Part shown: in pieces, positions 1 to 64,000 of the stretch
How positions within the stretch are numbered: position 1 is the stretch's first letter
Layout of the letters: the number at the start of each line of letters is the position of its first letter
Assembly: GCA_023053545.1 (NCBI GenBank)
Contig: JAKZAN010000002.1
Span: forward strand, 10,164,790-10,228,789
From: Lepidurus packardi
Taxonomy: Eukaryota > Arthropoda > Branchiopoda > Notostraca > Triopsidae
DNA length: 64,000 nucleotides
Direction: 5' to 3'
Translations under genes and position numbers: made by a program
The notes under the pieces: model-generated
What the model was told of the DNA's origin: nothing
The model's database searches: none
Seen by the model: the letters and a program-made list of their open reading frames with translations, nothing else

Positions 1-49
1 GACAAAAAGTTGAACCAAACCATACACAAGAAGTTTAAAACCTATCAAC

Positions 50-412
50 CTTTGTTATTTGAACGGAACTTAAAAAATGGGAAAGGCGGACGCCCTGTGA
101 ATGTTTCTTCCTTAAAGGCATCTCTGATAAGTTCGTAAGAACTTAGGACGACTGCTCGATAGCCACCCATGTTGATACTGAAGATGTCTCCGTAGTTCTC
201 AGACAAGTCACGTAAGGTGAGATACGGCCGTTTACCCAGAAACGGCAAGTAGCCGACAACAGGCAAGTTCCATGGTCCTTTTATTTACATATTACTAATA
301 TTTATGAATTTGATTTAGTGATTAACCTACCAGGAGGATAATTAGATGGCCGAGCCGTTAACTTGTACAGCAGGTAGCCAAGAATCAAAGCTATCGTAAC
401 CGGCAGCCACAT
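50..412 (-). CDS. Cytochrome P450, CYP2-clan-like, N-terminal part (gene continues off the left edge)
   Basis: Two coding exons are visible, 331-412 (ATG at 412) and 50-277, joined by a short phase-1 intron; the next donor is at 44-49 and the rest lies outside the window. The protein opens with a hydrophobic signal anchor (MWLPVTIALILGYLLYKL), then the proline-rich hinge NYPPGPWNLPVVGYLPFLG typical of microsomal P450s, and then the conserved first part of the fold (YGDIFSINMGGYRAVVLSSY, with FTGRPPFP after it). This places it in the ER-membrane monooxygenase family, and the hinge and following strands read like CYP2-clan sequences. The heme-binding cysteine region is not present here, so substrate, subfamily and integrity cannot be judged. 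Confidence 0.85.
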
Positions 413-2114
413 GGTGTCGAATTTAAAACTTTCGTGGCCTGCGCTTGTTCGTGACAAAGGTTAGAACCGTTTTGTCGGACTGAACGAATGGGGCAATCAC
501 ATTTATTGAGGGCGTTTTATGGTTGTACAACTCTATAATAAATTGCAAGTCATGGTGATTTTGAGCTTTTTTAAACTAATTCTTTACGACATATGAGACT
601 TCGACATATAGATTAAAAGAGGACGTCATTTTTGTTCAGGTCTAATCTAGTGCCTTTTTGAAAAATTTTGAAAAATCTAATGCTAAGAAACAAATAAAAT
701 TCCATAATAATTCCCATCACAGGGAAAGCTATATGTTAATGAATTATATGCGTTAAAAAGTTTCGTGACATATAGTTCCATAATTGATCAAGAATAATTT
801 TTCTAATTTTTTATTACATGGCATCATTGAACAATGGCAAGAGAATAACACAATAATGAAAAAAAAATCAGTAACCAACGCACCTCGATGCTTATAGCAT
901 TGGTAATATTTATCCAACGAAGTTTTTTGTCCGTCTACTTCGTATACAGCTTCTTTTGTGTGGGTGCCTGAGGGGCACTAAAATGTTTGTTTTTTAAAAA
1001 AATTTATATTGGCGTATAGGCATAAGCCCGTTGCCAAAGTTTATTATTAAAAACGTACATTTAAAACCGGGTAGGGGAAAGGGATATAACAAAACGCTAT
1101 CACATTGGGCGTCCTTTGTAAACTGGCAAGCCCTTCACCGTATGTTTCCATCTATGTTAGAGAAGGTTTACTGCTAGGGAAAAACCTTTACGTTTTTGGG
1201 ATTCTATTGCAGACAAAGAGTTAAAGCTCGAAACTTCAGGAGGGGAAAACGCTATAAATTAAAACTTGGACACAATCACACAAATTAAAACTTGGACACA
1301 ACTTGAAAATAATATTCGCCTATTTATAACCAGGCTTTTGCTTCGTTGAATATCTTTTTGGCAGTGCTTAGAAAGATGTGGGTTATTAAAATATAATTGC
1401 CATACATTTATATTAACTTAAAAAACATATTTGGACAATTAGCTTAGAATTCAAGTTTCATGATTATTCCATGTTTAGGAAGCTAAATTTCGGACAAAGC
1501 GCATTCATCAAATGTTCTAGTCTTAAAAAGAAAACGAATTTCTTTAATTTTTCTAGAAGATTCCTAAGTAAAAGGTAGTTGGTTGTGTTCGTATAAGAAG
1601 ATATCGTTCTTAAGTAACGTAGTTGCCGTTGGGAATCCGTACGTTGTATGGATTTTAGATTTTTTTTTGTTTGTGATTCTAAAATGTTGAATGTATGTGG
1701 CTTATATAACTTAACGATATGAAGTCACACGAAGCTATGTTGAACAGCGAAGAGAACAATAATTTGATAACACTGCTGAAACACTTGTATCGCAGACCGT
1801 GCTTGTAAGTAATGGAAAGTAGTAGACGGGTTGGAATGAACTAATTTGTATTCTTTAGAAAACACGACATTCAAATTACTTCTAAAGCCATCTCCACGAA
1901 TCTGTCCACGAATGTTTAGAAACCCTAATGTATAGTATGGAACAAAGAACCCATTAATTTTCATTCTGGATTTTTAATGAGTTTTTTTTTTATGAGAATT
2001 TTTTGTATAAGTGTGTTTATATTTCTGAAAAGAAATACTGTTTACATTTATAATTAACTTATACATTATTCATAGCATATTACAAAATGAGAAAAAAATT
2101 AATACGTTTATTTT
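413..2114. other. Intergenic, no gene recognised
   Basis: AT-rich sequence between the divergent-side start of the P450 and the 3' end of the GT92 gene. The only longer reading frame (1725-1964, minus) has no recognisable domain and poor codon structure. Apart from the short duplicated 20-mer listed separately, nothing here is supported. Confidence 0.6.
1256..1301 (+). repeat. Short tandem duplication
   Basis: The 20-mer aaattaaaacttggacacaa occurs at 1256-1275 and again at 1282-1301, separated by tcacac. It is an exact two-copy repeat of about 26 bp period with no apparent function. Confidence 0.8.
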
Positions 2115-3515
2115 TCAAATTGTGCATGATACAAGTTTATTTGATATGTACGGAATTCTGCTAAGAAAACGAGGTTTGTATCGGTGCATTCTCAGATCTT
2201 CTTTAAGAGGCGTTACACATCCATCATCAGTTACACGGTAATGATGACTAAATCCGTATTTGGTGTTGACAGCGAATGATTTTTGTCCTACCCCTTGGCG
2301 ATAATTGAAATGGCAGCCATTTTCTATTATTCTCCTTGGTCGTACAATTAACTTGGATCGAACAGCAAATGGATGGTAATGAACTCTGCGTAAAGTTTTT
2401 GTGAACGTATAGTATGGCTGCAATTCAGATTCTAGGGCCGGAGTCTGCTTTCCGTCTTCGCATTGAAGAGCGAAGAAATTATTTTTGAATATGAAAGCAG
2501 CAGTGGTCATAGGATCTGCAATTGTGTTCAACGTGGAGATCAGATCAGCTAAAGTGTCTTGATATTCCGGTACGATGAACTCATCCACGTCAATAATAAG
2601 TAAATAATCGTGTCGGAAACGAAGACGATAGATGCAATCATTTAAACTGGCATATAAGGACATGCCAATGATTTCTCTTCCAAATTTCAAGCCATTATGA
2701 AATGGAAAGACCGACACGATCCCTTCTTGAATGTATTTTTCTAGTAAGCATTCTGCGTCTGGGCTTATTGAAGTGTCATAAAATGTGAAATGATCAACAC
2801 CTAGCATTCGGTTTAGTTCAATGAATTCAATTAATCTGTGTGTATAACTCCAGTTCCCATATAAAGGAGCTACACATACTCCAATTGATGCTTTATGGGG
2901 GTCGATTTCTTCATGGTCTTTAACAGATTTATTAGCATTAGCCACAGGGAGCAGGTTCCCGGAAGGAATGGAGTGAAAGATCTTCACAGGGTCGTTCAAC
3001 GTTGGCAAAGTAGCTTTGTCGAAAGAGCTGCCCACAGAGACGTAAGCAGGCACGGGTAAGCTTTCCAGAGGACACAAAACATACAAAGCACTGTAAGGCC
3101 GATCAGTCTTGTATCCGATTATCTGAACAACTGCTGGGACAATTATCCATTCCATTTCATGAAAAGAGTTCCTGGTGGTGTTTCGATAGGCAAATGCACA
3201 AAATAATACGTGTTGAATTAATTTCTTGCCTACTGCAATAATTAGAATCTTTCGTTGGTTTTCTGAGTCATCATAGTAAGCTGAATACACGTAAAAACGA
3301 TCGGGTACAAGTTGTACCTTTTGAAAGTCACACTCAAATCTTTCAAAACAGCGCTGGAAATCCTGAGATAACTTTCGTTCCCATTGCGTTGAAATCTGCT
3401 CTTCGATCAAGTTTCCTGGTTTCTTAGTCTGCGATCTTGTCAAAGTATTCCATGTCCAAAAAACAAAAATACCCAAAACTGAAGCAAGAGCTATTCTCTT
3501 AGTCGAATGACGCAT
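2115..3515 (-). CDS. GT92 (DUF23) family glycosyltransferase, type II Golgi membrane protein
   Basis: Intronless 466-residue frame starting at ATG 3515. Residues 8-26 form a single hydrophobic signal anchor, so the enzyme is expected to be type II with its catalytic domain in the Golgi lumen. The GT92 domain runs from about residue 209 to 440: it begins VCVAPLYGNWSYTHRLIEFI, continues with the family pattern NRMLGVDHFTFYD, and carries the metal-binding DxD motif as DVDEF at 309-313. Family members transfer galactose (for example GALS/GALT-1, adding Gal to fucose or glycans) from nucleotide sugar; the acceptor here is unknown. Length, DxD and conserved cysteines look intact, and a good TATA box lies upstream, so the gene is probably functional. 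Arthropods often have many intronless or tandem GT92 copies; no second copy lies in this window. Confidence 0.9.
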   Translation of the reverse strand: MRHSTKRIALASVLGIFVFWTWNTLTRSQTKKPGNLIEEQISTQWERKLSQDFQRCFERFECDFQKVQLVPDRFYVYSAYYDDSENQRKILIIAVGKKLIQHVLFCAFAYRNTTRNSFHEMEWIIVPAVVQIIGYKTDRPYSALYVLCPLESLPVPAYVSVGSSFDKATLPTLNDPVKIFHSIPSGNLLPVANANKSVKDHEEIDPHKASIGVCVAPLYGNWSYTHRLIEFIELNRMLGVDHFTFYDTSISPDAECLLEKYIQEGIVSVFPFHNGLKFGREIIGMSLYASLNDCIYRLRFRHDYLLIIDVDEFIVPEYQDTLADLISTLNTIADPMTTAAFIFKNNFFALQCEDGKQTPALESELQPYYTFTKTLRRVHYHPFAVRSKLIVRPRRIIENGCHFNYRQGVGQKSFAVNTKYGFSHHYRVTDDGCVTPLKEDLRMHRYKPRFLSRIPYISNKLVSCTI

Positions 3516-3562
3516 TTTCTTCGACTGTATGTACTACCACATTGAGACCAAAATATACTCGA

Positions 3563-3573
3563 CCTTTTATATA
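3563..3573 (-). promoter_or_regulatory. TATA box of the GT92 gene
   Basis: On the minus strand this reads TATATAAAAGG, about 48-58 bp upstream of the ATG. An initiator-like TCAATG lies about 30 bp downstream, leaving a very short 5' leader. Confidence 0.6.
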
Positions 3574-3919
3574 CGCGAGTTAAGTTTTAAGGAGCTTTGT
3601 TTATTTAACAGACAACTGTTTATATAATACACCAATACCGACAATTTCAGTTCCGGTTTATTAAATGAAACAATAATCTATTCTTTCAGAGGCACAAGTG
3701 GGACAAATACACAGTGCCGACAATTTCAGTTCCGGGTTTAGAAAATGAGGGGCAAACACGCCACACAAACACGACTCAGTATAAAACAAACCTTTATACT
3801 GTGATACTATAATATATAATGATAATGATATATAATACGTAATGATATGAGTCATTGCAAATGTAAGACAAAAATTAATTAACAAAAAAAAAATCCTTTT
3901 CTAGGCCCCCGTCCGGACC

Positions 3920-4050
3920 TGTTAGTGAGGTTATATTTACGGAATTCGCTCAAGAGTAAAGTGCAAGAAGCCAGCAAATAGTGTCTCAAACTATTGAAAA
4001 CACTTTCGCAAGTTCTAGGCACAGTATAAAGGTTTTCACAGTATGGTAAC
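3920..4050 (+). repeat. Diverged direct repeat, copy 1
   Basis: The stretch containing GGAATTCGCTCAAG, AAGTGCAAGA, TAGTGTCT, GCAAGTTCT and GGTAAC recurs in the same order and orientation at 6908-7028 with many substitutions and small indels. Copy 1 lies between the GT92 promoter and the THAP relic. It may be an old duplicated promoter flank or the ends of a decayed mobile element; no frame is conserved. Confidence 0.55.
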
Positions 4051-4638
4051 TGGAGGTATCTTCCAATGTTAGGGATTAAGACGACTTTCTCGGTCTAAAG
4101 AGGATGTGGGGGTAACAAGGAACATAGGAAGGATGGATTCATAGACTTGTCCATCCTATCCCAGAATTCCAAATCTACTACAAAAAGGGTTCGAAAAGAG
4201 AACAAAACATTTTCAAAACGGGGGACTGGTGACCTTTCTCTCTAAGGAGTTTGGGGCTGACGTAAGATTCGACTAGCATTGCGCGAATTCGAAAGTTTTT
4301 CTCCCAGAAATGATTATGCTGGATCTTGGTATTAAAGTCTTACGGTAATCTCTTTCACGTTCACATTGCTTGCTAATCCGTAAAGAAAGGCACGCACTTT
4401 CTACGTTCTACTGTTTTTAATTTCACATAAATAACGTCGTCTCATCAACTCATCAGCAATTGCTATTGCGCGTCAGTGCAGTTTTTAGCAAATTTTACAG
4501 AGCTCACTCGCAATTTCTTTCAAAGCAGATTTTTACCGTTTCATTAACACGACTCTGTAATTTCTCTTTTTTCAAGACGAATTACGGTTTAATTAAATTA
4601 AACTTTTTCATTAAGTTTTCATTTCGGTAATATAAGTT

Positions 4639-4700
4639 TTAGCAAAGTGTAATATAAGTGTGTTTATAAGTGAGTTTTAGCTAAGTGTAATATTAGTGTA
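4639..4700 (+). repeat. Short subterminal direct repeats upstream of the THAP relic
   Basis: TTTTAGCAAAGTGTAATATAAGTGTG (from about 4639) is repeated as TTTTAGCTAAGTGTAATATTAGTGTA (from about 4675), 26-mers with four differences. Such subterminal repeats are common in P-type transposon ends, but here this is only suggestive. Confidence 0.45.
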
Positions 4701-4728
4701 AAATTATAGTTAAGCTAGTTAATTAAAC

Positions 4729-5770
4729 ATGCCTAGCGTACTTTGTTGAGTTTCTTTTTGTAAGAACGCATCCTATAGAAAACCAGCAGGAACAAAGTTT
4801 TTTCGTATTCCGAATGACAATTGTTCAGAATTATGGTTAAAGGTTATTAGTAAAGAGAGATTAGTTTTACCAAAAAACGGTTTACGTATATGCTCAGAGC
4901 ATTTTCGAAGTTGTAAGCCATCTTCTTGCTATCGACATCCATTTATACCTCTTTGTGAACCACCCGAAGGTCGTTTTACAGCCCAGTTAGCTTCGACATC
5001 CATTTCTGCTGAGCACAACTACACGCAAAAACAGAGTTCTAAAGAAACGTCTCTTTCCCCAGTTAACCCAGAAATTCATAGTATTCCGGACATTCACCCC
5101 GCTAAAGAAACGCCTGTTACCCCAGCTTCACCAGAAATTAGTAGTACAGTATTCGGGACATTCACCCCGAGACTATCGAGCTTGACGGTTTTCATGCCTC
5201 TTTAGATGGTTTGGAATTGGATAGTGAATTTGAATATGGTAACTTTTCTACTTCCAATATCCCAACCTTAGCCCAGGCATCTTGTTTGCTTGCCGATTGT
5301 GCTGCTGTTTCCAAAAAACTTGCGCATGCCGAAAAATTAGTATCAATGTTAAGAGTACAGTTAAAGAAAACCCGTTCTGCTTCAAGATTAGTTAAACACA
5401 ATTTAAAATACGAGCAAAGGAAAGTCAAAGCCCTTAAAACCAAGTTAGCAAACGAAGTGGAGAAAAATGTAGAATTAGAACAGAAGATCTCTGCCCCTTT
5501 ATCCATTAATTGTGAGTCCGTTTTTCAGGAAACTTATCAGGAATCCTTTTGTGAGCCAGGGATAGTTAGTGTTATTGTTGCTAAACTTAAACTGCTTTGT
5601 TTGTCTGAATTGACATGCGAAGCTTTTCCAGTTGATTATTTTTTTTTAATTTGTTCGTTCGAGTTAGAATTTACTATACACTTAAAGAAGAAAATGTAGC
5701 TGTAGCAGGAAGAGCCGTTGTTAAACGTGTTAAGAAAAATACTAAACTTGCAAAAGTTAGTAACATTTAG
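4729..5770 (+). pseudogene. Broken THAP-domain transposase (P-element/THAP9-like), internally deleted
   Basis: From ATG 4729 the frame encodes a THAP zinc finger: MPSVLC then, after an in-frame TGA (4747-4749), VSFCKNASYRKPAGTKFFR, a central Trp, and ICSEHF, giving the C-x4-C...C-x2-H order of the family. A frameshift near 5145 is needed to continue into the next frame, which holds a lysine/leucine-rich coiled coil (roughly 5300-5490, KKLAHAEKLVSMLRVQLKK) as found after THAP in P-type transposases. A third frame (to TAG 5768) gives a short basic tail. The RNase-H-like catalytic core, several hundred residues in active elements, is missing. So this is an internally deleted, frameshifted relic. 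A domesticated THAP protein is less likely because of the stop inside the zinc finger. Confidence 0.7.
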
Positions 5771-6209
5771 GAATAGTTGTAAAGTACCAATGTAATGGAT
5801 AACTCGTATATAGACAAATAGTCACAACAGCACATAGACATTAATATACAGGGGTATTTTATAGGATATGGGGTTAAACCTGTATACTATACAACACCTA
5901 TGTATGGGTTGCAAAATAGACTGCCTCCTCTTTGTTCAACCTGGGTAACGCGAAATAGTCTATAATGTGTATACATGGTAACGTGGTACCGAAAATTGCT
6001 CTCCGATTCTCAAGAGTGAAACTATTAACTAATTTTCAAAAACATAAGTGGGGCTGAACTAAAACACGAAGCAATTAAACAATAAGTCGGTTCCGACCAA
6101 GGGGTGCAAAACTCAGTTCCCGGGAACGAAGGTTATAAAAAATTTTTTAACCCTGAGCATTTTAATTAACATTGAATGTTTAAATTAAATTTAAGGTTAA
6201 TTATTTATT

Positions 6210-6772
6210 CTTCTCTGTTAATCAGTAAGTTAAATTAACAGGCGTCATTATAGCGACTAGTCTTTTGTCAGAAAAACTAATGGATTAATTTTGAAACAAT
6301 TTTGACGCGTTCTGTTTTGCTTTTTTAAAGAAATTATTATCACCCATTTTCTATCAGTTTTCGCATCCTAATAGCTCTCCAGACGAGAAAAAAATATCAT
6401 CTTCGACTCTTTCACTTCAGGCTACTGGAATCGTAGTTTAACGTCCAAAAAAAGTACGCAGGAAACCAACTTGACCCAGGCCGGATTTGTTGCCTTACTC
6501 CAGCATTACTCGCCGCGTTACCAAATCATGGAAAAGAAAGAAGCATGAGTTAAACATGAGAAATCGGCTAAATACTTAGTAAAATCACCTGCTATTGAAG
6601 TTTTAGAAAATTCCTACATCACCTATTCGAATTTGGTTTCAGACATCAACTAGAAAAAAAAGGCCATTCCTCTCCAGGCTACTGGAATCGTAGTTTAACG
6701 TCCAAAAAAAGTACGCAGGAAAAGTACGCTATAATGACGCCTGGTAATTTAACTTACTGATTAACAGAGAAG
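6210..6772. mobile_element. MITE-like element with 46-bp inverted repeats
   Basis: Positions 6210-6255 and 6727-6772 are reverse complements over 46 bp with only one difference. They enclose about 470 bp without coding potential. Inside is a 48-bp near-exact direct repeat, 6418-6465 and 6675-6722 (core GGCTACTGGAATCGTAGTTT). No transposase is present, so this would be non-autonomous. The THAP relic ends 440 bp to the left; no shared termini link the two. No clear target-site duplication was seen, so the exact outer ends are uncertain. Confidence 0.7.
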
Positions 6773-6873
6773 TGGCTGGGCGTCCATTAGGAATGCCGGA
6801 ACAGTGCTAAGAAACCCGGGCAGACACCACTTGCTTCGCTCGGTTCACGATTTTGCATCGTTCGGTCGTGTCG

Positions 6874-6920
6874 TGCGTGGGTTGTGGAACCGGTCCTGGT
6901 CGTGGAACCGGTTGTGTTCG
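6874..6920 (+). repeat. 18-bp tandem repeat
   Basis: GTGGAACCGGT followed by CCTGGTC and then GTGGAACCGGT followed by TGTGTTC form two to three imperfect 18-bp units just before direct-repeat copy 2. Confidence 0.5.
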
Positions 6921-7028
6921 TGAGCTTACATCCACGGAGTTCGCTCAATGTCAAGTGCAAGAGCCCAGCCGTAGTGTCTAAAACCAGTTTTGCGAGTTCT
7001 GAGGAGGTAAATGGCCTCAGAAGGTAAC
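6908..7028 (+). repeat. Diverged direct repeat, copy 2
   Basis: Counterpart of 3920-4050: GAGTTCGCTCAAT, AAGTGCAAGA, TAGTGTCT, GCGAGTTCT and GGTAAC in the same order and orientation. It lies about 140 bp upstream of the sulfotransferase start. The two copies bracket the THAP relic and the inverted-repeat element. Confidence 0.55.
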
Positions 7029-7165
7029 ACACAGAAGTTCCACAGATATTCGTTATAGTGAACTCATAGTGGTAACTATGTTTAATACAAGAAGGTGAAA
7101 AAAGAAGTTTTGCGACAGCAAGTCCGAGTTTATTTTATTTATTTAAAAAATAACATTGCTATAAA

Positions 7166-8411
7166 ATGGCGCCTTATAAATCATACGTGAGCGTGTTTTC
7201 ACTTGTTTTGTTTTATGGACTTTATTCGTACACTACGTCTGTGATTGAAACAATTCCAAACCCAACAGACAAAATTTCAGTACTTAAAAGTCCAGCGACG
7301 GAGACACCTGATGGACGGCCACCAGAAGAGATCCCCTGCTCAAAAATTCAGCGGGGTTCAGCTGTTGATTTAAAATACCTAGAAAAGTTCACAGTGTTTC
7401 CATGGACAGAAACCTCGGATTCCCAATGTCGACACTTCAACATATCATTTGACAAAACGCATTCCCTTTCCATTATGGCTCTGGTTTCTTATCCAGGAAG
7501 TGGTAATACGTGGATTCGTCAACTTATAGAAAGATCCACAGGTTATTTCACAGGCAGCATATACAACGATAATACCATTTGTGCTGAAGGTATTTCTGGA
7601 ACGTTACTATAAATATTTAAAATATTTGACCGTATTTTTTTCTTCCAGGTGGATATGGAGAAATAGCTCCAAGCAAATGCAAATGTACAATCGTTCAAAA
7701 GACGCACGATTTCTCCACCGGCATACAAGACGTACATAGCAATAAACGTACCCAATTAAAAGACTTCGAATACAGAGGAATCCTGATTTTGCGAAATCCA
7801 CTCAAAGCTATTGTAGCGTATCGAAATTTGATATCAGCTGGTCACACGGGATTGGCACCGGAAGAAGTTTTCCAGGATAGGAACCACAGTAGTCCTAACC
7901 TTACATCTCTAAGTAGGCCTACAGTCTTTATAAAAACCGGGTTTTCTACCACCACATCTTAGATTGGCAAGGAACCCTACAGAAGTCTCTAATTACTTGG
8001 AAAGAACTCGCAGTAACATGGATTAGTAATATGAAGAAGGGCGGAGTAATATTTTACGAAAACGTGGTTCATGAACCCGAGAAAGAGTTGCGCCGGTTGA
8101 TAGAACTTATTGGAGTTCCACTTAACGAAGAGAGACTCAAATGTACACTGAAACATGGTTCAGAGAAATTCCACCGCCCACCCAAAACATATTCGAGGTA
8201 AACTAGTGCTAAGTTCACAGTCACTAAAAATAATATGGGAATGATTAGGGATCTAGTCAGTAAAAACACGCTTATGTTGACCAAAATGGCCATTAATTCC
8301 GTCCAAAAGGCACTGGAAAACAGGGGATGGCCAAAAATCCCACTTCGATATTACGAATACTTGAACGAACAAATGCCCATAGCGTCAATCATACAGGGCC
8401 AAGAGGACTAG
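7166..8411 (+). pseudogene. WSCD-family sulfotransferase with an internal in-frame stop
   Basis: Exons: 7166-7590 (approximately), after a short intron ~7650-7888, and 7963 onward. The N-terminus is a signal anchor (SVFSLVLFYGLYSY), as in Golgi sulfotransferases. The 5'-phosphosulfate loop is visible as LVSYPGSGNTWIRQLIE and the 3'-phosphate site as FRGILILRNP-like GILILRNPLKAIVAYRNL, so PAPS binding should be conserved; the family pattern FYENVVHEPEKELRRLIELIGVP follows. After HRPPKTYSR the frame meets TAA at 8199-8201, yet the same frame then continues (NNMGMIRDLVSKNTLML... to TAG 8411) with a plausible family C-terminus. No intron of sensible size removes the stop. Either a recent nonsense mutation truncates a working enzyme by about 70 residues, or the locus is a young pseudogene. 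Substrate unknown. Confidence 0.75.
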
Positions 8412-8615
8412 CCAATAAGATCCTCCTGAGTGAAACTAAAATACGATTGTGAAATGCATTGCATTGCAATATGCTCGGCTCGAAATTTTAAGACACAATG
8501 ATATATGCAAGGAGAGTGTTTTTGCAGTAAAATAGATATTGTTATTACCAATTGAAAAGAAAATGCCATTATAAAGCAGAAAATTTTCTGACAAGGGTCA
8601 ATACACGGAGCTACA

Positions 8616-9871
8616 TCAACGTCCATAAGAAAGACTATTCGGACTGTGGCATATACGTTGATACTGACGCATGCAACACTTCTGGTTTCCAGGACAATCG
8701 CCGTCCCTAGTACACGCAGCTATAACTCCGCCAGATGAACCACCACCTCCGTAGCCAAATTCAGTTTTGCCATAATACACGCGTTTTACCGGGGCGCCTC
8801 GGTAATACACATCATTCGGGCCCACAACGGTGCTGTAATCAGATGGACAAGTACCAGGTTTGTCATGACTGGTGGTGATGTAACCTTCAAAAATTAACAC
8901 AGGGTTAATTTCATTGGTTTAGATTAATATGACATAACTTTACCACTAGAATGGGGACGGGCGCAGATGAAGCTACAACCAAAAGCACAACACTTGTAGT
9001 CTCCCGAACAATCTGTATCGTAGGTGCACTGCCGAGAGCAGGTTTGCGAAGAATAAGGCGAAGCAAATGGACAAGTACCAGCTCTAGCATATCCGACAGG
9101 GCTTGTACCAGCTGTGCCATAATTACTGTAGGTGCCCTGGCCATTTGCGTTGTACCCACTGCTAACATAGCCATTGCTACCGTAACCATTGCTGCCATAG
9201 CCATTGCTACCGTAGCCATTGCTACCGTAGCCAGTACTACCGTAGCCTGTACTACCGTAGTAGCCTGTACTACTGTAGCCATTATTACCGTAGCCAGTAC
9301 TTCCGTAGCCATAACTCTGGCCATAGCCGTAAGGGTTACTGTACCCATAACCATAGTTCACGCTAGGCGAAGTCCAAGCGTAGCTTCCAGAACTTGCTCC
9401 AGCTCCAGAGTAAGGGGAAACTTAAAACAAAGCAAAGAATTGTACGTGATACGAAATAACGTAAAACCAATTTAGCGTGCGTACTTCTTTTGCACACACA
9501 TACGTACCCCCATTAAAACAGCAACCTGTAAAACCCTGAGTACAACACGCAGTAGCTTGCTGGGTAAAGACCGGGGTGCAAGACGAGCAAGCGCTTAATT
9601 GGCTTTGAGTTAGAAACAATCTCCCCATGCTTTCCCATATCCCAGGCGTCAAGAACCGCGTTTGCAGGTCTGCATCGGTAGCTTTATGCTCTATTGGTGC
9701 CACTGAAAAGTTTAAATGCGTCACGGGTTGTCCATTAGCCAAAGCTTGAAAAGAATGTGCCTCTACATCTGACACAGGTTCTACTTGCACACTGCTCGAC
9801 GCCAAATCATCTGCAAATTGAGCGAGGCTTGACCCCACACACAAGCATACGAAAATCCATAGAATTAACAT
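8616..9871 (-). CDS. Secreted WAP-domain protein with a Gly/Tyr-rich repeat linker
   Basis: Three exons, 9508-9871, 8944-9420 and 8616-8884, joined by phase-1 introns, give 369 residues. A signal peptide (MLILWIFVCLCVGSSLA) starts the protein. Exon 1 ends in a cysteine cluster (CSSCTP, CCTQGFTGCC). Exon 2 begins with a low-complexity stretch of GYGS/GYGN repeats (translation of 9150-9340), followed by a four-disulfide-core WAP motif: GTCPF..C..QCTYDTDCSGDYKCC..GC..IC. Exon 3 carries a second, less regular WAP motif (GTCPSDYS, then CTRDGDCPGNQKCC). WAP proteins are extracellular protease inhibitors or antimicrobial factors in crustaceans; the Gly/Tyr repeats recall cuticle or adhesive proteins. 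It is convergent with the sulfotransferase, 205 bp apart. Function beyond extracellular WAP protein is inference. Confidence 0.85.
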
Positions 9872-9933
9872 CCTTATGTGATAGGCACTTTTAGAAAACT
9901 GTCTAAATCCAGCGAGATGGTGCTAAAGTTTCC

Positions 9934-9970
9934 CGACTGATGACTGTCAAACCGCGTAGTCGTATTTAAA
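9934..9970 (-). promoter_or_regulatory. Core promoter of the WAP gene (TATA + initiator)
   Basis: On the minus strand TTTAAATA (9963-9970) is followed about 32 bp later by an arthropod initiator, ATCAGTCG (9934-9941). This predicts transcription start near 9938 and a leader of about 65 nt before the ATG. Confidence 0.65.
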
Positions 9971-10759
9971 GGCTAGAAAGTTGACAAGAAAAGCCCGGCC
10001 CTTAATCTCCGTAGCGTATTGACATGTGGTATGTTGTCGTCGACTTCCTCTACCGAAGTTTATCCTTCAAACGCATACAATTGCTTCCCGGCAAGCGTTA
10101 ACAGACAAAAATGGGTCTTTGTGACCCTGGGCTTAACTTAGAAAGTAATTTATTACTTCACAAATTCATAAACTTGGCGGAAACGGGTATTAATTTGAGT
10201 ATGTTGACACATGAGGAATCATGTCTTCAGATTAACACCGTGACATTCGGAATGCGTTGTCCACTTAACTGAGCTACAAATTCGGCACGTTTCCTTGAAA
10301 CGACTGCCCAAGACCCCGTTTTAGCTATGCAATTTCATCGAGCGTCAGTACCAAGTGAAAGTGTTTTCCAAACTTACTTAAAGGACAGGAAATGCAACGA
10401 AATGCCAGTCATTTGTCTTAACACATTTTTAACTCTACGACGCCCTTCCTTCCTCTCAAGTAAGTTTACCGACACGTAGTGTATACCTTAACCTTGGGGT
10501 TAGTAACTTTTTCGTAATTAAGACACGCACACTTTCCTTCTCGTAACCTCGTTTTCCGTACGCAACAGATCATCAAAAAGCAGATTCCATGGGTTATTTC
10601 GCATTATTTTACAGACATTTGAGTCAGAGAAGCAAAATACCATCAACGAACTACACTGAATCGAAAGTAAACGAAGTAAGAGCAGAGCTATTACCCCAGT
10701 TCTTTCAGTAACGGATGACATGATACTTCAAAAGCCGCTGATAGTAAACGACGGAAGTT
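9971..10759. other. Intergenic between WAP gene and GPS2
   Basis: This stretch separates the WAP promoter from the 3' end of GPS2. A 67-codon minus frame at 10518-10721 has no recognisable features and is probably part of the GPS2 3' untranslated region. Nothing else is supported. Confidence 0.5.
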
Positions 10760-12419
10760 TTACTCTCTTGGAGGCCCGCCATAATAGCGACCGTGGGGTG
10801 GTTGGCTACTAGAATTTGACGACGAAAGTTGGCTTTGAGTATAAACCATGCGTTGAGACTGTGATGTCAAGTACGCAGTCTTTGAAAAAGCAGTAAAATA
10901 AATAAACGAACTTTTTTAAAAACGGAAGAGACTTGTTAAGCTACTTACCATAGGAGCGGTAGTAGAATATGCAGCAATGGATCCAGGTGGTAATTGACCT
11001 CGTACAGGATGGCCTGATGTAATGCTTCCTCCTTTGCCCTACAAAAACAAGTCATCGCTATTACTGTCACGGCAACACGCATGTGACAAATCCATATACG
11101 AAAAAAACAAAAACTGTACTTGGCCGGATTGAATAGGTAACCCAGACTGATGCATCGAAGATCCGGATGAGTGTGAATGAACTTGGATAGGTCGAGAATG
11201 TGATGCACTCGAGACTGGCATTGCGTTCAAATGACCGTGACTTGATCCTGGTAAGTGCGAAGCTAGGTAATGCTCGCCTGGTCGGGACAAAACATGTTCT
11301 GGTATCCCATGTAAAGATCCGACATACCCTAATAGCCGAGTATTAAATCTACCCCGAAAGATAAGAGCAAGATTCAATTTTACCTCGACCAGGTTGGGGC
11401 TGTGGTTGCGGAGCATAAAGCGGACTATGCTTTGGTTCTTCTTTAGTTCCGTAGCTGCTACTACGCGTAGAAGAACTGCCTGCGCTCGAGTAGCTGATCT
11501 GTGATGGAGGGACAGGTCCATATGACAGATTCATGCTGGAAGGATTGGACCCAGGATGAGGCGCATGGTGCGAATAGTACGATCCGTATACAACAGTCGG
11601 CGCAGAAGTTGCAACTGATGTGATATAATAAGAAGCACAAATACTACTTTATATCAAAGAAAATAACAGAATCTTACCTGGGTAAGGGGATGACACTGGT
11701 ATTCCTTTGTAATAACTAGGGTGATAAAGCTGGGGAGGTGGGGAGGGTGTACGTGTTCTTTTCTGAGGTAACTAAATCAAAGATAAATATTTATAATTTT
11801 GTTAAGACGTTATGAATGCTTTTACTTGTTGGGCAACAGAAGTGGGATGAGACGGCTGTTGCGGCGGAGGAGGACCCACTTTATACATGGGTCTTGGTGC
11901 TATAGTCACACCAGGAGCTTGCGTGTATAACTGGGGCGGGTGTGAGCCAGGCAAACCGATTGAATTGTTACCATACCCATGCATAGCCATCATTTCACTA
12001 GAATACAATATTAATCAGTCGATATGTACGGTTAGCAATTTTTGGTACTACTTCGATTCCTTAATCCTTCTTCTCGTTTCATCTTCATTGAGGACTTTCT
12101 TCAGCTGAATAAAAAGCTGATGCTTGTCTTCTTTTAGTTGAGCTAATCGAGTTTCAAGTTCTGACAATTGTTCTTTTGTTTCTTCCAGAGTCATTTTGTG
12201 CTCCTTTTGCTGATCTTCCCTCTCTCGCCTTTGTCGTTCTACTTCTGCATCCGCTTCTTGTTCTAAGGAAATACACCATATTCAGAGCGCTTTGTTTTTA
12301 TGATATAACCTACGAAAAATACCTTGTTTTTTCTTCTGACGTTCTCGTGTAACGTGAACTTTTAAGGAATCGTAGACTTGCCTACTTATCTTTTGTCTTT
12401 CCAAAACAACAGCAGGCAT
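10760..12419 (-). CDS. GPS2: G protein pathway suppressor 2, NCoR/SMRT co-repressor subunit
   Basis: Eight exons with consistent phases: 12323-12419, 12052-12262, 11826-11997, 11678-11771, 11384-11614, 11120-11328, 10949-11038 and 10760-10879, giving 407 residues. The N-terminus MPAVVLERQKIS followed by a charged helix, and the second exon (MTLEETKEQLSELETRLAQL, then EDKHQLFIQLKKVLNE), match the diagnostic coiled-coil region of GPS2, which binds TBL1 and NCoR/SMRT. The remaining protein is low-complexity Pro/Gln/Ser/His/Tyr-rich, ending GRYYGGPPRE, as in animal GPS2. In animals GPS2 is a nuclear co-repressor component with HDAC3 and also restrains Ubc13-dependent ubiquitination. Length is somewhat above the human 327 residues. 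The gene is divergent from the neighbour starting at 14001. Confidence 0.92.
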
Positions 12420-14000
12420 TTTAGAACTAGATGTTTCGCTTTCCAGACGCTAATCTTAGATATTTGATTGCAGTTCCAGCAAAACCTTTGCAACAACCAG
12501 ATTTTCTTGACCAACGTGCAGTAGAAGCTAACTAAATATAATTGAGTAATTATTTTTATTAGGTATAAATCTGGCTTCCTCAAGTTGTCTCACACCTACA
12601 CATTTGACGGTGTCATAATCGAACGTTATGATGGTCTAAAGATTGAATGACGAATCGTGGCTGAACATTTCTCGTAACGTCCGTCTCCCTAGGGTACTAC
12701 GATTAAGAAACAAATTTCAAACTAAAATATGTCACGTTCGATGTACTTCTTAATACAGGAAGACAATACAGAAGAATTCTTCTTGATTAAGGCTCCCATA
12801 TACCTTAGCTTGGAATAAGGGCTTTAAATGCGAAATCGAATTCGGAACAAGATTTCTCGGGAACCTATTTTTCTTATTTAAAAGAAACTCATGCTGCCCA
12901 TTTTATTTCTTCAGTAAAACCACTGTCCATTTTTTCAGCTTTATCTCATGTAATCGCAATTGATTTTTATTGATTACAACTTAAGTTGCATACTACTAAT
13001 CTATTAGGAACGGATTAAGGACTCATGGACTTTGTTCACTAGCGCAGTATTCTAAACAATTTTAATGTCGGAGATTTTTATCGTAATATATACCTGGTTA
13101 CACAAATAGTATTTTGAATTTCTCCAAGGTAACCCCTTATACGTAGGTACGGTATACGGAACTCGCATAAATAATAAAACAGGCAACACAAAATAGAGCA
13201 CTGGAACGAGGAGTTACAAATATGATTGGGAAGTTTTCAAATAGCTTAACTTTAATGTCAGCGATTTGCTCAGCACTTTGTGAGAAAAAAAATACCAATA
13301 CTTTTAACGTTTTAACTGGTTTTGAAAACGTACTTAGGGATCATGGCGGACCTTAAAAACAAAACCGCAAGTGAGATTAACCTCATTACCACAAAAGAAA
13401 CCAAGTCCCTAGTTTCAGATTTATTGGCAAATCTTGTAATCTCTCTTACTGAGTTCGACATTTTTTAGTGTCGGTATACAAGACTCCTTATATAATAAGC
13501 CTATGTAATAACCTAGTTTATCGTAACATTTATCTGTAAACAGAGCCCTACGCCATACGGTTCGAAAAGCGCCAATATGTTACACTACTTAAACTTAAAT
13601 CGTTATAGCTCCAGATTCGCTACAATCCTTTGACAAAATCCTCATTATATAAGCTTATAAGCAGGAATCAATATCTATGAAAGCTGTGTTTTTAGTTAGT
13701 AGTTTTTTTGGGTAAAAAAAAAAACACATTGGTCCATCTGGAAGCAAGACGTGATTGTAACGACGTGGATATTTTGTTGTCAATTTCGCACTTGGCAACA
13801 ACAAAAGTTTAAATGATAAGTTGCGTTGCAGCTAGCGTCGTGCTGTGGAGAGAAAGAGTACCAGTAGACCAGGAACAGATTTGAAAAACCCGTCTACAAT
13901 GAATTTTTGTAAGCGTCTCGGCCAACAATGAAAAGAAGAAAGAATGAAATTAGTAGCCAGACGTCGCAGTTAGTCGACAGATAGCCGTTAATCCTTACAA
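12420..14000. other. Intergenic, divergent promoter region with a transposon-end remnant
   Basis: 1.6 kb between the divergent starts of GPS2 and the gene at 14001. It holds TTAA followed by GGCTCCCATATACCTTAGCTT at 12787-12811, the same terminal sequence as the inverted-repeat element at 37.66-37.93 kb; the opposite end was not found. No coding sequence recognised. Confidence 0.6.
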
Positions 14001-14962
14001 ATGGCAAATTTTGAGCAATCAGCCCTAGCAAAGTTACAGCGCGGAAGTCCCGCTAAAATTTGGCCCTTTCTCCGATGCGAGATCGGAAAAATGGTTACGG
14101 GGGATCAACTTGTGCCGGTGCCCGATTTAACCCAAACGGAACACTATGATTTGTTCTGTATCTTCGTCAAATCAAACAAGGTAAATTCATTATTGGCAAG
14201 TGGTATTGTACGCATTTTCTTGCAGAACGTCCTGGTCAAAATCAAGAAACCTAATGAGCTTTACCGAATGGTAGGCCACTTGGCAGACCTGTGTGACAAA
14301 GACAAGTCCAACATTGACCTTATTTTGCATGCGGGGAAGCCTACCGAGGAGCAGCTTAAGTTCCCCCCTATATTTGAAGTAAGAGACGAAACTAAAGTAG
14401 AGAAAAAGTTTTAAAAAGCGAGGTGTCTAATTGCAAGAATCAAACATCTCTAGTGGACTGCGGGATCCGAGAAGGTTGGGAAGCAAATTAAACTCAAGAT
14501 TACTGGCTTACGAAAGACCGTGGTGCCTTTCACGCTGGCTATGGGCGATTTGGTTCTGGACATGCAAAATCGCTGTAAGAATTCACATGCTAGTATTTAA
14601 ATAGGAAAGTAAATCCCACTCCTCTTTGTAGACCTTAGAGATGCCAAGTCCGTGTACATTATCAGCGATGTGTTGTACGCCGACAGCTTGGAACTTAAGC
14701 AACTTGTTGACAACCACGTTAATGACTTGGGCATAAAAGGACCACTATCGCTTGGATTTGCTTATCGCAAGTTTGCTCTGCAACCGGACGGAACAGTGGG
14801 ACCCCAAGTAAGTCGCAAAACTTGTGCGAAAGTTAATATATGTACGATCTAACATAGCATTGCTAGTTGAATACGAAGATCCATTTACATTCCAACTGGG
14901 ACACTATGCCCGAAGCCACAAAAATGTCCAAGAAAGCTGCCGCTGTGGCATCCAATGCATAA
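14001..14962 (+). CDS. Unrecognised protein with gasdermin-N-like features (tentative)
   Basis: Five exons, 14001-14180, 14226-14378, 14454-14574, 14632-14807 and 14867-14962, all in phase, give 241 residues. There is no signal peptide or obvious membrane helix. Residues 34-60 (GDQLVPVPDLTQTEHYDLF then a short basic loop) resemble the start of the gasdermin pore-forming domain, especially pejvakin, where a G-x-L-V-P-V-P-x-L-S/T pattern precedes the first strands. Residues about 156-173 (AKSVYIISDVLYADSLEL) match the pattern of the long central strand of that domain. The length fits a stand-alone pore-forming domain; the C-terminal repressor domain of animal gasdermins is absent. The resemblance is by eye and could be chance; otherwise it is an uncharacterised arthropod protein. 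IFT46 follows 368 bp downstream in the same direction. Confidence 0.4.
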
Positions 14963-15329
14963 AGATCTCGTCCCAATCCCTGTCCCTTTGAATTCGATAC
15001 CACGTTAGTGAGAAAATTCTCTTCAAATTGTATTGGCAGCCTGACTCGTTTTTTATACCCACGTAACTTTGACTGTTAAAATTTTATGATAAGTAACAGG
15101 AAAAAAATTATGTGTAACTCCGTTGGATTTATTTTAATGAATAAATTCGGAGCTTATTAAAAACAATTAAAAAATACAAAATAACATTAAGCGGGTCAGG
15201 AATGTATTCAGCAGGCACCACGCGCAGGCCCGATATGCAATTTGGTTGACATAGTAACATGCGGTACATTCTCACAACAAATACGATTCCCACACTGAAA
15301 CGTGAGTGTAAACTCGGGTAGTTTCTACC

Positions 15330-16677
15330 ATGGACGCGCAAGATTTCGAAGAGGATGAGTTAGTTCAAAAGGTAGGATAGTATTCTGAATAAAGAAATAA
15401 GATAAAAATGTATAAAAAGTCATTTCGATTTGCCTATAGTCTTTCGACGGAGTCAAACAGAACGTTCAGGAATGGAGCGACGATGAAGAACAAGAACACC
15501 AACCAGTACACATACAAATAACCCTTCATTGCTGATCATGACTAATTATTACAAATGAAAGGTTTCCCCTACTGCTAAGCCTTCCACTGCTGGATCACGG
15601 AACACGCAGCTAAGTGACAATCGAACCATACTACCCGAACTAAACAATCAAACGGTTAATGAAGGAGAGGACGATGTGGACGACGAAGAGGATTCACAAA
15701 GTGATAGAACTTTGGATATTGAAGGGTATATAAATCAAATCGAACTCCGTCATTATTAAGTGTGTAATTCTACAAAGGCTCTACGATCCAGCAGAATATG
15801 CCGCACTGCCGGTTTCAGCCGAGATTAAGGAACTCTTCCAATATATCACCCAGTAAATGATCTCTTCACAGACAAGTCGAAATCATTCCTATCGTCTTCT
15901 TAGATACAATCCGCAAACTATCGAATTAGAACCTAAACTGAGGCCATTCATACCGGACTATTTACCAGCTGTGGGCGACATTGATGCTTTTTTAAAGGCC
16001 GTAAGACCTGACGGACAGCCCGAAGGACTTGGTTTGACGGTTCTTGACGAGCCTTCTATACAACAAAGCGACCCGTCCGTACTAGAACTTCAATTACGGG
16101 CTATATCTAAGCAAAGCTCAGCTAAAGCGTTGGTAAACAAGTTGTATAGCCCCTATGCCTGCCGTTTTAAAACTTATTCTTCGTAGGTCGTAAAAAAATT
16201 AGACGAACTGTCCAAAAACGGAAAAGCAATCGACAAGTGGATCAAGGATATAAGTGAACTACACAGAGCTAAACCCCCACCAACCTTAACATACAATAAG
16301 TAACGACTACTTTACTAATTTGCTCCTCGCAGACTTAACATACTTTGTTGACTAGACCTATGCCAGACATTGACAGTCTCATCCAACAGTGGCCACCTGA
16401 AGTAGAAGACAAGATACAAGAGAAGGGTTTACCTCCACCAGATCTCGATTGCGATTTGACTGAATATGTTGACATCGTATGTGGTGAGAATAAACAAAAA
16501 TAATGATAGATAATTAAAAAAAATGTGCCATGCATATAATAATTTTATAATGTAGGGCTGTTAGATATACCCGTACACAAGTCGAAAATCCAATCTCTGC
16601 ACCTGCTCTTCACGTTGTACATTGATATCCAAAAGTTGCGGCAGCAAGGGAAATCTGTCATGAAGTTCGACAACTAA
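15330..16677 (+). CDS. IFT46: Intraflagellar transport protein 46 (IFT-B core subunit)
   Basis: Eight exons: 15330-15371, 15440-15505, 15562-15725, 15778-15852, 15904-16132, 16187-16299, 16356-16483, 16556-16677; 312 residues. The N-terminal third is acidic and disordered, as in the family. The conserved core is unmistakable: YDPAEYAALPVSAEIKELFQ, then LRPFIPDYLPAVGDIDAFLK, LDEPSIQQSDPSVLELQLR, KAIDKWIKDISELHR, PMPDIDSLIQQWPPEVEDKI and a final helix KSKIQSLHLLFTLYIDI. IFT46 sits in the IFT-B1 core with IFT52, IFT88 and IFT70 and is needed for building cilia; in arthropods this means ciliated sensory neurons. The C-terminus is shorter than in mammals. Splice sites are canonical GT-AG throughout; the seventh exon's acceptor was chosen to keep the PMPDI motif in frame. 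Confidence 0.95.
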
Positions 16678-19049
16678 AAGGATAGATATATGGATGGAAG
16701 AGTATATTGTCTATAAACTACAACGCATCCTGTAAAAGGGGTAAAGAGGGTCATAAAGTGCCTCTTTCCCTAAATAGCTCTATCTGCATCTGATAAAACG
16801 TTACCCCCCCCCCAGCTCGCTTACTAAATTTCGGTGATACCCTAAACGTTTTGAAAATATGTTCGTCAATTTGACCCGTTTGACCCACAATAAAGATAAA
16901 AGAAATGACCCCAAATTTCTCACATGGTTTCTATACACCCCCTGAAGTGCTGGAAAGGGACCAGAAGGGTCTTCCCTCTTTCGTCTCCTTTTCAACTTTT
17001 CGTCGTCAGTCAGTCGCTAATGAGCCAGGCTTTTTTGACAACTCCACCTCAGCCAAAGGTAAAGGTATGATTTCAATGACACCACTTTCACGCTATGACG
17101 TAAAGCACCCAAGGTGTCACTTCCTTTTGTCTGTACTGGATCCTTCAAGCTATGACTGAGAAAAATGTCCCTTGACACCTCCATTTCATTCAAAATCTTG
17201 CAGACTGCTTTAAGTTTTCGGGCCCACCCTCTTCGGACCATCACGCAAAATGCACACCATCACCACTCATGGGAGTCTATGAAGTTTTAGGGTCTGAGAA
17301 GGGCAAGCAACAGAAATGCAGATCCAACAGTTCTTGAAACCTTTTCGAACCATTGTGTGACAAACCGGTTCCCATAGTGCAGTCTATCTTGCAAGTTCGT
17401 CTGTCCATGACAAATGACACATGTAAATAATCTACTCAAAAAATGATTAGCGCTGAGACGTGAAATCAAATACAACTTTTTTTTTCTGTTTTTCCCTATG
17501 CTCTGCCCAAAACCACCGTGGCGAAATTTTAAGCCCACCCCTCGAAAAAACGGTACTCTTTGTTGAGTGAGAATCTTAGGTTTTAGTTAAGCGCGTATCA
17601 GCACGCTCCAAAATCCTGTGCTTTGATCTCACAAATCGGTTACGGCCACAACTTTTTCACCGCACGTGAATCTCTAGGAAGAGATACTGTGAGAGTTGGG
17701 CTATAGTGCGACGTGAAGGACATTGGCAGCCCAGCGACTTCGGACGTCGCCGACGTCCTTCTCTGCCCTCCTTTCTGCACCATGGCAACCCAGACCGGGG
17801 GGAATCGTGACAAGAAGTTACCCTCCCAAAAGCAAATTTCCATATCACAGGGTCTCTTTTGCCTTTATCTCTGTCGAGAATCCTGCCAATGGATGTCGAG
17901 ATCCAGTGTTGGTAACAGCACGGCACGACATTCGATTGGCAGAGTTGGTAAACCGGCAAGCTCCCCAAGCCTTTTCCAGCAGCGAAGTTAGGCGTGGTTT
18001 AAGGTACGGGGAGGTCTGAAAGAGGCGTTTCATGTCACTCAAGTCTGCAAGTCAAGCCAAGCACGGCACTATCGGTGATTGTCATCAGGGCGCAGTGCAC
18101 ACACGTGACGAGAGAACTTGCTTACTCTCGGACTCTTCGTGCAGTACGTTTACGCGTCCTCATCGCCATAGCAAGCAGCGAGGGTGTCCCGAGTGTTTGG
18201 TTTTCCCATTAGGGCCAACCTGGGCCAAGGCTTGGCTAACTTTACTTGCTTGCCAGCTGCAGCGGTGTTCCATTGTGGACTTTACCGACGAACGTACATA
18301 AAACCCATCTTGTTAGCTAAAGCGGGAGTGTGAACGCAAGGAGTACACTAATTCGGAAAAACAGCGACTCCTCCTCTTCCTTTTCCGCCTCCCTTTTTGA
18401 CTGTGTAAGTAGCTTTGTTAAGCTAAACTTGGCTCAGTGTCGTTCTGTTCCAATTTACCAATTCAAAAGAATTCTTTGCGCTTTGGACATCCCTCTTAAA
18501 GTGACAAATGCGTGGACAAACCAAAAACAGCCAACTTCAAAATATTGGCTATTTCCTTCGCTGTATCGGGGAGAAATATATATCAAAGAACACCCCCCAA
18601 AACTTCTTCCGTGTGGATTGACTCGAGCATTTGCCAATTATTATTTCCTCATCGTGCAGCGAGGTAGCAAAAACAAATCAAGACGATCGAAAAGCTCCAC
18701 AAATCGCAACAGGTCTCGAATCCAGAATTGACCTTGCCATGTGTAGTATTTGTTTCCAAGCGTAAAAAGGTGGGAGGCTCGCATGGGTGGTGTATTATGT
18801 GCGGTTTCAAGATAACATCCTTGTTATACTAGCCAAACGAAGTAGATAAAAGTGCTGGACCTTACACGATTGATATGTCGTCTTATACTCCTGCGTAGCC
18901 CCGCTTATCAGTACCAACAACAATTGAGTGCTTCGACGCTTGTGTTTTTAGCAGCGTTCTCAAACACAGAGCGTTTATCCGTGTTTCAGTTCAACTAAAT
19001 TTGGCACTCATTGACTGAACTAGCACAAGTTTGTCTAGAAAAAACAGTA
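16678..19049 (+). other. FoxA upstream region, no gene recognised
   Basis: 2.4 kb between the IFT46 stop and the FoxA ATG. Several overlapping frames of 60-133 codons occur around 17.0-18.7 kb, but none shows a domain, splice structure or strand-consistent codon use. It presumably holds the IFT46 3' end and the FoxA promoter and 5' untranslated region. A run of 10 C lies at about 16805. Confidence 0.5.
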
Positions 19050-20771
19050 ATGCTTTCGGATACCCTTTCGGGTACTATGCTACCCCAGAAACTGTACGCG
19101 GAATCGGGTTCCATCTCCAGTCCCATGAGCATGGTCTCATCTTCGGCGGCGGCAGCAATCATGAACTCCACGAGTAGTGCCATTGCCTCCATGTCCATGC
19201 CAGTGTCTGCAGCAGGCTACTCTAGTATGAACGGTATGAACATGAGTTGCATGAATGTAGGTCTAGGAGGCACAGGCGGGACTTGTTCTTCGTCGAGTCA
19301 AGTCAGTTCTTCAGCGGCTGCAGCAGCCGGAGTCTTCGGAATGACGTCGGGGTTCAGCGCGATGGCGGCGGCTGGCATGAATGCCTCTTGTATGTCACCT
19401 TCTATGAGTGGCATGAGCTCTTACCACAGCATGGGAGGCCCGGCTGGAGCAATGAATTCCATCGGAATGGGACAATGCATGGGCTCCTCTTTAGGATCCG
19501 TAGGTTCCATGACTAGCGCTTTGGCTCCCGTTTCCATGAACCGGACATCAGCCGGGACGGATTTGTCTTCCGATCCCAACAGCTTACGGGTCCGCAATGA
19601 CAAGGCATACCGTCGCAGTTACACACACGCCAAACCCCCCTACTCGTATATCTCACTGATTACCATGGCTATTCAGAACGCGCCCAGCAAGATGCTGACG
19701 TTGAGCGAAATCTATCAGTTCATCATGGATCTCTTCCCCTTTTACCGTCAGAATCAGCAACGCTGGCAGAACTCAATTCGCCATTCTTTATCCTTCAATG
19801 ATTGCTTCATCAAAGTGCCCCGTACTCCCGACAAGCCCGGTAAAGGCTCGTTCTGGTCTTTGCACCCTGACTCCGGGAATATGTTCGAGAACGGCTGTTA
19901 CTTGCGCCGTCAGAAGCGCTTCAAGTGCGATAAAAGAGAGGCTGTCCGTCAAGTTCACAAGCACATCAACGATGGCACACCTGGCGGTGATTTGCATCGC
20001 AAAATGTCCGAATCTCAATCGCACAGTGATGATGGAAGCAGTAATCTGGGATCAGAAGACGTCGTTTCAAAACTTCACCATCATTCCGTGCGCTCCGTCA
20101 ACCCGCAACACAATTCCGCTAACTTGCATGCTAGTAGCCATAAGAACTCCGCCCTACACGACAAACTAGCAAATTCCGGCAGTAATAACAACGGCTCGGT
20201 TCTGCCAAGCATGCTAACCAGCGACGATCCCCTGGAAAATATGAGTCCCGAAGCCGTGGCCGCGTCAATTCCCACGTCCGTGGTTCAGCACGAGCAATTG
20301 GTCTGTCACGACGACCGTTTCATCGAAAAGTTTAAGTACGAGAAATACGAAAAGTATGAAAAATACGAAAAATACGAGAAATATGACAAATGCGACCAAG
20401 CCATGGATTTGGGCAACTTGTCACAACGTTATGATCCCATGGCAATCCAAGCAAACCATCAATTGTTCGGGGGCCATTTGGGCCTGCATACTGGTTTCAA
20501 AGACGCGCCTTATTTGACGCCCCATCCATTCTCAATCCAAAGACTCTTACCGGGCGCTTCAGATGCCAAAAACGACATCAAAATGTTTGATATGTCTCCA
20601 TACGGAGGCTATGCCACCACACTTGGCCAGGCTGGCGTGGGGGGGATGGGGCAACCGAGTCTGCATGATAACAGCAGCTATTATCAAAACTTCTATCACC
20701 AAGGGATGCATCACGGTCATTCTAATCCCCATGTCCATCATAATCCATCTGCTTCCACCACCTCTTTATGA
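19050..20771 (+). CDS. fkh: FoxA / fork head transcription factor
   Basis: A single coding exon of 573 residues if translation starts at ATG 19050 ([20 protein letters not shown]); the frame is open upstream but only with non-ATG codons, and QKLYAE is the usual FoxA N-terminus. The fork-head DNA-binding domain spans about residues 193-292 ([17 protein letters not shown]; recognition helix [13 protein letters not shown]; wing [12 protein letters not shown]). The conserved C-terminal FoxA motifs are present: [10 protein letters not shown] at about 492, [13 protein letters not shown] after it, and the terminal STTSL. FoxA is a pioneer factor for gut and other endodermal or foregut fates. The N-terminal region is Met/Ser/Ala/Gly-rich. 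Odd feature: five K-Y-E repeats between the fork head and the C-terminal motifs (20334-20392). Confidence 0.96.
20334..20392 (+). repeat. In-frame K-Y-E triplet repeat in FoxA
   Basis: Five tandem nine-base units encoding K-Y-E, with synonymous variation (AAA/AAG, TAC/TAT, GAA/GAG), bounded by KF and KYDKC. The synonymous differences show that the repeat is not brand new. Confidence 0.85.
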
Positions 20772-23700
20772 CATGAGTTGTAAAAGACCTGTCTGTCGAA
20801 CGTTTCGCGGCCCCCGCAACTTGTTCGCGGCCAGGTTTTTTCCTTGTTATAACCGACTCCCCCGCCTCCCCGTTTAAAGAGACCTTGTGCAAACACGATA
20901 CAAGTTTGAGTAACCACAGGGTAAAAAAGTAAATCCAATAAGTTCCCGGGGGTGGATTGTAATTGTAAGTAAACAACGTAGCGTAATAGAAAACAAAATG
21001 GGGATCCAAGAGAGAAAGTCTAATTTTTATGTTCAATGATCTGGCTTTGCTGATTTTTGGTGTGCAATATAGAGTTTTAAATATAGACATATTGTATAGG
21101 CTTAGGTATTTTGCTAGAGCAAATGGCTTAGTGTCATGCAACAATACGTGGAGGGTTTGAATATCGTGTTATTAGTGGATGCGTGTTTGCAGTCAGTGCA
21201 ATGTGTCTGCTGTTTGAAGCGAACGAAGAGGACTTCTGTGGGGGCAAGAGTGTTTTCGGGTACGTTTTCGCGTGCACACATTCCAACTCTTTTCTTCTCG
21301 AAAGTTTACATAACAGAGAAGCTACAAACCTGAACAGCAATCCGTGTCGTTTTTCCGTCATTATTGTGATATGCATAAGAATCCCCCAAGTGGGTTATTA
21401 CAGGTTACGGTTGAACTACAAGGAAGCGTACTACACATGTATATACTATGTCTTGTCTTCTCTTCAACTTCTAAACCCCTGTTTTTGTAAAAAAGTTAAA
21501 AAGAAAAAAGAAAGAGAATGCGAAGAGGCTCGTATTGATGGGCCTTCGCGCAGCCAAGTAATGTTCCTACTGAAAATAAAACGCCCACACTCTCCTGTTG
21601 TCCTTGAGAAGCTAAATGAAATCCATTGTCAGTTTTCTGTGCCCCCTTCCCCTCACCATATTTTGATTTGATATATCCCTTGTTTCTATATTCTTACGTT
21701 TACCTATAACTTTTCCTTCAGATTTTTCTTTGGTCTAAAAACTAACCAGATATTGAAACTATTTTTACCTTTTCTCGGTTCAGGCAATTATCATCGCCAG
21801 GAAGCCAGTTTTTATGTTCACGTGCAGTGCATTCCACAAGTGTAAATGTTTATTCAATAAACTTTATGCGAACTGTAAAACGTATTCATTTATATTTAGT
21901 TTCCTTGGCAAGTGCTCTGATGCGTCTTAGACTGGGTTTATAACATGTTTCAAGAAAGCCAATAAAGCTATATGCTAAATTTATGTCAAGTAGACTCAAG
22001 ATTGGAGCTAGGCAAACACAGCGAGGTGTTAACTCATTCATAATGGCTTAAACTTGTGTTTTTTAGTCCAAAGCCTATGTCAACTTCACTTATCTTGCTA
22101 GCATTATCAAAAACATCTTACAATAACACCAAGCAACTTGCTTCTCTTGTCTTTTTCTAGCCGTGAATGAAAACAGCGACTCGCCTCCTTTTATATCTTG
22201 TCTCCTTAAGAAAATGGCATAACTCCGACACGTTTCAGCTCGGGATTCTTTCGCAAGGTAAACAGTGGCCTAATTTTTTATCATATCCTTCGAACTTGAA
22301 AGGTAACGTTTTAAAAATGTAATCCATTGCAGAACGTTGGATAATGCATGTAACCAGCAAAAAGGGTCAACGGCGGGTAATGCCCTGTTAAATTGCATAA
22401 ACAGGCCGCCCTCCCTCAACTAAAGCATCAGCGCCCCCCTCTGTACCCTAATGTATTATGCCCACGATCTTTTGTTGAAGGATTATCCTCGTCGTTCGCT
22501 TTTCGGGACCGGGAGTCTGCACACATTACGACATCCAGGTCTAAGCAACTTGCTCCAGTAATATCAACGCTTTTCTATTGACAGGCCTTTTGAACAACAG
22601 AAAACGAAAGCACAAACTGCAACAGGGGTCACAATTGTGATTCTTGCTCCGACAGACGTGTGATCCCTGATCCCGGTAGGCGAGGGCATAATAAAGTAGC
22701 AACACTAAGTCCGGGGACCTCTAACAATATTTAAGCTGACAAATGATGCATCAAACTGGTGGGAGGCTCGCATAGGGCGTTCCAGTGAATATTTAATACG
22801 CTTGCAAATAACTATAGGGCTTCCCCACACATCAATAAGCTCGTCTTAGCCATAAATGATCTTCCATTGCCATACTTCATTTGACTCAACCCATACACCA
22901 ACGAATGTATCTACTTACCCTATATATTTCGACAGACCTGGAGCCTGGTCAGCAATCATAACGCCAGAAACGTTCACTTCGAGTTTCCCTGGAAGTGAAC
23001 TTTGCTCAGCATGTATAGGAGTCGCGGGATTTCAATTTTTGTAAACATACAAGGGTTTCCGAGAGGGGCCTATCATGTACATGATAAGGAATATATGAGT
23101 CTGCTGTTTCGTGTGCTCTGTACCTTTTTTGCGCCTCCAACGTACACACACATGGAGCCAAGGAGAAGGATAAATGAGTTATCTTATTTTATCTCCTTAG
23201 CACCATGATTAACCTTATCAGCCCCCAACGGTTCCCAAGCAGCCCACTCCGGCACCACACAGCGCCCCTCTGACCGGGCACCCTCCCAACACGTGAAAAT
23301 GCAGAAATGTCCAGATTGTGCGGACTTTGGGACAACCCAAACGGACAATGATACCTTTAAACTACTGCTTGTTGCCTCTATGGTGGGTCTTATCGAGTGC
23401 AGCTCTAATGAAAACAAAGGAACGTTTTCAAGAACGGTTCAATGGCAAACAGATTGACATTTGTCAAAATAGCAAGATTCGGACTTATCATTTATTACTG
23501 GTTGCTACTAGTTGTTTCATGCACGTGTGGGCGATTAGCAACAATACAAAAATTGATATAGACTTAGACTTGTCTCGTAAAAGGCTGGAATCGATAAAGT
23601 TATCACGTTAAGTGGACTCACCTCCCTCTCTTCTCTCTCTTTCACTCTTTCTATCTTGCTACCTCTTGTCACAGTCGGAAAACCGGTAAAACTTATTTCT

Positions 23701-26700
23701 TTCTCCCTCTATTCAAAGCCTAGTGCCCAATGCACTCCACGGCAAGAAATGCAGACAAAAAGTAAGGCTTGCTCGTTTTTTCTTTACTGTACGCCAAATC
23801 CTACTATTCTTTCCAAAGTCCCTCAAGTTGTCTCTCTCCACTCTACCTTTCACCAGCCCACGTGACGTGTAGACGTACCTAGAGTACGTCCGCTGCGCTA
23901 AGGCTAAAGCGTATGCACTTCCAGCAGACCTTCCCCGACGTTGTCGACGTTCCGGACGCTTTTTTCTGATAAAGGTTCCAGAGCCCTTTCGAGTGTTTGC
24001 TCGCTTTTCCACTTGGTACAGGAAAATGCATTCGGGATACGACGTGCACCCAGCGCACCGTGAGATATAGAAAATGCCTGTCTTTTCATTCCTTTTCTTT
24101 CCATGATTATTTCCCTTTGCCACTGTCATATTCCCGCATCCTAGCTTTTTGCTCTCCATGTGTATTTACACATAGAAGCGCGTATTGCACCCCGTCAAAA
24201 TGTAACTTTTCCCCTTCCTATTTTCTCGGAAAGATGCGACGTATTATTCGAAAATGTCATTAAACAATTCAGAGAATACGAGAATATCAATACATATATT
24301 GTCTCTGCGTTCGCTTACAGGAACCGGAAAGTAAAACTAAGTTCAAGTCGTCCGGTAAAGCAAATCAATAGCTCAAGAGCGTTGCATGCCAAGTTTCTAA
24401 CGTGCTTGAGACAATTGAAATGTAGAGCACCCCTCGAAGGAAGCAAGTTTGAATAAATACGCCACCATTACTCTGTGTTACCTTTATCGAAAAGGCCAAT
24501 ATAACCAAAAAACAAGTTCATATTTAAGGGCGCAGAGTTGCGGGAGGCAGGACGGTAAACCCATAAATGCCTGATGCTCCCCTGCACCATATAGATTATA
24601 TTGAACCACTTGGCTCATGATCTTGCTCCCGGCCTGCACGCGTGAAATAATCTATATTAAAAAAAAAACTCGCAAGTCCCCTACACCACAATTCCTTCGT
24701 TTCGCTCTGTCGCCTATGTGGAAGGGGGCTTTTCCAATTTTCGTGCAGGACTTGGCTCTCTTAACTCAAGTAGGATTTTATTTCCCACATATAACTTGAG
24801 TCTTTAATGGACAAGTAGGTGGTTACGTTAGGAAGGTCGGGTCCCTCCCCGGTCTCGTCCTCGCTGTCTTTTTTCCCTCGAAAAACTGCTTGAAAACGCA
24901 GCAGGGGTGGACACGTGACCGGTATTGCGGTGAAGCCTGCATTACTAAGTGCTTTCTACTATACAAGTTGAGGTTTTGTGGCCGGATCCTCTCTAAGAGC
25001 CATTCAAATCCATCACAAGGAGGTGTATATTTGAATCGACAGTTTAAAGCGTCGTCTCCTTCGGCAACTCATGTAGTCACCATTTCAATATCCCCATCTG
25101 TCTCTGCTGGATTCAGACGGCAAGCTATACAAATCCGGCAATTGCGTATTCATAACTGGGTTCCGAAGTGGTACCATACAACTATGGGATGCCCGAACGA
25201 CACGTGCTTAGAGGCACGGCATGCTAAAAGTACTTCTCAAAACTTATACAAAAACCCATTGCCCTTATGTACATGCTGTCAGTACACTTTCATTTCTTGC
25301 TGCCAGACACAATCATGTCGGCCAGTCTTAACCCTACATTCGACAGCACAGCGGTCATAATGTAAGCTCGATTGCGCATGTCGTACTTTTGGATCGTACT
25401 ATGGGATGGGAACGTAGCATGGTAGCATTGATTGGCGCCCTGCAAATGCGTTGTTGCAGCTTCTCTGTTTGCGTACACTGTCACGAACTGTAAGTTAGGT
25501 AAGCATGCTGCAAGCGTTCCTAAAGCAAAGTTTATGATCCGTAATGTCAAATATGTCAATATGCTAAATCGTATATAGAACACAAAAGAAGGAAAAGAAA
25601 GAGCTTCGGATTCCGCCGTAATCTTAGCAAAGATACTTCGACAGGCTTATTATAGTATTGGGTAATAAAGGTTCAAAAGACGGAGTTTTAAGGGCCGTTG
25701 TCAAGTCAAGTACTGTTTAAGATGCATAATCCGACCTGCAAACAAAAATGCCTCGGCTACTTTTTTAGTCTCTGTACCAGTTCAAAAGCTTTTCATGCTC
25801 AACTTGGAAAGCCCACAGACCTGTAGAGTATGGTAAGCTACATGGCGTATCAGGAGAACTTCTCTTGTCCCTTGAAAGCGTTCCCGACCTGTGCTAAAAA
25901 TAAATACAATTATATAGCATTGAAAATATATCTAACACAAGATATATCTAATAATGCATCCCGCGTATTCCGCTTGGACGCACGCTCGATGTCGCTGCCG
26001 TGAGGCTTGTGCTCGTGTACAAAAGCCTTGGACTGTTTGTTCAAGAGATCAGCTCCCTTTCGCTTGGAACCATGTTCTGTATCCAAAGCTCGAGCAGGAA
26101 CCAAATCAAAAGACCACCCTTCGAAATCGAGAAACTTTTTCTTTATAGTCAAAGCTTGGCTGGCTTTTCGATAGAAAGAAGCGTCCCTACTCGTCTCCAA
26201 TTTAGCGCTTTTCATTAAACTGTCCTAATTCATCTTTTTTTGCCTATCGAAATCCCATTTCGTATAGACGATGCCGAAAAAACATGAGCGAACACTGCGG
26301 CTTGCTAATGGTGATAAGGGAATGACGAGAAGCTTGCATACCCAAAGAGGAACATGGTTAGCGTGTAACCGAAATCGACTGCCGACGACCTCCCATATCG
26401 TTCGAGTAATACAGACGCTGTCGACGCTTCGCCTGTCAAACAGACGCTTTTTGGAGGGTGATTGAATGGCAGGTGTCCCCCTGGGAAAAGTGCGCCCAGA
26501 ACACCACAGACCACATCAATACATTTAACGCCTGGGACCTAACCGTTCTCGTGATCGTTACAACTGATAGACATACACAATAGATCAATTTAGAGGGCTA
26601 TCCCATCTCTTTTGACGTCATAGCTGCTGTTGCTGTTACTGCTGGCAAAACGGAAGGAGGACGGCCATCTGGACGACCCGGCCTAACACACAAACCTCCC

Positions 26701-29700
26701 ATAAGATGTGGTCTTGCGAACATGCGAAGAGTTAAAATTGGAGGCCTAAACAACTTACCACATGCGCTTAATTTTGGCCAAGCGTGTTGAGGTAAACGAC
26801 GTAATACGTAATCCTTTTTGAAAGGAGACGCTCAAATTAGATCACAACTTTAAAGCTGGCAGATAAGCTGGTTAGTCTCGGTGCGACCCCCTATACACAT
26901 CCAATACACGAGGGCTTAGTCCCTCACCCCGTTTTAAATTTGATATCCAAACATACAGCGTCTCTAACCTTCCCTCTTCGTCTTCAGTTGCGAGTTGCCG
27001 TATACGCGCATGATTCGAGCGCTTAGGGAGCATTGGTTATGGTTGGAAGTTACCCCGAACAAGTTCGATTGTTAATGGGCTACGGATTAGGAAACAACTT
27101 AAAAATTGCTAGTCGTTGAGCCATCCTCTGAACTCACGTTTCAAATGTATAGCTCTGGACCCCCTCCAGCGTAACCAAAAAAATAAAATAAAAATAAAGT
27201 AACAATTGAATTGCCATCGGTTTTTACGGTGATGAGAATTGTCAACAATGTACGGTAAATGAATTGGTATACGACGCACACAACAGCAGTATCAACATGC
27301 TGGATATGGGAAGCGAGAACCGATTTCGCCCCCCTTCAGGGTGAAATGCACTGTATTCTCCGTACACTGTATTTCACCATTTTAGTGTCCCACCACCTCA
27401 TTAACAGGACCATATCCTCTTCGTCAACAGTAGCTGGGGGATGATCTCCCTGGAGAATTGATAGAGGTATAAAGGAGCATTTGAGTGCTCTGAACAAAGA
27501 TTCTCCCCAAACTAGGTTTCTCGTATCATCACGTCGCCAAGCTCGGTCAGCGAGTACAAGTCAATTTCAGGTTTCAACCGTTTGAACTTCGGGATCCTCT
27601 TCCCAAACTTTGTACACGAATAGCCCACGAAAGCTCCTAGAAGCAACCCCCTTGCAATTAGAGTTGTCCAGCTATCGGACACAAAGGCGTCAAAGCGACC
27701 CCCCGTCACTTTTCTATTTGTTGACGTTTAAAAACCCTTTCTCTGTGCTGATGAGGGATCAAACGCAAAAACCGCAGCTACTGAACTAGATAGGAACCCC
27801 CTTGCTGGCATGCCTGATCTTTAGGGTGTTTCAAGACTTAAAAGGGATGCCAGAAGTTTCCCTAAAAGATTTCACACCAGGAAGGGAGTTTTGGAGTTCT
27901 AAATACGCTCAAATCTCCCCAAAAATCTTGCAAGCGCAAATGACGCAGGTGCGAATTTTCCCACTCATAAGCGGAATTGGCACTTTTTGCTGACTGTTGT
28001 ACCAACTCATCCTCTTAAACCGACAACGCTGAACCGGAAAGCTTGGTTCTGTTTTATCAGATCCCTTTCTTTCCACAAAAACAACCGATCCTCCGTCACC
28101 ATTACCTCCCCAACAACTCTATCCTCGGCTGGGTAATCTATTTAATGATGCTCAAAGCTAATATTTAGACTGTCAACATTGCGCTAAAAGATGTAACCCC
28201 CTCCCTTCCTCACGAAAAAGGCGAATACACATCCCGCTTAGTTTTTCCCATTTGCTTCGGATTTTCCTCCAAGAGGACTTTTGGATTCCGGAGTAATGGC
28301 AACTGCAAACAGAAACTCAATATAAACCACTAGAACCTTTTGGCATAGTGATTTCAACAGTGAATATCCCTGGCGCATTTTCGAGAGGAAAAATATTCAG
28401 CGTCAACGATGGAACTAGAAGATAATTTTTTAGAGCAGCCTTAAATTATTTTTTTAAAACTTGTGAATGGAAATAAAGAGTTGGTAAAACGGTAAGTACA
28501 GGTCGAAAAGGCGAGTCAGCCGTGATTCAGCGCATTCAAAAAGTACATACCAAAGCGAACTGTCATATACACGCTACCCATTAGTAAAGCACCATTACTT
28601 GCGCACTGTCTGTTTGTGGAACTTTTCCTGTAACAACTTCAAGTAAGGGAAAAAAATATCCAGGTTATACACTTTCCTTGTCAGTAAAATCCCAGGTATG
28701 GTAACGCCATTTGCACTGTTTGAAAACAGTAACGCTTTATGCATCAATGTACTATATGTACATAAAAAAAATCTTCGAAAGATTCTACAAACAATCTACG
28801 AAAAATTATCCACAGAATCTAAAGTGAAGGCTGCTGCCAGTGAAAGAAAGGTTTTGGCTCTAACGTTTGACAGCTACTATATACATTGTTATATCCCCCC
28901 CCCCCCCCTTACTTATAAATGATACGACATCGAAGGCTGGCTGCTACTGTTGGTATTCAATAAGTCTCACGCCTATTGTACCAATGAACCTTTTTTGTGG
29001 TGTCACCTTCTTTTAGAATCTTTCCTAGGGGTTATATATGACAATTTTTCCAATCTACACCTTCCCGGTACCGATTGTGGTAAAGCTATTGAGGTAAAAG
29101 AAGTCTCGGTTTTCTAAAACCTCGGAACCCGACCCTTGTACAGAATACGGGATTGCGGAATGTCTCCCTGGCATGCCAACAATTACACAACCCCCTAAAC
29201 CAAACGTATCATCAATAGGTCCCATAATAGGTCATATAACTTCCTCTAATGTCTATACACAAACCCCAAGCCCGGTCTCAAGTCATATATTCCAGCCCAC
29301 TACTCACCTCCGGATTGACGAGGTTGGGTTGGCTCTATTGTCCCACTAAACGCACCCCAGGATTGTATGTGCTTTTTTTCCTTTTCATGGCTTGAAAGGC
29401 GAGGAAATTTGGAGCAAATGGCCACCAACAAAAGCCAACAGCTTCCTGGCCAATTTCACGTTTCACTAGCTATCTTTTGAAAAGTCCATTTATTTTTCAA
29501 ACACGTGCTAAACCTACCACTTGCTCTCATTTGTCGTGACCCTATGGACAACAATACCCATCAACCTCCACCTGATGGTCAAGCCAACCATTTACCAGCT
29601 CAAACCCCCACCCTTCTCCATAAAGGTCATTCTTGTTGCTCCTAGGAGTTTCTGAACGCCTTTTGCAACAAAGACGAAACAGAGTCGCAACAAAAACGTA

Positions 29701-32700
29701 ACATACCTGTACAAATTTGGGAGCGCGTGCCATTGAACGAAAACTCATAGTGCGTTGGAGACTATCCAGATCCCTCGGCTGAATGGATTCAAGTTTATAG
29801 AGCCAATACATTCGCCACCATGAAAACCTCAGGTTGACGTGCCAGAAGCCCATTTCCAACGGAAGAGGCTCTATATAGAAACGACGAACAATCTGTACGG
29901 CGCAACAGGGCGTCCGCTTTTTGTAGTACGCCTCCAGTCCATATTGCACATAACACAAAAGCTTATGAGCTATCGTAATAAGTACGGGCTAACATAGATT
30001 TATGTGGTATAGGAGCACTTTTATTCTTTTCCAAGTGTCAACCCCCACCCCCTAAAATGTGGGTATCAAAGCCATCGTAAAAAGACAAAAAAAAAGAGGA
30101 AAAAAATTCTCCTAGTCTGTGTCGAGCACCGTGAGCACGTGCCTTTTGCTACGGTGCTACATTGTATACCTTGCACGAGCAATTTGTAGGACAAATGGGA
30201 ATCATTTGGGAAATCTCAACTAGCGCGCTTTCAGGTACCGGAAGTTGCATGTTCCAATGCTCTTAATGATCATTAGCCCCTCTTGCATGGTCTGACCCAT
30301 GTGGAGTGCTATATATGACCCTACACCTACGCTCAGGGCGCCATAATGACGCACCTTATCTTTCGCTCTCTACATCGACTGCACGCAAACCTTACACATT
30401 TCCCTTGACCTAACTAGCGAAAGGTGACACAAGCAATACGTAATGTTAATGGAGCCGAATACGTGAATGTTAATGTAGTGCAGCCTTAATAACCATGTAG
30501 AGCCAACAACCAACAGCCAAAACCTTATCTGACTTCTATAAACCCCTCCAGTCGTCATCCTGTCCGACTTTTTCCTATTTTCTTACACCTATTTTTTAGG
30601 CAAAGAAAAAGAAAAAGTGAAAAGGGTTAGCAATGAATTAATAAATGAGGTAAAACCTTCCACTTCCTCCACCCATTCCACTTTCCCTTATCCTATGGCA
30701 CGCTATACACTAGACTCATCGCCTAATGCAACAATACATCCACCAGGCAAAAAGTCCATTATCGTGTCACGGTGGATGAGTGGTCAGGAAAAGGTGAGTG
30801 TGATGTGAGGGTGCATGTTATGCATGCCACGTTAGCAAGCGTCAAAAGGGGGTGGGGGGGGGGCTTTAGTGGTGTTGGCTGCTCAGATAAGAGTGAAAGA
30901 AATGCTTGTGGCTTGTGGCAAAGCCAGCAACAAAAGAAGAGCTACGTCCTTAACTCGCCCTCCCAGGTATGGCACCGCATTTTCATAACTGCATAACGCA
31001 CCTTTATGCACGTCTTTTTAAAATTGCACGGACATAGTGGTGAATCATTCCTTTGCCGTACTTTCTATATGGTCGCCATCCTTGCTGGGCTTATAAAGTT
31101 AATAGCTTCCCTAGTGTAATTTCCCATTATTAGGATACGATAGCTGTACTCTCTTCGCTCTTGTTTTGACTACCGAAATAAACCTTGGTTAGCCGAACCA
31201 ATACACACTATACAGCTATGATTAGACGTTTGCTAGTGTTATAAAAAAGACAGGGGCAGAAGAGAGCTGTAATTAATGACAAACGACAGCTAAAAATCTA
31301 AGTAAATACGATACAAATGCGAGGAATCGTTTCACATGCATATTCAGGTGCATGTCAAGCCTTATAAGTCAGAAAGAATCTCAGGTTCGCACAGGTGCAG
31401 CTCGAGAATTTCTGCATCCTTTATGCTTTTCTTTTTGGGCTCGGATGGCATTCAAAAGTCATCTCACTAATTTCCAAGAAATGTGATGCGCCCGGCGTTG
31501 AATACGGGAGGACAATGAAGTACTACCCACAGCATCCCTGTCTACGCCTGCTAAGTGTTCGATTTGCGAGGCAGGCCCCCATCTGTGACAGACGTTTGAT
31601 GGATCACCTTGGGTTGCCTTTATATAGAACTTGCCGTAAAGAAAACAAACCTTTTCTGTTTCAATAAAAAGAGTATAGGGACGCTATCGACGCGGTGCAG
31701 TTGGGTACGCTTCTACGTGTTGAAGCATAGAGACGCTGGCTTTACTCTGAATTTAGCGTGCGACTCACCCGATGCCCTTGTAAGGATGAGTTCGATCTTT
31801 TATCCTCTACATGCAGCTTGACGGAAATTCAAGAATAATGTGCTAGGCCTCCCCCTAACACTAGAGATTATTCAAATACCGAACTTTGTATTTTTTGTCG
31901 AAATAAAATAAAACAAATTTGACGTTGCCCAACAAATGGCTGTATACATTATAATCATAGCTATAACGGATAAGCCAGCAGATTTTGGCAAAATTTTACT
32001 ATTCAAGTAGAAAACTTTCGACTTGTCTTTAAAACGAATGGTATTTTTTCGTCTTCTTTCATTCTCGAGTACAGCTGAATAAAGGTGAGAGAGTCTCTGG
32101 AACGTCATAGTCCACGTTGAAGCTGTTGCTCGAATCATTTTTCTCAAGTGGAATACTTACAGGCTGGCCAGATGAAGATGATGAGGGCAAATGATGATGA
32201 AAACTTGCTCGGCAGTGAGAATACTGTCCATGATGCAGTGAGAATATGGCAGAAAGAAAAGGGAAACGAAGCGCTAAAAAGGTGCCCATTAAAGAATCAA
32301 AAGAAGTCGAGAAGTGATGAGCATTTCATTGTGCATGTGCAGTACCAGCTGCTGACACAAACACTTGCGTATAGTGGGCGCGAGAGTAAGGGGGGAAAAA
32401 GACACAACCCGCAGCAAGAGAACTTGTCAAGAGGAACTTGTGCCTTCTTTTTGACAAATGAGCCACAACCCAGGTGGTCTTCCATAGTCACAATGTCCCC
32501 CCAAAACCCCCCAATATTTAAATATACACATCGTTTGAGAAGTGGACGAAAGGACCACAAAAGTCTTGAGTTCAAAGATTTCTCAACAGGTGCGGCAAAA
32601 GGGGTCCTCCTTCTCCATCATCTTCTTTTTCCTAATAGATAATTTACCGACTGAACCAAAAAGGGCGGGCAACTTGTCACAATTCCGAGTCCCAACACGT

Positions 32701-34889
32701 GTCTGTCCTTTTAGCGAAAAGGATTCAAGATGGTCGCACATGTAAGTCACGAATTCAGAGAGCACTCATTTTTGTATTATTTGAAAACAAAATCCTAGCA
32801 AAGTAAAGACTATGGAAAATTTCCAATATTTCACAACCGGTAAACGTTTGTGATCCTTGTGGGGCGTTCCTGTACGTGTCGTAACCGTCCAGGAAAATGA
32901 CACGGTCAAAAACACCGGTCCATTAGCTAAGTCCACATGAGCAAATTTTCCCAAATCTTTCCGTAAGATTTTAAGTTTGGGTTTTTGGTCTCTACGTCTC
33001 TTGGTCAATGAAAGGTATAATATATCCGGCATCCGACTATTTCTAAGTTTGCGCTAAGACGTGAAATAAACGCTTGCTTCACTTCCACACAGAACTGCCT
33101 AAATTCAACAACAAGACGTATTAGAGTAGGAAAAGTAGTTGATTACTGCACGAGGCAGCTCGAGCTACATGGGTATAAGTTGTAAGATTATGTCTCTGAA
33201 AGCTGAATAGCACAATATGGAAGAGACACTGAGGTGTATAATCCGACAAAGAAAAAGCGGGGGAAGGTCGGTGCCAACGTAAGAGTGTCAATATTTGGTC
33301 TTGTATGAATCTGGTTGTTCATAATGCAAGTGCTTTTGGGGATTCCAAAAAGGCGCCTGAGTCGCAATGTCGGCCCCGTTTAGATCTTGTGCAGGAATTG
33401 AAGGCGTAGATGACAAAACTGTCCCTTTTAGTCCAACTATACAAGTTGTCGTAACACAGAAACCAGAGAGCAGAATAGAATATTATATATATAGTCCATC
33501 GAAGGACCAAAAAAGGCTGCTGCCTTAGGTTTTGAGAGTTTATTATCACTTAAAATTAGGTAAAAAAAGGGCTGGGCTCTTCCGCTTGTAGCTCCTCGAG
33601 CTTTGTTGGCAGAGACAACAATTCCTTCTTCTATAGAACTCCTCCCCACGCAACACGGAAAATAACAAGGACCTAACTTTTTAACTAGCCTCTTTGAACA
33701 CTATTGTCCAGGAAGACCTCTCATTCATCCTGTTGGTGGCTTTAACAGCTCGCGTCCCCCATGTCTTGCATATGAAACATACATATCCTTCAAAGCCGAG
33801 TGATTCCTTAGCAAATATACTCGTGCTGTTGGAAGAAGATTTGCTTCGTTTTCTTGTCCCATGCCACAATAGAGAACCACGCTGCCTAAGAATAACCCAT
33901 GGTTTTCGAATGCAGAAATCTTTCGGCCAAGTCAAGTCTCGTAAGAACGGCTCCTGAATGTATGGCAATTAGACGGGTTTCTTAACGTAATTCTTATAAC
34001 GTTACTCGTAATTTCGCCCTGCTGCTTTCTAACACATTTTCCAGCTTAATCCAGCACCTAATTTTACAAACATTGGATTTGAAGCTACATCAATCTCTTA
34101 CTTTTAAAAAAATCACTGAAAATGTCAAAATGATAATCATACTACCTGTATAGTCTCCAACATCAACACGCATACCGTATGACTTTGTGTGTACCGTACG
34201 GTATTGTACTGAGCAAGCGGCACATCTTCATTTGTGTTTTTAGTTTTCTTATTAGGTCACTTTTACAACAAACTAATCGCAAACTTAAGGAAAGTTAAGT
34301 AAAATGGCGGCTTATGATTACGGCAAAACTGACCTCTGCTGGGTTAAAATGTCCGATCACATCCGGTATCTCCTCTGGCGGCGGCCCTGTAAAAGTACAC
34401 GTTTGAAAGTTGAAAGAAATACCGAAATGTTTAGAACGTTTAGCACAGCAAGGGTCGAAATCTCGTGCTTTCAATGGCACTGTATTTAAGTATACAACGA
34501 AAAAGCGGAGGTTATTTTATCTATGACATTCATTCCGTGCATACAGTTCAAAATTGTTCACGGTGTTTTTGTATTATAGCTGCAAAAGTTTTTTAAAACA
34601 AAGCCTTCATCGACTAGAGTCGAGGTTAATAACAACCACGCAATGCTAATAGGTAAGGGAGACAAGATTAAACGTTAAATTATAATAATACGATTACGGG
34701 TTATGGCTTTTTGTATCGTTCGCCCAACTTTACTGCCTTGAAATCGGTTTGTCAATGGCTTGATTAAATGATTGAGGATATTACGGGAGGGCGTGAAACG
34801 AATACTTGTTCGGCAACCCTATAATCAGAAAAAGACTAGTCCAAGACCGTCTAAACCAAAAACAAACGCATCTCTTTACGTCGTCGCTT
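20772..34889. other. Gene-poor region downstream of FoxA
   Basis: About 14 kb without any gene I can recognise on either strand. Dozens of frames of 60-160 codons occur, but none has a domain, signal peptide, consistent splice sites or protein-like composition. Visible features are homopolymer runs (for example a C run near 28897-28909), a perfect 16-bp palindrome TATCATGTACATGATA at 23071-23086, and likely FoxA polyadenylation signals. In a genome this compact, such a gap beside a developmental regulator probably carries enhancers or non-coding transcripts. A pair of overlapping short frames at 34.29-34.49 kb is discussed among the rejected items. Confidence 0.5.
21856..21966 (+). terminator. 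Candidate FoxA polyadenylation signals
   Basis: AATAAA occurs at 21856-21861 and again at 21961-21966, about 1.1 kb after the FoxA stop. This fits a 3' untranslated region of 1.1-1.2 kb. It is inferred from the signal alone. Confidence 0.45.
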
Positions 34890-34890
34890 A

Positions 34891-37800
34891 CTACAATTCC
34901 GTGACAGGGCCCAATATACGGACATAGGATGGTAGGGATTTCGGACCTGACAAAGACGGGGAAGAAGGTTCTTGCGGATGCGTCGAGGCAATCGACGAGG
35001 TTGAGTTCATTTTCTTGGGTCTATTTAAGCGTACGCTTCCATTCCTTGAATCTGTAATGTCTTCTCGGGTTGGACTGTCCGTAACTGCCGAGGCGAAGAA
35101 ATGAGGGACGGCTTCAGAGGGTTGACTTTGCTTGGGATTACCCTCGTAGCTGGCTAAAGTCACATTGGCAGGGTTCGGACTGGTAAGAGCGCTAGCGCTG
35201 CTATTGCTACCGCCATCAATACTGTGCTCAATTGAAGCTTCACTCAAGGAACCAGGTTTTTGCTGTGTCAATTTCTTCTTCAATACTCCCACCAATCGCT
35301 CCAACCTATTTCCAAAGTTTGTCGTATAATCCGTGGCGTTATTTGCTCAAGCTACTTCAAATCGTGAAAGCATGCATGCTCATACTAATCGAAATCCGAC
35401 GAGAGCTAAGCCGACGCGTGGCTATAAACCGTAATTTTAGTGCGTGCAAGCATGCCAAACGTCGGCCGCACGGCTATTATTAACTATCAAGATGCAACCA
35501 AGCAATAGCCCAATAACAGCGATTGCTCTAGCGAACAATAGAAAGCACACAAAACTCCAGAGAATGAGGGCGGACTGAACAACATCGTCCCCAGCTTTAT
35601 TAAAAGCTGGAGGCAACGGAGGCAACTTAAAAGAAGGGGGGGGGGGGGGGGGATGTATCTCACAGACGAGATGTTGAGATGCTGCTGCAAAAAGGATGAT
35701 TCTTTTTCTCTACGGGATATCAAGGGTGCTGCTACCTTGTTTGAACAAGGAGGATATTACGCCGCTAAAGCCTTTAGATACAAGGATGGATGTTCCCTTT
35801 TGCCAAGGGGATTGAAAGCTTCCGCGGATGCGGTATGTGTGTGTGCACGAGTGAGGAAGAGGGTTACGAAAGATGAAGCAAGGAAGACGGAGCTAGCACT
35901 GAGTCCTATATAGAGAGGTTCATATTAGAAACACTATAAAGCAGGTTGCAATGCAAAGCAATACGAAAATCTAGTTCGTAACAGGCAAAGACACGACATC
36001 AACGATCAGAACGTCAAACAATTTTCTCGGAGATTCTGAACGTCAACACGGTCAACTCTTCTATAACTTTGGCATTCCGCGATTGACATTGCGCAAGCAC
36101 TAAAACAGCGCATTCGCGACCTCATCATGCATAGCGGAAAGATTAAGCGTGTTTCAAGCCATCTACGTGGAAAGAGCGTGAAGGCAGTGAGTCGCATTTC
36201 TGCCGACAAAAATTGAAATATCTTAACTCACCGTACGACGCGTTCTTCCGATTCTCGACGTCCGGCTAAAGTTGCCTGTAGGTCCTGGTCCAGCTGCGTG
36301 CGATCCTTTTCGAGGAGCGCAATTTGCGCCTCCAATTCTGTCCGCGTCATGGTGCTCTCCTCCGCCGTCCATTGGACGGAATCGAGGAGTCTTGTTGTTG
36401 CTCTCAGGTCGCATCGTGTTTCCACTGGGCTGGCGCGGTGACGCTGGGGCTGAGCGACTCCGTTCGCCATTCGCGGTCTGTTCGTAACTACGATTACATC
36501 AACATACCAACATTTATCAATGTCAACAATCACTCATAACTGAAACCATACAGTATACCCCTGTACACGTAAATATAAAAAAGCGGCAACAAAGGATAAA
36601 CACAAAACGTCCAACTTCGTTATAGCTTACCCTCAGCAGCAGCAGCGTTAACAAGCCCAACATGAGGCGGTAGTTGGCTAAGCCCGTCGCTACGAATGTT
36701 GTCAAGCCGAGGCTCGGACAATCTGGTCAATCGAGGAGTCCAGTGTAAGGCAGAATATACGGCATTAGGTAGCAAATTGTCTTCTTCTTGAGAGCCGGAT
36801 AAAACCGTTAAATCGACGGGCAGAGACTGGGCTCGATTAGATATGAAATCAGCTGCTGCTGCAGTTCGATGTCCGTCAAAAGAGTTTACAGAGGGAGTAC
36901 AATCTTTAGCTACAGGACGCAATCCGGGACTGCAGGAACGAAAAACATGTACGGGGTGAAAAAAAAAGAAACACAAAAAGCTAAATTAATTAAGAATAAA
37001 AGCAAGAGACCCAAGAGCCACAGCAAACAAACGCGACAGCCACGTATAATCACGAATAACTAGTCCCCTTATCGGGACATTCCGTGCTCATGCTGCGTAC
37101 GACAAATCCTAATACATAAACTTGGTCTGTTCTGTGATGTGTTATGTTTCCCTAATACATTATGCAATATCCCTCGTCACTTCGCTGTCGCCCGAGCTAA
37201 CCCTCGCTTTTATCCCTCTAGCGAAAGTGTCAAGCCAATCCATTACATTACCAGCAGTTCAAACTTGGGTCTTTTTATCAGTCGCTCTTTTCTACGCATA
37301 TGGGCGTGCTAAGGGGATCTCTTCTTATACACTTATTGTTCCTTATATAGGGAAAATATGGTACGTAGGGATGCGGTGGACGGGGGGATATTGTTCGCGA
37401 TAACAACACGTCAACCCCTCCCCCCCCCCCCCTTTTTTTTTAAATGATCACGTTAATGCGAAGCTCATGCATGTTTGACAGACCGCTTGTGGTGAAGTAG
37501 AAAGGAGGACAGGAAACTATTGTAAGCCCGGAATGGTCAACCCGGACGAAGAATATGCTACAACGTTTGTCTGACCCCTCCACGATTGTAATTAGTCGAG
37601 CTTTTACTCTTCCGTTAGACTTAGATTACTGAACAACCAAAATCGGTAGAAAATATCCTTTAAGGCTCCCGTATACCTTAGCTTATTGATGCGAAACAGT
37701 CACAGATGGCACTGATGTTTCTTATTGTTTTGCGAAAGCCTTGCGGAAGAAAGTTAGGAAAAGAAATAGATAGCTAATTATTATGCAAAGAAAAAAACTA

Positions 37801-40800
37801 TGTCTGAGTTGTGCATTAGCGTTTATTATGCTAAACTTTACTGTTACTGCATCACGGGTTTTCTCAAAAAGTTGTTCCGAAATTCCCCATGCTAACCGCC
37901 TTTACCGAGCTAAGGTATACGGGAGCTTAATGCTGCAATGTAAGTCATACGAGGCTAAATACGTATTACAAAAATGAAGTAAAATTATATGGTAGCAACG
38001 AATTCAGTTTTCCATTAGACAGGCTATAGAAAAGGGTTAGCGTCCCACTTGTATCAATAACAGTTAACACGAAGACGGATACTTCCCACCTGTGTCAATG
38101 ACGGAAGGTTTACGTAGGGTTACGGTCAGCCGGCCACATTTCCGTTCCAAGTCGGCAAATTTTATGGGACACAGGCCTAAAAGTGAACCTTGCCCTTTTG
38201 TACTCGTAACTGAATGGGAAAGGCTCGTGTACCTTGACCTGTTATGGTCTTATAGTACGTATTGTTGCCCATCTATCTACTTCCTGAAACCTTTTACATA
38301 CAATTTGTAGCCCGCACTAGATCCCTTATCGCCTTGTAAAAACGACGCCAACTCGTCTAGTGCAGTATTACGGCCGACGCTGGCAGACTCACGACTATAC
38401 TGCAAAGTTAAGGTGACGAGGGATGTCGATAACGTATGTTTGCTTGGCTCTATTCTAACTAGCGCTCTTTGCCGACTCAACTTGTTCCTCTTATTGGGAG
38501 AAGGAAGGCGGTGTTCGCCTGTCAAAGAAATTGTATAATTCGGCAAGCTGATCTGTATAGTTCCAAAAAAGCTTACAAGGAACGAATAAATGACTAAAAA
38601 CGTAGTTGTACGCACACGACTAGCTCTTTAAGGGCAACAGCCACAGCTTTGTTTTATAAATAGAACAAAACTTATTTTAACACATTTCTTTATACCATAT
38701 GTGAAGTAGAAATTAAGCTAAAACTATTAACGACTTTGTAAAGAAACAAGACGTCACAGACGTATCAGTATCCATGACACCTGAGAGCTTTGCTTAATAT
38801 GATAACCATGAAATAAATAATCACAATAACAGTAGTAAGTTACATTATGCTACGTCTCTGACGTCATGATGAAAGTTTGCTCGCCAGTAACTAGTGAAAT
38901 GCTATTTAAAAAAAAAGTCGAAACGAAATTCACAGTTCTTAAAACTATATAAACTTTAAAGATCCAACTAAAGTCTCATCATGTGAATTTTGGTGACTGA
39001 CTGCCCTGTAAACAACACACTAATACAAGAAAAGGCACGGAGCATAATTGACATCAAATTATCACAATCAAATATTGAGCTGTTCGATTCGAACACACAT
39101 ACCTGGAGGATGGCCGGAAGGAATTGGAGTTTCGAATATTTTGTGATATTCGTCTATTCGAGTCCATGTAGTCTTCGTGCCATGAGGAAAACTGCAATAT
39201 AACAAAGAAAGAATGAAATGTACATTTTGTTGGAAGATCTGAAACAAGTGGAGAGTGCTGTGACATTGCTAATAAGAGAACGTTATTAGCCTCAACCTCA
39301 GAACGAGATGCGTTATTAGCGAGATGACAAGGGAAGCCGGGTAAAGGTGAAATGGATGCTGTATGTTTGCATTGTCCTTGGTGTGTTTTGTTCTGTTGGT
39401 TCGCCCAACTATTCTCTTGCTCTTGTCCCGTTGTGCCGTGCTCGTGACACCCACAGCATTTATACTGCGACAATACTCGGGCTTATGCACGGCGACAGGA
39501 GAATCAGGGGAAAAGGTAAAGTAAACAGAGCAGCCAAATTGAGCTAATGGAGTCCGAGCCCATACAGAACAAGAGACCCACTTCATACACCCAAGGAATG
39601 GTTAGATCGCATATACCTTTCCTTATTCCCTAGTCAAAAGCTCTACTACCTATTCCACAATAAACGTTGGAAGCGAGTTCTTCTCTATTCTTCTCTCGCT
39701 AAAATCATCAAACAAGAGAAACTCACGTACCTCCGTTGGAAACCTAAAATTTCTTTAAATCAACAAACTCTCTTACATTTCCATCTATCAACAAATTTTA
39801 AACCTTAAAATACGGTTTGAAGCTTTTCACTTTTCAGTTTCATGTCCAAGTTTGAGCCACTTAAAAGCTTCAACTGATAAAACTAAGTTAATTAGCTTAA
39901 AAGCGAGCTCAGCAGTCGCAATGTTAGCAATACCTGTTTGTTTACCGACAAAACTCGGGAACCCTGAGAAAAAACTAGGTCCTCAAGTGCTACGGAGTTA
40001 TTCAGCTGCCTCATTTTCGCTAAGTGCCGAGTAGTTCATCTCATTTAGGCTCAGATGAGAGGACAAAAGCGAAATGTGATATCGCAGGCGTTCGGTGTGT
40101 GTGCGTTCCAGGCTCCCCAGCAATATTACCACGCCCCTTGGGCTTCAAGTTACTTCAAACTCCCCAAGTCTGCCTGCCAGGCCACGGCTACGGCCTCTGT
40201 CATCGGCCCGAGCTAATATTGACTGGACGGAATGGAAAGGCCCCAACCTGAGTACACAAAGTACACATACAAATATACCCGAAAAGACAGAGATGGAGAA
40301 AGACACACACATCTTCCATATATTTTCATATCGGGAAGTTACTTAGCTTTTCTACTATCGGAGTAAAATTTTGTCAACGCCTACCCATTCTCTACTCCCA
40401 AAATTTCCCCAAAAATATTGTGTTCGACTGTAGAAACTTTTTACCTGGGGCCCTTGATTGCTTTACAAACAAATCGGAACCAGGCACTTTTACCTTTGTT
40501 CACTAAATCTTTTGAAATAAGGAGCATGGGAAGTTGAACCAACGGAGCGAAAAATTTGCCTGTACTACACTTAACTCCCAAATGAGATTGAATATTTGAA
40601 GAAGTTCCTTGGCAAACGTGTTGACAAAAGCTCAATTTTAAGGATAAGGAATAAATATGTACCCAGAAAGCAAAAAAAGAGGGAAAAAATAACTCTTGGT
40701 GTGATTTAAGCCTATAGACAAGCAATTGTGGAAGCTCTTTTTCCTCCGGGAAATGGTGTCGTGATTGAATTGCTTTGGTCACAGACCAAGCAGGCGCCCC

Positions 40801-42714
40801 CGACCCTCCCACGTATATATACCGCAAGCAAATTTGACTACTTTACAATGATCCTACCCACTCGGATAGTTTGTCGTAATGCCCACATGTTTTCACAAAG
40901 ACTATAACCACAGATACACACTTGTAAAGCCATATAGGCAGAGAATACACACAAACACATGCCAACACTCCATGAGGAGCCGAATAAACTTGCACAAACC
41001 CCTTTTTCGGGACTTGTGCTGTGTGTAACGCTGTTAAATAAGGAAGCCTATCAATTGGCAAACCGACCTAATATTGAGACAACGAGACCACACTTGAATG
41101 AAAAGAACAAACCCAAACATTGACTTACGCAAGCTAATATGTTTAGGTGCTTTAGGCAGGATAGTATATGGTTTGCGATTTGTCGTCTTTACTTAACCAG
41201 GCCATGAATAGACGCGGCTATTTATACCTATCTGCTTTGCTGATTAACCTGGTACTAGGTTACCTGGCCACAGCCCTAGATTAACGCCTTTTTATTAAGC
41301 ATCGCAAGTTAATCCCCTCCAGGTAAGGCAGGTGGTCTTTCGGATACTCCTGCTCGACCCCAATGTGACTTGCGCTGCATTCAATAGTTCTGACCTCATC
41401 ACCTCTGTCTGGTTTGGTAAGCGAAGCACGTGGTACTAGATTTCACTTACTTCTCTTTCCTTTCCATCCAAGTCGAGTTGCTTGATTTGCTTTTCTGTTT
41501 GCTGCAAACGAAACATAAGCGCATCTCTTTGCAAACTGAGTTGATCAGCGTTTGGCGTCGAGGGCATCTTATGCCCATTGCTGATACTATCAGCGAGAAA
41601 ACTTTGACTGAGACTGCTATGCCACGGTTTGGCGGCGTGGCTGTTGCTTATGGCTTCTTCTCGGAGTCTTTGAGCAGTGTATATCTGGTGAACTAAACCT
41701 AGCGAAGTGGAAGAACGTAAATTGGGGCTGTTTTGCTATTCGAGATGGAAGCGAATCACTTGAAATGTATCCTGGCTGGTACGACGCTCCCATGAGACCT
41801 TTGGGTTCACTGCGAGCAGCTTCAAGTTCCAATCGAGTTTGATGGAGCTCCAACCAAAGTTGCCTGTTTAATTGCCTCGCGGATCGTAACTCGTCCATTA
41901 AGGTAGTTACAAGGCGACTCAAATGATGTTCCCCTGTAAGAGATTCAAGGAAGTTACATTATAACTAAAAAAAATGCATAAAAATGGTTTGAATACCTAT
42001 TGACTCCGACGATCCTTCTGATATATCCCCGTCCTCTTCGCTACGCTGGAATACTGGAGGTTCTTTTTTTGACATAGTCTCTCGATGAGGTTCTTTGGTG
42101 TCATGGCTTTCGGCTTCACGAATGTTCACTGGAAGTTTGTACAATTCTGAATCACTAAAACGACGTCTTATGCCATTCAAAGCTGTAGATTCAGCACATT
42201 CTGGATTGTGGTTTAAAAAAGGCAAAGAATATTCTTCTGCAGCGGTTCTTTCAGGCACTGTCTTATTGTCACCAGTTCGGTTTTTCTGAGCGAGTTTCTT
42301 AGGTTTAGTTTTCTTAGGCAGGTCAGGCACACTATTATAATTCACAGATCCTGTACGAAACGGTGCTTGTAGCTGCATTGGATATATATAAGGCTTTGGG
42401 CTAGGGTGTGAGAAAACCCAGGGATATGCTACCGAGGAGTTTTGTTCTTTTCCACCACTAAATGTCATGGTGGACACTGGGAAACCATGGACGGAGTTTC
42501 TGAACGAGCTCATGTTGCGACAGTGAGCTTGTGGTTTGAATAAGCTTTGCTTATGGACGTGGTTACTGCCTGACAAAGAGTCCGGGCCTGTGGTTTCTGT
42601 CTCATCCGAATCTTCTTCTTTGGAGCAGCTCTCAGTGGAGGACAAATAAGTACTTTTCATTCGTCTCATGTGTGATGCATTTTCTCTTACGCTTTCCCAG
42701 CCTGAAGAAAGCAT
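34891..42714 (-). CDS. Unrecognised coiled-coil protein, seven exons with long introns
   Basis: Exons, minus strand: 41997-42714 (ATG 42714), 41760-41933, 41451-41698, 39103-39191, 36631-36929, about 36232-36477 and 34891-35305; roughly 720 residues. Phases match at every junction except the acceptor of exon six, where no acceptor with a good consensus fits the phase, so a small exon or a base change is possible there. The first 240 residues are Ser/Lys/Glu-rich and disordered. Exon 2 is helical (HLSRLVTTLMDELRSARQLN), exon 3 ends in another helix (LSLQRDALMFRLQQTEKQIK), and exons 6-7 form a continuous coiled coil across the splice (ELEAQIALLEKDRTQLDQDL, then ERLVGVLKKKL) before a Ser/Pro-rich tail. 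The architecture recalls centrosomal or cytoskeletal scaffolds, but I do not recognise the family. Confidence 0.7.
35636..35652 (+). repeat. Poly-G run of 17
   Basis: Uninterrupted G tract inside the last intron of the coiled-coil gene; likely length-polymorphic. Confidence 0.8.
37660..37930. mobile_element. TTAA-flanked inverted-repeat element (piggyBac-type MITE candidate)
   Basis: GCTCCCGTATACCTTAGCT at 37665-37683 is exactly inverted at 37908-37926, and both ends abut TTAA (37660-37663, 37927-37930), the target used by piggyBac-type transposases. The 224-bp interior has no transposase. It lies in an intron of the coiled-coil gene. A single related end, also next to TTAA, is at 12787-12811, so the family is dispersed. 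Confidence 0.65.
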
Positions 42715-43381
42715 TTCTAGTGCGTAAAGTAATGTTGGAGGTCATAGGCTGTTCACTGGAATGTGTAGGATGCGATAGCAGCAAATGATACGACAAATAG
42801 TGATGCGGGCATCGTGCAGATTGTTATAACGAGCGTCCTGTCTTCATACAGCCTATAAGTGAAATACATAAAACATAATTAATATTAAGCGAAAAAAATC
42901 AGCTCGCTGCTGGTATGATAAACGAAAGGCGTGTGATACGCTTGCTTGGCTTTGGTTTTGCCTCCCAGGATGAAAATTAAAAAGGGTTAGGGGGAAACCT
43001 GGACGCAAATTCAAAGAATATGGGAGAAAGTATTTCCCATACAAAACAACTTTACCCAAAAATAACTAAGGAAATTAAATTAAGGAAATTTTATTTTAAA
43101 ATCAAATCTTACGTGCTATTATTATGTTGTTTTGGATCCATACATAAAGGTCACAAAAACACTTGCATTGCCATAGGCTTAGCCGCCATGTTAAAAAGTA
43201 GCGGGTTCTAGTTTCAGTTTCGGTTTGCGGACTCAAGATTCAAGATTGCGGACTCAAGATCCGTTCTTCCGGATTGTGTGTGGATGGAGATAGAACGACA
43301 GAAGTCAGCTGACACTTGTCTTGAGGTGGTCTCTTGCAGTCTGTGAAATTCTAATTTGTTATTTTTACGCAGTCAACAATA
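42715..43381. other. Divergent intergenic region
   Basis: The 667 bp between the start of the coiled-coil gene (-) and V-ATPase subunit D (+) probably contain both promoters. TTGCGGACTCAAGAT is tandemly repeated near 43225-43261. No other feature is supported. Confidence 0.5.
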
Positions 43382-44448
43382 ATGTCTGGAAAAGACAGGA
43401 TACCCATTTTTCCGTCTCGAGGGTGGACTTATTTAAAATCGTTTTATTCAAGGAACATTGTTCTAATTACCTTTTTTTTCTTTATCAGAGCCCAGTCTAT
43501 GATGAAAGCCAGGCTGAAGGGGGCACAAACAGGCCATAGCCTGTTGAAAAAGAAAGCGGATGCTTTGCAAATGAGATTTCGTTTAATTCTAAAAAAGATC
43601 ATCCAGGTAGATACTTAAATTTCTTAATACTCAACTTTTAATCGGTTTTTGTTTGTTGTTTTGCATTATAGACTAAGGTAACGATGGGAGAAGTTATGAA
43701 AGAAGCTTCATTTTCGTTGGCTGAAGCTAAATTCGCGACTGGAGACTTTAATCAAGTGATCTTGCAAAACGTTACTAAAGCGCAAATTAAAGTTCGCTCT
43801 AAAAAAGACAACGTAGCAGGTTAGCATGGAAAACCCTTTGGTTTTCTTAATCCACCGTTGTATTTAACTATAGGCGTGACTTTGCCTGTTTTCGAAAGCT
43901 ATCAAGATGGCTCTGACACTTACGAATTAGCTGGGCTAGCTCGTGGTGGTCAGCAACTTTCTCGTTTGAAAAAGAACTACCAAAAAGCGTTAACTCTTTT
44001 GGTTGAGCTTGCATCATTGCAGACTTCCTTCGTAACATTGGACGAAGTCATCAAAATTACTAACCGCCGTGTAAATGCTATTGAGCATGGTAAACTAGGC
44101 TACTTACTTTATTATTCTGTTTTGAGTAAACCCATTTATGATTTAACTAGTTATCATTCCGCGTATTGAGCGCACACTCGCTTACATTATTTCCGAGTTA
44201 GATGAGTTAGAGCGCGAAGAGTTTTACAGGTAAACCGGACTAAAGAAGCTTAACTTGGTTTTGATACAGTTTTATGTAGGTTAAAGAAAATTCAAGACAA
44301 GAAGCGCATCGCAAGGAAGAAAGACGAGGCACGTAAAGCTGAATTAAAAGCTATAAGCGATGCAGCTGATGCTGCTGAGGATGCTGCAATGTTCAAAGAA
44401 CCACCTAACATGTTAGGCGTGGAAGAAGATGCTGATCTTCTGTTTTGA
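43382..44448 (+). CDS. Vha36: V-type proton ATPase subunit D (central stalk)
   Basis: Six exons, 43382-43422, 43489-43606, 43672-43819, 43874-44089, 44151-44229 and 44280-44448, all in phase, encode 256 residues. Near-invariant family blocks are present: MSGKDRIPIFPSRG, MMKARLKGAQTGHSLLKKKA, then the VTMGEVMKEASFSLAEAKFA segment, ELAGLARGGQQLSRLKKNYQ, and the long C-terminal helix VIIPRIERTLAYIISELDE ending in KKIQDKKR. Subunit D forms the rotating axle of the soluble V1 sector, coupling ATP hydrolysis to proton pumping into endosomes, lysosomes and apical membranes. Length is close to the usual 245-250. A polyadenylation signal AATAAA lies at 44610-44615. It is convergent with the NPC2-like gene, 240 bp away. 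Confidence 0.97.
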
Positions 44449-44609
44449 AACAAAAGATTCCATACCCCAGCCAATCCTAAACCCAGGTGTTGCTGCTCTT
44501 TCTGTAATAGTGAAGCTTTCCATTCGAATTGCGTTTGTTTATCTTGGTATCGCCATGGCCAAACAAAGGAAAATGGCTCCCGTCTTTGTGTTGTACAGTG
44601 AAAGCAATT

Positions 44610-44615
44610 AATAAA
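44610..44615 (+). terminator. Polyadenylation signal of V-ATPase D
   Basis: AATAAA 162 bp after the stop codon, the only canonical signal before the convergent neighbour. Confidence 0.6.
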
Positions 44616-44687
44616 GTATCCCCCATCCTGTTAAATTTGTATCGATTTATTATTTCAGTCCATAGCGTTTTTATGGGACTCTAGTGA

Positions 44688-45303
44688 TTAATATCCGATG
44701 TATTCGAAATCCACAAGAAACTTCACGCACACAGTCATGCCACCTTGTTCGTTTAAAAATTTCCATACCAAATCATAAACGCCCTATACAATATAAGTCA
44801 TACCTAGAGTGTGAAAAGCTATGTAAGAGCCAATTGAGCCTTACCCGTTTGTAGGTTTCCAGCATGGGGACGACTACAGAATAAGTGGTAAATTCACCTC
44901 CACCCAAAGGACAATCGCCTTGGGACAAAGCATTGCAAACGTTCTTTTCGACTCCTTCTAAATCTGTTTCTTCTCCATCCACAGTTAAGATACTTTCAAG
45001 CGAATTAACGGGTGTTTCTTAAAGAAGATGAATTAAGAACATTTAACATCTTTTCTAACTAAAGCAACTCACCGTTAACGAACTCAAGAGCCACGGAAAC
45101 ATTTGTACCCCGAACTACGTCGCACACACTAAATGAGCAATCGTCAATACGAATAGAGAGCACGACACCCAATGAGCCTACAAATTAGCATGTTAATGTC
45201 TTCCAATGCTTTGAAAGTGCGGAAGAGATTTACCGCAATCTTGGAACTGCACGTTGGCTGAAGCAGTCGCCATCAAAGCTGCAAGAAAGACGGAACGCCA
45301 CAT
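44688..45303 (-). CDS. NPC2-type ML-domain secreted sterol/lipid-binding protein
   Basis: Four exons, 45234-45303, 45073-45177, 44845-45017 and 44688-44783, in phase, give 147 residues. A signal peptide (MWRSVFLAALMATASA) precedes the ML domain. Family hallmarks are visible: FQDCGSLGVV at the mature N-terminus, CSFSVCDVVRGTNVSVALEF with paired cysteines, GDCPLGGGEFTTYSV in the middle, and MTVCVKFLVDFEYIGY at the end. Six cysteines fit the usual three disulfides. NPC2 proteins carry cholesterol in lysosomes; arthropods have expanded families that also bind other lipids or act in chemosensation and immunity, so the ligand is uncertain. A TATA-like box is upstream. Confidence 0.92.
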
Positions 45304-45352
45304 GGTTCTTTTTGTGTTAAATAAAAAGGATAATTGACTCGTAGCTGCAACG

Positions 45353-45361
45353 CTTTTTATA
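45353..45361 (-). promoter_or_regulatory. TATA box of the NPC2-like gene
   Basis: TATAAAAAG on the minus strand, about 50 bp before the ATG, with an initiator-like GAGTCAATT around 25 bp downstream of it. Confidence 0.55.
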
Positions 45362-45704
45362 TTATTTCTACCATATCTTGGAGGGTTATCAGCATATTCG
45401 GGGGGTGGCATTTAACAAGGGCAGGTGCCACGTGTACATGCATGTGAAAGTGGGACTAGCGAGAAATTATTTCCCAGAAGACATTGAACTAATGGTCGTG
45501 GGAAATACGTCAGTGTGAGGTACATCACATCACGCTGGTTGACACAATCAGTCTTACATAATGTATTTCCCTTCCCAAATATATTGCAATTTATTTACAG
45601 CTTCAAAGCGTTATATTGTTTGCTGGAGGCCGTGGTTATATGGATGAAAGTCCTGCTGCGAATTGTGACAGAATAATTGTATACGTAATTACAATGCTGA
45701 TAAC

Positions 45705-46980
45705 CTAAATAAAAGTTGTAAAAACTATTTGAAACACAAAAGAAAAACTTTCAATTACTGTTAATAATAGGGGTTTGCCAATGGCGTAAAATCCGGCCGC
45801 AGTCAAAGTCGGTTGCAGCAACTGTACCTGGAATAAAAAGGCGGTCGATTCTGCGAGTGTTTGCTTGCAATACACTTGGGTACATGCAATTGCTTCCCCC
45901 ACTTCAGCAGCCTAGAATGAACGAGTGAAACATCAGATTTGATAACTTTTTTTCTCTTTTCTTGCTCACCGATCGCTTAAGATTATCAGCTGTGATACAC
46001 ATGCAAGCTAGACGAGTGATATTTTCTACAACGTCCAGCAACCGAGTTAATTCTAGCTTCCATGTTAGATGTACTTGCTGTCCACCAGTTTCGTTGCGGA
46101 ATGAATCATATAAGGGGGATACCGTTAGCATGTAGGTTCGTAGGCATGTAATTAGTGAGGATGAAGCTATGACAACTAAAACTAAGATGCTGAATGCCGA
46201 TTGCATGCTCTGAACTACACGGATTAGCTCGACATAGCGTTTTTGGGCCTCAGCCAGGTTTATCGAAGGCAGCCGAACACTTTGCGCTACTAATTGGAAT
46301 TGGTAGCCAATTGCGACCGCACAAATGCAGAAATTATAGCCTGTAAGGATGGTGTAAACGTAAGACGCTGAATACAGGGATATACAGAAGATGTTGAACG
46401 CAAAGGGAGTCCCAAGGAGGCAACCACTGATCGGTTGGTCGTAGAAAATACTGAATGCCAAAATGGTTCGTGTACATACCTAAAAAAAACATGGCTTTAT
46501 AATTACACTTTCCGAAATATTAACTAGCAATACCGAGAAAACCACCCATATCAAGCAAAACAATGACAGGCGTTGGATTTTGGAAAAAACATTCCGGTCT
46601 AATTCCAACGTTTCGTCCAGCTTGTTCATCAGTCTGCCGATTTTGGCAGAATTGAAGAAGAGTAAGACGTGGATTCCGAACGTGGATACGTCGTAGGCGC
46701 TGATTTCAATAGATAAGCTATAGGCAACCGCTTTCTTCGAAGTCAAGCTGTTTTGTTCATAGATCTTACAAAGATACAGCGAAAATGTGGCGACGAATCC
46801 CGCGAGTCCGTTCAAAGAAAGAGCAACGATTTGCCACAATTTGGACCACCAAATCTTCTGAGAGCATAAGGGAAAAGCAACCAGCTGACACAAGACATTC
46901 CACGACTTGATGGATAAGCTAAAGGACCCAACTTCATTTTCGACTTTACGGACTTCCGGAAAGGCTTCTGTACGCTTCAT
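45705..46980 (-). CDS. Gustatory receptor family protein (copy A)
   Basis: Three exons, 46525-46980, 45970-46479 and 45705-45911, in phase 0, give about 390 residues. The protein has repeated hydrophobic segments consistent with seven membrane helices and ends with the gustatory-receptor C-terminal region (TAAGFYAIGKPLLLTVIE). Intron positions match those of copy B, except that the last intron of B is absent here and the frame runs straight into the final helix. The first intron (about 46 bp) was placed by homology with copy B; it ends in a strong pyrimidine tract. Gustatory receptors are ligand-gated cation channels in chemosensory neurons; the ligand is unknown. Part of a head-to-tail array of three. 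Confidence 0.85.
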
Positions 46981-47342
46981 GGTTCTAGTGTGACTACCAC
47001 ATTACTTCACGTGGACGCTACAACAAAAAGTCGCGTGCGATGATATCCAACAACGTCTCTCGTTATTTGACTGTCAACATTTCAAGTGACATATGAGCTT
47101 TTTACCTCGAAGACAAAAAATGAGGCGTGGTTCCTGAAGTTGCATGCGTTCGATTTCGTACAGGAACGTGAATGCGGCATGTAAAATAAATACCATCGAT
47201 AGTATATTTTGAAGGAGTATAACGATAAATGCCGCTATAACGAATCTTAAAGTCACATTCTTGGAATGAAGGCTCTCGCTAAGAAGATTTGAATACATGC
47301 ATGTTTGGAAAAGAGGAACGGCAACCAATAGCGACTTCTTTA

Positions 47343-48357
47343 CTAGGATTGGCACAGAATAAGGGTATACGTGGCAACGAGCCCAATGACCTACGAAATG
47401 CTGTCTTTAAGAAACTTCTTCATACAATATGCATTATTTGCCCTAAGGAGAAGAGGCCTGTCCACACTGAAATATCCGCCTCCAGAAAAGGTCGTTTGCA
47501 GGGCTGTCATTCGCCACAACACCTGGTTTGCTTCTGCCATCAAACTGTCAGAAGTAATTTTCGCCACGGTCTTGTAGAAACTACGCGACTAAAGGTATAA
47601 TGACTCAGAATGTAGATTTAACATTTTAAAATAAAGCATATGTACTTGCTGGTGAACAAAATAGGCTGCTAAACATATGCATGCCAACGGAATGAAGTGA
47701 AGTAAGCTATACAAGCTGTACCACATGATCAGCCGAGGGTTCAAGCTGTCGTCTCCAACGTAATCAGTAACGTGGAATACGGACAGACTCACATTAACTA
47801 TTATTCCAGTCACAAGAATAAGTATTATCTCCAAAAACTAATTTTGCACGTCATCGGCTAAACCAAACAATTCTAAGCTCCGACTTCGCAGTAACAATAA
47901 AACGAACCGATAATTCCTTAAACTTTTGGTCAATTGCTGGAAAGCATAGCCGAGGGCCAGACAAAAAACGAGAAAATGCCATGATCAACATAGGAAATAT
48001 GGTAGCAAACTCGGAGTAGTAATTAAAAAACTGAATAAACCAATTGGGAAATGGAACAGGATAATCTCGGTGTGATCGGTCTCATCTGTTTCCCACATTG
48101 TAAGCATCAACGAAACCTGCGGTGTGGATACAACAATTTGGCGTTGTCGACTATAAGATAGGATTTATTAACTGTGAAGATAATGCGCACGATGAAGGTG
48201 TACGAAATCCTTTCAAGCCGTCTGACAGCCAGTACCACCAGGACTAGCCTTCGCTCCATTGTTGATGCTAATTTTTTGAAACGGGAAAGTGAGCAGCAAC
48301 ACCATACATGGGCATCACTGATTAATGCACAATACGACAGATAATCTAAAGTGTCTC
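47343..48357 (-). pseudogene. Gustatory receptor pseudogene (copy C)
   Basis: The middle copy of the array is recognisable but broken. The most upstream piece starts near 48357 (GDTLDYLSYCALISDAHVW, aligning with copy B's GDLLDYTIFFATTCGIHIYV); the N-terminal exon is missing. A following stretch reads as FATIFPMLIMAFSRFL and then must change frame to continue as LALGYAFQQLTKSLRN, and an in-frame TAG at 47838-47840 interrupts LADDVQN/FLEIILIL. The last three exons are intact: to 47646, 47442-47588 (ending SGGGYFSVDRPLLLR) and 47343-47390 (VIGLVATYTLILCQS). The intron between the last two starts with GC instead of GT. Probably a dead gene. Confidence 0.75.
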
Positions 48358-48798
48358 CTGCAATAGCGAAAACAGTAGCACTTTACTTGGGACAGTAGAA
48401 AAGCAAGCCATAAAATATAGCCATGCAATCTATATCTACCACAAGACATACGTATGCATATAACTTAACACACCGTGTCAAAGGACGAGAAAAAGGAAAT
48501 CCCACAACGTGACAAAGAACCACCAAGCTTTCAAAGTTTTCAAATCTCCCATTGTGGCTTTATTTCCTTCCAAAAGTTGGTCTCTCTCTACTTTATTACA
48601 CGCTCGATTGTATTAGCGAAAATATTATGTCCCAAAGAAGCTACACACATTGTACTCTCACACTCCATTACTATTACTCAAGCATGTACATAGCGTTGCT
48701 AGTACAACTGAACAGAGACAATACAGTATTTTGTACGTACTCATAATTGTGTACACTTTCAACCAACTGCTCCGAACTTGTACGCATTTGCAAAGCGA

Positions 48799-50143
48799 CT
48801 AGAATTGGTAGAGAATGAAAACGTACGTCAAAACGATGCTAATGACCTATACACGAAGAATAATTCATTAATATACGGAAAACCTTTACAGAACATAACT
48901 AGTAAGAAAACTAACGAAACGTACCCTTAGCAGTAAAGGCTTGCCGATAGTGAAAAACCCATGTCCCGATAGAACAGGTTGTAACGTCTGGAACTGCAAC
49001 AAAACGTACGTAATTTGCTGTGGGCTTTTCAAAACATTCTCAGACGGAATTTCAGCCAACGTTCTGACTATCTTTGCTGCCTATAACAACCATTTCCAAT
49101 TAGAGAGTTATCCTTTAGCCCTTGGATTCGACGGAAAAAGTACCGCATCGCTGAGGAAATCGGAAGCAATACACACGCAAGCCATACGAATTAAATGCTC
49201 GGATGTATATAAAACAATTACTCCCACAGTTTGACCGTTCGTCGTGTCGGTCGCCGACGCTATTCGCAATGTATGGAAAACTCCCATGCATAATGTCAAA
49301 CAGGAGGCTAAGATAAGCAAAAAGTTCAGCGAGGAAAACCTCATTTGTAGCTGGTTGAATAATTTGATGACTCGCAGGTAACGATTGCGATGGGTCTCTA
49401 AACCCACACAATGGATGTCCCCTTGGATTGCACGTAAAATCGAATCTAGCTGGAATCCGAGGCTTACGACAAGGAAGCAAAATGTATAGCTGACAAGCAT
49501 GGGATAAAGGCAGGTCAAATTGATCAAAACACTTAATATGCTGCGATAAAGCGGTGGATATTCTAATTGGCAACCTGGATGCCCCTTCGATGTCAGCGCA
49601 TTTAAAACTGCCACACTACAGACCTTAAGAGACATCCGTTAGTTATCAAAAGACTTGATTGGAAAAGAGAATTACCGTCAACACCATGTAAACAAGGCAT
49701 ATCCTAGATGCCTTCCTAGTGAACTGTTTAGCCTTGCCAGCAAAAATTGACTCGTCGTCAAATTTACGGAATAGACGGTTGAACTTTTTGATGTTCCAAA
49801 GTACGTAAATATGAATTCCACAGGTGGTGGCAAAAAATATTGTATAGTCTAACAGATCACCTACGACGGATACGAAAGTGCCAGATCCAGCGAAGTTACA
49901 GTAATAGAAACTCAATGCGTAAGCTATAGTCGCAACAGAATCAACCACGAGGCAAAAGATGCAATGGACATTGAACAGGCTTGTTCGGTTGCAGTTCAGA
50001 GGAAAGCCCATCAAGTAGCAAAAACATAGCCACCATTTAAGAGAACTTTGCAACATATTCGGGAAAGTTGTTGCTGGTTGAGACGAGAGCGACGGATTAA
50101 GGTTATAAAGCTTATCGTCACCAATGGTGTGTACACGAGACAT
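48799..50143 (-). CDS. Gustatory receptor family protein (copy B)
   Basis: Four exons, 49676-50143, 49144-49623, 48925-49080 and 48799-48846, all phase 0, give 383 residues. Several hydrophobic helices are evident (for example HCIFCLVVDSVATIAYALSF and FLLILASCLTLCMGVFHTL). The C-terminal region is GFFTIGKPLLLR followed by VISIVLTYVFILYQF, a typical gustatory-receptor last helix carried on its own small exon. The ATG at 50143 is preceded by no longer frame. The gene looks intact and is the upstream member of the tandem array; copies C and A follow in the same direction within 5 kb. Confidence 0.88.
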
Positions 50144-50798
50144 GCTTGGAGCGAAACCACGGTACGACTACGGATAAACCAGCTTCAGATTGACCCCGAA
50201 AGAGCAGTACAAGGATGTCTTTTGTCAGAGACGAAACCGCATCTAACTTTTGACAAGGTAGACGACACCCACTGTTTTGGTCGCCTCTTTGCCTTGTCGT
50301 CCGATAGGGTGTGTAAAGAGATTGGGTAGTAAAAAGTCAACTCGCTAGCATTTTAATGATGTGTGTCAAGTCGAAACTTCCGAAACACACCTGAAGAGGA
50401 AAACAAGCACTGGGTGAGGTAAACTTAGGTATTCAAGATAATTACGTTATTTTTGTACGAATTTTTATTCCAACTGAAGCTACACTACAGTTTGGAAAAA
50501 CAAGAAGATGATAGTTACAGAATGCATTGGTTTTATAACGTTTACTACTAAAAGCATAAAACGTTCGACAGTAACATTCTTTTTTATGGGTGGAGGATGG
50601 CTCGTTTCGTGCATATAGTGACCAGCCTGTCTTCTCCGAATATCACGAAACACAGCTAAGTCAGGAGGAACATAACATTCCCGTGCTCCTTATGCGATAG
50701 GGAAGAATCCAGGGAGAAGATGTTCATAGAGGTCCACATCCACATCCAAAAAGACGCAGAAAATAACGTTTTTCACCTTCAATTATAGTTTAGCTTAG
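50144..50798. other. Intergenic between gustatory receptor B and the macrodomain gene
   Basis: 655 bp that should contain the promoter of receptor B and the 3' untranslated region of the macrodomain gene. No coding or repeat feature recognised. Confidence 0.5.
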
Positions 50799-52021
50799 CT
50801 ATTTTTTCAGCATTTCATTGAGAAGCACAAGACATGATAATATTACGTTCTTGGGATGTGATCGCAGAAAGTCACGAACGGTTGATATGGCGACAGGGGC
50901 TGCTTCGGCATTGGGATATCCTACAGAAACTCAATAAATTAGTATAATAAGCTTAGGGGTTGCATGCTGCACTGTAACCAAGCGAGGGTTAATGCCATTT
51001 ACCGTAGATTCCAGTCGAGATACAAGGAAAGGCCTATAAAGAAATTTGTAATTTCCCCTTGTTTATATAGGAATGACTCTTTCAAATATACGTACGATTG
51101 AACTAAAGCCCTGCTTATCAGCGAGCTCAAGTGAATTGCTATAGCAAGAAGCTAGCAATTCCGGTTGTTTGCCAACTGGCCCAACGGTATGGATGATATC
51201 TAAAAAGATAGAACAAGTGATTACACATTCATCTGAGCAATTAAACTTAATTACGTTTCGCTGGCAGCCTATATCCTCCGGTGACCTTGGCTTCTCCAAC
51301 ATGACAACCATCCAAGCCCCTGCACTCATTTTGCAGCTCTGGACCTGCTGCTCTATGAATAGCTCCGTCAACTAAATAGAAGAATCTTTTGTTAATTAGT
51401 TCAATAACAATAAGTAACTGTAAAAAAAGGCATTACATACCTCCTCCTCCTTTAACAAGGCTTTGGTTGGCAGCATTGACAATAGCATCAACTTCCAGAC
51501 AGGTCAAATCTCCCTTCCAAAGTGAGATATGTTTAGCAAGCTTAGCGTCTTCTGCAGTCGCAGATAAGTCTTTCTGCGACGCATTGGAGACCTTTTCGTA
51601 TATATGTTTTGTTTTGGCATATTCCGGCCAATTTGGGACGTGGTCCAAGGTGACATAACGACTTCCACATAAATAGTTGCGTCGTTTTTCTTCCAGGCTC
51701 ATAGACATAAATTTCTCTAGTAGAATTAAAGACAAACGCAGGCAATCAGTATCAGACAGGATAGTTTCAACCTAAAGTAGTCATACCTTTGGGCCCTTTG
51801 TTCTCCTCGTGATGTCCAGCAACCGTTGACATTTTGGGTGGATTAAACGACAGGTTTGAGGTCAGTGTGACATCAAGGGAGTAAGTAAACAAAGGACGGA
51901 TCTCGGTAAAATACGTTCGCGTCAAAGCAATCGCTGGGAGATCGCGTTTTACTAATTTACCAAGTACTTGTCGTGCACAAGTTGCCACTTGCAAAATTGA
52001 CTGTGGTTTTACACACACCAT
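50799..52021 (-). CDS. MACROD1/2-type ADP-ribosyl hydrolase (macrodomain)
   Basis: Six exons, 51787-52021, 51441-51716, 51255-51371, 51096-51199, 51003-51033 and 50799-50920, in phase, encode 294 residues. After a basic, Arg/Thr/Ser-rich N-terminus that looks like a mitochondrial presequence ([20 protein letters not shown]), the MACROD-specific helix [11 protein letters not shown] precedes the macrodomain. Catalytic and binding motifs are intact: [49 protein letters not shown] and the phosphate loop [10 protein letters not shown]. These enzymes remove mono-ADP-ribose from acidic side chains and hydrolyse O-acetyl-ADP-ribose. The leader suggests MACROD1-like mitochondrial targeting. The sequence ends soon after the fold, without the long acidic tail of MACROD2. 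Confidence 0.93.
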
Positions 52022-54504
52022 AGCTACAATTTTAAATTTCTTTGCTGCCTACAAAACCGGCAACCTCTTTCTACGGTTCAGGCCAGACACGACGACGGTC
52101 ACGTCCTTCAGTTCGCACTGTCTATTCCAGTCACGTACACAAAGCAAAGTCAGCCCCAGGCGGCTGGCTAATGCGAATTGGAACCCGGTTAAATCGTGTA
52201 TAGCGATACACTCCCCAAACGACTTTGCATATAGTATTATAAGCGGGTAGTCATACAAATCGTCCACAAGCCAATTGAAACGAATAGCAAATGTTTATTT
52301 TTGTTTATAACGAACATTTCTTTGCCTTAGTTCAAATAAATTCAATCAGAACCCGAGGTGCATTTGATAAAAATCGCCAATATATTCTAACAAAATTAAT
52401 GGACCATTAAGCTATTTGTACCTCCGCGTCGAGTCATGACGCTACTGTTCCCCTCCAAAGTGCAACGAAAAATTGCTTCTCAGAAAATCCCTGAACCAAA
52501 TCTAACCTACCGTAAGCTACCCTAACTTAGGACTAGAAAACCATGAAGTTGCACTTGAACGGGGAACAGCAGCGCCATGAACTACCATATATATACTTAT
52601 CAACAGATTTTGCAACATTCTGATGCCGTGCACTTTATACGTACCAAAGCTAACGAAATTGCACCCGCATTCAAAGTAACTGAGAGCAAGAATGTCAACT
52701 TCGGAACATCTGAGGGTTGACCAAAGCTGCAAAGCACTATGAGAATACAAAAGTAGTTCTTTACTCTCCTACAGTCGTCCAGGATAATCATGAATAATTT
52801 GTGCACTTTTGTCAGTATAGCACGTTCACTAGCAGATCTTCTGCACAAGCGAATTTTGTCGAATCATTAGCCAACTTTTCCTGAAAGCTGAACCAGCACG
52901 ACATTAAAAACAGTTAATGTACGAAAAATGTAAATTAAGTGAGAATTATACAAGTACCAACTACTTCAGTTATTCATTCGTCAGTCCGTACATTACTTTT
53001 CCATGTTTCCATGTACAAGAAATGTACGGTGTATTTGAGAGTACCGACAGTTGTATGTACACAGGAATGAATCAAAAGCCCCAAAACGAAATTAAACAAA
53101 AGTAAATAATATAAAAATGGTACATCTTTCCTAAATAGACACTTTTTGTTCTACCTCATCTCTTGAAGCCAATCCCCAAATAAATAAATTTTAAAAAAAT
53201 CGCACTCTTTTTTCTTTTCACGCTTCTTAATTCCTCGTCTTCTTGGTATTTTTTGTCATTTTTTTTACTAGGTGGGATTCGGGATTTCAGTTTTAACGGA
53301 GACTACATAGTCATTTCGTTTTTTCCAAGACCAATCTCTAGCAAGTGCTGTGAATTGGTGAAAAAAAAAAGTGCATGGTCTCTTTTTTTCTACGGTAATC
53401 TTTCATCTATCCATCACATTCTTTTTTAAAGAGGACCAAGTCCAGCGCAATAAACAGAAAGAGGATTACAGCACAAATAAAGCACTAAGGCAAGGGGGTT
53501 GTTAGAATGAATAAACCAACCAAAAACTTTCTTGGCGAGTGTGAAATGGATGGATTTAACCAAAAAAAACAAAAAAAAAACTGGGCTTTCACAGCATATT
53601 TTGTTTCGTGCCAAATCAAGACGTCCGTCTAAAGGGGCCACAAATTCTATAACAGAATTATGTCAATCCGGACTCTCTCCTTTCCGGTTGGGAGAGAAAC
53701 ATGGGTAGAACAAAAATAGAGAAGGGCTATCTACAGCAACACCACTGCGTTCAGTACAGGTAATAATAATAATGATAATAAATGGATAATAGGCAGCCAT
53801 GTAGAGTGGGTAATCAGCGAACTTCGAAATCCTGGCAACCCTTCTCTTTTTTTTCGAAGCATTTTTTTCTTTTTTTTTCGCAATATTCCTGTCTCTAGGA
53901 ATACACATCTTCAAGAAAATTACAATCTAAATTGCAACCTGTCTAGGCTATACTTCACAAGGACAATTTGGCTTCTCAACAAACAAAAAACACATTTGCC
54001 TTGCTGTTCCTTTTGTTCTGTCTTGTATAGTCTTCCCCTAACGGCTCTCGTGACATGCAAACCACACAATTGCCTAAACGTTCGTTTTTGGGCTAATTTT
54101 GTTTTGTTTTTCTATTTCACAAATCTTCTTTCCCCTTTCGCGCCATTTTCTCTTCCTTCGAGGTTGCGCAAAATCTTAGGAAAAAGCATATTGTCTTCTT
54201 TACCTACCCATATAAACCACTTTCTGTCCTTTGAATCATCTTGCACACGAGGAAATATAACCAGCACCCAAAAGGATTTCATTCAGCTCCAGCGGTACAG
54301 TTAGTTCAACTTTTGTTCCCTCTTAAATTCTTTCACTCTGCCAGGGAAGAGGTCGTCATAAGATACTACACAAACACTCCTCATCTTGCATCTTAATTTC
54401 GTTTTCACTCGTAAGTCCACTCCAGATTTCCAAAAACAACCAAAAAATTTCTTTAAAAAAAAACGATAATTTCTTTTACGAACTCGAAACCTTTTCTTTC
54501 TGTT
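52022..54504. other. Intergenic and PAR-1 3' untranslated region
   Basis: About 2.5 kb between the MACROD start and the last open frame of PAR-1. The right part (roughly 53.2-54.5 kb) is rich in T and A runs and probably forms the PAR-1 3' untranslated region on the minus strand. Minus-strand frames at 52049-52267 and 52517-52848 have no recognisable content. Confidence 0.5.
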
Positions 54505-54753
54505 TTAGTCCCGTACAGGAATGGCTGGTAGCTTCCTGCCGGTACTTTTCCTCATGACACTAACGGGAAGCGTCGTTTGCTGTTTCGTGGATTGTTGTTG
54601 ATGTTGCAGGCGGTGTCGAGTCGCTAAACGATTTAATGCGGCTTCCCACTCGATATGCGACGGCGACGTCTCGTCTTCCAGTGAAGAATCATCGTCGTCG
54701 TCACACTCAGCAAAGTCAAAGTCGACCTCCCCGGTGCCATGGATCACGGGTAG
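54505..54753 (-). CDS. Candidate readthrough extension of PAR-1 (82 codons)
   Basis: Directly after the PAR-1 stop (TGA at 54754-54756 on the minus strand) the same frame continues as CTA CCC GTG ATC CAT and stays open for 82 codons to a TAA at 54505. The predicted tail is protein-like: an acidic block (DFDFAECDDDDDSSLEDE), a helix (HIEWEAALNRLATRHRLQ), a Gln/Thr-rich stretch and a basic end (RKSTGRKLPAIPVRD). UGA followed by CUA is the best-known context for translational readthrough in animals. Without readthrough or alternative splicing this segment is 3' untranslated. Expression is not shown by sequence alone. Confidence 0.55.
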   Translation of the reverse strand, partial: LPVIHGTGEVDFDFAECDDDDDSSLEDETSPSHIEWEAALNRLATRHRLQHQQQSTKQQTTLPVSVMRKSTGRKLPAIPVRD

Positions 54754-63886
<9,133 letters not shown>

Positions 63887-64000
63887 CTGCAAGATAGGAA
63901 TGGTGAAAACGAATTAAAGTCATGTTTCTTTTGAATCTTTGAACATATTTTTGACTGTCTTTGTAGGGCATAAACAATATAAACATAGAACGTAAATACG

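Follow-up and report, generated by a model that had tools for sequence, protein, structure and literature searches.

The first stop codon of par-1 and the frame behind it

Does translation of the polarity kinase PAR-1 end at the first stop codon of its gene in the branchiopod crustacean Lepidurus packardi, or do some ribosomes continue into the open frame that lies behind it? An earlier note on the 64-kb window analysed here (the whole stretch of DNA, 64,000 nucleotides) had proposed the second, and we examined the proposal at the following features of the locus.

Contig C2 (assembly of 108.6 Mb in 344 contigs), minus strand: par-1 gene region
60936-61301 and 60257-60613, minus strand: putative par-1 kinase-domain exons, upstream of KA1 on the same strand, from the kinase family search
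54973..55935, minus strand: last par-1 intron, read from the sequence, donor AAG/GTAGCC, acceptor TGCTCTAG/G
54757..54972, minus strand: final coding exon of par-1 as far as the TGA, with 72 codons that encode KA1 and its ELKL end, from Pfam and phmmer
54754..54756, minus strand: first stop, a TGA with CTA C behind it, the proposed readthrough stop, from the sequence and the literature on stop contexts

Firstly, we asked what the first stop terminates. The gene has the marks of the PAR-1/MARK family, putative kinase-domain exons on the same strand and a C-terminal KA1 domain that ends in ELKL. In this reading the last intron makes a phase 0 frame join into KA1. Pfam finds KA1 in the last exon with E = 1.9e-20, and the 72 codons before the TGA align by phmmer to PDB chains of MARK1 (3ose, 6c9d) and MARK3 (1v5s, 1ul7), with E values from 2e-38 (3ose) to 8.5e-36. 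The chain ends at the matched ELKL in three of these four sequences (3ose, 1ul7, 6c9d) and runs a few residues further in 1v5s, the chains being constructs and not native protein ends. ELKL is the usual C-terminal end of the MARK/PAR-1 family, and native MARK1 and MARK3 stop there. The claim that KA1 ends in ELKL and is directly followed by TGA CTA C, at 54756-54754 of the minus strand, was confirmed. Since the MARK chains finish at the same residue, where the family usually ends, the first stop of par-1 looks old. We also considered a recent nonsense mutation in a once-longer PAR-1; it is unlikely, given this shared final residue of the MARK1 and MARK3 chains.

Two observations concern other genes. 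Among the kinase matches listed, 127 of 135 lie on contigs C73 or higher, most of them with in-frame TAA or TAG and few with TGA; at locus L010, on contig C169, the whole kinase domain can be read if TAA and TAG are taken as Gln (table 6). Contigs C73 and up look like a ciliate in the assembly. On the plus strand of the window, positions 18999-20768 hold a single open frame of 590 codons with Forkhead_N and Forkhead domains, which we take to be a FOXA-like gene.

Length and layout of the open frame

Secondly, we analysed the open frame itself, hereafter the tail, which is delimited as follows.

54508..54753, minus strand: tail in frame 0, 82 codons, candidate extension, from reading-frame, composition and codon analysis
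54505..54507, minus strand: second stop, TAA, at which GC content shifts most clearly (offset 249, counted from the TGA)

The existence of an 82-codon open frame behind the par-1 TGA was borne out, its end being the TAA at 54507-54505. Past the TGA, frame 0 alone remains open over this length; frame +1 closes after 2 codons and frame +2 after 11. The translated tail reads LPVIHGTGEVDFDFAECDDDDDSSLEDETSPSHIEWEAALNRLATRHRLQHQQQSTKQQTTLPVSVMRKSTGRKLPAIPVRD. From its start it comprises an acidic block, a possible helix, a Gln-rich stretch and a basic end bearing RKLPAIP, and its net charge is -12 over residues 1-32 and +6 over residues 33-82. The structured composition attributed to the tail by the earlier note stands for the acidic block, the Gln-rich stretch and the basic RKLPAIP end, while the helix comes from a low-confidence model only: at residues 36-57 it is suggestive, in a single-sequence AlphaFold model with a mean pLDDT of 47.2. 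RKLPAIP fits the pattern [RKY]xxPxxP, which is short and easily matched by chance, and would presumably correspond to a class I SH3 ligand. Pfam matches to the tail all fall below the cut-off (BNIP2, E 0.013; Sec16_N, E 0.026). A search of the animal's own genome for homologues of the tail returned the par-1 locus alone, and none were found in collections of viral contigs and genome contigs, both of which are without animals.

How unusual is a frame of this length? We surveyed both strands of 104 kb, made up of the 64-kb window and four 10-kb stretches. Counted from any TGA, the distance to the next stop in frame has a median of 13 codons and a mean of 19.2, the mean agreeing with the stop every 15-20 codons that had been expected beforehand; long chance frames do occur nevertheless, as 60 of 3296 TGAs (1.8%, real coding frames and par-1 included) have at least 82 open codons behind them. 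The same holds for 3 of the 35 TGACTA sites, again with par-1 included. Of 200000 Markov sequences with downstream-UTR composition, 583 (0.3%) have no stop over 82 codons, and dinucleotide shuffles of the tail are open throughout in 845 of 20000 (4.2%). The length of the tail is by itself moderately unusual and gives a modest signal. An antisense open frame of 194 codons, low in GC and probably non-coding, lies opposite the par-1 3' UTR on the plus strand (window 53720-54304), and is a warning that long chance frames exist here.

We then compared the ends of other genes. At nine other putative gene ends, which could be exons read into introns, the second ORFs measure 14, 3, 3, 5, 5, 30, 7, 11 and 8 codons; a further row, L004, was excluded as having been read on the wrong strand. 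Pfam or the kinase family search backs eight of the nine rows, and the ninth, L005, is a below-cut-off KA1 match; three rows are not independent, because they are kinases with similar C-termini. With a probable RanBPM added (25 codons), all ten other putative gene ends in the genome have second ORFs of 3-30 codons. This gene (L048, C1:13629600-13632600), whose first stop is TAA, was assigned by a CTLH match and by sequence that we take to resemble RanBPM.

Coding signs within a single genome

Thirdly, we looked for signs of coding in base composition and codon usage. GC content is 0.54 in the tail versus 0.37 in the 246 nt that follow. A change-point scan over 1500 nt from the par-1 TGA places the best single GC change at offset 249, the start of the second stop, with a log-likelihood gain of 11.0; offsets 222-278 lie within 2 lnL. 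Windows of 246 nt with a GC content as high as that of the tail make up 1.8% of all such windows in the 64 kb. The drop in GC at the second stop, and not at the first, is a stronger sign than the length of the tail.

Codon usage was scored with a table built from genes of this genome that have Pfam support, a weak model with about 2,400 training codons for the scores of the six frames and the shuffles and about 2,600 for the comparisons with other open frames and known coding chunks. Frame 0 of the tail has the top codon score among the six frames, and 14 of the 845 open shuffles match its score. Measured against local base composition, the tail scores -2.8 bits and KA1 +5.1. The codon score of the tail is equalled or exceeded by 30 of 203 other frames that are open for 82 codons or more, a set that certainly contains some exons; when 50 long open frames with a GC content of at least 0.48 are ranked, the tail comes 7th. 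Codon scores below that of the tail are found in 11 of 28 known coding chunks. Codon usage in the tail is best in frame 0 but only mildly coding-like, and beside real sequence its score does not stand out. The GC step, the opening of frame 0 only and the codon score are all coding signs, individually modest.

These results bear on the simplest alternative, an untranslated frame, open by chance where the 3' UTR begins with GC-rich sequence, next to a coincidental TGA CTA. Such an opening is in keeping with the 1.8% of TGAs and the 4.2% of tail shuffles that have frames this long, with the 30 of 203 long frames that equal or beat the codon score, and with the several overlapping frames that are open at the tail. 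It fits poorly with a GC boundary that coincides with the second stop, with the 0.3% of UTR-like sequence that stays open, with the top score of frame 0 among six and with the extension reported for the fly ortholog, which has a positive PhyloCSF score. On balance we regard a chance frame as unlikely, roughly a one-in-six prospect.

Splicing and other forms of recoding

A coding tail might also be reached by alternative splicing, either by excision of the TGA in a cryptic intron or by use of an acceptor located within the tail. Its coding-like composition would agree with this, but the tail stays exactly in the KA1 frame, which argues against splicing. We scored splice sites with rough matrices. 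No donor in the exon scores above 2, hence no donor-acceptor pair is over threshold, and all 14 acceptors in the stop and tail score -1.0 or less; weak candidates are the donor CCT/GTGCGT at 54919 (0.2) and the acceptor TGATTCTTCACTGGAAG/A at 54674 (-1.0). The splice test is a weak one: the matrices are rough, and the true donor and acceptor of the last intron themselves score low, at 0.7 and 1.1. We consider a spliced route to the tail improbable.

Other forms of recoding or reinitiation appear more improbable still, namely selenocysteine insertion, a frameshift or a downstream cistron. The stop is indeed a UGA. A selenoprotein would carry a SECIS element in its 3' UTR, and an Rfam scan of 52500-54990, with matches accepted up to E = 5, gave no SECIS and only two weak matches, both unrelated. 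The early closure of frames +1 and +2, after 2 and 11 codons, argues against a frameshift, and a downstream cistron is disfavoured by the position of the single in-frame ATG of the tail, at residue 67 of 82.

Stop context and RNA signals

We next turned to the stop codon and its surroundings, AAACTC TGA CTA CCC. In human cells and in fungi, UGA CUA has been described as a context of high readthrough, strongest when the next base is G, and three UGA CUA contexts gave 0.61-2.29% readthrough in HeLa cells (PMC4359377, PMC4207609). The view of UGA-CUA as an established readthrough motif holds to that extent; the seventh base at par-1 is C rather than the stronger G. We would expect readthrough at this stop at a low per-cent level.

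A Drosophila study of 2026 places emphasis on stem-loops close to the stop (PMC13170385). At the par-1 stop, predicted RNA structure showed no clear gain over shuffles in three stretches (z of -0.97, -1.56 and -1.25); the final 100 nt of the tail reach z of -2.00. A pattern scan of the par-1 locus did not find the CAGCAGCA 8-mer, which is present in 23% of Anopheles readthrough candidates (Jungreis et al. 2016, PMC5100048). Neither RNA structure nor this 8-mer is needed for readthrough.

One further element lies within the tail.

54632..54637, minus strand: ATTAAA motif, possible poly(A) signal, from pattern only

Polyadenylation directed by this motif would truncate the transcript inside the tail; beyond the tail, the first AATAAA to be found is at 52299.

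Readthrough as the preferred reading

Taken with the fly report, the evidence from this one genome is best explained by a leaky TGA in par-1, with readthrough into the tail, and we give this reading a probability of about 0.7. The readthrough proposed in the earlier note gains strength from the presence of fly par-1 in Dunn et al. 2013, which the note did not cite; the coding signs from this one genome are modest one by one. At 54756-54754, a near-cognate tRNA would decode UGA-CUA, as in ordinary readthrough; a small share of ribosomes would insert an amino acid at the UGA and read on in frame through 82 codons until they meet the TAA at 54507-54505. The gene would then yield mainly a kinase ending in ELKL, together with a minor form that bears an 83-residue C-terminal extension directly behind KA1. 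The tail is probably translated in Lepidurus packardi.

KA1 has an auto-inhibitory role in both C. elegans PAR-1 and human MARK1 (PMC6451319). The acidic first part of the tail (-12) could compete for the basic surface of KA1 and so alter autoinhibition or cortical binding; it may change the contacts of KA1 with the kinase domain or the membrane. The basic end of the tail might supply a docking or localisation motif.

If confirmed, readthrough of par-1 would be common to flies and a crustacean, an individual readthrough switch would be dated to deep Pancrustacean ancestry, and there would be a testable route, independent of splicing, to changing a polarity kinase at its autoinhibitory domain. 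Both the abundance of readthrough in Pancrustacea, Daphnia pulex included, and the readthrough of fly par-1 are already published.

Comparison with known readthrough genes

The same six-base stop context as in par-1 is found in human LDHB, MDH1 and AQP4 (PMC4359377, PMC4207609); the seventh base of par-1 is C instead of the favoured G. The LDHB extension, of 18 nt, ends in a peroxisome signal, and the par-1 tail has no such ending.

Closer in phylogeny, readthrough has been reported to be abundant in Pancrustacea, and in Daphnia pulex by a single-genome test, and a TGA with C as the next base to be commoner among ancient readthrough stops; the main text of that report makes no mention of par-1 (Jungreis et al. 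2016, PMC5100048). A TGA followed by C, an open second frame and coding-like composition are common features of Pancrustacean readthrough genes, and par-1 has both the open second ORF and the leaky context of TGA with C next. The Pancrustacean candidates rest on PhyloCSF alignments, whereas the case made here rests on one genome.

The closest parallel is Drosophila par-1, which is listed in Table 2 of C-terminal readthrough extensions in Dunn et al. 2013 (PMC3840789), a study that reports readthrough-consistent footprints for 43 of 283 predicted transcripts and for 307 further ones, and that examined four NLSs in cells. RanBPM is also in the fly readthrough table of that study. Readthrough of RanBPM seems not to be common to the fly and Lepidurus packardi, as the probable RanBPM described above has a short second ORF; fly readthrough therefore does not transfer automatically. 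Fly par-1 is likewise a PAR-1 family member with a C-terminal extension, and has ribosome profiling and a positive PhyloCSF score (654.90) behind it; its extension (2R:15370912-15371608) is 696 nt long with a predicted NLS, whereas the tail here is 246 nt (Dunn et al. 2013, PMC3840789). From the identity of the gene, the fly extension presumably follows the same ELKL stop, and the par-1 stops of fly and crustacean may be the same ancestral readthrough stop. More tentatively, and with the odds somewhat against it, par-1 may have carried a readthrough stop since the ancestor of insects and branchiopods, which would place it among the oldest such switches in animals, gating a tail that modulates KA1 in autoinhibition or membrane binding. 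Since readthrough of fly par-1 is already on record, the Lepidurus packardi gene would most likely add one more instance to a known kind of event.
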